Positions 1-64,000 of a stretch of 64,000 nt of DNA are shown piece by piece. Below the pieces are notes generated by a model. The model saw only the letters and a list, made by a program, of their open reading frames with translations. It was not told the DNA's origin and made no database searches. Each line of letters starts with the position of its first letter. The stretch's first letter is position 1. Location of the stretch: contig JAIXOU010000110.1 in the NCBI GenBank assembly GCA_027486585.1, forward strand, positions 1 to 64,000, given 5' to 3'. The position numbers and the translations under genes are program-made. Origin of the DNA: Verrucomicrobiaceae bacterium. GTDB lineage: Bacteria; Verrucomicrobiota; Verrucomicrobiia; Verrucomicrobiales; Verrucomicrobiaceae.

Positions 1-165
1 GATGGTTTACAGTTGTTTACGATGGTTTACAGTTGTTTACGATGGTTTACAGTTGTTTACGATGGTTTACAGTTGTTTACGATGGTTGACGATAGTTTGT
101 CCAAGGCAGTGATTTTCCGAGCAGCCACTGTAAACAACAGTCAACAACCGTAAACCACAGTAAAC
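1..165. repeat. Inverted array of 10-bp-phased GTTTAC repeats
   Basis: The left arm (1-80) is four exact copies of a 20-bp unit made of two related decamers. It places GTTTAC at 5, 15, 25 and so on to 75, followed by degenerate copies at 85 and 95. The right arm carries the reverse complement: GTAAAC at 130, GTCAAC at 140, and GTAAAC at 150 and 160, again exactly 10 bp apart. The middle (about 101-129) is non-repetitive. The array begins at the window edge, so it may extend further left. It lies just past the stop of the minus-strand vWA gene, so read-through RNA could fold into a long hairpin. A terminator or a helically phased protein-binding array are both possible; the function is unknown. 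Confidence 0.9.
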
Positions 166-176
166 GGTTTGGTCTT

Positions 177-1325
177 CTACTTAAACTCAATGGCCTTCTT
201 GGCTGCCTGCTCACGCACAGCTTGGACGATGACTTTATCCAGAGTCGCGACTTCGCCGCTTTCTTTGGCTTTTTCGGCGACGAACTTTTGGCGCTCTTCG
301 TTGAGCTTTCTGATATCGCTTTGGATCTTGGCACGGTCAGTAGCTTTTTGATCAATGAAGGCAGCTCGGGCAGCTGGTGCCATGGGTTTGAGTTCGGCTG
401 GCAGTTCTTCATCACTGATGGATTCCAGCTTAACGCCGTCTTTCTTGGTCGCATCCACGAGGTCCCAGGTGCTGTTGGAATAGTTGCTTGAGGTCTTCGT
501 CAATGCGCGCTGCACGGCGGCTCCGGCTTTACCATAACGGCCTGCGTTTGCGTCTTGGGCGACCTGATTGGAGCGTCCACGCGTGCCGTCTTTCCCATAG
601 GTGATATAAGTGTTATTGAGCTCGATGCTTAGCCGTGTGATTTCCTTATCCTGTGGTGCTTCGATGTGCACAACTGCCTTGTCCTGATCAATGGTTAAGA
701 AGCGTCCTTCCGCCAATGCGGCCCCGGTCCGCCAGCCGCCGTTTTCACCTTCGGCATGATTGCCGCAGTGAATGGTATTGATGACGACGCCCTTTTGAAT
801 CGCGGCTTTGCAGGCATCGTTGGCGCTGATCGGACCTTGTGTGAAGGGTTCATTGCCAGCGATGAAGATGACTTTATAAGTCTTGCTGTTGTTATCCCAA
901 GAAAGCTTATCCAGAGCCTCCCGAATCACGGCTCCGCAGTATTCGTCTCCGCCATTGGTGGTGAGTTTGAAGAGCTGCTCTGAGACCTGATCCAGATCAC
1001 GCGTGAAGGGCAGGACTTGGCGGATGTAGTTCGTGCCGATGCTGAGATTCGTGTTGCCGTATTCATACAGGGCGACTTGGACGACGGGCGTTTTATCGCC
1101 CTGTTTAGCATCGTTGAACTCATTGACGATCTTCCAAAGCTGGCTTTTCGCCTGCTCGATCAGGCCGTCCATGCTGCTGCTGGTGTCTAGCAGGATGGCG
1201 ATCTGCACCAGCGCTTCATTGTCGCGGATGGCTTTATCTTGGGTGGGTTCAGCCGCTGGCAGCAGGGCTGCACCGGTGGTGAAACTGAAGGTGGTGAGGC
1301 AGAGGAGTTGGGTAAGTGCTTTCAT
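177..1325 (-). CDS. Exported von Willebrand factor A domain protein
   Basis: A 382-aa protein with an N-terminal signal peptide (hydrophobic stretch about residues 4-25) followed directly by a vWA domain. The MIDAS metal motif DTSSS is at residues 47-51 (D47, S49, S51). The rest of the domain reads like other bacterial exported vWA proteins (the FIAGNEPF segment in the middle). The C-terminal third is charged, K/E/R-rich and probably helical. vWA domains usually bind protein ligands through a divalent metal; the partner here is unknown. ATG at 1325 is chosen over the in-frame GTG at 1343 because a GGGGG stretch sits just upstream and the signal peptide starts cleanly there. Confidence 0.85.
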   Translation of the reverse strand: MKALTQLLCLTTFSFTTGAALLPAAEPTQDKAIRDNEALVQIAILLDTSSSMDGLIEQAKSQLWKIVNEFNDAKQGDKTPVVQVALYEYGNTNLSIGTNYIRQVLPFTRDLDQVSEQLFKLTTNGGDEYCGAVIREALDKLSWDNNSKTYKVIFIAGNEPFTQGPISANDACKAAIQKGVVINTIHCGNHAEGENGGWRTGAALAEGRFLTIDQDKAVVHIEAPQDKEITRLSIELNNTYITYGKDGTRGRSNQVAQDANAGRYGKAGAAVQRALTKTSSNYSNSTWDLVDATKKDGVKLESISDEELPAELKPMAPAARAAFIDQKATDRAKIQSDIRKLNEERQKFVAEKAKESGEVATLDKVIVQAVREQAAKKAIEFK

Positions 1326-1394
1326 AGCACCCCCAGTCTGCACGCCCTCTTTTCAGCCGTCTGTAAAGCGGCTGTAAAATGATTGAAGCCGCCG

Positions 1395-2495
1395 TCACCT
1401 ACTTTTGAATGCATCTTCAGACGAACCACGGCCACCCATCAGAAAGTTGAAGGCCTTCGGAAGCCGCTGCCGGATCTGGCCACCTGCGGACAGACAGATC
1501 ACAAGAACGATTAGGGGTAAAAGCAGGAAGGTTAAAACGGAGTTCATCCCGTTGTAGGGGACACATTTGAAGATCAGTTTTTTCAAGGTCAGCATCAGTG
1601 GCTCATGGGCTAGATAGACGAAAAAACTCAGCCCCGCAGCCTTCAGCATTTTTTCCCTCAGTGGACCTGTAATCCGATCGCTCAGGCCCCAGATGGCAAC
1701 TATCCCTGAGACATTCGCCAGCTTGTTCACCCATGGCAGTGCGTCACCCGACAGATCAAACCCAGTATTCAGAACACACAGTAGCAGCCAGACGGCAGCG
1801 CTGGGCCATCTCCAGAAACGCAGATCCCAGTCCGGTACGATCTGTTTCTTGGCCATCACAGCCCCCAGAGTGAAAAAAGCCAGACCCGCCTCATCAGGCC
1901 GACTTGGCAGATATCCAACAAACCACGCGACCATGACTCCACCTACCAGAAACCAACCCAGTTTCGTTGCCAAGAATGAGATCAATGGGCTCAGAAAGAT
2001 CAGCAGCAGCAGATCACGCAAATACCAGAGTTGATAGGCCACTGGATTCCACAGCCAGACACCCAGCCATTGCAGCCAAGTCAGCGCCGCCAGTTCCATC
2101 CGTTGGCCGATCAGGGCGCGGGTCGGATTCAGCCAGTAAGCTAGCCCAAACAGCACGCAGCTCAGCAAACTCCAAATTAGATAGGGCACTAGCAGAGACT
2201 TTACCCGCTTTCGCCACTTCTCTAACCAACCCGACCAGCCAGGTTTCAGCGTCCAAAAGAACAGAAAACCTGAGATAAAGAAAAACAGCGGACGATTCAC
2301 CCGTCCTAAATGGCTCAACCAAAAAGTCAGCAGAACATCCGCCTCAGGTGAAGGCTGCTTTGTTAGAACCCCATCATAAACCAAGGACAACGGAGCGGCA
2401 TGATTGAACAGTACAATCAGAATCGAGACGAACGAAAGAAGCCTAAGCTTCTCTTGAATCACTGGGGATAAAGGCTGCGGCGGTGCTTGAATCAT
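1395..2495 (-). CDS. Acyltransferase family 3 (OafA/YrhL-like) membrane protein
   Basis: A 366-aa polytopic membrane protein with about ten hydrophobic segments. It shows the family hallmarks: an early helix with a conserved His (FNHAAPL, about residue 27) and the RPLFFFISGFLFF segment. Members of this family transfer acyl groups from the cytoplasm onto sugars or other cell-envelope substrates; the substrate here cannot be deduced. It lies 69 bp upstream of the vWA gene on the same strand and could be co-transcribed with it. The 273 bp before its start (2496-2768) hold no convincing gene and presumably contain its promoter. Confidence 0.85.
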   Translation of the reverse strand: MIQAPPQPLSPVIQEKLRLLSFVSILIVLFNHAAPLSLVYDGVLTKQPSPEADVLLTFWLSHLGRVNRPLFFFISGFLFFWTLKPGWSGWLEKWRKRVKSLLVPYLIWSLLSCVLFGLAYWLNPTRALIGQRMELAALTWLQWLGVWLWNPVAYQLWYLRDLLLLIFLSPLISFLATKLGWFLVGGVMVAWFVGYLPSRPDEAGLAFFTLGAVMAKKQIVPDWDLRFWRWPSAAVWLLLCVLNTGFDLSGDALPWVNKLANVSGIVAIWGLSDRITGPLREKMLKAAGLSFFVYLAHEPLMLTLKKLIFKCVPYNGMNSVLTFLLLPLIVLVICLSAGGQIRQRLPKAFNFLMGGRGSSEDAFKSR

Positions 2496-2768
2496 AAGAT
2501 TCCTGGCGCCGAATTAATGGCGCGGAATGAATGGAGGGGTGCAAAAAAGGTCGCTGAATTAGGGCTTAAAGTGGTTTGCGGGACAAATCTTAGTTGCTGC
2601 AAAAAAATTGAAACAAGCCGAGTCAAGAGTGCCTTCCTGAATGAGGCCGCGTGGCAGCCTGATTTCGCCACCCTTAGCTGCGCCATACATCAGCCTTGAA
2701 ATCATCGTTTTCGTGAAATTAAATCAGTCATTGGAGCTTCCAAGAAAAAACAGAATGCGCAACTCTAT

Positions 2769-3971
2769 CTACCGGATCGCCGCCGCCTGGATTTCAGCAC
2801 CTAAACCAGAGATGGCACTCAAGGCAGAAGCGGGTGATGGGCGGGTTTTGGGTGCGTTCAGGCCATCTTTGGCGACACTTTGAGTCAGCTCTTTTAAGGC
2901 TTCGGTAAAGGCGGTGACAGCCAGGGCTTCCTCGGCACGATCATAGTGAAGGCCGTTCAAAAGAGCCACATGCTCATAGCGGTCCATCCACTCCAGCGAG
3001 CGGGCACGATAACGCTCCAAGACAAGTTTCAGCAAGGCCTCTGCGGCACGGTCTTGGGACTCGCGCAGCACATGATAGGACAGACAACGGGCCACATCTG
3101 CGGCGGCGGCGACGAGGCCTGGCTCTAGGCTGCCGGCTTCTAACTGGCGATGCCGATGCTCGTAATGAAAGCCAAGATCAACCTGACACATTTCATTCAC
3201 CGCGAGATGACGATGCACCTCACAGAGCATGGCCACCTCCAGTCCCCAAGCCGAGGGAATGTTAAAGCTGGCGAGGGTGTTGCAGTCACCTGAAAACTCG
3301 CCTGACAAGGGGTAACGGAAGCTTTCTAAATGCTCCAGAAGCGGGGTGGCCCCGAGCACTTCCTGAAAGGCCTGAATCAATGGAAAAATGAGCAGGCGAG
3401 TGACTCGGCCATAGAGGCGATCTGCCACGCGGCTGTAGTAACCTTTGGCAAAACGGTAGCCGAGTCGTGGATGCGCGATTGGGTAGCCTAATTTGGCCAG
3501 CAGACTGGGGCTGTAATTGAGGATGTCTGTGTCGTGACTGATGATGATGCCATCATGACCTGCCGCTTTAAGATAGGCGATTCCCATCCAGATATTGGCA
3601 CCTTTTCCACCTTGGCTGCCGGCATCGCCAAAGTGCTGATTCACGGTCTTGAGCGCGGGGCCATCATTCCAGAGGAGCGTCATTTTTTTATCGCCCAACC
3701 ATTCACGACAGGCAGCATTGGCCTGGAGCATTTGTGACTCGTCCATGACATTCATGCTGAGAACGACTTCAGAAATGTAGGGCACTTTAGCCACCTGCGT
3801 CAGGATGGCTGGCAGCGCAGGACGCCCGACCTCTTGATGCAATGCGGGGAGCAAGAGGGCAATGGGACGCTTTTCGGCTAGCTTGACCAGTTCAGCTTCA
3901 CGGGCGCTGTTGTCTGGTGTAGAGAGGTGATGCAGGGTCGGCAGTCGTGCGTGCTGATAAAAATCGGCCAT
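2769..3971 (-). CDS. Glycosyltransferase resembling glucosyl-3-phosphoglycerate synthase (GT81-like)
   Basis: A 400-aa cytosolic GT-A-fold glycosyltransferase. The nucleotide-sugar/metal site is the HDTDI motif near residue 150. It is followed by features typical of GpgS-type GT81 enzymes: the KGYYSR and GRVTRL segments and the PLSGEF box. Family members make glucosyl- or mannosyl-3-phosphoglycerate, precursors of the compatible solutes glucosylglycerate and mannosylglycerate. No matching phosphatase is adjacent, so the product is uncertain. The gene lies 42 bp downstream of pssA on the same strand. A general GT2 enzyme with another acceptor is the main alternative. Confidence 0.7.
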   Translation of the reverse strand: MADFYQHARLPTLHHLSTPDNSAREAELVKLAEKRPIALLLPALHQEVGRPALPAILTQVAKVPYISEVVLSMNVMDESQMLQANAACREWLGDKKMTLLWNDGPALKTVNQHFGDAGSQGGKGANIWMGIAYLKAAGHDGIIISHDTDILNYSPSLLAKLGYPIAHPRLGYRFAKGYYSRVADRLYGRVTRLLIFPLIQAFQEVLGATPLLEHLESFRYPLSGEFSGDCNTLASFNIPSAWGLEVAMLCEVHRHLAVNEMCQVDLGFHYEHRHRQLEAGSLEPGLVAAAADVARCLSYHVLRESQDRAAEALLKLVLERYRARSLEWMDRYEHVALLNGLHYDRAEEALAVTAFTEALKELTQSVAKDGLNAPKTRPSPASALSAISGLGAEIQAAAIR

Positions 3972-4013
3972 TCGGGGGGAGGTCGGGAGAAAAGGCGGTC
4001 GGTGGTGGGCGCG

Positions 4014-4880
4014 CTAAATTTGCGATGCCGCATCCTTTGGCAAGACCTCATCTTTAGATTCTTGCTCGCTGGATAAATCTGAGGTGATCGGGTCCTCTGC
4101 ACCATCATACTCGATTTCGATCTGCTGCCGCACGCGACGGGAGACCCAAGGACGGACGAGTCCGTAGGTCAGATAACTGACAAAAAGCACCGAAGGCATC
4201 CACTGCCAATTTTGAACCGAGAAGGCGACGACGATAATGGAGATCAGCACCCAGGCTGGGGAGCGGCGGGTGCGCCAGTTGATCGACTTGAAGCTGGGAT
4301 ACTCCAGATCACTCATCATCAGGTAGGAAAGCATGACCATGAGAGCTGCCAGTCCATATTTCCAAGGGCCGATTTCTTTATTCCCCTCCTCCAACCAGAG
4401 CATCAGAAGGGTGAGTGAGGCAATCACACCCGCAGCAGCCGGGATCGGGCAACCCCGAAAATGCTTGCTGCCGGTGCCGTCGCTGGCTGCTGAAATGCAG
4501 TTAAATCGGGCCAAACGCATGGCTCCGCAGACGAGATAGACCGAGGCGATGAGCCAGCCAAGTCCAGCCGGCTTTTCGATGTCCTTCAAAACAATGTCAT
4601 GCACCAACAATGCTGGGGCAACGCCAAAGCTGACGATGTCGGCGATGCTGTCGAGCTCACGGCCAAACGGCGACTCCTGACCACCCATGCGTGCGACTCG
4701 GCCATCCAGCACATCAAAGAGACAGGCTGCCAGAATGGCAATGATCGCCCAGTAGTAATGTTCGGTGATTTCCCCCTCACGACCTTTGAAAATCTGAAGA
4801 ATAGCGACAAAGCCGGACAGGATATTTCCTGCCGTCATCATCGTGGGGAGCACATAGATGCGTGGTTCGCGTTCAAGCAT
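4014..4880 (-). CDS. pssA: CDP-diacylglycerol-serine O-phosphatidyltransferase
   Basis: Makes phosphatidylserine, the precursor of phosphatidylethanolamine, from CDP-diacylglycerol and serine in the inner membrane. The complete CDP-alcohol phosphatidyltransferase signature DGxxARx8GxxxDxxxD is present (D59, G60, A63, R64, G73, D77, D81, counted from the chosen start). It is surrounded by multiple membrane helices and followed by an acidic cytoplasmic tail. The open frame runs upstream to 5066, but that would overlap the divergent rhodanese gene. The start at 4880 gives 288 aa, begins right before the first helix and fits the family length; ATG 4910 is an alternative. Confidence 0.9.
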   Translation of the reverse strand: MLEREPRIYVLPTMMTAGNILSGFVAILQIFKGREGEITEHYYWAIIAILAACLFDVLDGRVARMGGQESPFGRELDSIADIVSFGVAPALLVHDIVLKDIEKPAGLGWLIASVYLVCGAMRLARFNCISAASDGTGSKHFRGCPIPAAAGVIASLTLLMLWLEEGNKEIGPWKYGLAALMVMLSYLMMSDLEYPSFKSINWRTRRSPAWVLISIIVVAFSVQNWQWMPSVLFVSYLTYGLVRPWVSRRVRQQIEIEYDGAEDPITSDLSSEQESKDEVLPKDAASQI

Positions 4881-4946
4881 GACGCGCAATTCTAGCGTGT
4901 TCGAGCACATTGCACAGACGAAGTTTAGAGTTTCGCCAATTCTTTG

Positions 4947-5528
4947 ATGAGCTATGAATGGCCCATGCCTGCCACAGAACTCCCTCCATTGACTCCAGAA
5001 ACGACGCTCGGTGAAGTGCTGCGCTACTACCCAGGTGCCCAGCGCGCCCTTTTTGCCCGCTACCACATCGGCGGCTGTAGCAGCTGCGCTTTTAGCCCAA
5101 CAGAGACTTTAGCCCAGGTCTGTACCCGCAATGAAAATATTCCTGTGGCGGAAATGATCCAGCATATCCACGACAGCCATTCCCAGGACGATCAGCTGCA
5201 AATCAGTCCACGCGAGTTTGCAGAACTCATGAAAACGGAGCCCAAATTAAAAATCCTGGATGCCCGCACCCGAGAAGAACACGAAGCCGTGAAGATCCCT
5301 GGCGCGCAATTCATGGATCAGACGCTGGTGCAGGAGGCTTTTTCAAACTGGGATAAAAACACCCCTATCGTCCTCTATGATCACACCGGAAGCCGGGCCT
5401 TAGATGCGGTGGCTTACTACATCGGCCATGGCTTCACCCATGCCCGCTGCTTGACGGGGGGAATTGATGCTTACAGTCAGCAGATTGACCCGACGCTGCC
5501 GCGCTATCACATTGAAATTGAAGCTTAA
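4947..5528 (+). CDS. DUF1858/DUF542-like plus rhodanese-like domain protein (active-site Cys missing)
   Basis: About 193 aa. The N-terminal 75 residues resemble the small helical domain of ScdA/DUF1858 proteins, with a CSSC motif after HIGG. The C-terminal part is a rhodanese fold (LDARTREEHEAVKIPGAQ, then the catalytic loop, then LTGGIDAY). The loop reads YDHTGSR, where sulfurtransferases have YCxxGxR. The persulfide-forming Cys is therefore replaced by Asp, and sulfurtransferase activity is unlikely. A redox or metal-centre-related, or regulatory, role is possible. It is divergent from pssA. TTG 4944 and ATG 4965 are alternative starts. radC follows 21 bp after the stop. Confidence 0.75.
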   Translation: MSYEWPMPATELPPLTPETTLGEVLRYYPGAQRALFARYHIGGCSSCAFSPTETLAQVCTRNENIPVAEMIQHIHDSHSQDDQLQISPREFAELMKTEPKLKILDARTREEHEAVKIPGAQFMDQTLVQEAFSNWDKNTPIVLYDHTGSRALDAVAYYIGHGFTHARCLTGGIDAYSQQIDPTLPRYHIEIEA

Positions 5529-5549
5529 ATCTCATCCGCGCCCTCACTC

Positions 5550-6242
5550 ATGTCTCGCATTCTTGACATCCCCGAAGAAGATCGTCCGCGCGAGCGCCTC
5601 CTGCGCCTAGGAGCAGGGGCTTTGTCAGACGCCGAATTGCTGGCGATCTTTATCAATACGGGGATGAAGGGGGAAAATGCGTTGCAAGTCGCGCAGCGAC
5701 TCCTCAAAGAGCAGGGCTCCCTGCGGAATCTGTCCAAAATCGAAGCCTCTGCACTCGTGGACATGCGTGGACTAGGGCCGGCTAAAGCCGCCAACCTAGC
5801 TGCCGCGTTTGAATTAGGCCGTCGCGCCGAGCAACAAGAGGCTCGGGAAATGCCCATCAACACACCCGAACTGGCTTACAAGTTCATCGGCGCAGAGCTC
5901 CAGGCGCTCACTCATGAGACAGTGCGCATTCTATTGCTGAACACTCGACTCTGTCTCATGCGCCACGAAGAGCTGTTTCGCGGTACCCTCAACGAGACCA
6001 CCGCGCACCCGCGTGAAGTGATCCAAAAAGCGCTGCTCCACAAGGCTTATGCCTTTGTGCTGGTCCATAATCACCCTAGCGGCGACCCTGATCCCAGCGA
6101 TGCCGATCGCCGTCTGACACGTCGAATTAAAGACGCCGCAGACCTCTTTAACATTGTCTTTCTCGATCATTTGATCATCGGTACGCCCGCCGAGGGACGC
6201 AGCCAGCCCTACTTCAGCTTTCGAGAGTGCGCTTTACTCTGA
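5550..6242 (+). CDS. radC: RadC family JAB/MPN-domain protein
   Basis: A 230-aa UPF0758/RadC protein. The N-terminal helix-hairpin-helix region (RGLGPAKAANLAAAFELGRR, about residues 73-92) precedes an MPN/JAB domain. The metal site HNHPSGDPDPSDAD is at residues 173-186 (H173, H175, D186 as ligands). The early view of RadC as a DNA-repair protein is not well supported, and the biochemical role of the family remains unclear. Length and motifs are complete. It is transcribed with the upstream rhodanese-like gene (21-bp gap) and valS follows about 50 bp downstream. Confidence 0.93.
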   Translation: MSRILDIPEEDRPRERLLRLGAGALSDAELLAIFINTGMKGENALQVAQRLLKEQGSLRNLSKIEASALVDMRGLGPAKAANLAAAFELGRRAEQQEAREMPINTPELAYKFIGAELQALTHETVRILLLNTRLCLMRHEELFRGTLNETTAHPREVIQKALLHKAYAFVLVHNHPSGDPDPSDADRRLTRRIKDAADLFNIVFLDHLIIGTPAEGRSQPYFSFRECALL

Positions 6243-6293
6243 CCTCCTGACTCCTTGCAAATCGGCTGCTTTCCCCCATCTTGGCGGCCCTTT

Positions 6294-9140
6294 ATGCCCG
6301 AACTCGAAAAGACCTACACCCCGGCCGACGTGGAATCACGCTGGTATCAGCGCTGGCTGGATGACAAATGCTTTGAAGCTGATCCCGCTCGAGTCAGCGA
6401 GACGCGTCCAGCTTACTCCATCGTCATCCCGCCGCCGAACGTCACAGGTGTTTTGCACATGGGCCATGTTCTGAATAATACCATTCAGGACATCCTTTGC
6501 CGCCGTGCACGCATGGCAGGGAAGGAAGTGCTCTGGCTGCCAGGCACTGATCACGCAGGTTTGGCCACGCAAAACGTGGTGGAAAAGACGCTCAAAAAAC
6601 AAGGTCTTATCAAACACCGCGATGACCTAGGACGTGAAAAACTGATCGAAAAAATCTGGGAATGGAAAGACAAACAGGGCGACATCATCATCGATCAGCT
6701 CAAGAAGCTTGGCTCCTCCTGTGACTGGAGCCGCCAGCGCTTTACCTTTGATGAAGACTACAACCGCTGCGTCATGCGCGTGTTTGTGGACCTCTACAAA
6801 AAAGGCCTCATTTACCGTGGCAAACGCATGGTGAACTGGTGCCCATCTTCCCTGACGGCATTGAGTGATGAGGAAGTCATCATGAAGCAGCAAAAAGGCT
6901 TCATGTATCATTTTAAAGTGGAAGTCGTCGAGGCACCTGGCACTTGGCTCACCATTGCGACGACGCGTCCTGAGACGATCCCAGGCGATACCGCCGTGGC
7001 CGTGAATCCGAAAGATCCGCGCTATGCCGATCTCGTCGGTAAACACATTCGCCGTCCGTTGCCTTTGGAGAATCAGGCATCGATTCGCATCGTGGCGGAT
7101 GACCATGTCGATTTCGAATTTGGTACAGGTGTCTTGAAAGTGACGCCCGCCCACGACAAGGCTGACTTTGAAATCGGCCAACGTCATAGCCTAGAAGTCA
7201 TTGATGTGCTGCATCCCAACGGTGTGCTGAATGAACTTGCTGGCAAAGACTTGGCTGGCTTGGACCGCTTTGAAGGCCGAAAGAAAGCGGTCGAGCTGCT
7301 CACCGAAATGGGCGCGATGATCAAAGAGGAGCCCCATCAGAACAACGTCGGCTACTCTGAACGTGCCGACGTGCCTATCGAGCCTCGTTTGAGTGAGCAA
7401 TGGTTCCTCAAATATCCGAGTGTGAAAGAAAGTCAGGAAGTCGTGGCAAACGGAACCATGAAGTTCCACCCCGACCGCTGGGCAAAGGTCTATGACCACT
7501 GGATGACCGGCCTTCAAGACTGGTGCATCAGCCGCCAAGTCTGGTGGGGACATCGGATTCCGGTGTGGAGGAAGACCATGCCATACGCAGATCTTCAGGA
7601 TGGTTCACCACTCGAACGTGCCATTTATGTTCTTGGCGAAACTCTGTCCGCCAGCCAAGAGACGAGCCTTTCCGGCGGAGAGAATGACCAGTCCGTGTTG
7701 AGTTATCAGTGGCTCGGTGACTCCAAGACGATTGAGATCACAGCAGCAACGTCGTCAGACAAAGAATCACAAGAATTGGACCGCCTTGGCTTCACCCAAG
7801 ACCCCGACGTCCTCGACACTTGGTTCAGCTCTTGGCTGTGGCCGTTTGCGACGATGGGATGGACTGGAGACAAAGCCCATGATTCCACGATTCCAACACT
7901 TCGCGCGTTTTACCCCACGACCGATCTCGTGACTGGTCCAGACATCATCTTCTTCTGGGTTGCCCGTATGATCATGGCTGGCTTCGAATGGATGGGCGAG
8001 CTGCCTTTCCAAAATGTCTATTACACCGGCATCATCCGCGACAAGCAAGGCCGTAAGATGTCCAAATCGCTCGGGAATTCGCCTGATCCACTCGACCTCA
8101 TCGCCACCTACAGCGCAGATGCTCTGCGCTTCGGCATCATGCGCAGTGCGCCGTTGGGCCAGGACATTTGCTTCGACGAAAAGAACGTCGAGCTCGGCCG
8201 CAACTTCTGCACCAAGCTCTGGAACGCCGCCCGCTTCCGCCAGATGCAAGGCGGAGAGGTCGAGACGGAAATCAGCGCTGCCCTGCTTAGCAGCGACGAC
8301 AAATGGATCCTCCTGCGCCTGAACACCGCCATCGCCGAGGTCAGCACCGCTTTGGAAGAATACCGCTTCAGCGACGCCACTGCCACGCTGTACCGCTTCT
8401 TCTGGAGCGAGTATTGCGACTGGTATGTGGAGGCGTCTAAAGCCGTCCTTCAAGGAAGCGATGCGAAGCGCAAAGAGAACACGCTCGCCGTGATCGATTT
8501 TGTCCTCGGTCAGACACTTCGTCTCTTCCATCCATTCCTGCCCTTCATCACCGAAGAGCTGTGGCACGGGATGGGCTTCAATGCTGACCTACCCGAAAAC
8601 CAAGGCGGCAAGAGCATCATGTTCGCCGTTTGGCCGAAACCGCTGGATGCTGACGAACTCGCACACTTCGGCATCCTTCCCGAGGACGAAAAGACCGCGA
8701 ACGAGAAGTATGAAGCCGTCAATTTGGGCCGTGGCCTGAAGAGCACCTTCAATATCAACAAGAAGGTCCGCTTTGTCCTCCAGCCTAACCAAGAGTTGCC
8801 TGCCTATGAGATTGAAGTCCTGCGTATTCTCCTGAATGCCGAACCACTGGATGTCGATTCCGCCTATGTCCCCACCAAAGGCACGCCAAGTGCGATCACT
8901 CCTCTTGGCACCATCTTCTTACCCTTGGATGGGCTTATCGACATTGAAGCCGAACGCGCCCGCATTGGCAAAGAGCTGACCAAAGTTGAATCTGAGCTGG
9001 AGAAAGTTACCGCCAAGTTGGCCGACGAAAACTTCACCAGCAAAGTTCCGCAAAAAGTGCTCGATGAGCATCAGCTGCGCAAAACGGATTGGCAGGAAAA
9101 ACTGGCCAAGCTGCGCGAGATGATGTCCGCCCTTGGCTAA
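6294..9140 (+). CDS. valS: Valyl-tRNA synthetase
   Basis: Class I aminoacyl-tRNA synthetase that charges tRNA-Val. From the chosen ATG (948 aa), the HIGH-type motif HMGH is at residues 55-58 after IPPPNVTG. The editing (CP1) domain contains TTRPETIPGDTAVAV. The WFSSWLWP signature precedes the KMSKS loop (GRKMSKSLGN). An anticodon-binding region and a C-terminal coiled-coil arm (LTKVESELEKVTAKLADENF) complete the enzyme. The segment between HRIPVW and DPDVLDTW is roughly 50 residues longer than I recall for E. coli. The open frame extends to 6255, but MPELEKTYTP at 6294 is the natural N-terminus. Confidence 0.97.
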   Translation: MPELEKTYTPADVESRWYQRWLDDKCFEADPARVSETRPAYSIVIPPPNVTGVLHMGHVLNNTIQDILCRRARMAGKEVLWLPGTDHAGLATQNVVEKTLKKQGLIKHRDDLGREKLIEKIWEWKDKQGDIIIDQLKKLGSSCDWSRQRFTFDEDYNRCVMRVFVDLYKKGLIYRGKRMVNWCPSSLTALSDEEVIMKQQKGFMYHFKVEVVEAPGTWLTIATTRPETIPGDTAVAVNPKDPRYADLVGKHIRRPLPLENQASIRIVADDHVDFEFGTGVLKVTPAHDKADFEIGQRHSLEVIDVLHPNGVLNELAGKDLAGLDRFEGRKKAVELLTEMGAMIKEEPHQNNVGYSERADVPIEPRLSEQWFLKYPSVKESQEVVANGTMKFHPDRWAKVYDHWMTGLQDWCISRQVWWGHRIPVWRKTMPYADLQDGSPLERAIYVLGETLSASQETSLSGGENDQSVLSYQWLGDSKTIEITAATSSDKESQELDRLGFTQDPDVLDTWFSSWLWPFATMGWTGDKAHDSTIPTLRAFYPTTDLVTGPDIIFFWVARMIMAGFEWMGELPFQNVYYTGIIRDKQGRKMSKSLGNSPDPLDLIATYSADALRFGIMRSAPLGQDICFDEKNVELGRNFCTKLWNAARFRQMQGGEVETEISAALLSSDDKWILLRLNTAIAEVSTALEEYRFSDATATLYRFFWSEYCDWYVEASKAVLQGSDAKRKENTLAVIDFVLGQTLRLFHPFLPFITEELWHGMGFNADLPENQGGKSIMFAVWPKPLDADELAHFGILPEDEKTANEKYEAVNLGRGLKSTFNINKKVRFVLQPNQELPAYEIEVLRILLNAEPLDVDSAYVPTKGTPSAITPLGTIFLPLDGLIDIEAERARIGKELTKVESELEKVTAKLADENFTSKVPQKVLDEHQLRKTDWQEKLAKLREMMSALG

Positions 9141-9149
9141 CGCAAATCA

Positions 9150-10121
9150 TCACTGGGTGCAGCACGGACAAGGCTGCACCCAGTGTCCTGGGGAAACCTC
9201 TTTCAGCGTCAGATCCATGCCCACACTGGCCTGCCATTGTGGATGCTTCATGCGGTGTCCAAAGGCACAACCCGCGGGCGGATTGATCGGCGACGGCACA
9301 TCTCCCTGCAAAAGTTCACGCTTCCTCCGCTTGGCTGGATCAGGCACTGGGATCGCATCCAAAAGAGCCTTGGTGTAGGCGTGGCGCGGGTGGTGATAAA
9401 GCTCCTCTGCGGGGGCTAGCTCGACGATCTTACCGAGATACATGACAGCCACTCGATCACTCATGTGCTTCACCACGCTGAGTCCATGCGCGATGAAGAG
9501 ATAACTCAGACCCATGTCACGCTGGAGATCGAGCAGTAAGTTTAGCACCTGACTTTGCACGGAGACATCGAGCGCGGAGACGGGTTCATCGCAGACGATC
9601 AGCTTGGGCTTCAAAGCAATAGCGCGGGCAATGCCGATGCGTTGTCGCTGACCACCGCTAAACTCAAAGGGGAAGCGGTCCATCGCACTGGCGGGTAAGC
9701 CGACTTTGTCGAGCAGGTCGAGCACCCACTTTCTGCGTTCGTCCTTCGTGCCCATCTTTTGCACGATGAAGGGCTCCTCCAAAATATCCCGCACTGTGTG
9801 GCGAGGATTCAGAGACTCTGCCGGATCTTGGAAAATCATCTGCACATGTCGGCGCATAGGTCGCAGCTCTCCCATGCTAGCTGTGGTGATGTCTTGCCCA
9901 TCAAACTCGATCTTTCCTGAGGTTGGTTTCAGCAGGCGAACGATCGACTTTCCTAGCGTGGTCTTTCCACAGCCGGATTCACCGACAAGCCCAAGCGTCT
10001 CACCTGCACCTAGAGAAAAGCTCACGCCATCCACCGCCTTGCATGACGCCACGGAGCGACGCAGCAAGCCGCCACGAACGGGGAAATGCTGCTGAAGATT
10101 TTGGACAGTGAGGAGAGGCAT
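9150..10121 (-). CDS. Peptide ABC transporter ATPase (OppF/DppF type; C-terminal YejF half)
   Basis: A 323-aa cytoplasmic ATPase of the Yej-type importer. Walker A GESGCGKT is at about residues 47-54, the signature is FSGGQRQR, Walker B is LIVCDEPVSALD, and the C-terminal oligopeptide-transporter region (PRHAYTKALLDAIPVPDP) is present. In E. coli YejF both ATPase modules are one polypeptide; here they are two genes separated by a small ORF. The frame opens at 10196, but MPLLTVQNLQ at 10121 is the expected N-terminus. It is the last gene of the operon. Its C-terminus is Cys-rich (PCPCC) and is encoded by the hairpin at 9151-9185. Confidence 0.93.
   Translation of the reverse strand: MPLLTVQNLQQHFPVRGGLLRRSVASCKAVDGVSFSLGAGETLGLVGESGCGKTTLGKSIVRLLKPTSGKIEFDGQDITTASMGELRPMRRHVQMIFQDPAESLNPRHTVRDILEEPFIVQKMGTKDERRKWVLDLLDKVGLPASAMDRFPFEFSGGQRQRIGIARAIALKPKLIVCDEPVSALDVSVQSQVLNLLLDLQRDMGLSYLFIAHGLSVVKHMSDRVAVMYLGKIVELAPAEELYHHPRHAYTKALLDAIPVPDPAKRRKRELLQGDVPSPINPPAGCAFGHRMKHPQWQASVGMDLTLKEVSPGHWVQPCPCCTQ
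9151..9185. terminator. Perfect 13-bp inverted repeat at the convergent valS / ABC ATPase junction
   Basis: CACTGGGTGCAGC (9151-9163) and its exact reverse complement (9173-9185) flank a 9-nt loop. It starts 10 bp after the valS stop and overlaps the last codons of the minus-strand ATPase gene, whose stop codon is at 9150. No U-run follows on either strand, so this is a hairpin that could terminate or stabilise both transcripts, not a classical intrinsic terminator. Confidence 0.55.
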
Positions 10122-10164
10122 AGGTAGCGGCGAGCTGTAGATTTTTTCCGATTTGGTATTCAGT

Positions 10165-10377
10165 TCAGGAAGGCCAAGCTGCATCTTTCTCTCCACCGAA
10201 GATGGTCTGGTCGACAGTTACAGCTCGGGCAAGGGAGCCGAGCTGCGGTGCCTCATTGGCTGCTAGACGGTCTGCACGATGACGTGCTACTTGAGCACGA
10301 ACTTCCTCAATGCTTAGCAATCGTTGTCTTCCTCGGATTTGGAGAAGCTTAGCCGCTGGATGTTTAAAAGGCTTCAT
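10165..10377 (-). CDS. Small protein of unknown function between the two ABC ATPases
   Basis: A 70-aa basic ORF that fits neatly between the two ATPase genes, 14 bp after one and 43 bp before the other, on the same strand. It has no signal peptide or membrane segment. The middle is rich in Arg and Ala (EEVRAQVARHRADRLAANEA) and probably helical. I do not recognise a family. The spacing argues for a real gene in the operon; the lack of a visible ribosome-binding site and the short length argue for caution. Confidence 0.4.
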   Translation of the reverse strand: MKPFKHPAAKLLQIRGRQRLLSIEEVRAQVARHRADRLAANEAPQLGSLARAVTVDQTIFGGEKDAAWPS

Positions 10378-10391
10378 GGTGGAAATCGGGT

Positions 10392-11372
10392 TTATTTCAC
10401 ACACACCGGACAATTCTCCACCAAATGTCCCAGAGCAATCTCTGTCATGGGGGGTCTGGTAGTCAGATGCGCTTCCGTATGTGCTCGGCCCGAGCGCTCG
10501 GCAAAACGGCAGCCGGACTTAAAGTCGGCGATGCCGGGAACATTGCCGGGGATGGCTTTCAGGAGCGTCTTGGGTTTGCTATCGAGTCGCGGGATGCTTT
10601 CCAGCAGACCCTGGGTGTAAGCGTGGCGCGGATTGGCGAAGAGATCGAAGACACTGGCCTGCTCAACGATGCGTCCGGCATACATGACAGCGACTTCATC
10701 GCACACTTCAGCGATGACGCCGAGGTCGTGGGTGATGAGAATGACGCTCATGCCCATCTCTTGTTGCAGGTCGGCGATGAGCTCAAGGATCTGCGCCTGG
10801 ACGGTGACATCAAGCGCGGTGGTTGGCTCGTCGGCGATGAGCAGCTTCGGTGTGTTGATTAGCGCCATGGCGATCATCACGCGCTGTCTCATACCACCAC
10901 TAAGCTGGTGCGGGTATTCGTTTAAGCGCTGCTCAGGTGCAGGAATACGCACCTTCTTCATCATGTCGATGCTGCGAGCGAGCACGTCCGCTTTGTTGCA
11001 TTTCGTATGAAGTAAGATCGCCTCCGCGAGCTGTTTGCCAACCGTCTGCACCGGGTTCAGCGCGGTCATTGGCTCCTGAAAGATCATGCTGATATCATTG
11101 CCTCGAATGCGCTGCATTTCTTCCACAGGCAAAGATGCCAGGTCACGCCCTTCAAAACGGATACTGCCACCGAGAATCTGCCCATGTGGCTGAGGCAGCA
11201 GTCGTGTGATGGAGAAAGCGGTAACGCTTTTGCCACAGCCGGATTCACCCACGATGCCGAGCGTCTTGCCGCGTGGGACCTCAAAGCTGATGCCATCGAC
11301 CGCCGTCATGCGCCCGGCATCGGTATCAAACGCAGTGATAAGATTTTCGACCTGGAGAATGGGCGCGTTCAT
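10392..11372 (-). CDS. Peptide ABC transporter ATPase (OppD/DppD type; N-terminal YejF half)
   Basis: A 326-aa ATPase: Walker A GESGCGKS (about residues 42-49), Q-loop in [12 protein letters not shown], signature LSGGMRQRV, Walker [14 protein letters not shown]-loop ITHDLG, and the C-terminal oligopeptide domain ([17 protein letters not shown]). It supplies one of the two nucleotide-binding sites that power peptide import through the YejB/YejE pore. Its ATG overlaps the yejA stop codon (ATGA at 11369-11372), which points to translational coupling. Confidence 0.94.
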
Positions 11373-13312
11373 GGTTTGTCCTGATACTGGTCAAAGACGC
11401 GGTTCACTTCGCCAAAGCTGCGGCCTTCACGCATAGCTTTGAGGGTTTCGGCTTTGATGTCTTCGTCGATCCACCAGACGAAGGAATCCGTGGCTTCGCG
11501 GGTCATTTTGCAGTTCCCATCCTTCGGCCAGCGCATCCAGCGCCAATGGAAGTAGCGGTAGAGGGGCACCTCCCAGGTGGGGATTTCGGAGGCTAGCATT
11601 TGAGATTTTTCCTCGATGAGCCAGCTCAGGCGCTGCACTTCATTTTCGTTGGGAGCTGCGCGTTGCTGGTCGATGAGTTTATCGAGCTCAGGGTCTGCGG
11701 TCTGGGTGAAGTTGTTGGTGTCAGGTTTGATTTTGCGAGTGCCATCGGCCGCTTTTTCATAAGCGTTGTCGCTGTGATAAAACTGCCAGAACTCAGGATA
11801 GGGCGGCTCAGCCCCGAATCCGGCGAGAACGAGATCGTGTTTCTTTTCAGCCGCCTTTTTGAAGAGTTGGGTGAAGTCCAGCGACTCGATCTGCAAATCC
11901 ACACCGGCTTTGAGTGCACCTTCTTTCCAGATCAGACCCGCCTGGCCGTAAAGCGGCATGTTGCCTAGGGTGAGTGTGAAGCTGAGACGCTTGCCTTCCG
12001 CATTGGTGAGCACGCCGTCCTTGCCTGGTTTGGTAAATCCGGCCTTGGTGAAAAACTCGCGCGCCTTGGCTGGATCAAAGGTGCGGGCCTTCAGATTTGG
12101 GCTGGTGAAACGGCCAAAACCCGCAAAGGCACTCTGCATCCTCACGGCGTCGTCACGCAGCACGACGGAGATGACTTTTTCAATGTCAAAAGCGTGGTGC
12201 AGGCCTTCACGAATGTCGAGGTTATCGAGCAAAGGACGGCTTTGATTGATGAAGATGCAGCGCGGGATGCGGGGATATTGATTGTAGAAAGAGTAGCGCT
12301 CAATGTAGCCATTCAGCAGCTCGGGCACATCACCACGATCATACCAAAAGTTTGGTGGCAGAAGCTGGGCGCTGCTGGAAAAGAGGTCGAGCTTGCCCTG
12401 GCGGAAGAGTTCAAAAGCTTTGTCCATGGTGCTGACTAGGCGATAGACGAGCCGATCAGCGTTGTAGCGATGGCAGTAGTATTTCTTGTCCTTGGCCCAC
12501 CAGTTCTTCACGCGTGTGAGCGTGATGCTGCGGCCAAACTTGATGTCTTCTGGATTGATGTCGTAAGCCCCCGTAGTGGGCATTTTTCGCCACTGGTAAC
12601 GAGCCGGAAAGTCATCGGTGAACTCGCTGAAGAAGTGCCGTGGCAACGGTGGCATGTTGGCGATGAGTAGTGGATCAGGATTCACCTTCGTCATCGTGAT
12701 GGAGAAAGTGAGGTCGTCATACTTCGTAATGGCGGCGAACTCTTTCGGGAAGTAATCGGCCTTGTAAGGGTCCTTAGCATGTTTCGAGGTCGAGACGTAA
12801 AACGTCATGAAGAAGTCGTCCGCCTTCACCTTAACGCCGTCCGAATAGCTGGCGTCAGGGTCGATCTTGTAGAAGGTCGTTTTGCGATCCGCGCTGATGG
12901 CCCACTCCTTGGCGATGCAAGGGATCCATTTGTCCTCATTCGGATGCCGATTCAGCATGGCCATCTCGATGTTGTCGTAGTGCTCGCTGCGGAAGGTGTT
13001 ACTGCCCTCGGGTCCGATGAAGCGCAGCGTGGGCGGGAAGTTCGGCATGTCATAATTAAAGGTGCCACCCTTCTTCGCCTCAGGATCTCCGACTTCAGGG
13101 TAATCGAGCCCCGTTTCCCATTTCAAATCGGCGGGCAAATTGGCGAGCGTCTTAAACTGATATAGATTCGGCTTCGCCTTATACTCGGCCTCGACTTCGG
13201 CTGCGTTGTCGTACGGCGGGAAGCGGTCGTCGGCGTGGGCGGAGGGCAGAGTGCAGAGAGCGGAGAGAAAAACCGCTGACGCAAAAAAGCAAAAAAGTAG
13301 TTCGCGTCTCAT
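11369..13312 (-). CDS. yejA: Periplasmic peptide-binding protein, YejA-like (SBP family 5)
   Basis: A 647-aa exported solute-binding protein. The signal peptide is about residues 1-28 (hydrophobic [14 protein letters not shown], cleavage near AHA-DD). The mature part follows the YejA pattern: [20 protein letters not shown], then the long family 5 binding fold ([26 protein letters not shown]). The relatives in E. coli bind peptides and microcin C. The start at 13312 is set by a very strong ribosome-binding site, AAGGAGGT, 6 nt upstream. The frame opens earlier (13351), but that part lies inside the PIN gene. The start overlaps the PIN stop (ATGA) and the stop overlaps the next ATPase start (ATGA). 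Confidence 0.9.
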
Positions 13313-13794
13313 TCGCCGACCTCCTTGAGCAGAGTTTCTACGATGCTCCACTGGATATGAAAATCTAATTCGTGGACCAAAGACTCGAAGATGGGACGAA
13401 GTGGACCGAGAAGCACTGACTTTCTGGCATTCAAGAGAATGCCCGCCACGCCGATAACACGGATACCTCGGGCTAATGCCGCATGTCGTCCGTCTCTCTC
13501 ATCGATCAAAAGAAATTCAGCATGCATCTCTTGAGCGAGCTGAATCGCTTCAGACTCACCAAGGTCAAGACTGAGAAGCAACTCGGTTATGTTTTCAGGC
13601 TGACTGAGAGTCCTAACCTCTAACCAAGCAGAGTTGAGCACGGCGTCGATTTCTGGATGAGCCGCGCTTCCTGCGGAAAGCTCTGCAAAAACAGCAGGCG
13701 GCACCATAACTCTCCCATACAAGGCTGGCAGTATGTCTGCGCAACGAAGTCGTGCGAGGTAGCTAATGCAAGATGTGTCAGAGATGACGATCAC
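13309..13794 (-). CDS. PIN-domain putative toxin (DUF3368-like)
   Basis: A 161-aa PIN-fold protein, the presumed RNase partner of the upstream UPF0175 protein. Acidic active-site candidates are D6 (VISDTSCISYL), the Glu of LDLGESEAIQLA and the Asp/Glu of LLIDERDGRHAA. The frame opens at 13857, but GTG at 13794 overlaps the antitoxin stop codon (GTGA) and puts the first beta strand at the N-terminus, as in the family. UPF0175-PIN pairs are known toxin-antitoxin-type modules. The 3' end carries the strong ribosome-binding site of yejA, and its stop overlaps the yejA start. Confidence 0.82.
   Translation of the reverse strand: MIVISDTSCISYLARLRCADILPALYGRVMVPPAVFAELSAGSAAHPEIDAVLNSAWLEVRTLSQPENITELLLSLDLGESEAIQLAQEMHAEFLLIDERDGRHAALARGIRVIGVAGILLNARKSVLLGPLRPIFESLVHELDFHIQWSIVETLLKEVGE
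13319..13326 (-). promoter_or_regulatory. Strong ribosome-binding site of yejA inside the PIN gene
   Basis: AAGGAGGT lies 6 nt upstream of the yejA ATG (13312) and within the last codons of the PIN gene. It is the best Shine-Dalgarno sequence I noticed in this window, where most genes have weak or none. It allows independent high-level initiation of yejA despite the ATGA overlap. Confidence 0.8.
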
Positions 13795-14039
13795 AGCACT
13801 TTGAGTTCTTTGAGAGTAGCGATGTCCCTCAACACCTCTTCGTCGGAAACGTAGCATGAGGGCAGTCCGCGCTGCTTTACGACTTCGAGAAAGTCGAAGT
13901 ATCCAAGACCTGTGATGCGCCTTACCTGGCTCCCAGAAATGCGTTGCTGACTGTATAAGGTCAGGGCGAATTCAAGCGCGGCGGACTTCTCATCGAGTCC
14001 GGCGTCCTTAGCAATGGCGTCTGGTATGGTGATAGTCAT
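13791..14039 (-). CDS. UPF0175 family putative antitoxin
   Basis: An 82-aa protein with the UPF0175 pattern: an N-terminal strand (MTITIPDAIAKDAGL), a helix with KSAALEFALTLYSQQRIS, then a helix-turn-helix-like part (VRRITGLGYFDFLEVVKQRGLP). UPF0175 proteins pair with DUF3368/PIN proteins and are regarded as antitoxins. It starts 23 bp after the yejE stop, and its own stop overlaps the PIN start (GTGA). The pair therefore sits inside the importer operon between permease and binding-protein genes. Confidence 0.82.
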   Translation of the reverse strand: MTITIPDAIAKDAGLDEKSAALEFALTLYSQQRISGSQVRRITGLGYFDFLEVVKQRGLPSCYVSDEEVLRDIATLKELKVL

Positions 14040-14062
14040 AGCCTGGAGAGTTTAACACATCT

Positions 14063-15577
14063 TCATTGGTAGATCGTGAATTTTTTCGGATCGAAGGCCT
14101 CGCGGACGGCTTCACCGACGAAGGTGACGAGCACGAGGACGGAGGCCATGGCGGCGAAGGCGCTGCTGACGATCCAGGGGTAGGAGAAGTTATCCACGCC
14201 TTCATGCAGCAGGCGGCCCCAGCTGGGTTCATCGGGCGGCAGACCAAAGCCGAGGAAGTCGAGCGCGGCGAGGGCGGTGATGACTCCAGAGACTTCAAAC
14301 GGAGCGAGCGTCACGAGGATGGCGATGACGTTTGGTAGCACCTGGCGGAAAATGATTCGCGGCGTACTGGCACCGAGCAGGCGAGCGGCAGCGACGTAGT
14401 CACGGGCCTTCTCTTTGAAGACAGCCGTGCGCAGATAGCTGGTGGTGCTCATCCAGCCAAAGGCGGCGAGCACAGCGACCAAGATCGTCAGGGTCGGTGT
14501 AATCAGTGAGCTGATGATGGCGACGATGAAGAGGAAGGGCAACACGCTCCAAATCTCAATCAAACGCTGACCGAGGATGTCCACCCAACCGCCAAAAAAT
14601 CCCAGTGTACCGCCGACGAGAATGCCGAAGCCAAACACCAGTGTCACAAACAAGACCGAAGCCACCAGCGCCTGCTGCCAGCCACCGAAGAGCATGGCGA
14701 GCACATCTTGACCGGTCGTATTGGTGCCGAGAAAATGACGATGAGTGATGGAGGGCTCAGACGGCGGATACACGAGGCGCTTCCATTCGGCGTGAGCCAT
14801 GGGTTCGAGAGCTGCTGCCTTGCCATCCGAGTAGTCGGTGTAAGCCACTCGCTTCCCATTTTCATAGCGGCCTTTTTCCACCTGCTCGCCCGCTTCATTC
14901 CAGCCTCGGAAGTCGCCATGCTTGAGGCCTTTACGGAACTGGAACTCCTGGCGCTTCTGCTCGCGATTGGTAACAAAAACGGTGTAAGCCGTGGCATCGA
15001 GCCCGCGATCTGATCCTGGGCGATAGAGCACGCCTTCACGCAACTCCAGTGTCTCGATGATGGACGGTGAATCGAGCTTCGTCGCATAAGGCACGAGCGG
15101 CATCAGCACCCAATCACCTTTCTTTTCCAAGAGGCAACGATCCTGAAGCTCGCGGTAATCGGTCTCAGACTCGGAGTCGAAACCAAAGGTCTTGCCAGGA
15201 ATGAAGTCGCTGCGCAGGAAGGGAAAGAACATTTGCCCCGCATAGCTCACAGCCAGAGCACGCTTGCCGACGATGAGATTATCGAGCGCCGCCACACCGG
15301 CGAGCCCGAGCAGGATGAGGAAGGAAACATAACCGCGACGCAGCGAGCGAAAGCGTTTGAGCTTCTTCAACGTCAGCGGGCTAAACTGCCACTCGCGTTG
15401 ACCTTTGAGCAACAACCGCAAAGCGAATCCGAACAAGAGCACCAGCAGAATGACACCGAGCACATCCCCGCCGAGAAAAGGCACTTTGAAGAAAGGAACG
15501 AGCCAACCCAGAGCACGGAACAAGCCCGCGAGGATCGCGAACGCCGTAAGACAGATGCCAGTGGTGCGGGGTGTCAT
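14063..15577 (-). CDS. yejE: Peptide ABC transporter permease, YejE-like
   Basis: A 504-aa inner-membrane permease. It starts with three hydrophobic segments (about residues 10-110). A long periplasmic insertion (about 110-270) precedes the HFLGTNTTGQDVLAMLFGG entry segment typical of DppC/YejE. The BPD_transp_1 core follows, with the EAA-type loop (AARLLGASTPRIIFRQVLPN) that contacts the ATPase. The large insertion distinguishes YejE from ordinary DppC. It starts 3 bp after the yejB stop, so the two permeases are co-translated. Confidence 0.9.
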   Translation of the reverse strand: MTPRTTGICLTAFAILAGLFRALGWLVPFFKVPFLGGDVLGVILLVLLFGFALRLLLKGQREWQFSPLTLKKLKRFRSLRRGYVSFLILLGLAGVAALDNLIVGKRALAVSYAGQMFFPFLRSDFIPGKTFGFDSESETDYRELQDRCLLEKKGDWVLMPLVPYATKLDSPSIIETLELREGVLYRPGSDRGLDATAYTVFVTNREQKRQEFQFRKGLKHGDFRGWNEAGEQVEKGRYENGKRVAYTDYSDGKAAALEPMAHAEWKRLVYPPSEPSITHRHFLGTNTTGQDVLAMLFGGWQQALVASVLFVTLVFGFGILVGGTLGFFGGWVDILGQRLIEIWSVLPFLFIVAIISSLITPTLTILVAVLAAFGWMSTTSYLRTAVFKEKARDYVAAARLLGASTPRIIFRQVLPNVIAILVTLAPFEVSGVITALAALDFLGFGLPPDEPSWGRLLHEGVDNFSYPWIVSSAFAAMASVLVLVTFVGEAVREAFDPKKFTIYQ

Positions 15578-15580
15578 GAC

Positions 15581-16834
15581 TTATTCAAATCTCACGCGCG
15601 GATCTGTCAGCGCGACGAAGTAATCGGAGAGAATGTTGCCGAGCATGATGAGGAAGACATCAATGGTGAGGATGCCGAGCACGAGAGGATAGTCGCGGTC
15701 GGTGATACTTTGAATCATGAGCAGGCCGAAGCCGTCGATCTGGAAGATACGCTCGATGAGCATGGAGCCGGCGACGAAGATGGTGGTGATGCCGCCAAGC
15801 GTGGTGGCGATGGGGATAAGCGAATTCCGCATGGCATGGAAGACGACCGCGCGGCGGAAGCTGGCTCCTTTGGCGATGGCGGTGCGGACGTAATCAGCGG
15901 CCAGGTTGTCCATGAGATTGTTTTTCATGAGCATGGTCATGAAGGCAAAACTACCAATCATGTAGCAGATGAGCGGCAAGACGGCATGATGGGCAATGTC
16001 CCAGATTTTTCCAACCAGGCTCAGGGAATCGAAATTCTCACCCGTGAAGCCTTCCGTGGGGAACCAGTTCAGGCGAGCCGCGAGATACACGACAAGCAAG
16101 CTGCCAAGCAGGAAGCCTGGGATGGCATAGCCAATAAAAATGAGGATGGAGGTGACATTGTCGATCACCGTGCGGTGCTTGATGGCCTTCAGCACGCCGA
16201 GTGGGATGCAGACGAGATAGGTGAGTACAAAGCTAAACAGACCGTAAAAGATCGAGACCGGCATCTTCGAGAGCATCATCTCCAGCACCGGCTGATTGTA
16301 AGTGGAGGAAAGATGGAAGTAGCCCTGCACCACGCCTTTGAAAGCCGGGCGAAAGAGCACCACACGCTCTTTATCCGGCTCAGACCGTGCTTCCCAGCCT
16401 TCAAGAGCCGTTGGGTCATCGCTGCTGAGCTTGCCCTCTCGTGTGAGCTTGGCTGGAGTCACTTTGTAGGCGTTGTTGGGTTTCCATTCAGCCTTTGGCA
16501 ACAGGACTTTGAGTGAGACAGGAACTTCATCCTGGCCTTTTTCAAACTTCACAAACTGCGGCGTCTCCTCACGCGGCAAGACGCCAAGCCAGATGCCGTA
16601 GGCCTGGAGGTAAGGCTTGTCGAAACCATAGTAGGCAGCCAGTTCCGCCAGTTGCTCTTCACTCAAAGATGAGCCCGCGTTTTTGCTACCGCCCTTCTCA
16701 TTCATCATGGCCGTCTGCATCGTCTTTTCCATCGGCCCACCCGGCGTGATCCGCGTGATTAAAAACACCGCCATCGTCGCCCCGATGATGGTCGGGATGA
16801 TCAGTAGAAAGCGTCGGATGAAGTAGTCGCGCAT
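15581..16834 (-). CDS. yejB: Peptide ABC transporter permease, YejB-like
   Basis: A 417-aa permease that begins with MRDYFIRRFLLIIPTIIGAT and the DppB-like ITRITPGGPME motif. A periplasmic segment of roughly 150 residues precedes the core transport domain. The EAA loop is ADYVRTAIAKGASFRRAVVF. It is the first gene of the Yej operon; the open frame starts at 16906, but ATG 16834 gives the canonical N-terminus. The 121 bp upstream (16835-16955) hold no other gene and should contain the operon promoter. No convincing -35/-10 pair was recognised there. Confidence 0.9.
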   Translation of the reverse strand: MRDYFIRRFLLIIPTIIGATMAVFLITRITPGGPMEKTMQTAMMNEKGGSKNAGSSLSEEQLAELAAYYGFDKPYLQAYGIWLGVLPREETPQFVKFEKGQDEVPVSLKVLLPKAEWKPNNAYKVTPAKLTREGKLSSDDPTALEGWEARSEPDKERVVLFRPAFKGVVQGYFHLSSTYNQPVLEMMLSKMPVSIFYGLFSFVLTYLVCIPLGVLKAIKHRTVIDNVTSILIFIGYAIPGFLLGSLLVVYLAARLNWFPTEGFTGENFDSLSLVGKIWDIAHHAVLPLICYMIGSFAFMTMLMKNNLMDNLAADYVRTAIAKGASFRRAVVFHAMRNSLIPIATTLGGITTIFVAGSMLIERIFQIDGFGLLMIQSITDRDYPLVLGILTIDVFLIMLGNILSDYFVALTDPRVRFE

Positions 16835-16955
16835 GAGGCGGTGGCAGTGAGGTAAATACTTTGGGGCATTCCTCGCGCCGACACAAGGACTTGTCTTGGA
16901 TTTCACGCAGAAGGCCTGCGCTAAAAAGTTGCTTTTGGGTCCTTTGCTTTCTTGA

Positions 16956-18866
16956 TCATGGCGTACTGTTTGGCGCAGCAGACTCGGCTTTCACGGCCGT
17001 AATGACGCGCTCGATCCCTGTGCTGGCAAAGCTGCTCGGCGGATACATGTAGCGGGCTTTCAGATACCAGGCCAAGGCGGAGCCGGACTGCTTCCGCTGC
17101 TCATGTTGTTTGGCTTTTTCGATGGCGCTGACGTATTCGCTGGCTTTCACACTGAGATCAGAGCGGATCTTCGTCACCTCTGGGTCTTCAGGGAATTTAG
17201 CATAGACTTTTTCCACAGCTTCCCAGGCTCCAAAGCTATTGCCGCTGCGGCTTTGTTCTTCAGCAACTTTAACGACCATGGTGACTTCCGTCACATCGGA
17301 GACGACTTTTCTGATTTGCTCTTGCCTCGCCGGATCATTGATCGCAGCGGCAAGGTAACGTCCTTGTTGGTCGAAGATCTGTCGAAAAGCCCGTTGGCTG
17401 AGAAGCCGGTCGAGCTCCAATAAGGACTGCGCTTGCACGTCGCTGTTTTGACCTACCATTTCAGAGAGAGTGCGTAGTTTGGGATTGGTCGGCCAGATTT
17501 CCGTCGCGCTTTTCATGGAGCTGGCATAGGCCACTTGGTCTCCTTTTTGCATGGCGGCCTTGGCGTTGATCAAATGCATGTCCGTAACGGTCCGGGCGGT
17601 CTCGATGGCTGCCTGTGGCTTAGAGAAATCAAAGTCTTTGGACGTCGTACGCATTCTAGTTACTAGTTCTTCTGCGAGACCGAAGTCTTTCATCTCCAGT
17701 GCATTGATGAGCTGATTGCCATCCCGCACATAATCCAGGACTTTTAGTTTTTGGACCATGGGTAGGCGGCGTACGCGTGGCAGATATTCGCCGACGGCAA
17801 AGGCCTCCATCAGGCGATTGCTGGCACTTTGGTAATCCTGGCGCAGTACCAATTGATCAAAAGCGACCACGGCTTCATCCACACTACGGATCGCTTCGGA
17901 GGAAAGACTGTCCACCATGCTGACGGTCGGTGGCACGCCCATGCCCGCAGAAAAAGCCTTCTTTAAATCGGAGTTGTCGTCGAGCTGGAGCACGCTGTCG
18001 CCATCCTTGAACATATGTGGATAGAGGCGGCAGGCGATGAGGGCGTGCTCAAAACGGCGCTGCATGAACATTTGCAGGATCAGCGCCTGAAATTGGATCT
18101 TGCCCGATACTTCAGATAAGCCAATGGCTGTCTCATTGAGCTTCTTGCGGGCTTCGATCTCTGCCATCTCTTTGACATACCCGGAGACGCGCCCGATGCT
18201 GGCCGCGGTGCCTTGTTTTTGGGCATTGCCAGCTGCCGCTCCACCTTTGCCGCCATTGGCAGGAGCAGGTGCTAGTTCTGCGTTGGACATGGCTACTTCA
18301 TTGTTCCATTCCAGCTGTTTGCGCCGCTTTGACATGGCGTCATTGGCAGAACGCAGACTGGTGACTTTCCGCTGGGCCAGCCAGACGTCATAGACGCCAT
18401 TGGCGATGGTGTTACAAATGCCGGCATCGATTTTTGCCACTCCAGCTTCTGGCAATAAAGCAAAAGCACTGGAAACATCCGGTCCACCTTTGTGCGTGGG
18501 AGCCAGCAGCAACACAATTTGGGCCATGATATCGCGGTAAGCCTGATCTTCTGGGCCATTGGCCTCAGGCGTGGCCAGATAAATTTCAAATTTGGAACGA
18601 ACAAGTCGGTTGTTGTTCATGCTCCAGATCTTGCCATCCCAAGTCGCCGTTTCACTGCCTGGATCCATGTGCGGGAGCACGCCGCCAAAAAGTGATCCCT
18701 GAGAAGACGACTGTCCTCCTCCGCCACCAGAGGAGGATCCTCCGCCTGATGAGCTCGGAGGTGGCGATAATTGCTGAGCTGGTGCCGCGCCGGGGGCTGG
18801 TAGCACCTGGGCACTGAGAACCGCTGGGAAAAGTCCACACGACAAGAGAAGAGACAGTTTTTTCAT
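16956..18866 (-). CDS. Exported protein of unknown function, helical repeat-like
   Basis: A 636-aa protein with a clear signal peptide (MKKLSLLLSCGLFPAVLSAQ). Next comes a low-complexity Pro/Ser/Gly linker (about residues 24-55), then a long, mostly alpha-helical body that looks TPR- or solenoid-like. The C-terminal part contains a periodic A/E/K-rich region and a WYLKARYMYPPS segment reminiscent of TPR helices. I recognise no enzyme motif. The frame runs upstream to 19055, but the signal peptide fixes the start at 18866. It lies 7 bp downstream of the 131-aa gene, so the two form an operon, probably with a joint envelope role. Confidence 0.75.
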   Translation of the reverse strand: MKKLSLLLSCGLFPAVLSAQVLPAPGAAPAQQLSPPPSSSGGGSSSGGGGGQSSSQGSLFGGVLPHMDPGSETATWDGKIWSMNNNRLVRSKFEIYLATPEANGPEDQAYRDIMAQIVLLLAPTHKGGPDVSSAFALLPEAGVAKIDAGICNTIANGVYDVWLAQRKVTSLRSANDAMSKRRKQLEWNNEVAMSNAELAPAPANGGKGGAAAGNAQKQGTAASIGRVSGYVKEMAEIEARKKLNETAIGLSEVSGKIQFQALILQMFMQRRFEHALIACRLYPHMFKDGDSVLQLDDNSDLKKAFSAGMGVPPTVSMVDSLSSEAIRSVDEAVVAFDQLVLRQDYQSASNRLMEAFAVGEYLPRVRRLPMVQKLKVLDYVRDGNQLINALEMKDFGLAEELVTRMRTTSKDFDFSKPQAAIETARTVTDMHLINAKAAMQKGDQVAYASSMKSATEIWPTNPKLRTLSEMVGQNSDVQAQSLLELDRLLSQRAFRQIFDQQGRYLAAAINDPARQEQIRKVVSDVTEVTMVVKVAEEQSRSGNSFGAWEAVEKVYAKFPEDPEVTKIRSDLSVKASEYVSAIEKAKQHEQRKQSGSALAWYLKARYMYPPSSFASTGIERVITAVKAESAAPNSTP

Positions 18867-18873
18867 AAAACGC

Positions 18874-19269
18874 TTAAGCTTTGAGGAGTTGGAGGACTTC
18901 CAGGATGCCCGTTTCGAGCACACGTACTTTGAAAACATAACGCTGACCGCGTTGGATATTGGCTTCCAGGCTAGCCGGAACAAGAACCGGCACAAAAGAG
19001 CCCGCCTCACTGATTTGCACGCTGAAGAGCCGATCACTGCCCTTCCAGCTATCAAGGCGATTGTCGATCGTGCCTTCGATCTTATAAGTGTTTCCGCTTA
19101 GTGCATTGGAGCTTTCTAGATACTCGTCCATGCTTAGTTGCGTTAGGCCCGTCATGGGGTCAGTGCCGCGGTTCAGCAGGGACCAGCCTCCCACAATGAT
19201 CCCTGCCAAAAGAGCTAGGATGGCGATGAGGTGGGCGGGTTTGATTCCAGATTGAGCGCGTCTTGCCAT
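18874..19269 (-). CDS. Small membrane-anchored protein of unknown function
   Basis: A 131-aa protein with one N-terminal membrane anchor (AHLIAILALLAGIIVGGWSLL, a helix from about residue 12) after a basic tip, which predicts a periplasmic body. The body is beta-rich (YKIEGTIDNRL, LFSVQISEAGSFVPVLVP, QRYVFKVRVLETGIL) and could be an OB-like fold; this is inference. It is the first gene of a two-gene unit with the 636-aa exported protein. The 154-bp gap to the divergent amine oxidase gene should hold both promoters. Confidence 0.7.
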   Translation of the reverse strand: MARRAQSGIKPAHLIAILALLAGIIVGGWSLLNRGTDPMTGLTQLSMDEYLESSNALSGNTYKIEGTIDNRLDSWKGSDRLFSVQISEAGSFVPVLVPASLEANIQRGQRYVFKVRVLETGILEVLQLLKA

Positions 19270-19423
19270 GAATTTTCGGAGAGATTAATGCATGAACTTA
19301 GCTGGAGTCGCCCAAAACAGCAACGCTTGGCTTTGTAGATGACCTTGATAAAAACCGATTCCTATTCCTTGTCACGGGGGCGGATGAATTTCCGAAGAGC
19401 TTCATAACCCACCTAATCTATCT

Positions 19424-20830
19424 ATGAATCCTCTAGCTTCACGCCGTTATTTTCTTCGTCAGTTCATCGCCACCACTTTGGCTGCGCCGTTGGCTTTAAA
19501 GTCAGCCCTCAGGCCTGAAACCCGTGTGCTCGTGATCGGGGCAGGGGTTTCGGGTTTGGCTGCTGCGCGTGATTTGAAGGCTGCGGGTTTCTCAGTGACG
19601 GTGCTAGAGGCCAGATCAAGGATCGGGGGGCGGGTAGTAACGGATCGCAGCACCTTTGGTTTGCCGGTCGAGCTGGGTGCTCAGTTTATTCATGGTCAAA
19701 GCAATGGTCGCACCCTGAATCCGATCTGGGACATTGCCAAGAATCAAGGTTGGTCAACGGTGCCTTTTAAGGCTGGAACAGGTCAAACTTATCGCAATGG
19801 TATTGCTTTCACAGCAGCCCAAGATGAGGCTTTTAATCAACTAGGTGAGGACTTTCTCGATTGGGTTATGGATGTTCTCAAAGAAAGCATCCTCGAAGAT
19901 AGCAACACAACGCACTCGATTGAAAACGCGATCCTTCAATTCAGCCGCGAACGCAAACTGACGCCGCAACAAAGCCTGGACTTACGAGGCTTCCTGGCTT
20001 TGGAGGTCGAGGGTGATTTAGGTGGCGACACACCACGCATTTCGACCGTTGGTTTTGATGAAGATCGGGAGTTTGCCGCGGGCGGTGATCAAATGATCAA
20101 AGAAGGCTATGATCAACTGCCAACGCTGCTCAGTCGTGGCATCAATGTCATCACAGACTGCGTCGTGCGCTCCATCAATTACGCTTCAAAGCCTATTCAT
20201 GTAGTGACAACCAAGGGTGCTTATGCCTGCGAGTACGTCCTGATTACCGTGCCTCTTGGGGTTCTTAAAAAAGGCAATATCAGCTTCATCCCTGCACTGC
20301 CGGCAGCCAAACGCACGGCCATCTCACGCATGAATATGGGGTTGCTGGACAAGGTGATTCTACGTTTCCCGCGCCGGTTCTGGCCAGAGGGGAACTGGTT
20401 TGCCAATATCGAGGGAGTAGATCCTTTTGGTTATGCCTTCTCGGCCCAGGAGTCGGTTCATCCCGGCAGCAATCTTCTGGTGGCTTGGCAATGCGGTCAG
20501 TTGGGAACTCAGCGTGAGGCGCTCACTGATGCGGCTTTGATTGCCTTGGTCATGACGGAAGTGCGACGTTGTTTTAAAGGTATCAGCGTGCCTGATCCTC
20601 TACAAACCGTGATTAGCCGCTGGTCCCAAGATCCTTTTTCAGGTGGCAGCTACAGCTTTCCTTGCACTGGCTCGCCCCGTAGCGACATCCGGGCGCTGGC
20701 CGCTTCGGTGAATCGGTCTCTCTATTTTGCTGGTGAGGCCACCAACGCCGATTATCCAGGCACCGTGCATGGTGCCTACCTCTCGGGAGTTCGGGAAGCC
20801 AAAGGCATCATCGCAGCAGCGGGAATTTGA
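19424..20830 (+). CDS. FAD-dependent amine oxidase family protein, Tat-exported
   Basis: A 468-aa flavoprotein of the monoamine/polyamine oxidase family. A twin-arginine type signal (SRRYFLRQF, residues 6-14) precedes the Rossmann dinucleotide motif VIGAGVSG (about 37-44) and the LEARSRIGGRV box that binds FAD. The C-terminal FAD box (LYFAGEATNADYPGTVHGAYLSG) is complete. It probably oxidises an amine to an aldehyde plus H2O2 and ammonia in the periplasm; the substrate is unknown. It stands alone, followed by the 90-bp repeat pair. Confidence 0.9.
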   Translation: MNPLASRRYFLRQFIATTLAAPLALKSALRPETRVLVIGAGVSGLAAARDLKAAGFSVTVLEARSRIGGRVVTDRSTFGLPVELGAQFIHGQSNGRTLNPIWDIAKNQGWSTVPFKAGTGQTYRNGIAFTAAQDEAFNQLGEDFLDWVMDVLKESILEDSNTTHSIENAILQFSRERKLTPQQSLDLRGFLALEVEGDLGGDTPRISTVGFDEDREFAAGGDQMIKEGYDQLPTLLSRGINVITDCVVRSINYASKPIHVVTTKGAYACEYVLITVPLGVLKKGNISFIPALPAAKRTAISRMNMGLLDKVILRFPRRFWPEGNWFANIEGVDPFGYAFSAQESVHPGSNLLVAWQCGQLGTQREALTDAALIALVMTEVRRCFKGISVPDPLQTVISRWSQDPFSGGSYSFPCTGSPRSDIRALAASVNRSLYFAGEATNADYPGTVHGAYLSGVREAKGIIAAAGI

Positions 20831-20847
20831 TGCTCGGGGGCACAGGG

Positions 20848-20938
20848 GGCGTGCCATTCGGAGCCGGGCGTGAGTAGGTTGAGCCCATCCTACGCTCTTC
20901 GAGCTTCGGAGGGCATTCTTCGCCTCCTAAAGTCGGCG
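20848..20938. repeat. Interspersed 90-bp repeat, copy 1
   Basis: Starts GGCGTGCCATTCGGAGCCGGG and ends CCTAAAGTCGGCG. It is a direct, imperfect copy of 20989-21080, most alike at the ends and in the GGAGGGCATTCTTCG core. It contains a short stem (GGAGG/CCTCC around GCATTCTTCG). It lies 18 bp after the amine oxidase stop. Confidence 0.85.
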
Positions 20939-20988
20939 CTATTCGCGGCAACAAAAAACACAGAATAAGAGACAGTACCTTTGCACGG

Positions 20989-21080
20989 GGCGTGCCATTC
21001 GAAGCCGGGCGGTAAACGATGCAGCCCGTCCTTCGCTCTTTGAGCTACGGAGGGCATTCTTCGCCCTCCTAAAGTCGGCG
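20989..21080. repeat. Interspersed 90-bp repeat, copy 2
   Basis: Second direct copy of the element at 20848-20938, 50 bp away. It ends 5 bp before the encoded 3' end of tRNA-Ser (21086), so a transcript reading out of the tRNA gene would run straight into it. Both copies carry a GGAGG/CCTCC stem. They are likely members of a genome-wide small repeat family; this cannot be tested inside the window. Confidence 0.85.
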
Positions 21081-21085
21081 AAGAA

Positions 21086-21173
21086 TGGCGGAAGGGGTGG
21101 GATTCGAACCCACGGTGAGTTTCCCCACGTCTGATTTCGAATCAGGTACATTCGACCACTCTGCCACCCTTCC
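21086..21173 (-). tRNA. tRNA-Ser (anticodon CGA)
   Basis: 88 nt read on the minus strand, with a perfect 7-bp acceptor stem (GGAAGGG with CCCTTCC) and CCA encoded at 21086-21088. The D-arm begins with the class II type TGGCAGAGTGG, and the variable arm is long with a GTGGGG/CTCAC-like stem. The T-arm is GTGGG-TTCGAAT-CCCAC. The anticodon loop TTCGAAA gives anticodon CGA (21137-21139), reading UCG. The first pair of the anticodon stem is a C-A mismatch. The long variable arm and the anticodon agree on serine. Confidence 0.97.
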
Positions 21174-21250
21174 GGTTGCAAATATCAGCGCACGCAGATT
21201 AACGCAGGCTTTGGACTTGGCAAGGCGCGGCTAAGATGTTTTTCAGCTCT

Positions 21251-21607
21251 TTATGAGATAAAGCTGATTTTGCCGACTTGACCTGCTGCCATGGCTGCGT
21301 GTTGAGCATCACTACATGCGCGGTCGATCGGTGCGTCCGGGGCGGCATCGCTGGCGGTGAGTAGGCCGTTGTCGATCATCCATTTTTCCACTTCTTCACC
21401 GCTGATGTCGGGGATCATGGTGCCATTGATCTCCACACAGGGGCTCAGGGGCTGACCACTCTTTTGTTCCATCTCCCAGCGAAAGGCTGGATTTTTGATG
21501 ATATCCTTTTCTTCAAAGGCTAGGTCGTATTTGCGGAAGATGGCGCGCACGCCTTCGCTCCAGCCGCAGTAGGTTTTCAGGTAAGCAGTGATTTTGGGTT
21601 GGCTCAT
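21251..21607 (-). CDS. Glutaredoxin-like protein
   Basis: A 118-aa thioredoxin-fold protein. The active site is YCGWSEG (C14), that is CGWS, a CxxS monothiol-type site. The second conserved region SPCVEINGTMIPDISGEEVEKWM matches the glutaredoxin cis-Pro/GG region in position. A C-terminal extension of about 30 residues (with one Cys) follows the core. It probably acts in glutathione- or thiol-dependent reduction or iron-sulfur handling. The neighbouring 138-aa gene is on the same strand, 62 bp upstream. Confidence 0.82.
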   Translation of the reverse strand: MSQPKITAYLKTYCGWSEGVRAIFRKYDLAFEEKDIIKNPAFRWEMEQKSGQPLSPCVEINGTMIPDISGEEVEKWMIDNGLLTASDAAPDAPIDRACSDAQHAAMAAGQVGKISFIS

Positions 21608-21669
21608 AATGTTTTAGGGTAATTTGTGATACGGAAGATGGCGGTGAAAGGTCGCAGTGAAACCGAAAA

Positions 21670-22086
21670 CTAATTGGCTGACGGATTCATTGGGACGGCG
21701 GCGGGGAGTGAAAATCGGGCAAACTCGGCGGCTCCGCGGGCACCTGGGATGATTGTCATGAGGCCTTTGTTCAGAGATTCAAAGAAGAACACAACGACTG
21801 CTCGTCCGTCCACTGAGGCACTGCCATGATGAAAGGCATGTCCTGGGACGGAGGATAGTTTGAGACGGTCCACCTTGACGGTTTTCCCCAGCGCAGCACA
21901 GGCGATCCGGTCGATGATGGGCGTCAGCATCGGCAGGGGCTGAGGTTGCCCCATTTGGATAAATTTCACATCTCCACCGAACTCTTCAATGAAGTAGTGA
22001 AAGGCTTTCTCATAGTCCGTCGGGTGCAACAGACGATCCTTCAGCACTTGCAGGTGCTTTGAAAGATCGCTGGAGGCCGTGTTCAT
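21670..22086 (-). CDS. Conserved hypothetical protein
   Basis: A 138-aa soluble protein without signal peptide or membrane segments. The N-terminal half is helical (LSKHLQVLKDRLLHPTDYEK). The C-terminal half reads as a beta sheet (FHHGSASVDGRAVVVFFFES). I do not recognise the family. It starts 6 bp after the dapL stop and is almost certainly co-transcribed with it, which hints at a housekeeping role but does not prove a part in lysine synthesis. Confidence 0.7.
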   Translation of the reverse strand: MNTASSDLSKHLQVLKDRLLHPTDYEKAFHYFIEEFGGDVKFIQMGQPQPLPMLTPIIDRIACAALGKTVKVDRLKLSSVPGHAFHHGSASVDGRAVVVFFFESLNKGLMTIIPGARGAAEFARFSLPAAVPMNPSAN

Positions 22087-22092
22087 GAGGGA

Positions 22093-23328
22093 TCAAGCAA
22101 GGGCGGCAATGCGGCGGCAAACTTCCTCGACATTGGCGCGGCTGTTAAAGGCGCTGATGCGGAAGTAGCCTTCACCGGCGCTGCCGAAGCCACTGCCGGG
22201 GGTGATGACGACGTTGGCTTCATTCAGCATCTTATCAAACATCTGCCAGCTGGTCAGGCCATTCGGGCAACCGACCCAAACGTAAGGGGCATTGACGCCA
22301 CCAAAAACGGTCAGACCTGCTTTGGTGCAGGCTTCAACCAGGAGCTTAGCATTGCCCATATAGTGCTCAATGAGAGCTGCGACTTGAGCTTTGCCTTCAC
22401 TGCTGTAAATGGCCTCAGCACCGCGCTGGACGATGTAGCTGACGCCGTTAAACTTGGTGCTGTGACGGCGGCTCCAGAGCGGATGTATGGCCAGCTTAGT
22501 GCCGTCTTTTTTCCTGCCCATCAAACCTTTGGGAATCACAACGATGGCGCAACGCACGCCGGTGAAGCCGCCATTCTTGGAGAAGCTGCGGAACTCGATG
22601 GCACAATCGCGTGCGCCTTCGATCTCATAAATGCTGCGTGGGATGCTTGGGTCTTGGATAAAGGCCTCGTAGGCAGCGTCGTAGAGAAGTGTGGTGCCAT
22701 TCGCCAGGGCGTATTTGACCCAGGCTTCGAGCTGAGCGCGAGTGGCTACGGCACCTGTTGGATTGTTGGGATAGCAAAGATAGGCCAAGTCCACAGGCAC
22801 GCTTGGGATCTCTGGGACAAAGCCATTTTCTGGGGTGCATTTCAGATAATGAAGACCTTCGTAAGCACCGCCTTCATCGGCTTCACCGGTGTTGCCCGCC
22901 ATGACGTTGGTGTCCACATAGACAGGGTAAACGGGGTCAGTAATAGCAGTGACGTTGCCTTGGCCAAAGATGTCCAAGATGTTGCCAGTATCGCACTTGC
23001 TACCGTCGGAAATGAAGATTTCATCGGCGTCGATGTTGATGCCGCGTGCCTTGAAGTCATGCTCGGCCACGGCATTGCGCAGGAAGTCGTAGCCCTGTTC
23101 TGGGCCGTAGCCTCGGAAGCTGCTGCGATCACCCATTTCATCCACGGCCTTGTGCATGGCGGCTCGGACTGCCTCAGGAAGAGATTCAGTGACATCACCG
23201 ATCCCGCAGCGGATCAGGCGTTTGGCGGCGTCTGCATTGCCTTCAGTGAAGGCCTTCACGCGACGGGCGATTTCAGGGAACAGGTATCCGGCTTTGAGTT
23301 TGAGGTAGTTTTCGTTGAGGTAGGCCAT
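22093..23328 (-). CDS. dapL: LL-diaminopimelate aminotransferase
   Basis: A 411-aa PLP enzyme that converts tetrahydrodipicolinate to LL-2,6-diaminopimelate in one step with glutamate, for lysine and peptidoglycan synthesis. The start [20 protein letters not shown] is diagnostic of DapL, as is [13 protein letters not shown]. The PLP lysine is K251 in [12 protein letters not shown], and the YPNNPTG motif is at about residues 186-192. DapL is typical of plants, Chlamydiae, Verrucomicrobia and some other bacteria, which supports the taxonomic guess. Confidence 0.96.
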
Positions 23329-23409
23329 GGTAAGAAAAGAGAATCCCAGTCTGGCAAGAGGTCGCGATCTTGCAAGTGGGGGGATTGAAGTTGAGGAAGA
23401 CGGTAGAGG

Positions 23410-23751
23410 TCAGGGCTTCCCGATGAGTTCATTCAGTCCCTCAATGACCTGCTTCACTTCGGTGGGATGACAAGTGGCCAATTTTCCTGCAAGCCGCTGT
23501 GTGGAAATGGTCCTAATTTGTGAGATCTTCACCCAAGTCCGCTTTGGTAATGAAGTTTTTGTTATCTCCAGTGTAAGCGGGAATCCAGCTCGAGGTTCTG
23601 CGCTGGTTAATGCTACGGCAACCACGGTGCCAGATCGATCATTGAAGGCTTGGCGGCTTAGAATCAGGACAGGTCTTCTCCCTGCTTGTTCGTGTCCGAC
23701 GGTCGGATCAAGGTCAGCCCAGTAGATGTCGCCTCTTAATATGCTGGCCAT
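23410..23751 (-). CDS. MazF/PemK-type mRNA endonuclease toxin
   Basis: A 113-aa toxin of the MazF fold: RGDIYWADLDPTVGHEQAGRRPVLILS at the N-terminus (the G-x-E-Q-x-GxRP loop forms the active site), then VVAVALTS and the conserved RTISTQRL region. Family members cleave mRNA at short sequences. It overlaps the upstream antitoxin gene by 16 bp, the usual arrangement. This is one of two complete toxin-antitoxin pairs in the window. Confidence 0.9.
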   Translation of the reverse strand: MASILRGDIYWADLDPTVGHEQAGRRPVLILSRQAFNDRSGTVVAVALTSAEPRAGFPLTLEITKTSLPKRTWVKISQIRTISTQRLAGKLATCHPTEVKQVIEGLNELIGKP

Positions 23752-23978
23752 TCGGTAAGTTCCGTTGAAAGCCCAATGTCAGCAAAGGCCTGCTCTTCAG
23801 TCGGATCGAGCTTCGCACATTCTCGGCTCAAAGCGTCTTCATCAAGACGCTCGATCTGCTCGGAAACGGCGATTTGAAAGATCTCGCTACGGCTACGAAA
23901 CAGTTTTCGACTCACGAGGGAGTCAACCCTTTTGAGTAGTAAGGGCTCAATGGAAATGGCGATCTTGGCGGCGCTCAT
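23736..23978 (-). CDS. Ribbon-helix-helix antitoxin of the MazF pair
   Basis: An 80-aa protein with an N-terminal RHH motif (AKIAISIEPLLLKRVDSLVSRKLFRSRSEIFQ), in which the strand binds the operator DNA. An acidic C-terminal tail (LDPTEEQAFADIGL) probably wraps the toxin. It is encoded directly upstream of and overlapping the mazF-like gene. Autoregulation of the pair is expected from the family; no operator was recognised by eye. Confidence 0.87.
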   Translation of the reverse strand: MSAAKIAISIEPLLLKRVDSLVSRKLFRSRSEIFQIAVSEQIERLDEDALSRECAKLDPTEEQAFADIGLSTELTEWPAY

Positions 23979-24037
23979 ACTGTAGTAATACCGGCGAGTT
24001 AATGGAAATCAATATAAAGGCCGTTAGAGGAAACGAA

Positions 24038-24065
24038 AAAACCCAGCACGGGAGTCCTGGGTTTT
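24038..24065 (-). terminator. Intrinsic terminator of fba
   Basis: AAAACCCAG (24038-24046) pairs with CTGGGTTTT (24057-24065) around a 10-nt loop. Read on the minus strand, the stem is followed by a T-run (TTTTTTCG). It lies 23 bp past the aldolase stop (24089), so it ends fba transcription. It is also just upstream of the MazF-pair promoter region. Confidence 0.85.
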
Positions 24066-24088
24066 AACGAAGTATCTGGGAAGACGTT

Positions 24089-25120
24089 TTAGACTGTGCC
24101 AAAGATGGTCTTGCCAGTGCTGAGGAGGTCGTTGCAGGCTTCCTTCATGCGCTCACAAAGACCTTGCTCACCCTTTTTGAGGTAGCCGCGTGGATCGTAG
24201 GCTTTTTTGTCGCCCACTTCGCCGTCGATTTTCAGTACACCTGCGTAGTTCTTCATCATGTGGTCCACGATCGGACGGGTGAAGGCGTATTGAGTGTCGG
24301 TGTCGATGTTCATTTTCACGACGCCATAGTCCAGGGTCTCGCGGATCTCTTCCAGAGGTGTGCCGCTGCCGCCGTGGAAAACGAGGTCCATCTCAGCAAC
24401 TGCGCCATATTTAGCGGTCACAGCGGCTTGGCCATCTTTGAGGATAGTTGGCTTCAGCTTTACAGCGCCTGGTTTATAGCTGCCGTGGACGTTGCCAAAG
24501 GTGGCTGCAAACATGAAGCGTCCAACGCCATTGAGGGTCTCATAAACGGTGAGCATGTCCTCAGGGGTGGTGTAAAGCTTGTCATTCGAGACACCAGAGG
24601 TGTCGTGTCCGTCTTCTTCACCACCGACGACGCCAGCTTCGATCTCGAGGATGATCTCCAGCGCAGCACATTCGGCGAGGAGTTCTTTGGAGATTTTCAG
24701 GTTGTCTTCCAGGGGTAGTTCCGAGCCGTCAAACATGTGGCTGTTGAAAAGATTGCCTTTGCCAGCTTCACGACGCGCTTTGGTAGCAGCGATCAGGGGC
24801 TTGAGGAATTTTTCGACGTTCTTCGGATGGCAGTGATCCGTGTGCAGGGCAACCAGCACGTCATATTTGGCAGCTAGGGTATGCACGGCTTCTGCCAGCA
24901 CGATGGCACCCAGAGCCATGTCTTTGACGGAGGTGCCTGAGGCAAATTCGCCGCCACCTGTGGAAACTTGGATAATACCGTCCGATTTGGACTCTGCGAA
25001 GGCCTTCAGGGCACCATTGATCGTGGGCAGTGAGGTGACGTTAATGGCAGGGTAGGCATAGCCGCCTTTCTGGGCGGAATCCAGCATGGCGCGGTATTGA
25101 GCGGGGGTAGCAACGGGCAT
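24089..25120 (-). CDS. fba: Class II fructose-1,6-bisphosphate aldolase
   Basis: A 343-aa zinc enzyme of glycolysis and gluconeogenesis that interconverts fructose-1,6-bisphosphate with DHAP and glyceraldehyde-3-phosphate. The catalytic Asp and a zinc His are in LHTDHCHPKN (D95, H96). A further zinc region is GNVHGSYKPG, and the phosphate loop is FHGGSGTP, followed by KMNIDTDTQYAFTRP. Length fits the FbaA subgroup. It stands as a single gene with its own terminator and a candidate promoter at 25151-25179. Confidence 0.96.
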   Translation of the reverse strand: MPVATPAQYRAMLDSAQKGGYAYPAINVTSLPTINGALKAFAESKSDGIIQVSTGGGEFASGTSVKDMALGAIVLAEAVHTLAAKYDVLVALHTDHCHPKNVEKFLKPLIAATKARREAGKGNLFNSHMFDGSELPLEDNLKISKELLAECAALEIILEIEAGVVGGEEDGHDTSGVSNDKLYTTPEDMLTVYETLNGVGRFMFAATFGNVHGSYKPGAVKLKPTILKDGQAAVTAKYGAVAEMDLVFHGGSGTPLEEIRETLDYGVVKMNIDTDTQYAFTRPIVDHMMKNYAGVLKIDGEVGDKKAYDPRGYLKKGEQGLCERMKEACNDLLSTGKTIFGTV

Positions 25121-25150
25121 TTCGTGTGTGTGTTAGGGGTTCAGTCCCGC

Positions 25151-25179
25151 ATAAGAAGCAAGAAAGGGGCCGGGTGCAA
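25151..25179 (-). promoter_or_regulatory. Candidate sigma-70 type promoter of fba
   Basis: On the minus strand TTGCAC (25174-25179) and TCTTAT (25151-25156) are separated by exactly 17 nt, 30 nt upstream of the fba ATG. The -35 box is good and the -10 box matches 4 of 6 consensus positions. It lies in the 202-bp divergent region shared with ruvX. This is a weak prediction made by eye. Confidence 0.35.
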
Positions 25180-25322
25180 CAGATCTGAAAATTCAGCTCT
25201 TACATTTGAATTCCCTTTTCCGTGGGTTGCTGAGATTTGATGCAGCGGACTGATTTTAAAGTGGGTATTCGCAGTGCTTGCTAGCCTCAAAGTCAGAGGT
25301 TATGAGATGAGACCATTACTCT

Positions 25323-25814
25323 ATGCCTCGAATTCTCGCCATTGATCACGGAACTGTCCGCATCGGTCTCGCCATCAGTGACGAGATGGAGTTGGTGGCT
25401 AGTCCGTTGAAGACTTTGGACGCGCAGAGTGCGCCGGAGCGGGAGATAGCGCGAATTGTTCAGGAAAAGCTGGTGGGCACGATTGTTATCGGGATGCCTT
25501 TTCACATGAATGGCCAGCGCGGAGAGGCAGCACAGCGAGTGGAAAAATTTGCCACGCTTTTGGGCAAGACACTGCAGCATGAGGTGCCGATTGAATTTGT
25601 CGATGAGCGACTGTCTTCAGTAGAGGCTGAAGCTTCAATGTCACGAGCTGGCATCACGGGAAAGCGCGAGCGAAATGAGATTGTCGATCAACTTGCGGCG
25701 GTGGTGATTTTACAGGACTTTCTCAATAGCCAACGTGGGCCAGCAGGCTTCTTGCTGCCCGATAACGCCTACGACCTGGAGTGGACTGATGAGCCGAAGC
25801 GACGTCGAAAGTAA
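25323..25814 (+). CDS. ruvX: YqgF/RuvX family pre-16S rRNA nuclease / Holliday-junction resolvase-like protein
   Basis: A 163-aa RNase-H-fold protein. The motifs are complete: AIDHGTVRIGLAISD with the first catalytic Asp (D7), VIGMPFHMNG, and VDERLSSVEAE with the catalytic Asp/Glu, followed by VDQLAAVVILQDFL. Bacterial YqgF is implicated in 16S rRNA 5'-end processing. It overlaps truA by 26 bp, so the two RNA-related genes are translationally coupled. Confidence 0.92.
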   Translation: MPRILAIDHGTVRIGLAISDEMELVASPLKTLDAQSAPEREIARIVQEKLVGTIVIGMPFHMNGQRGEAAQRVEKFATLLGKTLQHEVPIEFVDERLSSVEAEASMSRAGITGKRERNEIVDQLAAVVILQDFLNSQRGPAGFLLPDNAYDLEWTDEPKRRRK

Positions 25815-26619
25815 TCTTGGGTTTAATCAGGGACCAAAGCCGGGTTTTAAACGATTACGGCTGACCTTGGCTTATTGTGGCACGCCTTGGAAGGGCTGGC
25901 AGAGTCAGCCTGAGGGGGAGACCGTTCAGGGTAAACTGGCTGCGGCGATGTTGCGCTCCATCAAATGCGTGATTGATGTCCAAGGCAGTGGCCGCACGGA
26001 TGCAGGAGTTCACGCGATGGGCCAAGTGGCGCATTGTGATGTGCCGGACACCCTTGGCATGACGACAGAGGGCTGGCTTAGTGCGCTGAATGCTTGCCTG
26101 CCACTGACCATCCGTGTCACTGAGGTGCAGTTTTGTGAGCCAACGTTTCACGCCCGATTTTCCGCGATTGGGAAAATCTATCGCTATCGGATTTGGCGGC
26201 CTTACTTGCTCTCTGCCTTTGAGTCGGATCGTGCCTGGCATGTCTATGGGCCTCTAGATATGGTGGCACTGAGAGACTGTGCAAAGAAGCTTGTCGGCAC
26301 GCATAATTTTGTTCGCCTTTCAGCCAATCGCGGGGATCTGCCGGAGACCGTTCGGCGCACGCTGCCTGAAAAAACGACTCGGACGATTCAGCGTGTGGAG
26401 ATTCATGAACAAGGCGATTTTTTAGAACTAGAGTTCGAGGGCGACGGCTTTCTCTATAAAATGGTGCGGCTCATGGTCGGAAGTCTGATTCATGTCGCAC
26501 GAGGGCGATCCACGCAGGCCTGGTTCAACGATTTACTCATCAGCAGTGAAGGCCTGCAAAGTCACCAGACAGCGCCAGCTTGTGGTCTCTACCTCGTGAA
26601 GGTCAAGTATCCTGACTGA
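25789..26619 (+). CDS. truA: tRNA pseudouridine(38-40) synthase
   Basis: A 276-aa TruA that converts uridines 38-40 in the tRNA anticodon stem-loop to pseudouridine. The catalytic Asp is in GSGRTDAGVHAMGQ. Further family blocks are YRYRIW, the THNFVRLSA region, and FLYKMVRLMVGSLIHVARG. The frame opens at 25735, but that would overlap ruvX by 80 bp; ATG 25789 gives a normal N-terminus and a 26-bp overlap. The stop is immediately followed, convergently, by the dioxygenase-like gene. Confidence 0.93.
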   Translation: MSRSDVESNLGFNQGPKPGFKRLRLTLAYCGTPWKGWQSQPEGETVQGKLAAAMLRSIKCVIDVQGSGRTDAGVHAMGQVAHCDVPDTLGMTTEGWLSALNACLPLTIRVTEVQFCEPTFHARFSAIGKIYRYRIWRPYLLSAFESDRAWHVYGPLDMVALRDCAKKLVGTHNFVRLSANRGDLPETVRRTLPEKTTRTIQRVEIHEQGDFLELEFEGDGFLYKMVRLMVGSLIHVARGRSTQAWFNDLLISSEGLQSHQTAPACGLYLVKVKYPD

Positions 26620-26620
26620 A

Positions 26621-27328
26621 TCAGCGTTTTGGCGGTGGTCCACCACGGCGCTTTTCAGGATCTTCAGGCGTCAGGCCAACAACGATATCCCAAGTGGCCA
26701 CAAGCTCCTGGCTGTCGCTTGTTAGGGGCTTGAAATCACGAATGACAGACAGTCTTTGTTGCTCGTCTGCGATACGCTTGAGGAGACCGTCTGTCTCGTT
26801 TTGCGGTTCTCCAGCAAAATAGAGTTGGGTGGTTAGCAGGCGCTTTCCATTTTGCAGCACAGCGATGTGAAAATGTCGCGTGCGGCCCGGATAAACGGCG
26901 GGCTTAATGGTGCGGAAACGGTATTCACCTTTCTCATTGGTGGTGATTTTACCAAATCCCTGGAATTGCGGGTCGCGCTCTTTTCCCTTCGGTGCGCCCT
27001 TGCTATGGATGTAACAGCCATTGGTGTCCGCCTGCCATAATTCTACAGAGGTGCCGTTCAGGGCTTTGCCATCGACATCCAGCACACGGCCGCCGAACTC
27101 TGTAATGATGCCAGTCGCAGGTGCCTGGTTTCCTAATATCTGGAGTAAATTATTGTCCTGATCCAACGGTAGATGGTCTGGGTAATAAGGGCCTTCGGTG
27201 GCGCGTGGCGTTAGAGTGAGTGCTTCCGCATAGACGCTTTGAGTTATGATGCCACCTGTCGTTAACAGTAGGCTGTGCAGTAGCTTTCTACGGCTTTGAG
27301 AAATGTGGAAACTGGCTGGAAAATTCAT
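26621..27328 (-). CDS. Intradiol ring-cleavage dioxygenase-like protein, exported
   Basis: A 235-aa protein with a signal containing SRRKLLHSLLL (Tat-like) and a beta-sandwich intradiol dioxygenase domain. The four iron(III) ligands of the family are visible: Tyr in EGPYYP, and Tyr plus the two His of VYPGRTRHFHI. The VELWQAD motif is also typical. Relatives act on catechol or protocatechuate, but exported members of this group often have unknown substrates. ATG 27328 is chosen because it precedes the signal. It is divergent from the His-rich repeat gene (117-bp gap). Confidence 0.85.
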   Translation of the reverse strand: MNFPASFHISQSRRKLLHSLLLTTGGIITQSVYAEALTLTPRATEGPYYPDHLPLDQDNNLLQILGNQAPATGIITEFGGRVLDVDGKALNGTSVELWQADTNGCYIHSKGAPKGKERDPQFQGFGKITTNEKGEYRFRTIKPAVYPGRTRHFHIAVLQNGKRLLTTQLYFAGEPQNETDGLLKRIADEQQRLSVIRDFKPLTSDSQELVATWDIVVGLTPEDPEKRRGGPPPKR

Positions 27329-27445
27329 GAGTTCAGGAATCAAACGCCGATGGCCGAGGAAGGTTGCAAGACGACTACACAAAAAAGAAATCCAGTGACG
27401 TTAGATCAAAGCAGGCCGCAATCGGCATCAACCCAACACACTCCC

Positions 27446-28363
27446 ATGAAACCAATCCCACGTAACGTCCTCTTGTTTCTAGCCTTGGCCTCTTATCAAG
27501 GGGCGGCCTTCGCCCAAGACAATCCCCCAGGCCCCAAACCACCTGAGTCAGAAGTCCGGCCTGCCGAGCCTCAACGCGGCAATCCACAGCGCTCGGATGC
27601 AGAGGTTGAAAAACCACGTGGCCAAGAGCCACAACGCCCTACGAATCCAGAGCGCGGACGCGGAGAATCTCCCCAAAGTGGTAAGCGTGAAGGGGACCGT
27701 GGCCAGCATCAAAATCATCCCGATCAGCATCGTGGTCCGCACATGAATCAGGATGGCAGAGAGCGCCGTGGCCCAGGTCCACAAGAAGGCCACATGCAGC
27801 GCAAAGGCCCATCTGATGAACAATGTCCGCAATCAGGTCCGCATGATGGAGATCACGGTCCGCGTATGCATCAGGATGGCAGAGAGCATCGAGGCCCAGG
27901 TCCACAAGAAGGCCACATGCAGCGAAAAGGCCCACCTGATGGACAACGTCCACAATCAGGTCCGCGTGATGGAGATCACGGTCCGCGTATGCATCATGAT
28001 GGCAGAGAGCATCGTGGCCCAGGTCCACAAGAAGGCCACATGCAGCACAAAGGTCCACCTGACGCTAGTCGTAACCATCATGCAAAAGGTCAAGGCCCTC
28101 AGCATGGCAGACAACGTGGGATGAAGCATCGGCAGCGCGGAGAACAGAACTTCGGTCAGCATCGTCCTATGCCACCCCAGTTCCAAGGACAACAGCACCC
28201 GCACTTTCAGCCGCCGCAACAAGGACGCCGCTCCAAGCATTCTCGTCATGGCCGTGGACCACAAGGTCAGTCATCCATGAGGCAAGGCCCATCACCACAA
28301 GGCAACCGCCCACAGGCACCGATGCCTAATCACCAAGATCGTCGCAGTGGTCGTGAGGCCTGA
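27446..28363 (+). CDS. Exported His/Pro/Gln/Gly-rich low-complexity repeat protein
   Basis: A 305-aa protein. The signal peptide is MKPIPRNVLLFLALASYQGAA, with cleavage near AFA-QD. Everything after it is low complexity: Pro, Gln, Gly, Arg, His, Asp. A 41-residue unit (with DGREHRGPGPQEGHMQ) is repeated about 2.7 times from residue 96. The many His and Asp/His-Gly pairs could bind divalent metals; this is inference. I do not recognise a family. The frame opens at 27296, but only ATG 27446 gives a signal peptide. It is followed by a strong terminator. Confidence 0.75.
   Translation: MKPIPRNVLLFLALASYQGAAFAQDNPPGPKPPESEVRPAEPQRGNPQRSDAEVEKPRGQEPQRPTNPERGRGESPQSGKREGDRGQHQNHPDQHRGPHMNQDGRERRGPGPQEGHMQRKGPSDEQCPQSGPHDGDHGPRMHQDGREHRGPGPQEGHMQRKGPPDGQRPQSGPRDGDHGPRMHHDGREHRGPGPQEGHMQHKGPPDASRNHHAKGQGPQHGRQRGMKHRQRGEQNFGQHRPMPPQFQGQQHPHFQPPQQGRRSKHSRHGRGPQGQSSMRQGPSPQGNRPQAPMPNHQDRRSGREA
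27731..28060 (+). repeat. 123-bp in-frame tandem repeat, about 2.7 copies
   Basis: Copies start at 27731, 27854 and 27977, exactly 123 bp (41 codons) apart; the third breaks off near 28060. The copies are nearly identical at the nucleotide level, including silent positions, which suggests recent duplication or gene conversion. They encode the His-rich repeats of the surrounding gene. Confidence 0.92.
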
Positions 28364-28385
28364 TCGAATTGAAAATGAAATCAAG

Positions 28386-28420
28386 GCGGTGGGTCGAAAG
28401 ACCCGCCGCTCTGTTATTTT
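28386..28420. terminator. Strong hairpin terminator, probably bidirectional
   Basis: GCGGTGGGTC (28386-28395) pairs with GACCCGCCGC (28400-28409) around a GAAA tetraloop, a 10-bp stem with one G-T pair. On the plus strand it is followed by a T-rich tail (28410-28420) and ends the His-rich gene. On the minus strand the following sequence is also T-rich, so it can terminate the SGNH gene, whose stop codon overlaps the tail. Confidence 0.88.
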
Positions 28421-29913
28421 GGCAAAACGGCTTGCAGGGCATCAGCCCAGATCGTGTAGCCCTTTTGGTTGGGGTGCAGGGAGTCAGGCATGATATCTTT
28501 AGAGATGCTGCCGTCAGCCGAGAGCCACTGATCAGTGATGTCGAGAAAAGTCACTCCATTCAGCTTGGCTGGTCCTGCTTTTAATAGGGTATTGATGTCT
28601 TTTAAGATGACGCGTTTGGGCTCAGCGGCTGTTTTTCCACGAGGAAAGATCGCCATGAGAATGATCTTTGCGCCCGCGCATTTTGTCTGTGCTTTTTCGA
28701 TGATAGCCGTGATTCCAGCCATGATTTCTTTCGGTGTGCTGGCTCTTGCATTTGCTGTCCCTGCCAGATTGTTGGTGCCAATGTGGATGACGATGGCTTT
28801 GGGTTTGAGACCGTCTAGCTCGCCGAGATCAATTCGTTTGAGCACGTTTTGAGTGCGATCCCAGCCAAAACCTAGGTTTAAAACAGCGCGTTTGCCGAAC
28901 AAGCTTTGCCAACTTTCAGTGCCTCGGTTGCCCATCTTCCCGCCATCGGGTAAGCCGCCCCAGAAATGGGTGATTGAGTCACCGATCAGGACAATTTCTG
29001 GATTGAGTTCGCCCTTGAGTTTCATGATCGCTTCATGGCGTTCCTCCCAGTTGTAACCATCCTTTTCTAATTTGCCTGAGGGAATGGCAGCTGTGTTCAC
29101 GCTGGTCAGCAGAGGGATGATTTTCCTGATCACCTTTGCCACTTGTTGGCCTAGGAATTCATATCCAGGTTCGCCAAAGTGAACATCTTTTGGGTTTTGA
29201 TACTTAGCCAAATGCGGCTGCATGGCTGCATAAAGATCGTTAATTTCCACGCCGTGTTTCTTCATGACGCGCGCAGCCACTTCATTGCGCGCTACCAAGT
29301 CAGCATCAGTCGCATCTTTCATGCCGCCTTCAGCAACAGGCGTGGTGCTAGCCCAGATGACGCGGGCACCTGTGGCCTTGAGCTGCGCGGTGATCGTTTC
29401 CAATCGCTGTTCGTAATCACCTAGCGGTGTTTTGCGATCATGGATGCCGAAGTTAAAATGAATGATGTCCCATTGACCATTTCCAAGCCACACGGGAAGT
29501 TTTTTGAGCCCATTGGCTGTCGGTCCGCAGTTTTCCGGTGCACGGTGTACATTGGCGGCTCCTTCCAGTGCCTTCCGAGTGGCTAAAGTGTAACCGCGAG
29601 AGACCGAATCGCCAATGAGTAGGATGCGTGGCAGCTTTGCATCATCCTTCACGTAATCCCAGGCAGTGACTCGTCCTTTCAGTTTATCGGCTTGATAAAG
29701 TGGCAGGTAAAAACCAGTGCCTAGATTCTGCTCCAGCACGGTTTCCCAAGCTTGCTGCTCGGGTGAGAGCGTGGCCTTCCATTGCGTGAATTTCTCTGCC
29801 GTGACTTTATTTGCGGCTGCTTTTTTCGCCGCTGCTTCTTTGGCGTTCGTTGGCTCCAGGGCTTGGAGATGCAGAGTGAAAAAGGGAAGTAGAACTAGAA
29901 GACGGAAGATCAT
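28414..29913 (-). CDS. Exported protein with two tandem SGNH/GDSL hydrolase domains
   Basis: A 499-aa protein with a signal peptide (MIFRLLVLLPFFTLHLQA) and an Ala/Lys-rich linker. Domain 1 (about residues 95-265) has the nucleophile Ser in LLIGDSVSRG (101-105), FNFGIHD as block III, and DVHF as the Asp-x-x-His block. Domain 2 (about 300-499) has GDSITHFWGG (311-315), IGTNNLAG and DSLHPNQKG. Both triads look intact. SGNH enzymes remove acyl or acetyl groups from carbohydrates and lipids; here probably periplasmic polysaccharide deacylation. Confidence 0.88.
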   Translation of the reverse strand: MIFRLLVLLPFFTLHLQALEPTNAKEAAAKKAAANKVTAEKFTQWKATLSPEQQAWETVLEQNLGTGFYLPLYQADKLKGRVTAWDYVKDDAKLPRILLIGDSVSRGYTLATRKALEGAANVHRAPENCGPTANGLKKLPVWLGNGQWDIIHFNFGIHDRKTPLGDYEQRLETITAQLKATGARVIWASTTPVAEGGMKDATDADLVARNEVAARVMKKHGVEINDLYAAMQPHLAKYQNPKDVHFGEPGYEFLGQQVAKVIRKIIPLLTSVNTAAIPSGKLEKDGYNWEERHEAIMKLKGELNPEIVLIGDSITHFWGGLPDGGKMGNRGTESWQSLFGKRAVLNLGFGWDRTQNVLKRIDLGELDGLKPKAIVIHIGTNNLAGTANARASTPKEIMAGITAIIEKAQTKCAGAKIILMAIFPRGKTAAEPKRVILKDINTLLKAGPAKLNGVTFLDITDQWLSADGSISKDIMPDSLHPNQKGYTIWADALQAVLPK

Positions 29914-30016
29914 GGATCTGAGTTTACGGGGCGGATGTGGGCTCTCTTGCGCAAGCCCAGTAGGCCTCGCGCGCCAAGAGATTTGTAATGGAGTTCAGTG
30001 AGCTAGGCGTGATGCT

Positions 30017-33000
30017 TCATTCCACGAGCTCCATCAAGCGTGCGCCTTCGACGCGGACGACCCAGTTTTCGATGTTCTTGATCTGCTCACTGGATTCGTC
30101 GTATTGGCGTTCGACACGGCATTGGATGACGGTGTCGGCGTGCTGGAACATGGTGGGCAGGCGATCTTCGGGGAAGGCCATGATGAGTTGTAGGCCGAAA
30201 TTACTGGCCAGGGCAAGGCAATCATCGATGCGGTCGCCACTCAGCTTGCTGAAGGCTTCGTCCATGACAACAAGACCAAGATTCTGTGGGTCCTCTCTGC
30301 GTCCAAGGTCATAGACGCGACGGAAGGCGGCAAGAGTGGCTACAAAGAACGGGGCTTGGTTTTCACCACCGCTTTGCTTCTTGGCGCTTTTGTTCAGGCT
30401 GATGGCGGCGGCATCACTGCGACCTGCGGGTTTGGCCTCAATGTCCCAGTGATGGTAAAAGCGGTAATCGAGTGCGCGTTGATGACGTTTGTCTTCAGGA
30501 TTATCGGCAGCATCAATGGCGGCCATGAGTTCGGTTTTGGCCCGCTCAATGTCTTCCTGACCGCTGGTATTGAACAGTTCCATTTCAGCGCCACTCGGTA
30601 GGCCTTTTTCGACCAAGGTCCAAATGGCTGTGTGGGCCTTGTCGGCACGGCTTGTGAGTTGATAGCGCCAGCCGCCGATCTCATGGTCCATAGCGCGATT
30701 GAGTTCACGCTTGGTGCGGTCGGCTTCAGCCAGTTTTTCACGCAGGACATCCAGCACCTGATGCTGTAGGCGGTCCTCCCATTCTAGGCGGGCTTTTTCG
30801 GCCTCTTCTTTGAATCGTTCAAGTTCGTGGGTCTCCAGATCAAGACGGCGTTTTTCATAGCTGTCGTTGTCTTCGTCCAGCAAATCCAAAGCTTCGGAGA
30901 GTTCCGGGTGATTGGGACTCGCAACGAGATCTCGGCGCTCATCGTCTCTGTGGCGGCGTGATTCAGCGGCCTTGGTCTCTAGGTGAATGGACATGGCCAC
31001 CGCCATTTCTGCGGCTTTGCGCCAAGATTTGGTTTGAACATGAGCGGCGTTAAGGCGCTCTGCGATGTCCGCCTCAGCATACTCGGTGACTCGTGCTCGG
31101 GAGGTTTGGCGGTTGAGCCGTGTTTGCTCTTCCTGCTCAGTATAAGCTGTGATGGCGTCGATCTGTTCGCGTTCGAATTGCTGGAAACCGGACATCCGTT
31201 CATCGAGCCTGATGAGGCGTTCCTTCACGCCTTCGTAGGTGTTTTCGAGTGCGTTTAGATTCTGAATGGCATGGATCTGCTCAGGTGTGGCGAGCAATTC
31301 ATAGGTGTTGTCGAGTTCCTCAGATTCTTTTCTGAGGCGTGGCATCTGGGACAGATTTTCACAGCCTTCTGGCTCGTGGAAATCATGAAGCTGCCACTCA
31401 CGGGCACGATTTAAAAAGGTGCGCCAGTCGTCACGCTCACGCTTGGTTGCGGAGAGCTGGGATTCTGTCTCCCGCAGTTCCTGTTCGCGAAGATCACGGA
31501 GACGGCGAAGACCTTCTTCACCGAGCGTTAATTCTTTCTCAGGGTTAAGGCGTGCGCGGCGTGGTGGATCTTTAAACCAGCCATCCAGCGAGAGCGCGCG
31601 CTCATGATGGTCAAGTTGGCTGGTCTTTTTGACTGGCATCACATCGCCAAGAACGAGATCAATCCAGCGCTGAGCATCGGCATTTTTGGTTTCTAAAAAA
31701 TCACGCAGAGAGCCTTTGATGATGCTGGGTGCTTTGGCAGCAAGCTCTTCAGGATTGATCAGTGTTTCACTGGAACTGGGTGCTTTCAGGGAGACCTCCC
31801 AAGCAGCGCGGAAATCTTCCGGTAGGACAGCTTGCCGATTGGCGCCGATGAGAGATTCCAGCAGTGGCCACCAGGTTTCAGCTTCAGGTTTTACCTCAAT
31901 GACACGTCCCAGAGCGACTGCGCGCTGGCCACGGGCTTTGAGTGTGTTTAAAAGAGGAGCAGCGGCGGCATTTCCCTCGCGCAATTGATCGAGGTCCCGC
32001 CTCAGACTGGCTGTGCGGGCATCGAGTTCTGAGACTAGGTTTTCGAGGGGGCGCAGGCGTTCTTCGGCATCGCCACGGAGGGTATGATAGACATCGACGA
32101 GTCGATTGCCTGCATCTAGCCCTTTGGACTCATCATGACCACGCATGGTGGAGAGTTCCTTTGCCGCGTTATCTGGGATGCGCAGGCCGAGGATGCTGGC
32201 GTGCTTGAGCCAATCTTCCCATTGGCGGACCCGATCGCGGAGATACTCGCGCGCTTCCCTGGCGGTTTCATGCAGTTGCTTGAGTTCCTTTTCCAACTCA
32301 CGGCGTCGGCTGCGGTTGAGTTCTAAAATACTGCCTTTGTCACCCAGCGCAGCACGTGCAGATTCGACCTGATGACGTAGCTCTTCACGTTCATTGACAG
32401 CCCCTTCATAGGCTGCCCGATTCTCGACATGTTCACTGCGCTTTTCTTCAAGCTTGGCGCGGCGTGTGTTTAGGTTGTCCAGTGCCTCTTCGTGCTTCAG
32501 GGCATCGGAAAGATGAGCGTAGAGGGCTGACTCTCGGCGTGCTTCTAGCCACGCTTTGTGCTGAATAGCGATGCGCGTGAGCCTTGCCAATTGGTCATGC
32601 ATTTTGTTCAGCCGCTCCTGTGCGCGGCGATGAGCATCCACACTCGCTTTCACCGCGCGGACATCTGGCATGCCGGGCTCCAGGAGGAATTCACGGACAA
32701 ATCTTTCGAAGTTGCTTTCTGGCTCAAAGGCCATGGCGCGAGGTAGCGTCTTGGCCATTTGCTCAGGATCAAAGCCGAGGTGCGAGCGCAGGGCCATTTC
32801 ATCGAGATACGTTTTTTGTCGATCCCAGGCATCACCTTCCATGTCCCGTTTGAGATGAGTGCGGAATTCATCTTCGGGAATAAAAAGCATGGCTTCAGGT
32901 CCACCTTCTTCACGCAAAAAATCGGACCATTCGAGACGGCTGCCGGTGCGAAACCAAATGGTGCTTGGTTTGGCAGTGGGGCTTTCGTATTCGATCCGGG

Positions 33001-33358
33001 CGCCCCAGGTTTCACGGCGTGGCTCAGTTTGACCTGGCTGCAAAGGCCAGCTGAATTCAAGTGCAGCTAGGGTCACACTACTCGGGCGCAGGTAGCGCTC
33101 CTGGCCGTCGCGTCCGGTGGTATTCGTGTCACAAAGGCAGTAACCGCGCAGGGAGCGTCCACTGCCTGCACCCGCGGCAGCTTTGTTAAACTTGCTCTGT
33201 GCTTCCCCCAGCATGACGAACTGAATGAGATCGAGTAGGGCACTTTTTCCAGAGCCGTTGGCACCCGTGATGAGCGTCAGTCCAGCGACGTCGATGAACT
33301 GACGGTAGCCATACCAGTTAACGGCTAAAATGCGGCTTAGAGAGATACGTTCACTCAT
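30017..33358 (-). CDS. jetC: JetC/MksB-like SMC-family ATPase (Wadjet / MukB-like condensin)
   Basis: A 1113-aa SMC-like protein. Walker A is GANGSGKS (residues 32-39) after a LAVNWYGYRQF strand. Two long charged coiled-coil arms flank a central hinge-like region. The C-terminal ATPase half has the signature KQSGGENQAPFF and Walker B VVMDEAFSKLSGDR. All ATPase motifs are intact. In Wadjet/MksBEF complexes this subunit extrudes DNA loops. ATG 33358 overlaps the jetB stop (ATGA); the longer open frame to 33418 would run into jetB. The next gene downstream is an unrelated SGNH hydrolase, not the JetD nuclease. Confidence 0.85.
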   Translation of the reverse strand: MSERISLSRILAVNWYGYRQFIDVAGLTLITGANGSGKSALLDLIQFVMLGEAQSKFNKAAAGAGSGRSLRGYCLCDTNTTGRDGQERYLRPSSVTLAALEFSWPLQPGQTEPRRETWGARIEYESPTAKPSTIWFRTGSRLEWSDFLREEGGPEAMLFIPEDEFRTHLKRDMEGDAWDRQKTYLDEMALRSHLGFDPEQMAKTLPRAMAFEPESNFERFVREFLLEPGMPDVRAVKASVDAHRRAQERLNKMHDQLARLTRIAIQHKAWLEARRESALYAHLSDALKHEEALDNLNTRRAKLEEKRSEHVENRAAYEGAVNEREELRHQVESARAALGDKGSILELNRSRRRELEKELKQLHETAREAREYLRDRVRQWEDWLKHASILGLRIPDNAAKELSTMRGHDESKGLDAGNRLVDVYHTLRGDAEERLRPLENLVSELDARTASLRRDLDQLREGNAAAAPLLNTLKARGQRAVALGRVIEVKPEAETWWPLLESLIGANRQAVLPEDFRAAWEVSLKAPSSSETLINPEELAAKAPSIIKGSLRDFLETKNADAQRWIDLVLGDVMPVKKTSQLDHHERALSLDGWFKDPPRRARLNPEKELTLGEEGLRRLRDLREQELRETESQLSATKRERDDWRTFLNRAREWQLHDFHEPEGCENLSQMPRLRKESEELDNTYELLATPEQIHAIQNLNALENTYEGVKERLIRLDERMSGFQQFEREQIDAITAYTEQEEQTRLNRQTSRARVTEYAEADIAERLNAAHVQTKSWRKAAEMAVAMSIHLETKAAESRRHRDDERRDLVASPNHPELSEALDLLDEDNDSYEKRRLDLETHELERFKEEAEKARLEWEDRLQHQVLDVLREKLAEADRTKRELNRAMDHEIGGWRYQLTSRADKAHTAIWTLVEKGLPSGAEMELFNTSGQEDIERAKTELMAAIDAADNPEDKRHQRALDYRFYHHWDIEAKPAGRSDAAAISLNKSAKKQSGGENQAPFFVATLAAFRRVYDLGRREDPQNLGLVVMDEAFSKLSGDRIDDCLALASNFGLQLIMAFPEDRLPTMFQHADTVIQCRVERQYDESSEQIKNIENWVVRVEGARLMELVE

Positions 33359-34002
33359 ACTTCGGTGTCCTCCTCGGCATTGATCTGAGGCTGGAATTGG
33401 TCCACTTTGGATTGCCAAGCAGAGATGTCATCAAAAGGGATGATTCGGGCGAGGCTGGCTAAGATTTCGATTTGCATTTCTCCGAGCTGTGTCATGCCAT
33501 CAGGCTTGGCGGTGCGGATGAGGCGATGGCGCTTGATCCGTGCGAGGATGGACTCGATATGGGATTTTTCGGGTGGCTCGATTTTATCAAAATAGACTTT
33601 CAAGGCCGCCCAAAGTTGATCGACAGTGATGATCACCGCCTGCTGGAGTCCGCTGCTGCGTTCATCATCAAAGAGACGCCACAATGCAAGCAGCACGAGA
33701 GTCTCGTCTTTATCAAAACGGGCTAAGAGCAGACAGGATTCCGTACGCGGACGGGCCTGAAGGAGAGAGTTTTCATCATCGACAATCAGTTCCAGAGCAA
33801 GTGGTGCCAAGTAATCCTCGAGGTGGGATCGATAGTGATCCCGAGCTAGTAGGAAGAGATCGCGGCCACTGCCTTCGTCTCCGAGCAGCACACCACGACC
33901 AAGGAGCTCCGCCAGCACCTCGCGCAGCGGGGCGCGATCGGATTCCGGCACATCACTCCAAAAGCGTGGCCAAAGGGGGTCGAGGGAGTTTTGGGAGGAC
34001 AT
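33355..34002 (-). CDS. jetB: JetB/MksE-like condensin subunit (DUF4194-like)
   Basis: A 215-aa protein with the winged-helix KITE-type pattern of MksE/JetB. The block CLLLARFDKDETLVLLALWRLFDDE (split at residues about 90-114) and the later ARIKRHRLIR region are characteristic. KITE subunits bind the kleisin and SMC arms. Its stop overlaps the jetC start by ATGA. The gene starts 29 bp after the nucleotidyltransferase stop, so it lies in one transcription unit with the inserted pair. Confidence 0.8.
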   Translation of the reverse strand: MSSQNSLDPLWPRFWSDVPESDRAPLREVLAELLGRGVLLGDEGSGRDLFLLARDHYRSHLEDYLAPLALELIVDDENSLLQARPRTESCLLLARFDKDETLVLLALWRLFDDERSSGLQQAVIITVDQLWAALKVYFDKIEPPEKSHIESILARIKRHRLIRTAKPDGMTQLGEMQIEILASLARIIPFDDISAWQSKVDQFQPQINAEEDTEV

Positions 34003-34031
34003 GTCGGATGGAGTACGTGACTAGCTGAAGC

Positions 34032-34589
34032 TTAGTCGAGAGAGGTGATATTGGCTTTGATTTCTTCAAGAACATGGCGTGTGCCGTGGATGTCGCACCA
34101 GCGTTCAATGTATAGCCAATCGAGGTTGGGAAACTGGATCTCGATCATTTGTTCCACATCGATGATGTCTTGAGGTCTGCTCCAGCGTAATTTTTGGATG
34201 ATCATATCTTCAGCAGTCGGTGTCCATGATCTCCGCTGACAGAAGGACAAAATGGATTCAAAGCGTCGATGCCACATTTCAAGGTGATGCGGATCTTTGC
34301 TGAGAATGAAGAGTTCTACGTCAAAGGCAGAAGTGCGGTGAGAGAGAATGAAGCGCCGTGTGCCTGTCAGGCTTTCTAAATAAACCTGAGGGTCCAACTC
34401 AAAATGGGCATCAATAGCGGACAAAAAAAGGGTGAACTCAGGTTCATGAATTTTGATGACAAGGTCGAAATCTTTCGTGGCGCGAGGTATCGAATAATTC
34501 ATGCATGCCACTGACCCGCCGACCATGTATGGAATCTCTGCTAGATCGAGCTGATCCAGAATATATAAAACAGATTCACTTTGTTTCAT
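34032..34589 (-). CDS. Nucleotidyltransferase-fold protein (AbiEii/MNT-like) inside the jet operon
   Basis: A 185-aa protein with the polymerase-beta superfamily motif GGS (residues 24-26, YMVGGSVACM) followed by DFDLVIK (D40, D42), the metal-binding carboxylates. Proteins of this group act as AbiE-type or MenA-type toxins, or as antitoxins that NMPylate/AMPylate HEPN partners. Its start overlaps the preceding small gene by 14 bp. The product is a plausible active enzyme: the GGS and DxD motifs and a later hydrophobic-strand Asp region (AFDVELFIL) are present. The target is unknown. Confidence 0.75.
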   Translation of the reverse strand: MKQSESVLYILDQLDLAEIPYMVGGSVACMNYSIPRATKDFDLVIKIHEPEFTLFLSAIDAHFELDPQVYLESLTGTRRFILSHRTSAFDVELFILSKDPHHLEMWHRRFESILSFCQRRSWTPTAEDMIIQKLRWSRPQDIIDVEQMIEIQFPNLDWLYIERWCDIHGTRHVLEEIKANITSLD

Positions 34590-34860
34590 GTGCGGGATTT
34601 ATGGGCATCAAAATACCTATTCTGGAACGCCGACGTATCTTTGATAAACGGTCACGAAGAATGCGGGTGATGGTGGCCTGATCTGCTTTCGGTTGCTCAT
34701 TCCTGATGCCGTTTTCCATGGTCTCGTAGGCGAAGTCAATCATGTCTAAAGCCGCCTCCATTCGTTGATCAGGGGTCATCGCTTGAGCACGGCGAATCTT
34801 GTCGCGATGAATGGCTTCAACCATCGGACGAAGTTCAGATGCTACGTTATTGAATCTCAT
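34576..34860 (-). CDS. Small protein paired with the nucleotidyltransferase
   Basis: A 94-aa, predominantly helical, basic protein (DQRMEAALDMIDFAYETMEN, then ILRDRLSKIRRRSRIG). It has no signal peptide. It lies 51 bp after the jetA stop and overlaps the nucleotidyltransferase gene by 14 bp, an arrangement typical of two-gene toxin-antitoxin-like modules. I do not recognise the family and cannot say which member would be toxin. It resembles small proteins found next to nucleotidyltransferase genes in other bacteria; this is from memory, not a search. Confidence 0.65.
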   Translation of the reverse strand: MRFNNVASELRPMVEAIHRDKIRRAQAMTPDQRMEAALDMIDFAYETMENGIRNEQPKADQATITRILRDRLSKIRRRSRIGILMPINPAHETK

Positions 34861-34911
34861 TTCTGAACTGATTCTATTCGGCTGTGTCTTTTTGCCAAGC
34901 TCAGAAAGCGA

Positions 34912-36429
34912 TTACCTTTCACGGATGACCGTGATGCGTTCCACACGATGGCCGGCATGGAGGTCGAGCGGGATTTTTTCAGGCTGCAAGCCATGGGTTC
35001 GGCGCAGTCCTTCCACCCGCCAGCGGACGCGTTTACTGGCTAAAATAGGCGCTTGTTCATAGGCAATGGCGGCGAGCAGATCCAGGAGGTCATCGGCAGT
35101 TTCCAAAACAATGTCTTGGCTGCTGGCTGAGTCACCTTGATTGGGCAGTAGCTTGGCCACCAGCCTGGCTGCGCGCTGAGGTGTTAGAGCTAGGCTTTGA
35201 CGTTCTTTCCAGGCGGCTAATACCTCGTCTTCTGTCTGCTTTTGAGTACTGCTGATGCCAAAGGTCAGGTCGGCTGGGGTCTTGGTGCGCCGTGGATTGT
35301 GCAGAGAATCAGAACCGAAAAAGAATCGTGTCTCAAGGCATAGGGGCGAGAAGTCAGGAGACTTGTTGCGCAGCCCTGAAAACCTTGTGTTGGCATGACT
35401 GATGTTGGTGGTGTCACAGTAAGCCTTCACCAGCTCTGGGCGTCGGCCACGAAGCTCCGTTTGATAGCGATAGCGCTGCTGGGAGAGACGATTAAAGGCA
35501 GCAATGCGTAAGTCGATCGCATCTGCACGGCGTTTTAGTCCAGCTAGGTCACGCTGTAAGCCTGTGAGCGCGAGTATTGCCCGGTCATAGGCGTCACGTT
35601 CGGTATAGCCATAATGCTCGCGCAGACCTTCGGCGAGTCGTTCACGCAGCAGGGGGTCGTCCTGATGTTCAGCGATGCGTGTGCGGACTGACTCGATCCG
35701 AGAAAGTAGGCCTCCGCGGCGAAGGGCGTCGTAGCAGACCATGTGCTGGCCTTGGCTAAACTCACTGTACATCAGATGAAGGGTGTCGGCTGGCGACTCG
35801 CTTTGACGCTGGCGTAGCTCAAAGCCTGAGATAAGTTTTTCGACCGCATGCAGCTGCTCAATAGCGTGCCCCAGGCGCTGAGCCAAGTCAGTCAGCGTAG
35901 ATCGCACTTCATCTGGTGTGCGCAGTTGAGGGTCGAGAACGTTTCGTTCTTCGAGTGTCTGGCAAAGGCCGCGAAGAGTGTCAGCGAAGGTTTTTAGTTC
36001 CGCCACCTGATCTTCTGCCAAGTCGCGTAACATGCGTATGAGTGGGCGCAGTCCGGGAGAAATGACGGCCCAGCGCTCATGCAGGCCGAGCGTCTGATCT
36101 TCCAGCCAACCGGCGGCAAGCAGGCGATTAAAAAACTGCCCTGCTCGCATCCGTGCGTCCCTGAGAGCGGCACCTTCATCATCGGCAAGTAAGGAAAGGG
36201 GATGCAGTGCCAAGACTTCGCGGATGAGCTCAATGGCTTCCTTTTGGGTTAGCCTGCCAGATTCACCGGCTTCTTCAATCAGGCGATCCGCGCAGTCCAC
36301 ATACACAGGAGCAGAGGGCCGGGCCAGTGGGCGGAAAAACTCCGCGCCGACGCTGCGACTGAGGCGGGAGGAAAGGGCTAACGAAGACATTTCTGCATAG
36401 AGCCGATAATGAGCCTCCTCGTCAAGCAA
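34912..36429 (-). CDS. jetA: JetA/MksF-like kleisin subunit of a Wadjet/Mks condensin
   Basis: A protein of up to 505 aa. The N-terminal part is a winged-helix-rich region with a QKEAIELIREVLALHP segment; the middle is helical coiled coil (EERNVLDPQLRTPDEVRS). The C-terminus (VRWRVEGLRRTHGL) is beta-rich. It is the first gene of a co-directional set with jetB- and jetC-like genes. Identity rests partly on that synteny: MksF/JetA is the kleisin of the complex. The listed start is TTG at 36429; ATG 36390 is possible. It is divergent from the HMA-MauE gene. Confidence 0.7.
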   Translation of the reverse strand: MLDEEAHYRLYAEMSSLALSSRLSRSVGAEFFRPLARPSAPVYVDCADRLIEEAGESGRLTQKEAIELIREVLALHPLSLLADDEGAALRDARMRAGQFFNRLLAAGWLEDQTLGLHERWAVISPGLRPLIRMLRDLAEDQVAELKTFADTLRGLCQTLEERNVLDPQLRTPDEVRSTLTDLAQRLGHAIEQLHAVEKLISGFELRQRQSESPADTLHLMYSEFSQGQHMVCYDALRRGGLLSRIESVRTRIAEHQDDPLLRERLAEGLREHYGYTERDAYDRAILALTGLQRDLAGLKRRADAIDLRIAAFNRLSQQRYRYQTELRGRRPELVKAYCDTTNISHANTRFSGLRNKSPDFSPLCLETRFFFGSDSLHNPRRTKTPADLTFGISSTQKQTEDEVLAAWKERQSLALTPQRAARLVAKLLPNQGDSASSQDIVLETADDLLDLLAAIAYEQAPILASKRVRWRVEGLRRTHGLQPEKIPLDLHAGHRVERITVIRER

Positions 36430-36488
36430 TCTGCATGAAATCCCAAGATGCGCGGTGCTATTTTTGCGTACTGGACCATGATACTGTT

Positions 36489-37193
36489 ATGAATCTGCCT
36501 CAAACATTCTCCATTACTGGCCTGAGTTGCCAATCCTGCGTAGCAAAGGTTAAGGCGCGGATCTTGGAAAGAGCAGGTGTTTTGGAGGCGGAGGTGACAC
36601 TGAGGCCACCAGTTGTTAAGGTGACAGCAGAAGAAGTCTTTTCAGTGGAGTCGATGAACGACTGGTTGGCTCCGCTGGTGAAGTATCAGGTCCAAGCTAT
36701 GAGCGCTTCGTCTCTGCCTGACAAGAGTGCACAGACTTATCGGCCGCTTTTGATCTTGCTGGCTTATTTACTGGTTTTGAGCGCCATCTTGGGCTGGCCG
36801 CATTGGCAGGGCATGATGCGTTTTTTCATGGGTGGCTTTTTCCTGGCCTTCTCGTTTTTTAAGATGTTGGACTTGCGCGGTTTTGCCTCAGCTTACCGGA
36901 GCTATGATTTGATTGCCAAAGCGCTGCCCTCTTATGGGTTTGTGTATCCATTTATCGAGCTTGTGCTCGGGCTGAGCTACATGGCGGATATATGGCCTCT
37001 TGAAACGAATGCTTTCACAGCCGTGGTTATGGCGATAAGTCTCGTCGGCGTTGTAAAGGTGGTTCTGTCACGACAGGCGATCCGCTGTGCCTGCCTGGGC
37101 ACGGTTTTTAATCTGCCCATGTCCACGGTGACGATCATTGAGGATGGATTGATGCTAGGAATGGCCGTTTTGGCGTTGATCTTGCCGCATTGA
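36489..37193 (+). CDS. HMA domain fused to a MauE-like membrane protein
   Basis: A 234-aa protein. Residues 1-70 form a heavy-metal-associated ferredoxin-like domain with GLSCQSCVAKV (a CxxC copper-binding type site). Residues about 80-230 form a four-helix membrane domain like MauE/DoxX, with CACLGT and an FSFFKMLDLRGF segment. MauE proteins support maturation of methylamine dehydrogenase, so this group is thought to handle disulfide or metal chemistry; a copper-linked role is inferred. The frame opens at 36435, but ATG 36489 precedes the HMA domain. Confidence 0.8.
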   Translation: MNLPQTFSITGLSCQSCVAKVKARILERAGVLEAEVTLRPPVVKVTAEEVFSVESMNDWLAPLVKYQVQAMSASSLPDKSAQTYRPLLILLAYLLVLSAILGWPHWQGMMRFFMGGFFLAFSFFKMLDLRGFASAYRSYDLIAKALPSYGFVYPFIELVLGLSYMADIWPLETNAFTAVVMAISLVGVVKVVLSRQAIRCACLGTVFNLPMSTVTIIEDGLMLGMAVLALILPH

Positions 37194-37247
37194 TCTTCAG
37201 GCGGTGTTTGCAAAGCGCGGATGACGCGGCAATGTCTCCGAGTCTCC

Positions 37248-39962
37248 ATGCTGCGATTTATTCGGAATGTCATCAAGCTCATCATGGCCAGCGGAATGCT
37301 GGCTGGGTTGATCTATGTCAGCACAGATACCTTTGGGAAGTCGTGGCGCACTTTTTTGATTCAAGAATTGGCGCAGCGTGGTTTGTATCTGGATTTCAGT
37401 CGGCTGATTTTGAATCCTCTGGGTGGGATCATTGCGCAGAATGTGCAAGTGTTTGCGGACGCGGATCGGAAGCAGGTTCTCGTGGCGATGGATCATTTGA
37501 ATCTGGACTTTGATATGGGGCAGTTGTTGGAGAAGAAGTTCGTTCTAGAGGCACTGGAATTGAGCCATACCAATGTGACGCTGCCGATCGATCCTGAATC
37601 CGATGCGCCAACGGTCATTGAGATCGAAGACCTCAGCGCTCGGGCCTATCTAAGCGATGGTCGATTAGAATTGCAGGAAGCTGAGGGCACACTTTCTGGA
37701 ATTGTCTTGAGCTTGAGTGGTGAGCTTTTATTGCCAGCCAATAGGACGGAAGCTGAACAACCCGCAGAACCTAAACAAACACCCATGCAACGAGTGGAGG
37801 GCTTGCGTGAGCATCAGGTCCGCATTCGCCGTGGATTGGATTGGTTGAAGCGCTTTCAGTTTGCTAAAGCTCCACGGATTAATCTGGAGCTTCATGGATC
37901 TCTGGACCGGTTGACCGAGATGACAGCGCATCTTTTTTTTGAGGCCAATGGACTCACTTATCAAGGCTATAGCTGTGAGGAGTTGCGCGCCGATTTGGAT
38001 TACAATGCAGGCTTTGTGGATTTATCCCGCTTTCATCTCAAAGATCGTCTGGGTGAGCTCAATGCCAGTGCTACCTGGATGATGGGGGCTGAAGATTTAC
38101 GCTTTCATCTGACCTCTAGTGCGGATCTGCCTGGTTTAGCGGAGGCCTTTTTAAACAGTGATAATTTGCGGGAGATTGTGTTTTATGAACCACCCAATTT
38201 GGCGCTAGAAGGTGTTTGGCATATTGGCGGGCCCTTTTCCAGCCACCGGCGTCCTGTGAAGGTCACTGGACAGTTGGAATGCGGACGTTTCAGCACTCGT
38301 GGAACGGTTTTTGACGGAGTGAAGGCCAGTATTGGCGTGGCACCAGAAGGCGTTTATATCCGTGATTTAGTGTTACGCCATGAAACGGGAACCTTGGCTG
38401 CTCAAACGATGGTGCATGAGGTGGACGGTTGTCGTTATCAGATCGTGGCACGCATGGATCCTAATGCCTTTGTGCCCTTTGCGAAGATGCAAAAGACACG
38501 GGAAATCATTCAACGTTTTCAATTTAGCCCAGAGTCTTCGATTCATTTTGAACTCAATGGGGTAGGACCTGAGCCGGACCCCCAGAAATGTCTCAATACT
38601 GGCCGAGGGGATTTAAGGCGCTTCAAGTATCGGGGGGTCGAGCTAGATGAATTTCAGGCAGATGTGGAGTTTCAGGGGCCGATTCAGCATTATCGGAATT
38701 TGAAGATCAAACGACCTGAAGGCGTGGGTGAAGCCGTGCATGTGCATGTAGATGACGAGCAGAAGTGGGTCATCTTGGATGGCGTCAAAACCAGCCTGGA
38801 TCCTGTGGCCATTGTGGGTGTCTTTGCGCCTAAAACTGCCGATATCATTTCGCGTTATCGTTTGCCAAATACGACCTCTGCGGAGGTGGATGGCACGGTT
38901 TATTATCGTGTGCCTGATAAGAATGATCTGCGGGTGAAGTTTCACCATGCGACAGGAACAGGTCGCTATGTTTTATTTGGTGACGACTATTTGATTAGCT
39001 CTCCCAAAGGGGATCTGACCTTCAAGGGGTCCAAGATGAATTTTGAGGTTAGCGGCCAAGTGCATGGTGGCCCAATGTTGGCCAAAGGCACGGTGGATTT
39101 GCGGCCGGAGAGTGGAGATTTTGATGTGATCTTGAAGGCGGCTAAGTTCCCTTATGAGGCTTTTGGTAAAAAGCTGCCCTTTGAGAATCTTTTAGCCGAT
39201 GTTCGGGATGCTGGTAAGGGCATTAAATTTGATATCACCTCGAATTTGCTGGGAGGCGGATTTGAGCTCAACGGCGTTGTCGGTGCAGGTGGTCGTTCTC
39301 AGGAGTTCTCAGGTAATATGAATGTGAAGAGCGTGAGTTTGCCGAGGTTTGCCCAAATTTACTCGAAAAACAATGATACAGAGGGGGACATGACGGGTCA
39401 CTTTAAGTTTACTGGAAGGCTCAATGATTGGCCTGCCTTAAAGGGCGGTGGAGCATTGACGATTTTAAATGGGAATCTTTATTCGGTCCCCATCGTGGGG
39501 GTTCTGGCACCGCTTCTGGGTACTGTTCTGCCCAAGCAGATCGCTGGTTACAATGTGGCTAAAGAAGCGGACTGTACTTTTAGAGTGGCTGACGGTTTTG
39601 TGATGACGGAGGATTTTGAGGCACTGACGAGCACGTTTAAAATTTTACTCAGCGGGAAGATCGACTTCATCCATGATGTCGTGGACCTAGTCGCACAGGT
39701 GCGTGTGCGCGGGTTGCCGGGTATCGTTTTTCTGCCATTCAGTGAGCTGTTGCAATATCATGGTGATGGCTCGTTTTCAGATCCTAAATGGACGGCAATG
39801 GTGTTGAAGGGCGGTTCTGGAGCTTCCAAACAGATCCGAGAGGCTCCGAGTGCAGAGGCAAAAGCAGAGGCTGAACGCATTGCTGAGGAGTCCGCGAAGA
39901 CGCTGCTTCCATTGCTGAAAAAGATGATTCCGCCGATGTTTAATCGTCCTGGAGGAAGGTGA
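37248..39962 (+). CDS. AsmA-like outer-membrane/envelope biogenesis protein
   Basis: A 904-aa protein with an N-terminal membrane anchor (about residues 12-28). A long beta-rich periplasmic body follows, with regularly recurring short strands (for example LNLDFDMGQLL, LDLSHTNVTLP-like and VDLRPESGDFDV segments). The C-terminal region matches AsmA-type endings (GHFKFTGRLNDWPALKGGG, LLSGKIDFIHDVVDLVAQV). Proteins of this superfamily are proposed to move phospholipids between membranes. It stands alone on the plus strand after the HMA-MauE gene, with a 54-bp gap. Confidence 0.75.
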   Translation: MLRFIRNVIKLIMASGMLAGLIYVSTDTFGKSWRTFLIQELAQRGLYLDFSRLILNPLGGIIAQNVQVFADADRKQVLVAMDHLNLDFDMGQLLEKKFVLEALELSHTNVTLPIDPESDAPTVIEIEDLSARAYLSDGRLELQEAEGTLSGIVLSLSGELLLPANRTEAEQPAEPKQTPMQRVEGLREHQVRIRRGLDWLKRFQFAKAPRINLELHGSLDRLTEMTAHLFFEANGLTYQGYSCEELRADLDYNAGFVDLSRFHLKDRLGELNASATWMMGAEDLRFHLTSSADLPGLAEAFLNSDNLREIVFYEPPNLALEGVWHIGGPFSSHRRPVKVTGQLECGRFSTRGTVFDGVKASIGVAPEGVYIRDLVLRHETGTLAAQTMVHEVDGCRYQIVARMDPNAFVPFAKMQKTREIIQRFQFSPESSIHFELNGVGPEPDPQKCLNTGRGDLRRFKYRGVELDEFQADVEFQGPIQHYRNLKIKRPEGVGEAVHVHVDDEQKWVILDGVKTSLDPVAIVGVFAPKTADIISRYRLPNTTSAEVDGTVYYRVPDKNDLRVKFHHATGTGRYVLFGDDYLISSPKGDLTFKGSKMNFEVSGQVHGGPMLAKGTVDLRPESGDFDVILKAAKFPYEAFGKKLPFENLLADVRDAGKGIKFDITSNLLGGGFELNGVVGAGGRSQEFSGNMNVKSVSLPRFAQIYSKNNDTEGDMTGHFKFTGRLNDWPALKGGGALTILNGNLYSVPIVGVLAPLLGTVLPKQIAGYNVAKEADCTFRVADGFVMTEDFEALTSTFKILLSGKIDFIHDVVDLVAQVRVRGLPGIVFLPFSELLQYHGDGSFSDPKWTAMVLKGGSGASKQIREAPSAEAKAEAERIAEESAKTLLPLLKKMIPPMFNRPGGR

Positions 39963-40039
39963 TTTTGGCAGCCGTTTAAAAAAGTCCGAATAAAACTCGG
40001 GGATAGGCTGTCCATAGGTCTGCACTCAATCGTGCAGCC

Positions 40040-41746
40040 ATGAAAAACAATTCTCCTTCCTCCTCGGTTCTCGAATCTTTGGAATCTCGCTTAGCTCCTG
40101 CTGGCATCGTCACTCTCAATCTCTCAGGCGGCGTTTTGTCGCTCACGGGTGACGCTTTGAATAATGACCTTCAGATCACCGAATCAGGGGGTGACTGGAC
40201 GATTGCTTCTCAATCGGGCGGAAGCACTCAATTCAGCATGAATGGCGGACCTCTCCTTCCTAGCATCACTTTTGCAGCCCCCGCCTCTCTAAGTGCTAAC
40301 TTGGGTGCAGGTAATGACGATGTCCTGATCTCTCAGGCCATCTTACCTGGGACCGTTAGCATCGACGGTGGTGAAGGCAACGATGCGGTGGACCTTACGG
40401 GTACGAGCATAAACGGTATGGCCTCAGTGCGTCTTGGTAATGGCAGCGATTACTTCACCGCTGGCGGTAATCTGTTCTTTGGTAAAGGCCTATCAGTCGA
40501 TCTAGGTGCGGGTCAAAACACCTTTGATTTGAATGCCCGTTCCTTGATCTCCAATGGCAGTATTAGCGCCATTGCTGGCGGCTCAGCGATTGATAAACAA
40601 ACTTTCATCCTAGCAGCTGAAGTCGCTGATGTGAAGGGTAGCGTCACGCTACGGACGAGCACGACGAGCGCGACCGAATTTGAAATCGGCGCAGCAGGCG
40701 ACGATAGCCTGCGTGTTAGTGGTGGACTGGCTCTCATCTCCGGTTCAGGTGACGATAAAGTGACACTTGCTGGTAACGTCGAAACACTGGGAACGCTCAG
40801 CATGAATCTTGGCCATGGCAGCAATGCTGTGCTGAGCGCTAACGCTGCGTTGATTAAAGCCAATGCTATCAGTTATGTGGGTGGTAGTCAGCTGGACAGC
40901 GTGAGCTTTGCCAACCAGGTGCTGCAAGTCGCTGGTAATCTTAGCTTTAATGGAGGAGCTGGCACTAATTTGCTGGATCTCAATCCAGCCTCAGCCATCC
41001 GTGTGGGGGGATCGGTTAGCTATGTCGGCACCAGTGGCAATGACACCCTGCTCGTAGATACAGCCAGCGCCAACATTGGAGGTTCTATCAATATGAGCGC
41101 TAGCAGTGGGAATAACAGCCTTGGTTTAAATGCAGTCAATGCGACCGTGGGTTCAGTGGCCTTTTCAGCAGCTTCGGGTAACGACATCGTGGATGTCGGT
41201 CAGCATCAGGGTGACTCCAGCCTTGTGTCAGTGCGTGGTAACGTCACCGTGAATGCAGGCACTGGCAGTGCAGATGTCATGGTTCGGGATGCGGACATCT
41301 ATGGCAATCTGACCGTGAATACAGCTGTGCAGTTTGGTGGTATCGACACCGTGCGACTGATCGATAGCGACTTCCGTGGCAATGTCGGTATCAACCTCAC
41401 TGGTGCTGCTGATAGTGATGTGGTTGTTCGTGACGGCATTTTTAATCGTGCCGTTACGATTAACACAGGGGCTGGTGACGACTACGTTGCCTTTGACATC
41501 GACACCCAAGTTTCCTCCATCTACAGCGCTTTTGATGGCTACGTGCGGATCAATCTGGGAGCCGGTAATGACATCTTTGCCGCTGGATCTACGCCAACCG
41601 TAGCCACCGTTGGAAATGACTTCAATAGCTATGTGGATGTGAATGGCGGCACGGGCTATGACCGCGCTTACTTCATGCATGCGGGTTACAACAACGGGTT
41701 CAATGGACCACTCCCTTGGACCTACAGTGTCGAAGAGGCTTACTAA
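40040..41746 (+). CDS. Surface/secreted protein with LEPR-like N-terminus and RTX-like glycine-rich repeats
   Basis: A 568-aa protein. The N-terminus MKNNSPSSSVLESLESRLAP resembles the LEPR-type motif of large planctomycete/verrucomicrobial surface proteins; this is a resemblance only. The body has many GGxGxDxUx-like nonapeptides (GGEGNDAVD, GSGDDKVTL, GAGNDIFAA, GAGDDYVAF), which suggest a beta-roll that binds calcium. It lacks charged tails and has very few aromatics except near the C-terminus. A role in adhesion or envelope structure is likely. No type I secretion genes are adjacent. Confidence 0.7.
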   Translation: MKNNSPSSSVLESLESRLAPAGIVTLNLSGGVLSLTGDALNNDLQITESGGDWTIASQSGGSTQFSMNGGPLLPSITFAAPASLSANLGAGNDDVLISQAILPGTVSIDGGEGNDAVDLTGTSINGMASVRLGNGSDYFTAGGNLFFGKGLSVDLGAGQNTFDLNARSLISNGSISAIAGGSAIDKQTFILAAEVADVKGSVTLRTSTTSATEFEIGAAGDDSLRVSGGLALISGSGDDKVTLAGNVETLGTLSMNLGHGSNAVLSANAALIKANAISYVGGSQLDSVSFANQVLQVAGNLSFNGGAGTNLLDLNPASAIRVGGSVSYVGTSGNDTLLVDTASANIGGSINMSASSGNNSLGLNAVNATVGSVAFSAASGNDIVDVGQHQGDSSLVSVRGNVTVNAGTGSADVMVRDADIYGNLTVNTAVQFGGIDTVRLIDSDFRGNVGINLTGAADSDVVVRDGIFNRAVTINTGAGDDYVAFDIDTQVSSIYSAFDGYVRINLGAGNDIFAAGSTPTVATVGNDFNSYVDVNGGTGYDRAYFMHAGYNNGFNGPLPWTYSVEEAY

Positions 41747-41797
41747 GCTCTTTTGAAAACTGGCGCGGAGGCGGATCTCGTGCTCCCATAGCGTGAG

Positions 41798-42181
41798 ATG
41801 CCGCCTTCCTTCGTACTTTCTCCAGAACCAATTCCAGATCTCACGCCTGCTTTTTCAGTAGGGCAGGGGGCCGAGGTCAGGTTTCTCGGAATGGTTCGAG
41901 GAATCGAAGACGATCGCTCTATTTCAGGCATCGATTACAGCGCTTACCAGCCGATGGCGGAAAAAATGCTGGCCGAGTTGATTGGCACCGGGCGTTCGGC
42001 GCATGGCCCCCACGAGGTCTTTATTCAGCATCGGCTGGGTTTTGTAGCCGCCGAGGAGCCGTCCATCCTTATTCGCGTTCGCACCAAGCACAGCGCGGCC
42101 GCTTTTGACCTCTGTCGTTGGTATTTGCAGGAGGTGAAGACCAAGGTTCCGATCTGGAAGCGGCCTGTTTTTGTTTCCTAG
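41798..42181 (+). CDS. moaE: Molybdopterin synthase catalytic subunit
   Basis: A 127-aa MoaE that transfers sulfur from thiocarboxylated MoaD to precursor Z. Family blocks are EVRFLGMVRG, the HRLGFVAAEEPSILI segment, and the catalytic-lysine region EVKTKVPIWKRPVF. The usual partner genes (moaD, moaC, moaA) are not in the window. It lies 51 bp after the RTX-like gene and 97 bp before the ABC-F gene. Length is near the shorter end of the family. Confidence 0.85.
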   Translation: MPPSFVLSPEPIPDLTPAFSVGQGAEVRFLGMVRGIEDDRSISGIDYSAYQPMAEKMLAELIGTGRSAHGPHEVFIQHRLGFVAAEEPSILIRVRTKHSAAAFDLCRWYLQEVKTKVPIWKRPVFVS

Positions 42182-42278
42182 ATCGCTCAGCGGAATGGCC
42201 TGATTTTCAGGCGGAATTGACTGACCCAACAAAAAGCGGCTGCAAAGTTGCCCAGTTCATGCTACAGCCGTCGCCCCC

Positions 42279-43889
42279 ATGCTGAATCTTCGCGCTGTTA
42301 CCAAGACCTTCAATGCCCGCACGCTCTTTACCGGAGCTACCATGACCGTAAATTACGCGGAACGTGTCGCCCTAGTCGGGCCAAATGGGGCTGGTAAATC
42401 CACGCTTTTCTCCCTGATTCTCAAACAAGATGAACCCGATGCCGGCGAAGTCGTGCGGGATGAGTGGACCACTCTGGGCTACCTTCCTCAGGAAAGTGAA
42501 CCTGTCGGAGAAGAAACCATCCTTGATGTAGCTACCGGTAAAGCTGGCGAGATTGAGCGCCTGGAAGTCGTCTTGCGCGACTACGAGGCCAAGGGTGATG
42601 TGGCCTCTCCCGAATACAATGAGGCTCATGCTAAGCATGATGCTCTCAATGACCCCCAGGCGGAGGCTAAGGCCAAGAAAATCTTGAAGGGCTTCGGCTT
42701 CAAAGAGAGCGATTTTAACAAACCGGCGCGTGAGTATTCGGGCGGCTGGGTCATGCGCGCGCACTTGGCTCAGTTGCTTGTAGTCGAGCCTGATCTGCTC
42801 CTTCTGGATGAGCCGACCAATCACCTCGATCTGCTTTCCCTCATGTGGTTTAAAAACTACCTGAAAAACTATCCGGGTGCCATCCTACTCATATCCCATG
42901 ACCGTGATTTCATGGATGAACTCATCGAGACCGTCTATGAGATCGAAGAAAGCAAGCTCGTACAATATCAAGGCAATTACACCAGCTACCTGAAGCAAAA
43001 AGAAGAGAACTACGACCGCGCCTATCAATCCTGGAAGAATCAGCAAAAAGAGATCGAGCACATTCAGGAGTTCATCGACCGCTTCCGTTCCGTCGCATCC
43101 AAATCTGCCCAAGCTCAGAGCCGCGAGCGCCAGTTGGAAAAGATGGACAAGTTGGATAAGCCCCGCCCGCTGCGCAAAGCCTTCCGCTTTAACTTCCCCC
43201 AGCCACAGCGCAGTGGTCAGCGCGTCATCGCACTCACGGATATCTATCAGGCCTATGGTGAAAAGAAGATCTATCAGGGCCTGGATCTGGAGATCGAAAA
43301 AGGCGAGCGTACCGTCCTAGTCGGCCCGAATGGTGCCGGTAAATCCACCTTGATCAAGATCATGGCCGGTGTCGTGCCATTTCAGAAAGGCGATCGCAAA
43401 TTTGGCACCAATGTGAAGATGGGCTACTTCTCCCAGCATCGCAGTGACACTCTTGATCCTGAATGCACGATTTTGGAAGAATTGAAGCGCTGCGCCCCCG
43501 AGCTTCGAGAGGACGATGCGCGCAGCATCCTCGGCAGCTTCCTTTTCAAACGTGAAGACGTGCATAAGCGCTGCAAAATCCTCAGTGGAGGCGAAAAGAG
43601 CCGACTCAATCTGGTGAAGTTCCTCGTCGATCCACCCAACCTATTGCTCATGGATGAGCCGACGACGCATCTTGATATTTGGGCCATCGAAGGTCTCATC
43701 CTTGCGCTGCAAAAGTTTGAAGGAACGCTCGTCTTCATTTCCCATGACGTGCATTTCATCCGTAGCATCGCCACCAAGGTCTTACACATCAGCAGTGGCG
43801 TCGTCACCCCTTACAGCGGTGGCTACGATTACTATCTGGAAAAGACCGGTGCCGAGGAGAATGCACGCGCTGCGGTGATCGCAGAATAG
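42279..43889 (+). CDS. ABC-F family ATPase (ribosome-associated, EttA/Uup type)
   Basis: A 536-aa soluble protein with two ABC modules and no membrane domain. Module 1 has Walker A GPNGAGKST and Walker B LLLLDEPTNHLD. Module 2 has GPNGAGKST, signature LSGGEKSRLNL and LLMDEPTTHLD. The two are joined by a charged linker (YLKQKEENYDRAYQSWKNQQ). ABC-F proteins act at the ribosomal E/P sites. The exact subfamily cannot be fixed without alignment. It is a single gene with its own start just after the moaE unit. Confidence 0.92.
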   Translation: MLNLRAVTKTFNARTLFTGATMTVNYAERVALVGPNGAGKSTLFSLILKQDEPDAGEVVRDEWTTLGYLPQESEPVGEETILDVATGKAGEIERLEVVLRDYEAKGDVASPEYNEAHAKHDALNDPQAEAKAKKILKGFGFKESDFNKPAREYSGGWVMRAHLAQLLVVEPDLLLLDEPTNHLDLLSLMWFKNYLKNYPGAILLISHDRDFMDELIETVYEIEESKLVQYQGNYTSYLKQKEENYDRAYQSWKNQQKEIEHIQEFIDRFRSVASKSAQAQSRERQLEKMDKLDKPRPLRKAFRFNFPQPQRSGQRVIALTDIYQAYGEKKIYQGLDLEIEKGERTVLVGPNGAGKSTLIKIMAGVVPFQKGDRKFGTNVKMGYFSQHRSDTLDPECTILEELKRCAPELREDDARSILGSFLFKREDVHKRCKILSGGEKSRLNLVKFLVDPPNLLLMDEPTTHLDIWAIEGLILALQKFEGTLVFISHDVHFIRSIATKVLHISSGVVTPYSGGYDYYLEKTGAEENARAAVIAE

Positions 43890-43950
43890 TCGCTATTTCA
43901 GGCTGCATCTCAGGCTTGCATCGTGAGGTGTTTTGTCTGTGAATGCAGCT

Positions 43951-44466
43951 ATGCCTGCTCTAAAGGAGATCGAGATTCCTATCGCCACCATCCGTGGTCA
44001 GAGAGTTCTTTTGGACTCAGATCTGGCGGCGTTATATGGCGTCAGCACAGGACGCTTCAATGAGGCCGTGTCTAGAAACATGAAACGTTTCCCAGAGGAT
44101 TTTGCCTTTTCTCTTTCACCAGATGAGGTTCTCTTATTGATATCGCAAAATGCGATATCAAAACCAGCGCGAGGTGGACGCACAAAGCCACCCCGAGTTT
44201 TCACTGAGCACGGTGCCCTCATGGCAGCCTCCATTTTAAATAGTGAAAGAGCCATCTCCATGAGTGTGTACATTATTCGTGCCTTTGTGGAGATTCGGGA
44301 AAAGTTGGCCGCTAACTCGACCATCTTGAAGCGACTCGCTGAGATTGATCACACGCTCCTCATCCATGATGCCTCACTCCGAGATATTTACCAAAAATTG
44401 AAACCCCTGATTGATCCACCCGCAGCTCCAGCAGCACCGAAGCGTCAGATCGGTTTCCGAGCCTAA
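43951..44466 (+). CDS. ORF6N domain protein (phage-antirepressor-like)
   Basis: A 171-aa protein with the ORF6N motif: IRGQRVLLDSDLAALYGV, then FNEAVSRNMKRFPEDFAFSLS and VFTEHGALMAASILNSERA. The domain is found in phage antirepressors and in chromosomal proteins of Bacteroidota and Verrucomicrobia. The C-terminal tail is Pro/Ala-rich. No phage structural genes are nearby, so it is probably a stable chromosomal member or a remnant of mobile DNA. The frame opens at TTG 43933; ATG 43951 is preferred. Confidence 0.85.
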   Translation: MPALKEIEIPIATIRGQRVLLDSDLAALYGVSTGRFNEAVSRNMKRFPEDFAFSLSPDEVLLLISQNAISKPARGGRTKPPRVFTEHGALMAASILNSERAISMSVYIIRAFVEIREKLAANSTILKRLAEIDHTLLIHDASLRDIYQKLKPLIDPPAAPAAPKRQIGFRA

Positions 44467-44475
44467 TTCCCTGTC

Positions 44476-45921
44476 ATGAATCCTGTTCTCCACGATCGTC
44501 TCCAGTTCAATACGCGTCGCCAGTTCATCACTGGGGCAGGGCAGTTCAGTCTCGGTGCCATCGCCATGCAGGCGATGCAGGCCGAGGCTGCGACTAAATC
44601 TGACAATCCGCTCGCTCCCAAGCACCCACTGACAGCAGCCAAGGCAAAGCGTGTGATCTATCTGCACATGTCCGGTGCCCCGCCGCACTTGGATCTTTTT
44701 GATTATAAGCCTGAGCTAGTAAAGCGGAACGGACAGGACTGTCCCGATAGCGTGTTAAAGGGGCGCAAATTTGCCTTCACCACCGGTGTGCCAAAACTCA
44801 TGGGCACGCCACGTACCTTCAAGCAATACGGTAAGGCAGGCATGTGGATGAGTGATGCCTGCCCAAACTTTCATGGCATCGCGGATGACATCACCATGGT
44901 GCGCTCCATGTACACGGATCAGTTCAATCACGCGCCTGCCGAGCTGCTGCTTTTCACTGGGCACATTCGCCAAGGTCGCCCATCCATGGGCTCGTGGGCC
45001 ACGTATGGTCTTGGCACGGAAAACCAGGATCTTCCTGGATTTGTCGCGCTCATTTCCAGTGGCACACAGCCGAGTGGTGGTCAGGCTTGCTGGGGCAGTG
45101 GATTCATTCCTAGCGTGTATCAGGGCGTGCAATGCCGCAGTAAAGGTGACCCCGTTTTGTATGCCAATAATCCAGCGGGCATGAGCCGTGATCTGCGTCG
45201 CAAAACATTAGATGCGCTCAAAGAGATCAATGAAATCCAAGCTGCTGAACTTGGCAATCCAGAGACTGTCACGCGTATCTCTCAGTATGAGCTTGCCTTC
45301 CGTATGCAGACGAGTGTTCCGGATGTCATGGATATCTCCAAGGAACCCGCCAAAGTGCTCGAAGACTATGGCGCTAAGCCCGGCGAATCCAGCTTTGCTA
45401 ATAACTGCCTGTTAGCGCGCCGACTCATTGAGCAGGGCGTGCGCTTTGTGAATCTTTTTGACTGGGGCTGGGACTTTCACGGTACCTCTGCTGACAATGG
45501 GATCACGGATGGTTTAACCAAAAAAATGGCCTCAACAGACAAGCCTGTCGCCGCACTTATCAAAGACCTTAAGCAGCGCGGATTGCTTGAAGATACCCTT
45601 GTCATCTGGGGTGGCGAGTTTGGCCGCACGCCTTTCCGTGAAGGTCGCACAGCCGCTAGCAAGATTCTAGGGCGGGATCACTACCCCGATTGCTACACAC
45701 TCTTCATGGCAGGCGGTGGCGTGAAATCTGGATACGACTACGGCAGCACGGATGAACTAGGCTTTCACATCGCTGAAAATAAAGTCCACGTTCATGACTT
45801 CCAAGCCACCATCATGCACCTGCTCGGCTTTGACCATGAACGTCTCACCTATCGCTTTCAGGGCCGTAATTACCGACTCACTGACATCCACGGTCATGTG
45901 GTGAAAGAGCTTTGTGCATAA
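44476..45921 (+). CDS. DUF1501 protein (sulfatase/alkaline-phosphatase-fold, exported)
   Basis: A 481-aa DUF1501 protein, a family strongly expanded in Planctomycetes and Verrucomicrobia. The N-terminus has RRQFITGAGQF, a Tat-type signal, then AKRVIYLHMSGAPPHLDLFDYKP. The later region VIWGGEFGRTPF and the GRDHYPDC block carry the conserved His/Asp of the fold. Its function is not established, although it often accompanies cytochrome or DUF1549/DUF1553 proteins, which are absent here. It is 9 bp after the ORF6N stop. The amidohydrolase gene follows 11 bp after its stop and is probably in the same transcript. Confidence 0.9.
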   Translation: MNPVLHDRLQFNTRRQFITGAGQFSLGAIAMQAMQAEAATKSDNPLAPKHPLTAAKAKRVIYLHMSGAPPHLDLFDYKPELVKRNGQDCPDSVLKGRKFAFTTGVPKLMGTPRTFKQYGKAGMWMSDACPNFHGIADDITMVRSMYTDQFNHAPAELLLFTGHIRQGRPSMGSWATYGLGTENQDLPGFVALISSGTQPSGGQACWGSGFIPSVYQGVQCRSKGDPVLYANNPAGMSRDLRRKTLDALKEINEIQAAELGNPETVTRISQYELAFRMQTSVPDVMDISKEPAKVLEDYGAKPGESSFANNCLLARRLIEQGVRFVNLFDWGWDFHGTSADNGITDGLTKKMASTDKPVAALIKDLKQRGLLEDTLVIWGGEFGRTPFREGRTAASKILGRDHYPDCYTLFMAGGGVKSGYDYGSTDELGFHIAENKVHVHDFQATIMHLLGFDHERLTYRFQGRNYRLTDIHGHVVKELCA

Positions 45922-45932
45922 ATTTCGGGGAT

Positions 45933-46895
45933 ATGAACCGTCGTCACTTTCTACAGACCTCTGTTGGGGCTGCGCTCTCTTCTTGCTCGGACGTGAGTAG
46001 GCCAGATTCGCTGATCATAGATACCCATCAGCATCTTTGGGATCGGAGCGTGCTTAATCCGCCCTGGGTGGCGGGGGCTCCGGAAGTTTTGAATCATGAC
46101 TTTGTAACTGCAGACTATTTGAAGGCAACGGTTGGCCTGAATATCAAAGCAATTTACATGGAGGTCGATGTGGCCCCAGAGGATCATATCAGAGAAGCTG
46201 ATGCTTTGGTCGCTCAGTGTCTTTCTGGAAAGACACCCACCATCGCTGCGACTATCGGAGGGCGACCTGCCTCAGCCGATTTTGAGAGTTATGTGAAGCG
46301 ATATGCCGGCAATGATCGGGTTAAAGGTCTGCGGCAGGTGTTGCATGGGGCCAGCACACCTCCGGGATTTTGTTTGAGTAAGGAGTTCGTTCAGGGGGTG
46401 CAAGTGCTCGGAGATAACGGTTTCAATTTCGAGATGACGATGCGTCCGACTGAACTTTTGGATGGTGTGAAGCTGATTCAGCAATGCCCTGAAACGCGTT
46501 TTGTCCTAGATCATTGCGGGAATGGAGATCCGAAAGCCTTTAATTCAAAGCTGGGTCCTGATTTGAAACCAAGTTGCACAGCAGATGAATGGAAGCGCGG
46601 TATAGATGCTGTCGCTGCGCAGCCAGGGGTGATGTGTAAAATCAGTGGCATCGCTGCTTTTGTCCCACCAGGGAAATGGCAGGCAGAAGATCTTGCTCCT
46701 GTTGTGAATCACTGTCTGGATGCTTTTGGGCCGGATCAAGTTTTCTTTGGAGGCGACTGGCCTGTTTGTCTGCTCGGTGGCCCTTTGCTCAGCTGGGTGA
46801 CGGCGCTGAAGCAGATTGTTTCCTCACGCCCAATCAACGATCAACAAAAGCTTTGGTCCGAGAATGCGATTCGTTTTTATGATCTTAAAGTGTGA
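45933..46895 (+). CDS. Exported amidohydrolase-2 family (lactonase-like) protein
   Basis: A 320-aa TIM-barrel metal-dependent hydrolase. A Tat-type signal (MNRRHFLQTSVGAAL) precedes the first metal motif IIDTHQHLWD. Later family blocks are FVLDHCGNGDP and FFGGDWPVC. Relatives include L-fuconolactone and other sugar-lactone hydrolases. The frame opens at 45912 and overlaps the DUF1501 gene; ATG 45933 follows a GGGG stretch and starts at the Tat motif. It likely acts with the DUF1501 protein on a sugar-related substrate in the periplasm; this is inference. Confidence 0.88.
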   Translation: MNRRHFLQTSVGAALSSCSDVSRPDSLIIDTHQHLWDRSVLNPPWVAGAPEVLNHDFVTADYLKATVGLNIKAIYMEVDVAPEDHIREADALVAQCLSGKTPTIAATIGGRPASADFESYVKRYAGNDRVKGLRQVLHGASTPPGFCLSKEFVQGVQVLGDNGFNFEMTMRPTELLDGVKLIQQCPETRFVLDHCGNGDPKAFNSKLGPDLKPSCTADEWKRGIDAVAAQPGVMCKISGIAAFVPPGKWQAEDLAPVVNHCLDAFGPDQVFFGGDWPVCLLGGPLLSWVTALKQIVSSRPINDQQKLWSENAIRFYDLKV

Positions 46896-46947
46896 GGAAG
46901 TTTGGATTGGAACTTGATTCTTTTCGTCGCACTCGTTCTCTCCAATC

Positions 46948-47877
46948 ATGACTGTGAGTTCGTCTGATTCAAACTCGACGACGCGCCGAAATTGGCTGCG
47001 TGCTTGCATGGCTATGATGCCAAGTGCGCTCGGTGGCTGCACGGGGCCTGTGGGTTCATCTCTTGCTGGGGGATCGGCTAGAAAGGCGCGGGCGCAGTGG
47101 GAGTTTCAGCACTACTTTTTGGCTTCGGGTGCGCGTTTCCGTTATCATCCCTATGGTGGTCAGGGGCGAGCATGGACGAAGGAGATGCAGCGTTTTTATG
47201 AAGCGCATCGCTACGATTCAAGGGTTGGTTATGTGGTGAAAAATTTACACACGGGTGTCTATCATGCCTTATTTCAGGCTGATCGACTCTTCATGGGAGG
47301 CTCCATGCCAAAGCCGATGATCGCTGCCATGCTGCTGGAAAAACGCGGTGGAGCACTCAGTTATGAGGAGTTCATGCATGCAGTAATGGTCTGTGATAAA
47401 AGCGTGAACTCCTCATGGATGGCGTTGCAAGCTCGACTTACGGGCACTGATGAGGCTGCGTTTGATGCCAAGTATCATCTGCCGACTTCACATGTGTTGG
47501 CCAATCAACTTTCACCGCGCTTTGTCGCAGAGTTTTATGAGCGCTGTGTCAATTACCGGTTTGATCATGGTGGCGAGTTCTTGTTAGAGGCCATGAGGCG
47601 TGATCAATATGGATTTGGCCGTCTATTCCTGCCGCGCACTGTTAGTTATGTGGGTGGGAAAACAGGCAACTGCGGCGAGTGGGATCACGAGTCTCTATTC
47701 TTCTATCATGGCAACGTGCCTTACTCGATTGTCGTCTTCACAAGTGGTGATTTCTCTCCTGGTAAAATGAACTGGCCCATCGCTGCATTGATCGGTGGAC
47801 TGTTCCGCGATTATGTGGCGGTGTCGCCTAGCCGTACGATTTTGGAGGAGGTGCGTCCTGCGATCCGGTCCAGTTAA
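46948..47877 (+). CDS. Exported beta-lactamase-fold serine hydrolase, probable lipoprotein
   Basis: A 309-aa protein with RRNWLRACM (Tat-like) and a lipobox-like LGGC at C31. It shows the serine penicillin-recognising enzyme motifs: SxxK is S119-M-P-K122 (FMGGSMPKPM), SxN is SVNSS, and KTG is GGKTGNCG. The region that would hold a class A deacylating Glu is not obvious, so it may be an esterase, a penicillin-binding protein or an inactive relative rather than a resistance enzyme. It follows the amidohydrolase gene by 52 bp. Confidence 0.78.
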   Translation: MTVSSSDSNSTTRRNWLRACMAMMPSALGGCTGPVGSSLAGGSARKARAQWEFQHYFLASGARFRYHPYGGQGRAWTKEMQRFYEAHRYDSRVGYVVKNLHTGVYHALFQADRLFMGGSMPKPMIAAMLLEKRGGALSYEEFMHAVMVCDKSVNSSWMALQARLTGTDEAAFDAKYHLPTSHVLANQLSPRFVAEFYERCVNYRFDHGGEFLLEAMRRDQYGFGRLFLPRTVSYVGGKTGNCGEWDHESLFFYHGNVPYSIVVFTSGDFSPGKMNWPIAALIGGLFRDYVAVSPSRTILEEVRPAIRSS

Positions 47878-47938
47878 AATTGCATGACAAAGCTGTCATT
47901 AAAGTTGTGCTTACTCTGTTGTGTCGCATCCTTCTTCT

Positions 47939-48394
47939 ATGAAATCATCTTCTATTCTTTTGTCCTTATGTCTGCTCTTTCTTGTGGGTTGTTCTGAAGG
48001 GTTCCACCCGCAATCTTTGATGACCAAGGTATTGATCCTGCCGGCCAGTGAATTTGGACCTGAGACCATGAGCGCTTCGTTGTTAGGCGCTGGTAGCCAA
48101 AGCGATTCCGTCGTGGTTCATTATGGATTGTCGCAGCGCTATCTGACTGAGAAGTATCCAGCCCATCGTTACGCGAGTGTGGTGCCAGCAATCAAACATC
48201 TGAATCAGAGCATCAAAACGATGCCCCATGATGCGGCCAACTCAGGGCTTTACACTAGATTGGTCGCTACACGCTCTCGTTTGATGGAATTCTATAATAC
48301 ACGTCGGGTGGCCTTTAATTCAGTGCCGCCTTTTGTTGGGCGTGGTTTCATGGCGCGTCAGGCATTGATGCCTGCGCTCGGGACGACCCGATGA
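47939..48394 (+). CDS. Small lipoprotein of unknown function
   Basis: A 151-aa protein with a lipoprotein signal MKSSSILLSLCLLFLVGCSE (lipobox LVGC). The mature part has no recognised domain; it is mildly basic and helical at the end (SRLMEFYNTRRVAFN). The frame opens at 47921, but ATG 47939 starts the signal. Its last 37 bp overlap the end of the convergent 5-formyl-THF cycloligase gene. Confidence 0.75.
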   Translation: MKSSSILLSLCLLFLVGCSEGFHPQSLMTKVLILPASEFGPETMSASLLGAGSQSDSVVVHYGLSQRYLTEKYPAHRYASVVPAIKHLNQSIKTMPHDAANSGLYTRLVATRSRLMEFYNTRRVAFNSVPPFVGRGFMARQALMPALGTTR

Positions 48395-48969
48395 GTGCCC
48401 ATCTCAGTGATTATTTCCTGCACGTGGATGTCGTGCTGCTCTGTCGGGATTTCTGGCAGTATTTGCAGGTGAAAGGCCACTCCAATGAGCCTCGCGTGTA
48501 TCTCTGGGTCGGAAAGCAGGCGGTCGTAATAACCGCCGCCGCGTCCCATACGTGCACCAGAAGTTTCATCAAAAGCGAGTCCTGGCACGAGAATCATATC
48601 CAGTTGGCCGATGGGGATGGTCTGATCTCCAAGAGGCTCCCAGACACCGAGATGGCCACGTTTTAAGTCTGCTTCATTCTGGACGATGACGGGCTGCAAT
48701 TGTGTCCCTGAAATGGTAAAGAGTGCCGTTTTCCAACCAAGCGTCTGTAGCCAGGGTAGAAAAACGGAGATAAGATCAGGCTCACTGCGTAAGCCTCCGA
48801 AGAGGGCGATGACGCCAGGCTTTTGCCACAAATCTTTTCTGGATTGTAAATGGGTCACGAGCTGGATCGACCACGAATGAAGTGCGGCTTCGGGTGTCTC
48901 GCGCAAGCGTGACCGCATGAAACTTCTAAGGCTCTTCTTGGTCCATTCTGTGCGTGTTTCGGGCATCAT
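48358..48969 (-). CDS. 5-formyltetrahydrofolate cyclo-ligase
   Basis: A 203-aa enzyme that converts 5-formyl-THF with ATP to 5,10-methenyl-THF. The ATP/substrate block GARMGRGGGYYDRLL and the DMILVPGLAFDETS segment are typical, as is the N-terminal K-R-R-x helix region (KKSLRSFMRSRLRETPE). Known as ygfA or fthC in other bacteria. Gene ends overlap convergently with the small lipoprotein gene (37 bp). Two ATGs (48969, 48966) are possible. Confidence 0.92.
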   Translation of the reverse strand: MMPETRTEWTKKSLRSFMRSRLRETPEAALHSWSIQLVTHLQSRKDLWQKPGVIALFGGLRSEPDLISVFLPWLQTLGWKTALFTISGTQLQPVIVQNEADLKRGHLGVWEPLGDQTIPIGQLDMILVPGLAFDETSGARMGRGGGYYDRLLSDPEIHARLIGVAFHLQILPEIPTEQHDIHVQEIITEMGTHRVVPSAGINA

Positions 48970-49083
48970 CAGGCGCTCAATTTGGCTTCTGAAGTCAGAG
49001 CTGCCAAGCGTAATGAAGGAAAAACAGTGTTGTCATAAGCATCACAGGCCCTTAGCATTCAGCCGTATTGGGAAATCGCGATA

Positions 49084-50061
49084 ATGATTCATGATGCTGC
49101 ACCGGACCACGGAGGGCCTGCTTTAATAAGCCGCCCTGGCAGGATGCGCATCCCCTTTAGTCGTGGTACGAACCATGAAAATCATGTGGGGCTCCTTCCG
49201 ACAGAAGGCTGGCGTAAGCGTAATTTGCAATTCATCGGGGATATTCTGATCCCCACGATCCTAGCTCCGCGAAAGCCAAAGCGGGAGATTGATGGTGTGC
49301 CTTTGGCGCAGTCTGATCAGATCGGCGTCACTTGGCTGGGTCACGCTGGCTTTTTCGGACAAATAGCAGGAGTGAATTTGATCATCGATCCTAACTGGGC
49401 GCTCTGGCATGGCCCAGTGAAGCGCATCCGCCATCCCAGTCTATGGGCCAGTGACTTACCTCCGCTTGATTTGGTTCTCATCACTCATGCGCACTTTGAT
49501 CATTTGCACTTGCCTAGCTTGCGCAGGATCGCACGCGGACAGCCGATCATTGTTCCTCAAGGTGTCGGCAGTGTTGTGAAACGCTGTGGCTTTGGCCAAA
49601 TCGTCGAGTTAGAGACTTGGGGGCAGGCTCAATTTAAAGATCTGAAAATCACACTGACGCCAGCTCGTCATTGGGGCGCACGCATGATTCATGACACCCA
49701 TCGCGGTTTCGGTGGTTATTTGATCGAAGGTCCTGAACGCACACTATTCCACTGTGGAGATAGTTCGATGTTTGAGGGTTTTCAGGAAATAGGGCAGCGT
49801 GCTCGGATCGATGTAGCTCTGATGCCTATCGGTGCCTATGATGCACCCAGTGGTCGGCCAGTTCACATGAATCCTGAAGAGGCACTGGATGCCTTTGCTA
49901 TGCTCGGTGCTGAGTACATGATTCCGATGCATCATGACACGTTTCCCCTTGGCAGTGAGCCGATTCATGAGCCTGCTGAAAGATTAGCCTATGAGGCAGC
50001 TCAGCGTCATCTTGAAGAGCGTGTCCGTATCTTGCATGAAGGTGAAACAGCGCTGTTTTAG
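49084..50061 (+). CDS. Metallo-beta-lactamase-fold hydrolase (NAPE-PLD/UlaG-like)
   Basis: A 325-aa cytosolic metal hydrolase. The HxHxDH motif is in LITHAHFDHLHLPSL, with further ligands in RHWGARMIHD and FHCGDSSMF, and MHHDTFPLG near the end. NAPE-PLD-like members hydrolyse phosphodiesters; UlaG is a lactonase. The substrate is unknown. The N-terminal region is short (about 75 residues) before the motif core. The sugar-isomerase-like gene starts 16 bp after its stop, so they are probably co-transcribed. Confidence 0.88.
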   Translation: MIHDAAPDHGGPALISRPGRMRIPFSRGTNHENHVGLLPTEGWRKRNLQFIGDILIPTILAPRKPKREIDGVPLAQSDQIGVTWLGHAGFFGQIAGVNLIIDPNWALWHGPVKRIRHPSLWASDLPPLDLVLITHAHFDHLHLPSLRRIARGQPIIVPQGVGSVVKRCGFGQIVELETWGQAQFKDLKITLTPARHWGARMIHDTHRGFGGYLIEGPERTLFHCGDSSMFEGFQEIGQRARIDVALMPIGAYDAPSGRPVHMNPEEALDAFAMLGAEYMIPMHHDTFPLGSEPIHEPAERLAYEAAQRHLEERVRILHEGETALF

Positions 50062-50077
50062 CGGCGTTTACTTCATC

Positions 50078-50977
50078 ATGCCCAATCGCCGCACTTTCCT
50101 CCATCAGGCCTCACTTTTCGCAGGTTCACTCGCACTCGCTCCGAGCGTGAAAGCCGCATCGAAGTCAGCCAACCCAATCTGCTTTTTCACCAAACATCTT
50201 CAAGGGCTGTCCTATGATGACATCGCCAGTCTGGGTGCTGAAATGGGTGTGAATGGCGTAGAATCTCCCATCCGTCCTAAAGGGCACATCGAGCCGGAGC
50301 AGATCGAGGTTGAGTTACCGAAGTATGTGGAAGCGCTCAAAAAGCAGGGTTTGGAGCTCACCATTCTGACCTCAGGCATCAATGAAGTTAGCAAGGAACA
50401 GCGAACCGAGGCCGTGCTTCGGACAGCAGCTCAATTGGGCGTGAAACGCTTCCGCATGCTGTATTACAAATATGATTTGAAGAAGCCAATCTGGGAGCAA
50501 GTTCAGGAACTGCGTCCAAGGATCAAAGATCTGGTCCAACTCTGCCAAGAGATCGGCATTCAACCACTGGTGCAAAATCACAGTGGAAAAGACTATGTCG
50601 CAGCCCCCATCTGGGACATCTACTCCATCATGCGGGAATATACACCTGCTCAATTGTCCTTCTGTTATGACATCTATCACGCCACGGTTGAGGGTGGCTC
50701 TCAGTGGCCTCTCAGTGCGGCCTTGACGGCAGATCATTGGGGAGCCGTTTATTTCAAAGACTTCAAGTGGGAAGGCCGGAAAGCGGAAGGTTGTCCACTC
50801 GGCCAAGGGCAGGTGAGTCCTGACTTTGTGAAGCTGGTGAAGGAGCGTGGTTTCGCAGGCCCCATCTCACTGCATGTCGAGTATCTGAAGGGTGATCCTA
50901 AATCAGCCGACGTTCTCAAAGAGTTCCGTGAAGCCCATGTTCGCGACCTGAAAGTGCTCAAGGAATGGTTGGCGTAG
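50078..50977 (+). CDS. Exported sugar phosphate isomerase/epimerase-like TIM-barrel protein
   Basis: A 299-aa AP_endonuc_2 family protein with a Tat-type signal (MPNRRTFLHQASLFAGSLAL). It has TIM-barrel signatures: ESPIRPKGHIEPEQIEVELPK (N-terminal Glu region), LVQNHSGKDY and YDIYHATVEGG. A final metal-ligand segment is ISLHVEYLKGD. It probably acts on sugar substrates such as inositol or hydroxypyruvate. The frame opens at 49991, inside the MBL gene, so ATG 50078 is chosen. It overlaps the convergent AraC-type regulator gene by 20 bp. Confidence 0.88.
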   Translation: MPNRRTFLHQASLFAGSLALAPSVKAASKSANPICFFTKHLQGLSYDDIASLGAEMGVNGVESPIRPKGHIEPEQIEVELPKYVEALKKQGLELTILTSGINEVSKEQRTEAVLRTAAQLGVKRFRMLYYKYDLKKPIWEQVQELRPRIKDLVQLCQEIGIQPLVQNHSGKDYVAAPIWDIYSIMREYTPAQLSFCYDIYHATVEGGSQWPLSAALTADHWGAVYFKDFKWEGRKAEGCPLGQGQVSPDFVKLVKERGFAGPISLHVEYLKGDPKSADVLKEFREAHVRDLKVLKEWLA

Positions 50978-51791
50978 ATTTGCCTGCGTGATGCATTTGG
51001 CTCTGACGATAGGCGGTCGGAGTCATGCCTGTGCGCTTTCGGAAGTGCTGTGTGAAAGCACTCTGATCAATGAATCCACAGCTCCTTGCGATCTCGGAGA
51101 CAGATGCCGTCGAGTTCTCAAGCAGACGTGCTGCAGAAAGCACGCGAGTCTTGAGGAGAAATTCCTGCGGAGTCACCGCAAAAGCAGTCTGGAATCGCCT
51201 CTGGAGTTGGCGCACCGACTGCCCACAGGCCGTCGCGATCTCCTCAATGAGCAGCGGTTTGCTGTAATCGCGCCGCATGATTTCCACCGCTTGAGCCACC
51301 GTTTGAAACACCGGTAACTGGCGTTCGCTAGCATCCGGCCTGCGTAAAAGCCCCATCACTCCTTTTGGCCGGCCATTGAGGGCAAGGATCGGCAGCTTGG
51401 TCACCAGGAACCAGTCCGGCATCCCTTGACGATCCCACCAGAGTTCGATCCGCTCAATCAGCTTGGCCTGGCCGTTGAGTAGGTGTTTGTCGTCATCGAC
51501 ATAAGCCTGCGCCATGCTGCCAGGATTCAGATCAAAGTCAGTCCGTCCGATGATCTCCGCGTCATCCTTCATCTGGTAGCGATTCAGCAGGCCATGGCTT
51601 GCAAACATGAGGTGCCCCTCGGCGTCTTTGGCAAAGAAATAGACGCCAGGGATGTGGTCGAATAATCGTTGAGAAAGCAGGGTCGGCTCCAGTGTGGCAA
51701 ACCATTCTGTGCGTTGAGCGCGCCAGCGAGCGATCTCGGCCTTCGTTCTTTGAGGCCGTTCGCGGGGACGTAGCAGAGTCGTATTTCGCAT
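50958..51791 (-). CDS. PAS-domain AraC family transcriptional regulator
   Basis: A 277-aa regulator. A PAS-like sensor domain is at about residues 40-150 (DHIPGVYFFAKDAEGHLMFA, IGRTDFDLNPGS), and a C-terminal AraC helix-turn-helix pair follows (ACGQSVRQLQRRFQTAFAV, ARSCGFIDQSAFTQHFRKR). In verrucomicrobia such regulators are often linked to sugar or envelope genes, but the target is unknown. It is convergent with the sugar isomerase gene and divergent from bioD. The frame opens at 51887; ATG 51791 is used because it starts near the family N-terminus and clears bioD. Confidence 0.9.
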   Translation of the reverse strand: MRNTTLLRPRERPQRTKAEIARWRAQRTEWFATLEPTLLSQRLFDHIPGVYFFAKDAEGHLMFASHGLLNRYQMKDDAEIIGRTDFDLNPGSMAQAYVDDDKHLLNGQAKLIERIELWWDRQGMPDWFLVTKLPILALNGRPKGVMGLLRRPDASERQLPVFQTVAQAVEIMRRDYSKPLLIEEIATACGQSVRQLQRRFQTAFAVTPQEFLLKTRVLSAARLLENSTASVSEIARSCGFIDQSAFTQHFRKRTGMTPTAYRQSQMHHAGKSTPTIP

Positions 51792-51881
51792 AGAGACACT
51801 AACATGATCTAAACTGGATCGAGTGCAATCACTGCCTCTAGTCTTGACCGCAGGCCTTTTGCCCGCTTTGACTGGGATGAC

Positions 51882-52514
51882 ATGCACTATTTCATTACTG
51901 GTACCGATACAGACGCAGGGAAAACCTATGTCACTTGTCTGCTAATTGAGGCACTTCGCCTCGCGGGGAACGATGCTGTGGGGTTTAAACCTTTTGCTTG
52001 TGGGGATCGGCGTGATCCCCTGGCGATCCAGCAGGCCAGTGGCGGGGTTTTGACAGTGGAGGAGATCAATCCCGTTTTTCTAAAGGTTCCCGCTTCACCT
52101 TTTGCGGCTGCTTTATTGGAAAACACGACGGTCGATCCTGAAATAGCTCGTCAAGGTTTTTACAATCTCACGGCAAAGCACAGTCATGTGATTGTCGAAG
52201 GTGCAGGTGGCTGGGAGGTTCCATTGACCGGGAAAGAGACCATGGCCGATTTTGCTGCTACACTCGGTCTGCCAATCATTGTCGTCGTGAATAACAAATT
52301 AGGCTGCCTCAATCATACACTGCTAACGGTGAAAAACATTCAGTCGCGTGGTCTTATCTGTGCGGGTATCATCCTCAATTATGCGCATGATGAGCGGGAT
52401 GCAGCCAGCATTTCTAACCGCATGGTGCTACAGCAGTATCTGGATGTGCCTGTGCTTGGTGAAGTCATGCATGGGGAAACACAGATCGACTGGCCAGACG
52501 CTCTGTCTCTGTAA
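51882..52514 (+). CDS. bioD: Dethiobiotin synthase
   Basis: A 210-aa ATP-dependent carboxylase that forms the ureido ring of dethiobiotin from diaminopelargonate and CO2. The P-loop GTDTDAGKTYVT (residues 7-18) is intact, as are KPFACGDRRD and the VEGAGGWEVPL block; VVNNKLGCLNHTLLT is the later nucleotide/base block. Other biotin genes are not in the window. It starts 90 bp from the regulator start, so the divergent region likely contains both promoters. Confidence 0.95.
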   Translation: MHYFITGTDTDAGKTYVTCLLIEALRLAGNDAVGFKPFACGDRRDPLAIQQASGGVLTVEEINPVFLKVPASPFAAALLENTTVDPEIARQGFYNLTAKHSHVIVEGAGGWEVPLTGKETMADFAATLGLPIIVVVNNKLGCLNHTLLTVKNIQSRGLICAGIILNYAHDERDAASISNRMVLQQYLDVPVLGEVMHGETQIDWPDALSL

Positions 52515-52610
52515 AAAACCGGCGATCATCAAAATTGATCTTGTTATTCTCGGTGCTTTTTGGTGGAATTTAGACGTCGGATAACCAACCCCGACAATCC
52601 GCCCCCAACT

Positions 52611-53144
52611 ATGAAACCGTATCTTAATCGTATCGGAGTTCGTTTGGCGTTCATCCTTGTGATGGGCGCAGGTTCAGGAGCCGTTAGAGCAGCGGATAAC
52701 ATCGAGAATCTCTTTCAGATGGGCCGCGCGGCCTATTACAAAGGAGATCTGGAACAGGCACATCAGCTCCTCAGCATGGTCGAGCAGCAGGCACCCAAGC
52801 ATCAGGAAACGCGTATCCTACTCATGGATGTGCGCACAAAGCTGAAAGCCACCGGGAGCTCGCTGAAAAAGAAGTATGAAGGCGTCAAGATAACCAAGAT
52901 CGAATTCGCGGATGTCACCGTGGAGGAGGCTCTGGATGGACTGCGAGTGCTATCCAAAAACGCATCGCAGGGAAAAATAGTGCCTAATTTCATCGTCGCA
53001 GATCAGGCGCTGAAAACCAAAACACTGTCACTTTCCCTGACCGACATCCCATTGACGCAGGCCATTGATTATGTGGCTAGAATCGCAGGGGCAAAGGCTT
53101 CGTATGATCAACATGCGGTTGTCTTTGGGCCTGCTGGCGGTTAA
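52611..53144 (+). CDS. Exported TPR-like and STN-like protein
   Basis: A 177-aa protein. The signal peptide is about residues 1-27 (AFILVMGAGSGAVRA, cleavage near AA-DN). A short TPR-like helical part (FQMGRAAYYKGDLEQAHQLL) leads into a secretin/TonB short N-terminal (STN) like domain: IEFADVTVEEALDGLRVLSKN, then SLSLTDIPLTQAIDYVARIAG. It resembles the N-terminal part of type II/IV pilus secretin-associated proteins found in this phylum. It stands alone; no secretin gene follows. Confidence 0.75.
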   Translation: MKPYLNRIGVRLAFILVMGAGSGAVRAADNIENLFQMGRAAYYKGDLEQAHQLLSMVEQQAPKHQETRILLMDVRTKLKATGSSLKKKYEGVKITKIEFADVTVEEALDGLRVLSKNASQGKIVPNFIVADQALKTKTLSLSLTDIPLTQAIDYVARIAGAKASYDQHAVVFGPAGG

Positions 53145-53221
53145 GTAGATATTGCAGGATTGGACCTGAGATCCGTATCCGTCCTCGACAGCGGGCCGGA
53201 ATTCAGGTTCATTCTGCACCT

Positions 53222-54202
53222 ATGATCCCTGCAGCCCCGCTTTCCATCGTGATCGGTTTTGCTCCTTTGGCTATGGAGCATTGGATTCTGCTGACCGCGC
53301 TTCTGTGTCTCGGAGCAGGAGCCGCTTGGTTTTTGCAGGAGAAAAAAATCAAACGCTTAGCAGAGGAGACTGCTGCGCAAAAAACTGAGCAGGCGAAGAT
53401 TCACGCCGAGACCTTAAAGTCTCTCTCTGCCGCAACAGAGGCTGAGTCCACGGCCTTAAAGAAGCAATTGGCTCAAGGTGCAGCTGATTATCAAGTGCTG
53501 GAGGAACGCCACGAGCTTTTGCGTGAGGCTTCTCAGCGTCGAGAAGAGGAGGCAACTCGGAGGATCGACACTCTTGTTAGTGAGTTGGCTGCGACTCGCG
53601 AAATCGCTGCGCAATTAGAACCGACTCGTGCCCGCATTGGTGATCTGGAAGCAGCCCTTTCCTCTGAGCGCGGGCGTCTGAGCGCCATGGAGCAGACCGT
53701 CTTTGTTTCCAATAAACGAGCAGATGATTTTCTGCAGAGGCTGGATCAGTCTCATCGCGATCTGACCCAGCAGCGGCAGCAAGCGGAGCAGCGCGAGCGC
53801 GAGCAGCAGGCTGAAATCGCACGACTGGACCAGACCGTGAAAGCCAATGCCGTCACCGTGGAGACAGCTGAAAGCCAGATCTCTCAGGCGGTCGAAACTC
53901 TGGAATCCTACCGCCAGCAGTCAGAGACACGCATCACCAATCTCCAGCGTCAGCTTGCCGCCTCTGAGGCTAAGGCAGCCTTAGTGCAAAAAGAGTTCAT
54001 GAGTGCTGTGGGAGTGCTGCCTGATAAACCTGTCCTAACCGGGCGCATGGCTCCCGCCAGTGATGATAAACGAATCACCGACCTCGAAGCCAAGCTCAAT
54101 CTCGTCGAAGCCGAATCACGCAAAAAAGCCCGAGAAGACGGCTACAAGATCGCCGAACTCGAATATCGCCTGAGTGAAGCTCTGGACAAAGCGAAGGAGT
54201 AG
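53222..54202 (+). CDS. Membrane-anchored coiled-coil protein
   Basis: A 326-aa protein with one membrane segment near the N-terminus (WILLTALLCLGAGAAWFLQ, about residues 21-39). A long Glu/Gln/Arg-rich coiled coil follows (about residues 45-245), with a second helical segment at the C-terminus. No enzymatic motif is visible. The start could be ATG 53222 or ATG 53273 (MEHWILLTAL). It could be a structural or tethering protein; no partner is evident. Confidence 0.68.
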   Translation: MIPAAPLSIVIGFAPLAMEHWILLTALLCLGAGAAWFLQEKKIKRLAEETAAQKTEQAKIHAETLKSLSAATEAESTALKKQLAQGAADYQVLEERHELLREASQRREEEATRRIDTLVSELAATREIAAQLEPTRARIGDLEAALSSERGRLSAMEQTVFVSNKRADDFLQRLDQSHRDLTQQRQQAEQREREQQAEIARLDQTVKANAVTVETAESQISQAVETLESYRQQSETRITNLQRQLAASEAKAALVQKEFMSAVGVLPDKPVLTGRMAPASDDKRITDLEAKLNLVEAESRKKAREDGYKIAELEYRLSEALDKAKE

Positions 54203-54235
54203 AACCTGGAGGCCTCTTTATGATTGAATTCGTGA

Positions 54236-54568
54236 TACTCGAATCGCCAAATCTTGACTGTAAAGATGACGGGCACCGACCTGATCATGAATCAGACTGG
54301 CAGCCGCTATATCTTACCCGCCAATGAAGTGCTGAGTCATGATGCCGATGGTAACCTGACCAGTGACGGCCACTGGATCTATACTTGGGATGCTGAAAAT
54401 CGCCTGACCAGCCTGGAAGAAAAAACCAATACGCGCCAGCCACCAGGGCTGATGGTGCGCCAGCGGCTAGAGTTCCGCTATGATGCAGGCGGCGGACGCA
54501 TCGCCAAAAAAGTGCTTCATGCCTCAAGGCAGGGCAGCACACAGCATTTGACGATGATCACCCAATAA
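54236..54568 (+). pseudogene. Rhs/YD-repeat protein remnant
   Basis: An open stretch of 111 codons with no good start (TTG 54254, ATG 54266). It encodes classic YD-repeat sequence: LSHDADGNLTSDGHWIYTWD and AENRLTSLE, then RLEFRYDAGGGRIAKKVL. Intact Rhs proteins are over a thousand residues long; this is an isolated internal fragment cut off at both ends. An in-frame stop is at 54233. It lies 33 bp after the coiled-coil gene and 14 bp before the Uma2 gene. A remnant of a larger Rhs gene, or debris from recombination, is likely. Confidence 0.75.
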
Positions 54569-54582
54569 GGCAAATTAGAGTC

Positions 54583-55176
54583 ATGTCAGCTTTACTCAAA
54601 GTTCAGCCCGTCCCGCCCCCAATTCACACATGGGCACAGTACGAGCGTGAAGACGCACAAAGCGACGTGAAACTCGAATTCGCCAATGGTCAGGTTTATG
54701 CCATGGCTGGGGCCTCAAGTAATCACAACCGAATTGCAGGCAATGTCTTTGGAGAACTGCGTCAAGGTCTCAAAGGTAAGCCCTGTGAGGCTTTTGTTTC
54801 TGACATGAAGCTGAAGATCGACTTGGGACACGACCAAATGGGCTACTACCCAGACGTCATGGTCGTCTGTGATCCAGCAGACGATGACTCCAAGCACCGC
54901 ACCAATCCAAAGGTGATCATCGAAGTCTTATCCAAGTCCACCCTGCGCATCGATAAAGGTGAAAAATTCTTGGCCTATCAAGCAATCTCAGGACTTGCTG
55001 CCTATATTTTGATTCATCAAGACTCCATGCGCGCCATCGTGCATCGACGCAGCAATCAATGGTGGCCAGAGATCCTGGAGGGTGAAGATGCCGTCCTCAC
55101 CCTGGATGAGATCGGCATCCAACTTCATTTCCGCGACATCTACGACCGTGTGAATTGGTCCGAAGTCGAGAACTGA
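54583..55176 (+). CDS. Uma2 family (DUF820) restriction-endonuclease-fold protein
   Basis: A 197-aa protein of the Uma2/DUF820 family, abundant in cyanobacteria and seen in Verrucomicrobia. The N-terminal VKLEFANGQVYAMAGASSNH block and the catalytic-type block YYPDVMVVCDP (Asp) and PKVIIEVLSKSTLRIDKGEK (Glu, Lys) match the PD-(D/E)xK pattern. Their function is unknown; a nuclease role is inferred from the fold. It follows the Rhs fragment by 14 bp. The next 95 bp (55177-55271) hold no gene. Confidence 0.88.
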   Translation: MSALLKVQPVPPPIHTWAQYEREDAQSDVKLEFANGQVYAMAGASSNHNRIAGNVFGELRQGLKGKPCEAFVSDMKLKIDLGHDQMGYYPDVMVVCDPADDDSKHRTNPKVIIEVLSKSTLRIDKGEKFLAYQAISGLAAYILIHQDSMRAIVHRRSNQWWPEILEGEDAVLTLDEIGIQLHFRDIYDRVNWSEVEN

Positions 55177-55271
55177 ATCCGAGGCGATTTTAGAAGCGCC
55201 TTGGCAGAATACATCAGCCAAATCTTACGCATTTGAAGTGCTTGGAAAAGCCAATGCCGCTAAGATGCAAC

Positions 55272-56873
55272 TTATTCTCTTGGCGCTAACTTCACAGTGG
55301 GGCTGGGCACCTCGTTGACGGTCTTTTCCCAAATGACGCTCTGCTGGGCATTGAGCACTTGAACGGTGAAGTTCTTTAGTCGGTCACTGTATTCGGCTTT
55401 ATCGGTTCGATTCCAGATGATGATTTCATTGAGCATGAGTTCACGACCGAGGTTGAGCTGCCAACTTGGGTCTGACTGGTTTCCTTGAGTGTGGGTCACG
55501 CTTTTATGATCAAAGATTCCATCGGTATTCCCGTCGATGGCTAGGTCTGGTGTGCCACCCCATTCTTCACTGCTTTGAGTGGCGGTGCCTTGGGAAGCGA
55601 TATTATCTGCACCGCTGAAAACTTGGACTTCGGCTAGATTGAGGATGCCTTTGCCTTTGATGAAAATCCGAATATGGCGGCCTTTGATTCCCGAAGTCTT
55701 TGCTGCTGGCGTGGCCGCGGCTGCAGGAGCTGTTTCAGCGGCTGCATCTGAAACTAACCACCATTTGTTCCAGCCTGCATTGTCGGGATAAGGTCGGAAG
55801 ATCCAGAGCACACACACCAAGGTTAGCACGTTGATCAAGACGCCAATCATGCCCTTTTGGGTGATGCGTTTTTTGGTTGGTGTGGGGGCTGGTGTAGGCT
55901 TTTTGTTAGCCGATTGAATTGGTTTTGATAACGGCGCGCTTGGAGTACGTGGCGCTGCCGATCTCGGTGGGGCTACAGGTCTTGGCATGGGGCCAGAGCT
56001 GGGTCCTGCGATCAATACCCCAGTCGCAGCACCAGGCTGCATTTGTGGTGCCTCCTGAACCTGATAAACAAAGCCGCTTTGCATGGATCTCATGAGCACA
56101 TCGAGCGCCTGAGCGACGGAGGCAGGACGAAGCTGTGGTGTGGTATTCAGTAGCCATGCCAGCCAATCTACAAATGGGCGCTCCAAGTCGGGGCGCATGA
56201 GGCTGAGTGAGCCCCGAAGATCGAAGGTGCTGAGATCGGCTAAGATTTCTGCGGACGAGTTCCCCTGAGCTGGGGCGGCTCCTGTGGCCAGGAAAAACAG
56301 GCTGGCGGCAGCGGTGAAGAGATCACTTTGACTGGTGAAAAATCCCCCTGCGTGAAGTTCAGGTGCACGGAACCAGAGTGTCTCTGCGGACTGGCTGTGG
56401 CGGGCTAGAGTGAGACCCCAATCCTGCACCTGAATGAATAAGCCACCACCTGGATGATCACTGAGGATCAGATTGCTGGGCTTTAAGTCGCCATGAGGCT
56501 GACGCAAATGCTCTCCGACCAGAAGTGCATTCATGAGCTGCACGGCGAGTGCTTTCACATCCGCAGAGCTGAGTTGACGTTCCTGGGGGAAAGCTCGTCC
56601 ACTGATTCCTGGCATGAACTCGTAAATCAGAGCAAATTCATCTTCGGTGGGCAATAGAGTGATGAGGCCTGCAATCTGCGGATGCCTGATTTGCATCAGG
56701 GAGGGCGCTAGTTGCTGAAGCTTTTCCCGATCCAGCGGATGGGTCGCTTCATGATCTGCCAGCAAGGCTTTGATCAGGACTTTTCTTCCGGTCGCCGGTT
56801 CAGCTCCACGATAAACCTTGGCCGCAGGACCTACGGCTAGGAGCTTTTCCGGTTGGAAGTGATCGGCGAACAT
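55272..56873 (-). CDS. Membrane Ser/Thr protein kinase-like protein with F5/8-type C-terminal domain
   Basis: A 533-aa protein. A cytoplasmic kinase domain spans about residues 1-270: VLIKAL with the ATP-binding K35, HGDLKPSN (D129, an HGD rather than HRD loop), DWG (D151) in place of DFG, and APEL. The P-loop is weak (AVGPAAKVY). A Pro/Ala/Ser linker follows, then a membrane helix (GVLINVLTLVCVLWIF, about residues 345-360). The extracytoplasmic region (about 395-533) resembles F5/8 type C/discoidin domains (LAEVQVFSGADNIASQ, DLAIDGNTDG). It may be a receptor kinase that senses a sugar. Confidence 0.78.
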   Translation of the reverse strand: MFADHFQPEKLLAVGPAAKVYRGAEPATGRKVLIKALLADHEATHPLDREKLQQLAPSLMQIRHPQIAGLITLLPTEDEFALIYEFMPGISGRAFPQERQLSSADVKALAVQLMNALLVGEHLRQPHGDLKPSNLILSDHPGGGLFIQVQDWGLTLARHSQSAETLWFRAPELHAGGFFTSQSDLFTAAASLFFLATGAAPAQGNSSAEILADLSTFDLRGSLSLMRPDLERPFVDWLAWLLNTTPQLRPASVAQALDVLMRSMQSGFVYQVQEAPQMQPGAATGVLIAGPSSGPMPRPVAPPRSAAPRTPSAPLSKPIQSANKKPTPAPTPTKKRITQKGMIGVLINVLTLVCVLWIFRPYPDNAGWNKWWLVSDAAAETAPAAAATPAAKTSGIKGRHIRIFIKGKGILNLAEVQVFSGADNIASQGTATQSSEEWGGTPDLAIDGNTDGIFDHKSVTHTQGNQSDPSWQLNLGRELMLNEIIIWNRTDKAEYSDRLKNFTVQVLNAQQSVIWEKTVNEVPSPTVKLAPRE

Positions 56874-56904
56874 GAGATGAAGCTAATGTCAGGAAAAGAA
56901 GTGC

Positions 56905-57384
56905 CTAGTTCTGCGCACAGTCAGGACATTGACCGAAGAACTCCAGTTCATGATAGAGTTTTTTGAAGCCCGAGCTCTTGGCGATTTGCTTTTCCAAAGC
57001 CTGAACAGGGCAGGCGATGTCTAGCTTTTCAATGCGACCGCACTCATTGCAGATGAGGTAATCACTGTGTTCTCCTGGCAGGATCATGGTGTAATAAGCT
57101 GCGCGATCATGCAGGCCGAGTCTGCGGATGAGCGCGCGCTGTTCCAGTTTCATGAGCAGACGATAAACCGTGGCTTTATCTGCACCCGTATCCAGATCCT
57201 TATGCTCAGCGATGTCTGCCAGTGTGAGTGGCTGACATGCATGGATTAGGATGGAAAGCACATTCTCCAGCGCCTTCGTCCGGCGAAGACCTGACTCACG
57301 TGCCCGTTCCACAGCATCTTGCAGCAGCTTTTCAGGCTCTGGTCTGACACAGCCGGCGTGGTGATGATGATGGTGCTTACTCAT
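56905..57384 (-). CDS. Fur family transcriptional regulator with a native His6 N-terminus
   Basis: A 159-aa Fur-type repressor. It starts MSKHHHHHHAGC: six consecutive His at residues 4-9, encoded by mixed CAC/CAT codons. A winged helix follows (ENVLSILIHACQPLTLADIAEH, KATVYRLLMKLEQRALI). The dimerisation part has HDRAAYYTMI, then CNECG and CPDC, the structural zinc site. Zur, Fur or PerR cannot be distinguished by eye. The His stretch may add metal affinity. It overlaps the upstream small membrane protein gene by 8 bp. Confidence 0.9.
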   Translation of the reverse strand: MSKHHHHHHAGCVRPEPEKLLQDAVERARESGLRRTKALENVLSILIHACQPLTLADIAEHKDLDTGADKATVYRLLMKLEQRALIRRLGLHDRAAYYTMILPGEHSDYLICNECGRIEKLDIACPVQALEKQIAKSSGFKKLYHELEFFGQCPDCAQN

Positions 57385-57826
57385 GGATTGGCTGGTTCAT
57401 ATTTGAACTCTCAAATGGGAGCGGATGGTTGTCTTTTTTCAAATGCTGAAGCTCCAAGCCGAGTTCGCGCAAACGAAGGCTGATAAAGCCTAACTGTAAA
57501 AAGACGGGTAACATGCAAGCGAGCACAATCGGAACGATGCGCAATACGCCCATAACAATGTTTAGTGCCTTAGCGACCATTTGACACGAAAGTAATAGAT
57601 GCTTTTCCTTTTTTGAGTCCATGGAAAGGATGCTTGCATCCTGAAATAAAGTGTCGGTTTGCCGAGTCACAATTTCTGAAATTCCGGTATTCACAAGGTA
57701 ATATGAGATTCCTGCAAAAAAGGCAAAAAGGAGAGCGCCAATCAACGCAATCCAAAAATTCACACGCCCCCAACGGATCAGTTGATCGTCGCTCAACATT
57801 AAGATGGTTAGAAGCCAGTTGGGCAT
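57377..57826 (-). CDS. Small membrane protein of unknown function
   Basis: A 149-aa protein with two hydrophobic segments: WIALIGALLFAFFAGISYYL at about residues 25-44, and VLRIVPIVLACMLPVFLQLG at about 94-113. Between them lies a charged loop, and the C-terminus has an ELGLELQHLKK helix. No family is recognised. It starts 4 bp after the glgE stop, and its end overlaps the fur start by 8 bp, so glgE, this gene and fur are likely one operon. Confidence 0.7.
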   Translation of the reverse strand: MPNWLLTILMLSDDQLIRWGRVNFWIALIGALLFAFFAGISYYLVNTGISEIVTRQTDTLFQDASILSMDSKKEKHLLLSCQMVAKALNIVMGVLRIVPIVLACMLPVFLQLGFISLRLRELGLELQHLKKDNHPLPFESSNMNQPIHE

Positions 57827-57830
57827 GTTT

Positions 57831-59789
57831 TTATTGCTCTACCTTAAAAAGATGCATGGAGGTGCCGTCTGGGTTGAGGGAGACGTAATTGTCGCTGCCG
57901 TGCCATTCGTAACTGTGGCCGTGCATGAGGTCGGTGACTCGGTAGGGCTTGCTGGCATCCAAGCCTAGGGCGTGTAGATCGACGTGAACCGTCCCTGCCA
58001 CTGTGGTGTGGCCATTGAGGCTGATAATGGTCAGCAGTCGGTTCGTCCAATCGGGCGTGCTTTTGCTGTAGGCGATGAGTTGCTCGTGGTTTGTACCGTG
58101 AAAAACCAGATTGTCGTAGAGGTGCATCGCTGGGTTCTCCCGGCGGATAAGGTTGAGTCTGGCGATGAAGCCTTTGATATTGCCGGGGCCATTGTAGTCG
58201 CGGTTCTTGAGCTGGAATTTCTCCGAGTCGAGATACTCTTCTTTGCCAGGAAGAGGTGCGTTTTCACAGAGCTCATAACCTGCATACATGCCCCAGGTCG
58301 AGGAAAGCGTAGCGGCTAAAGCGGCTCTGAGGCGGAATAGGCTGGCCTGGGCGTTTTGCAGGTAAAAAGGGTGAATGTCAGGCGTGTTCGGCCAGAAGTT
58401 CCCGCGATAATACCAGCGCATTTCACCCTGAGTGAGTTCTTTGGCATACTCGGTTAGACCTGCCTTGTCCTCACGCCAGGTGAAGTAAGTGTAGCTTTGG
58501 GTAAAGCCGATCTTACCCAGCGCCTGCATCATTTTTGGTTTCGTGAAGGCTTCCGCCAAAAAGATGATGGATGGATCTTTGCGGTGAACGGCATTGATGA
58601 GTTCTTCCCAAAACGAGACGGGCTTGGTGTGGGGATTGTCCACGCGAAAAATTTTCACGCCTTTGTCCACCCAAAAGAGCACGACGTCGATCAACTCACG
58701 CCAGAGATTTTTCCAGTCGGCGCAGTGGAAGTTGATGGGATAAATGTCCTGATACTTCTTCGGCGGATTCTCAGCGTAGCGGATGCTGCCATCTGGACGC
58801 TGGTAAAACCAATCGGGATGATCCGTGACATACGGATGGTCTGGCGAGCAGTTGATGGCGAAGTCGAGAGCGATCTCTAAGCCGCGTTTGTTAGCCTCGC
58901 CGACGAGCCAGACGAAGTCATCAATCGTGCCCAAGGCTGGCTCGACATCCCGATGTCCGCCAGCCTTGGCTCCAATGGCCCAGGGACTGCCGACATCATC
59001 TGCATAGGCGATCAGCGTGTTGTTTTTTCCTTTTCGAGCCGTGGTGCCGATCGGGTGGATGGGCGGGAAATAGATCGTATCAAAACCCATGGCCTTCGCG
59101 TCATCGAGACGAGGCAGGCAGTCGCGGAAGGTGCTGTGTTTATCGGCACGACCTTCAGCACCACGCGGGAAAAATTCATACCAGGCGGAGAATCGCGCGC
59201 GTTCACGCTCGACGATGACTTTTAATGGCTCGCTGCAGGTGGAGAGACTGCGGTCCGCATAGCTATCCATTAACGTTTGAAGATCTGCGGAGAGCAGGAC
59301 CTCCATGACATCCTCTGGTGGTAATGAACACAAGAGATCTGCCACGTCATCGATCTGCGTGCCGCAATCGGCAGCGCCAGCTGCACGGGCGCGCTGAGAT
59401 GCTTCACGCAGCAGGCGCGCACCTTCCAGGGCCTCGACCGGCACGTCGGGATCTTTGGCATGGACACGGATGGCAAAGGTCTTTTTCCAGCCACGAAACG
59501 TATCAGACCAAGCCTCGACCTCATACTCCCAGCGGCCGATGGATTCAAAGCTGCACGTTCCCTGCCAGCGATCATTTTCCGTGGGCGTCATCGGCGCCTC
59601 AAACCAGCGCTTAGCACCAATCAGCCGCCATTTGAGCACGGCAGACATGACGACATGCCCATCGGTGAAAATATCACACCACAACGTCAGTGGCTCTGCG
59701 ACGATACGCTTAATGGGATGCCGCCCGCCTTCCAGGCAGGGATAAAAGTTCTCGATGACGACGGTGGGGGCGTGCGTGGCGGTAGGCAT
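57831..59789 (-). CDS. glgE: Alpha-1,4-glucan:maltose-1-phosphate maltosyltransferase
   Basis: A 652-aa GH13 enzyme that extends alpha-1,4-glucans with maltose-1-phosphate (the GlgE pathway from trehalose). The order of blocks matches GlgE: WYEFFPRGAEG, GFDTIYFPPIHPIGTTARKG, LDFAINCSPDHPY. The nucleophile is in KIFRVDNPHTKP and the acid/base is in IFLAEAFTKP. The frame opens at 59987; MPTATHAPTV at 59789 is the normal N-terminus. No glgB, treS or pep2 genes lie in the window. Confidence 0.95.
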   Translation of the reverse strand: MPTATHAPTVVIENFYPCLEGGRHPIKRIVAEPLTLWCDIFTDGHVVMSAVLKWRLIGAKRWFEAPMTPTENDRWQGTCSFESIGRWEYEVEAWSDTFRGWKKTFAIRVHAKDPDVPVEALEGARLLREASQRARAAGAADCGTQIDDVADLLCSLPPEDVMEVLLSADLQTLMDSYADRSLSTCSEPLKVIVERERARFSAWYEFFPRGAEGRADKHSTFRDCLPRLDDAKAMGFDTIYFPPIHPIGTTARKGKNNTLIAYADDVGSPWAIGAKAGGHRDVEPALGTIDDFVWLVGEANKRGLEIALDFAINCSPDHPYVTDHPDWFYQRPDGSIRYAENPPKKYQDIYPINFHCADWKNLWRELIDVVLFWVDKGVKIFRVDNPHTKPVSFWEELINAVHRKDPSIIFLAEAFTKPKMMQALGKIGFTQSYTYFTWREDKAGLTEYAKELTQGEMRWYYRGNFWPNTPDIHPFYLQNAQASLFRLRAALAATLSSTWGMYAGYELCENAPLPGKEEYLDSEKFQLKNRDYNGPGNIKGFIARLNLIRRENPAMHLYDNLVFHGTNHEQLIAYSKSTPDWTNRLLTIISLNGHTTVAGTVHVDLHALGLDASKPYRVTDLMHGHSYEWHGSDNYVSLNPDGTSMHLFKVEQ

Positions 59790-59934
59790 GGTGCAGGTGC
59801 CCACAATCAGCGGAGACGACGCTAAGAGGCAAGCGGAGATATGCTCAGGGCGAAATCGGGTCAAAACCCCGCTGAACGGACTTTTGCGCCGTCTCTTGCA
59901 TGTGAGTCCAGTCGTGGTTGAATGCGGACTTACC

Positions 59935-61101
59935 ATGAAGGACGACCCAACAGTACCCAACGACGCGCGCTTTGAGACGCGTGCCATCCATGTCGGTCAG
60001 GACTACCGCAGCGAGACTGGCGCGGTGATCCCACCGATCTACATGTCATCCACCTTTGAGACGGGGAATCCTGGGAACTTTGATTACACCCGCAGTGGCA
60101 GCCCGAATTTCCGGAATCTCCAAACCACATTAGCGAGCCTGGAAAACGCCCAGCATTGCACCGTCTTTGCCAGCGGGGTGTCGGCGATCACGGCGATTGC
60201 CTTTGGTTTGAAGGCTGGAGATACGATCATCTCTGAGCAGAACATTTACGGCTGCACGTATCGACTCTTTGAGCGTGTGCTACGGAAGTTTGATGTGCAT
60301 ATCAAGTACGTGAATTTGGCCAATCCGGCGAACTACGCGCTCATTTCGCAGATCAAGCCGGCGCTTGTTTGGCTGGAATCGCCGACCAATCCGCTGTTGA
60401 AGATTCTGGACATCAAAGCGATCTCAGATGTGGCCCATGCTGCTGGCAGCACCGTTGTGGTGGATAATACCTTTGCCTCTAGCATGCTTCAGCAGCCGCT
60501 GGATTTAGGTGCTGATTTGTCTCTGCTGAGCACGACGAAATACACCAATGGCCACTCGGATGCTCTGGGTGGAGCGGTTTGTTCGAACTCGGACGAGTGG
60601 CAGGAAAAGATGATCTTTGCCCAAAAGGCCTTGGGTTTGCAGCCGAGCCCTTTTGATACTTGGCTGACTTCTCGCGGTGTGAAAACAGAAGCTCTGCGCA
60701 TGGAGCGGCATAACTCCAATGCACTCACTCTGGCTCAGCACCTAGAAGCCCGTAAAGGGGTGAAAAGTGTTCGTTATCCGTTCCTGCCAAGCCATCCACA
60801 GTATGAGCTGGCGCGGAAACAAATGAGCGGTGGTAGCGGCATGTTGCTGGCTGATTTTGGTCATAGGCAAGAAGGTGCGTTGGCTTTTATTCGTCGGTTG
60901 CATCTGTTTACACAGGCAGAAAGCCTTGGCGGCATCGAGTCCCTCGTCTGTCACCCTGCCACGATGACCCATGCATCTATCCCGAAAGAGATTCGCGAAG
61001 AGGCAGGTGTCACGGATGGCTTGATCCGATTTTCGGTCGGTATCGAGCATGTCGAAGATCTCTGGTCAGACATTGAACAAGCCCTGAATGCAAAGTCCTG
61101 A
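59935..61101 (+). CDS. Cys/Met metabolism PLP enzyme (cystathionine gamma-synthase/lyase type)
   Basis: A 388-aa PLP-dependent trans-sulfuration enzyme. It starts FETRAIHVGQDYRSETGAVI, the usual N-terminus. The PLP lysine is K202 in LLSTTKYTNGHSD, with the ESPTNPLLK block before it. The C-terminal SLGGIESLVCHPATMTH and RFSVGIEHVEDL are present. MetB, MetC and CTH cannot be told apart by eye. ATG 59935 is chosen over the frame start 59755 because the family N-terminus follows at once. It is 2 bp upstream of the Str2-like gene, so the two form an operon. Confidence 0.9.
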   Translation: MKDDPTVPNDARFETRAIHVGQDYRSETGAVIPPIYMSSTFETGNPGNFDYTRSGSPNFRNLQTTLASLENAQHCTVFASGVSAITAIAFGLKAGDTIISEQNIYGCTYRLFERVLRKFDVHIKYVNLANPANYALISQIKPALVWLESPTNPLLKILDIKAISDVAHAAGSTVVVDNTFASSMLQQPLDLGADLSLLSTTKYTNGHSDALGGAVCSNSDEWQEKMIFAQKALGLQPSPFDTWLTSRGVKTEALRMERHNSNALTLAQHLEARKGVKSVRYPFLPSHPQYELARKQMSGGSGMLLADFGHRQEGALAFIRRLHLFTQAESLGGIESLVCHPATMTHASIPKEIREEAGVTDGLIRFSVGIEHVEDLWSDIEQALNAKS

Positions 61102-61103
61102 GC

Positions 61104-62588
61104 ATGTCTGATCTTCTCACCCACCCACTTTGGGAAGCTGATAGTCTAGGCAGTCCGCTGCCTGATGATGAGTATGGCGTCAGCGTCAGTCTGCCGCTCT
61201 GGAAACATGTGATTGGCTACGAAGAAGGTGATCCTGACATCGTTTCCAAGTTCCGTTCTGGTTATCCACGCTTTTGCTGCCCACCGGCGGTGAGTGCGCT
61301 TTTTGGTGCAGCGGAAAAAGAACTCGCCGGTGAGGGTGAGCGTTGTCTGGTTTTTCCCCGTCTTCTTCATGCGGAACGCTGTGTGGAGTTCATCGCTCGT
61401 CATGGTTTTGCAGGCCGTGCAGTTGCGTGGACAGAAGCGCTGGGCGTGGTCATTTTTCCAGCGGATGCCTATGTCACCGCCCGTCGATTCTGGCGCTTCT
61501 GTGGGGAGGTGGTGAGCACACGCCAAGCCTGCGATGTGCTTGGAAGAATCAAGAGTGATGTCACCGAAGCCGAAGGCGCAGCTGCGAGTCTGATCTTGCG
61601 TCAGCGCCTTGCTGAGCTTTCTGGGCAACAACCTGAAGATGTGTTTCTTTTCCCTTCAGGCATGGCGGCAAATTTTGCCGTACATCGCATGTTGACGACT
61701 CTCTTCCCAGGTCGGAAAACGGCGCAGCTAGATTTCCCTTATGTCGATGTTTTGAAGCTCCAGCAAATGTTTGGCCATGGGGCGCATTTCCTGCCGTTGC
61801 TCACGGAGAGTGAGTATGCGGATCTTCATCGCTTGCTTCAAAATGAGCCCTTGGCAGGGCTTTTTTGTGAGGCCCCGAGTAATCCGTTGCTGCGTTGCGT
61901 GGATCTTCCGCGATTGCTGAAAATCCGTGCCGAGACTCAGCCGGATGTGCCGATCATCGTTGATGATACGATCTCCACGGTGGTTCATGTCGATGCCATG
62001 CGCGTGGCAGATGCGGTGACCTCCAGTTTGACGAAGATTTTTTCCGGAGCTGGGGATGTCTTGGCTGGCAGTGTCATTCTGAATCGTGCCTCACCGCACT
62101 ATGCCGCCTTCTCTGCATTTCTCAAAGCTCATGCTGACCATACTCTCTGGCGCGGAGATGCAGTTGCTTTAGAATTGAATAGTCGCGACTTTGCTCATCG
62201 TGCGCGGATTATGAGTCGAAATGCTTTAGCACTGGCTGATTTCCTGAAAACGCATCCTCGAGTCGAAAAAGTCTGGCATGCACGCCATCAAGGTGGACCA
62301 GGTTACGAATTGATTCGTCGTGAAGACGGTGGTTATGGCTGCCTGTTCTCCTTCTTGCTCAAAGATGCCGCGCAGACCAGCCCTGCTTTTTATGATGCCT
62401 TGAAGGTCTGCAAGGGCCCAAGTTTGGGCACGAATTTCACCTTGGTCTGTCCTTACACGTTGTTAGCCCATTATGACGAACTCGACTGGGCTGCTAGCTG
62501 CGGCGTGCCAAGTCACCTGATTCGTGTATCTGCCGGATTGGAAGATAGCGCGGATCTCATGGCGAGATTCGCCGAGGCTCTTGGGTAA
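61104..62588 (+). CDS. Fungal-type (Str2-like) cystathionine gamma-synthase homologue
   Basis: A 494-aa PLP enzyme of the Cys/Met family, longer than the neighbour. The N-terminal block VSLPLWKHVIGYEEGDP and the FRSGYPRF segment resemble fungal cystathionine gamma-synthases, from memory of Str2/Met7. The PLP lysine is K311 in SSLTKIFSGAGDVL. FCEAPSNPLLRC and IRVSAGLEDSADLM are typical. It may make cystathionine, or an O-acylhomoserine-dependent product, and feed the adjacent enzyme. It starts 2 bp after the previous stop. Confidence 0.8.
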   Translation: MSDLLTHPLWEADSLGSPLPDDEYGVSVSLPLWKHVIGYEEGDPDIVSKFRSGYPRFCCPPAVSALFGAAEKELAGEGERCLVFPRLLHAERCVEFIARHGFAGRAVAWTEALGVVIFPADAYVTARRFWRFCGEVVSTRQACDVLGRIKSDVTEAEGAAASLILRQRLAELSGQQPEDVFLFPSGMAANFAVHRMLTTLFPGRKTAQLDFPYVDVLKLQQMFGHGAHFLPLLTESEYADLHRLLQNEPLAGLFCEAPSNPLLRCVDLPRLLKIRAETQPDVPIIVDDTISTVVHVDAMRVADAVTSSLTKIFSGAGDVLAGSVILNRASPHYAAFSAFLKAHADHTLWRGDAVALELNSRDFAHRARIMSRNALALADFLKTHPRVEKVWHARHQGGPGYELIRREDGGYGCLFSFLLKDAAQTSPAFYDALKVCKGPSLGTNFTLVCPYTLLAHYDELDWAASCGVPSHLIRVSAGLEDSADLMARFAEALG

Positions 62589-62608
62589 GAGTGCGCGTTT
62601 CTCGGAAT

Positions 62609-62637
62609 GCAGATGTCGGCGTCGTGCCGACATCTGC
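62609..62637. terminator. Perfect 12-bp stem between convergent genes
   Basis: GCAGATGTCGGC (62609-62620) and its exact reverse complement GCCGACATCTGC (62626-62637) enclose a 5-nt loop (GTCGT). It lies 20 bp past the Str2-like stop and 15 bp from the ilvD stop (62653). No U-run follows on either strand. The position and stability suggest that it stops both transcripts. Confidence 0.7.
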
Positions 62638-62652
62638 CCCAGAGGGTGGAGA

Positions 62653-64000
62653 TTAAAGGCCCATGTCTGTTACGGCACCCAAGCTGGCGCTCGTGGTCAA
62701 CTTGGCATACTTAGCCAAGACTCCACGGGTGTAGCGTGGTTTTGGCTGCTTCCATTTAGCCAGACGATCCTTGAGCTCTTTCGCAGACACACCCAAGGTG
62801 ATTTCACGCTTCTCGGCGTCGATGGTGATGGCGTCACCATTTTTGATGACGGCAATCGGTCCGCCAACAAAGGCCTCAGGTGTGACATGTCCAACCACGA
62901 AACCGTGGCTGCCACCGCTGAAACGTCCGTCGGTGATGAGGGCCACATCTTTGCCAAGACCTTTACCCATGATCGCACTGGTTGGGGAAAGCATCTCTCT
63001 CATGCCTGGACCACCTTTGGGGCCTTCCATGCGGATGACGATGACGTGACCTTTCTTCACCTTGTCGTGCAGGATGGCCTGGAGTGCGGTCTCTTCTGAT
63101 TCAAAGACGATGGCCTTGCCTGTAAATTTGAGTCCTTCTTTGCCGCTGATTTTACCCACCGCACCTTCAGGGCAGAGATTGCCACGGAAGATCACGAGAT
63201 GGCTGTCTTTTTTGATTGGATCACTGAGCGGGCGGATGATGGTCTGGCCCTTCGGATAGAAGATCTTGGATTTTTTCAGGTTCTCCTTCATCGTGCGGCC
63301 GGTGACTGTCAGGCAGTCGCCGTGCATGAGGCCTTCCTCGACGAGCATGCGCATGAGAGGCACGGTGCCACCGATCTTTACCAGATCGTTCATGAAGTAT
63401 TTGCCGCTTGGCTTCAGATCGCCCAGAACGGGAGTCTTTTTGCCGATGCGTGTGAAGTCATCAATGCTCAGTTTTACATTCGCAGCATGGGCCATGGCGA
63501 TGAGATGAAGCACGGCATTGGTGCTGCCACCGAGGGTGATGATCAGGGTGATGGCATTTTCAAACGCTTCTTTCGTCATGATGTCACGGGGCGTGATGCC
63601 TAGCTTGATCATGTTCATGACGGCCACGCCTGCATCGAAGCAGTCGATCAGTTTGTCGTCACCGACGGCGGATTGCGCGCCTGAGTTTGGTAGAGACATA
63701 CCGAGAGCCTCGATAGCGCTGGCCATCGTGTTCGCGGTGTACATGCCTCCGCAGCTGCCTTCTCCAGGAATGGAGTTTTCTTCGATATCGATGAGGTCTT
63801 TGTCGTTGATCTGGCAGTTGGCGTGCTTACCCACGGCTTCAAAAACGGTGACAATGTCGGCATCCTTCTTTTCGTGGCCGACACAGCCTGGAAGGATGGT
63901 GCCGCCATAAACAAACACGCTAGGGCGATTCATACGGGCCATGGCGATCAGGCAACCGGGCATGTTTTTATCGCAACCGCCGATGGCCACGTAGCCGTCC
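62653..64000 (-). CDS. ilvD: Dihydroxy-acid dehydratase (5' end outside the window)
   Basis: The C-terminal 448 residues of IlvD, which dehydrates dihydroxy acids to 2-keto acids in valine and isoleucine synthesis. The frame continues through 64000 with [16 protein letters not shown], so the true start lies further right. Cluster-ligand cysteines are visible in [10 protein letters not shown] and [32 protein letters not shown] near the C-terminus is diagnostic. The stop at 62653 is 15 bp from the terminator hairpin. Confidence 0.95.

What the first reader, a model, noticed from the sequence alone, without database searches (positions are those of the whole stretch)
1..165. Inverted array of decamers phased at 10 bp
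GTTTAC repeats sit exactly every 10 bp on the left arm (5 to 75, with degenerate copies to 95). Their reverse complements sit at 130, 140, 150 and 160. The helical phasing suits a protein that binds one face of DNA; the inverted arms also fold as RNA. The array may continue past the window start.
Basis: seen in the sequence. Interest (0 to 1): 0.55.

Follow-up and report, generated by a model that had tools for sequence, protein, structure and literature searches.

The report
Mobile-element relic with inverted decamer ends
The repeat at the start of this window looks like a gene-less, locally expanded copy of a small mobile element whose complete forms carry a little four-helix protein gene (S23) between inverted arrays of short repeats and settle in the gaps between neighbouring genes.

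Summary
In detail: GTTTAC decamers in exact 10-bp phase (5-94), a 31-bp spacer and four inverted decamers (126-165). The array runs on into contig C26, up to a response-regulator gene. It is one of about 19 such places in this genome; 36 of 48 genomes of the genus have them. The standard element has two inverted arms of four GTTKRCRRTN decamers plus GTTT. The relative G061 has four decamers where the window has at least nine or ten: an expansion by a 20-bp unit.

The key link: in 18 of 21 genus genomes carrying one S23 (PF05635) subfamily, these arms flank that gene on both sides. Other S23 genes, in the genus and in other phyla, have inverted tandem repeats of their own (units of 7 to 10 bp). 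Related Nostoc plasmids show S23 cassettes present or absent exactly between a stop and a start codon, plus S23-less copies of the same repeat.

I read the window array as an S23-less member of an IVS-like mobile family. Sister families with 7- and 8-bp units argue against helical phasing as the point. How these elements move, and whether S23 binds the repeats, is inferred.

The parts
1..94 (+). expanded left arm: GTTTAC/GTTGAC decamers (nine whole units from 5 to 94; 1-4 belong to a unit cut by the contig end); continues on contig C26
95..125 (.). spacer between the arms, beginning with the GTTT that ends the arm and the inner motif GTTTGTCCAA
126..165 (-). right arm: four decamers in inverted orientation (GTTTACTGTG GTTTACGGTT GTTGACTGTT GTTTACAGTG)
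177..1343 (-). neighbouring gene, VWA-domain protein of 388 aa; its stop codon lies 11 bp from the element (context, not part of the element)

Best explanation
The array is an S23-less, MITE-like member of a family of small mobile elements whose ends are inverted arrays of about four decamers. Complete members carry between those arms a gene for an S23-type four-helix-bundle protein (PF05635, the protein of 23S rRNA intervening sequences). [quoted passage not shown] One arm has since grown by slippage of a 20-bp double unit. Shown: the dispersed family and its anatomy; presence or absence at this orthologous gap; an S23 gene between inverted arms of the same decamer in the same genome; the same layout with other units around other S23 genes; S23 cassettes present or absent at exact stop/start junctions in named Nostoc plasmids. 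Inferred: that this decamer family itself moved; that S23 acts in mobility or binds the repeats (as DNA or as the RNA stem); that the stem is cut like that of an IVS, so that insertion inside an operon is tolerated.
For: About 19 places in the own genome, 69 pattern hits against 0 for the reversed control; 36 of 48 genus genomes. Arm length mode four decamers (36 of 61 arms in G005, 18 of 36 in G061, 14 of 35 in G000). Intact four-decamer element at the same gap in G061; the gap has the response regulator but no element in 18 of 29 other VWA loci read, and the element in 4. One S23 subfamily in 21 of 48 genomes, all with arrays, in none of the 12 array-free ones; decamer arms on both sides in 18 of the 21. 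Inverted flanks of S23 genes beat every same-locus control pair in 28 of 30 loci of the genus, 18 of 27 of other phyla and 9 of 15 named plasmid loci; controls reach score 15 in 0 of 23 and 3 of 23, S23 in 27 of 30 and 17 of 27. Filled and empty stop/start junctions in ten related plasmid regions, with an S23-less and an S23-bearing element of the same heptamer in one plasmid. Two cassettes fold with S23 in the loop of the arm stem.
Against: The window copy has no S23 gene, and no S23 was found in the window. 15 array-carrying genomes lack the S23 subfamily, so arrays persist without it or use another factor. No target-site duplication was established for the decamer family and no filled/empty pair between close strains: all 13 G061 loci that could be compared have the element in both genomes. 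9 of 27 S23 loci of other phyla and 6 of 15 plasmid loci do not exceed all their controls. The S23 cassette of the genus follows the same upstream gene in the loci read, so its presence there may be old vertical inheritance. No experiment shows movement.
Confidence: 0.7

Rival explanations
1. A helically phased operator: a protein binds successive decamers on one face of the DNA and controls the response-regulator gene and similar neighbours.
For: Exact 10-bp phase; arms lie 4 to 20 bp from start codons in many cases; arms stay recognisable at orthologous gaps while spacers diverge (L281 against L155); variable positions of the two arms look independent, as for separate binding sites.
Against: The same layout occurs with 7-, 8- and 9-bp units; adjacent genes show no common theme by eye; 18 of 29 other VWA loci have the response regulator without any array; spacing between arms is not helical.
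Confidence: 0.1
2. An RNA element with a host function: the arms make a hairpin between cistrons that controls translation, decay or processing of the operon mRNA, with no mobile past of importance.
For: Stable folds; place between stop and start in co-directional genes; comparable TAACTGA heptamer arrays before start codons were proposed to act in translational control (PMC4679880, abstract and passages).
Against: No covariation between arms in 12 elements; no Rfam family; absent from the same gap in most relatives; the S23 gene between such arms and the empty sites of Nostoc plasmids fit insertion better.
Confidence: 0.12
3. Ordinary short-repeat slippage that happened to build decamer arrays, with no element behind them.
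For: The window arm is a 20-bp-unit expansion relative to G061; one orthologous pair differs by exactly one decamer (L261 against L161); other arrays are expanded in G024, G013 and G019.
Against: Slippage does not explain dozens of dispersed copies with two inverted arms of usually four units, recurring end motifs, or the S23 gene between such arms.
Confidence: 0.06

Closest known systems
23S rRNA intervening sequences (IVS), e.g. of Coxiella burnetii (PMC4990558; abstract and passages seen)
   Same: S23 gene in the loop of a stem made by terminal inverted repeats; tandem heptamers of variable number upstream of the S23 start in Coxiella; described there as a selfish element with suggested past mobility. 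Complete members of the present family have the S23 gene between inverted arms and fold the same way.
   Different: The present elements lie between protein genes, not in rRNA; their arms are tandem arrays; the window copy lacks S23; RNase III cleavage is untested.
MITEs and small intergenic repeats such as ERIC or NEMIS (recalled, no call)
   Same: Short, gene-less, dispersed, inverted ends, between genes and inside operons.
   Different: Ends are tandem decamers; the gene-bearing relative encodes a four-helix protein and no transposase; no target duplication established.
Intergenic short tandem repeats: cyanobacterial STRR (recalled) and TAACTGA arrays of Beggiatoaceae (PMC4679880; abstract and passages seen)
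   Same: Degenerate short tandem units in gaps, often just before start codons, copy number changing by whole units.
   Different: No S23 or four-helix gene is mentioned in that text, and nearly all sets there are direct repeats; here arms are inverted pairs.
bAvd of diversity-generating retroelements (PMC10053308; passages seen)
   Same: Homology of Avd and PF05635 noted there; one Nostoc S23 hits PF22296 bAvd at 7.8e-08, below its cut-off.
   Different: No reverse transcriptase or template/variable repeat pair was seen or looked for.

Membership tests
S23 cassette family with inverted short tandem repeats (as defined in this report) | two inverted arms of tandem units of one length | tested here: met
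   window 5-94 and 126-165; intact form in G061
S23 cassette family with inverted short tandem repeats (as defined in this report) | S23 (PF05635) gene between the arms | tested here: not met
   none in the window copy; present between decamer arms at another locus of the same genome. The window copy is therefore called a derivative, not a complete member.
S23 cassette family with inverted short tandem repeats (as defined in this report) | same repeat unit as an S23-bearing copy in the same genome | tested here: met
   GTTKAC decamers at C40 around S23 and in the window
23S rRNA intervening sequence (IVS) | located in a helix of rRNA | tested here: not met
   lies between VWA and response-regulator genes
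23S rRNA intervening sequence (IVS) | excision by RNase III | not testable with these tools
   needs RNA end mapping
MITE | short, no gene, terminal inverted repeats, dispersed copies | tested here: met
MITE | target-site duplication | tested here: inconclusive
   looked for by eye; none evident. One Nostoc S23 cassette doubles ATG
MITE | cognate transposase with the same ends | tested here: not met
   the gene found between such arms is S23, not a transposase; transposases elsewhere were not searched
REP/BIME with RAYT | REP hairpin with a RAYT (Y1) transposase in the genome | not tested
   no search for Y1 transposases was run
Helically phased operator | unit length set by the helical turn | tested here: not met
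   sister elements use 7-, 8- and 9-bp units

The most novel reading that the evidence does not exclude
S23 four-helix-bundle genes define a widespread class of transposase-free mobile elements. Each is bounded by inverted arrays of its own 7- to 10-bp repeat, inserts cleanly between stop and start codons of operon neighbours, and sheds S23-less copies that make up scattered intergenic short-repeat families of bacteria. The rRNA IVS would be one branch of this class, and the window array an S23-less copy from a 10-bp branch.
Probability: 0.6. Interest if true: 0.9.

Novelty: new variant of a known kind. Interest (0 to 1): 0.76.

Why it matters
Short tandem repeats between genes of Cyanobacteria, Beggiatoaceae and Bacteroidetes have been described without a known origin, and S23/IVS proteins without a clear function. 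Tying the two together gives both a testable explanation: the repeats are the ends of S23 cassettes or their S23-less copies. It also opens the old question of how IVS elements move to experiment, with filled and empty sites in culturable Nostoc strains. The ten searches of the held library found no report of this link; most subscription papers are not held there.

Tried and rejected
Rfam on six element loci gave three hits, all far below the gathering scores. Covariation between the arms: none in 12 elements, so selection on an RNA stem is not shown. S23 presence alone does not explain arrays: PF05635 is in 47 of 48 genus genomes, array-free ones included; only one subfamily tracks the arrays, and the hypergeometric value of 2.5e-4 ignores phylogeny. 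ATG within 25 nt outside an end: 38 of 44 elements, but 56% of random segments, so this statistic is weak. The first tandem score was less sensitive: 18 of 30 upstream and 17 of 30 downstream flanks in the top 5% of background, 13 of 30 both. The 20 genomes were chosen by me by phylum name, so they are not a random sample; 7 of them have no S23. Rows dropped: L407, L408 and L418 (short or broken S23 or flanks); L438 (no annotation). Of 30 plasmid records with a match 16 were fetched first and 15 tested. Loci overlap, so the counts must not be added. Structure prediction was not run.

Full report
What is there. The window starts at the end of a contig, inside a tandem array. Eight GTTTAC units stand 10 bp apart (5 to 75), then GTTGAC at 85 and GTTTGT at 95; inverted units stand at 130, 140 (GTCAAC), 150 and 160. 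Contig C26 ends with the same 87 bases and then holds a response-regulator gene and a histidine kinase. In the close relative G061 the locus is intact: VWA gene, 11 bp, element, 13 bp, response regulator, and both arms have four decamers. The window strain therefore expanded one arm by a 20-bp unit to at least nine or ten decamers.

A family. The pattern GTTKRCRRTNGTTKRCRRTNGTTK (up to 1 mismatch) has 69 hits in the own genome at about 19 places, and none for the reversed control. A slightly stricter form hits 36 of 48 genomes of the genus; the reversed control gave 0 to 7 hits per genome. G005 has a contig of the same length (89,883 bases), with a hit at the same position, as Brevifollis gellanilyticus NBRC 108608, so the window most likely comes from the GTDB genus that holds this verrucomicrobium; this is inference. 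Arms are most often exactly four decamers followed by GTTT, and are often preceded by GCC or GAA. Two-arm elements measure 59 to 175 bp. The unit is mostly GTT[TG][AG]C[AG][AG]T[TGC].

Position. Full two-arm elements lie in gaps between genes, often pointing the same way, with few bases to the neighbouring genes (13 and 14 in L149, 15 and 10 in L156, 11 and 13 in L275, 6 and 4 in L302). The simple ORF caller used there also reports many spurious ORFs across arrays, most of all in G005. The flanking genes show no common theme by eye. Among 29 other VWA loci read, 4 have the element (two of them, G022 and G065, with identical gaps), 1 a degenerate arm, 18 the response regulator with no element, 5 another neighbour, and G024 a deletion. 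By eye the G057 copy lies in the opposite orientation to that of G061. 13 of 19 fetched G061 regions align to a fetched G000 locus, and all 13 have the element in both; the other 6 were not tested. So the decamer family is old and mostly vertically inherited between these two, and its own movement is not shown.

RNA or DNA. Nine stretches fold with z between -3.4 and -6.3; the arms pair at least partly in eight, and the ninth (L272) was cut before its second arm. In 12 full two-arm elements the variable positions of the two arms agree no better than shuffled pairs. Pairing follows from the shared unit and is not shown to be selected.

The S23 link. One two-arm structure in the own genome holds a gene between its arms: a 125-aa S23/four-helix-bundle protein (TIGR02436; PDB 2gsc at 1.2e-20). 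PF05635 matches occur in 47 of 48 genus genomes, but the subfamily of this gene is in 21, all of which have arrays, and in none of the 12 array-free ones. In 18 of the 21 loci decamer arms lie on both sides in inverted orientation, in 1 on one side; in 2 the detector found none, though by eye their flanks hold diverged inverted repeats. The 15 array-carrying genomes without the subfamily count against a strict dependence.

Generality. The other S23 genes of the genus are flanked by inverted tandem repeats too, with different units: 7-mers such as GTTTMAA or GTTGATG, 8-mers such as GAGACAAT. In 28 of 30 loci the match between the upstream flank and the reversed downstream flank beats every control pair in the same locus, and the best period is the same on both sides in 30 of 30. 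For 27 S23 loci from other phyla the figures are 18 and 22, and for 15 named plasmid loci 9 and 11. Controls reach a score of 15 in 0 of 23 (VWA) and 3 of 23 (other ORFs) cases; S23 does in 27 of 30 and 17 of 27. Repeat and S23 similarity go together within the genus (Mantel r 0.84, 0 of 5000 permutations; orthologous loci contribute to this) and weakly across phyla (r 0.15, 22 of 5000). Because units of 7, 8 and 9 bp serve the same place, a helical turn is not the point.

Insertion seen. Ten related plasmid regions (nine Nostoc, one Halotia) share an operon. At one junction five have only GTT or ATT between stop and start, three hold an S23 cassette bounded by inverted AGTCAGG-type heptamers, and two hold another small stretch. 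At the next junction eight have a 1-bp overlap or 2 to 4 bp, and one holds a different S23 cassette bounded by inverted AAAAGGG-type heptamers, with ATG doubled; the Halotia region was not comparable there. A third junction holds S23-less inverted elements of the AGTCAGG type in L441 and L442, and L441 also has the S23 cassette with that repeat. This is the relation I propose between the window element and the S23 locus at C40. Two cassettes fold with S23 in the loop of the arm stem, and the three S23 proteins tested hit PF05635 at 1.4e-29 or better.

Known ground. The Coxiella IVS paper describes an S23 gene in the loop of a stem of terminal inverted repeats, excision by RNase III, tandem heptamers of variable number upstream of S23, and an unsettled origin with earlier suggestions of transposition (PMC4990558, abstract and passages). 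MacGregor 2015 describes TAACTGA arrays just before start codons and proposes translational control; the terms S23 and four-helix do not occur in its text (PMC4679880, abstract and passages). A 2023 survey names 23S rRNA IVP in a legend of CRISPR-linked proteins (PMC10910872, passages); S23 genes inside cas operons may be why. The ten library searches found no report of inverted short repeats around S23 genes in general.

Verdict. The window array is best read as an S23-less member of an S23-cassette family with one expanded arm. The link of the window copy to that family rests on the shared decamer, the inverted four-unit layout in G061 and the position; S23 itself is absent, so it is a derivative and not a complete member. 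Movement of this decamer family, the role of S23 and RNase III processing remain inference.

Noticed in passing
L146:781-890 (contig C26): The gap between the response regulator and the histidine kinase also holds inverted short repeats (AATGACGAA... and ...TTCGTCATT), possibly a second element with another unit in the same operon.
   Followed up: no
window 13237-13267: A period-7 tract (GGGCGGAGGGCAGAGTGCAGAGAGCGGAGAG), perhaps the remains of another short-repeat array.
   Followed up: no
window 27734-28062: Tandem repeat of a 123-bp unit, 2.7 copies, 91% matches.
   Followed up: no
L154, L155, L159, L165 (own genome): A hairpin-like stretch GCTGAAGGGYGCTRCGCRCC lies where two decamers of an arm would be, in phase with the rest.
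   Followed up: partly
G005 loci, e.g. L293, L301, L307: Many one-armed decamer arrays are followed by a second short-repeat block of the form RATCCGASTS, within larger composite intergenic repeats.
   Followed up: no
L425, L430, L426 (cyanobacterial plasmids): S23 genes sit inside CRISPR-cas operons: between cas6 and cas4 in two plasmids and between cas10 and a cmr3-type gene in one.
   Followed up: no
L169 (G024): The VWA gene is cut after about residue 366 and joined to the start of the response regulator; its tail and the gap are missing.
   Followed up: partly
G024:C762:6434-6584, G013:C237:2099-2239, G019:C5, C16 and C20: Decamer arrays expanded to many perfect copies at other loci in other genomes.
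   Followed up: no
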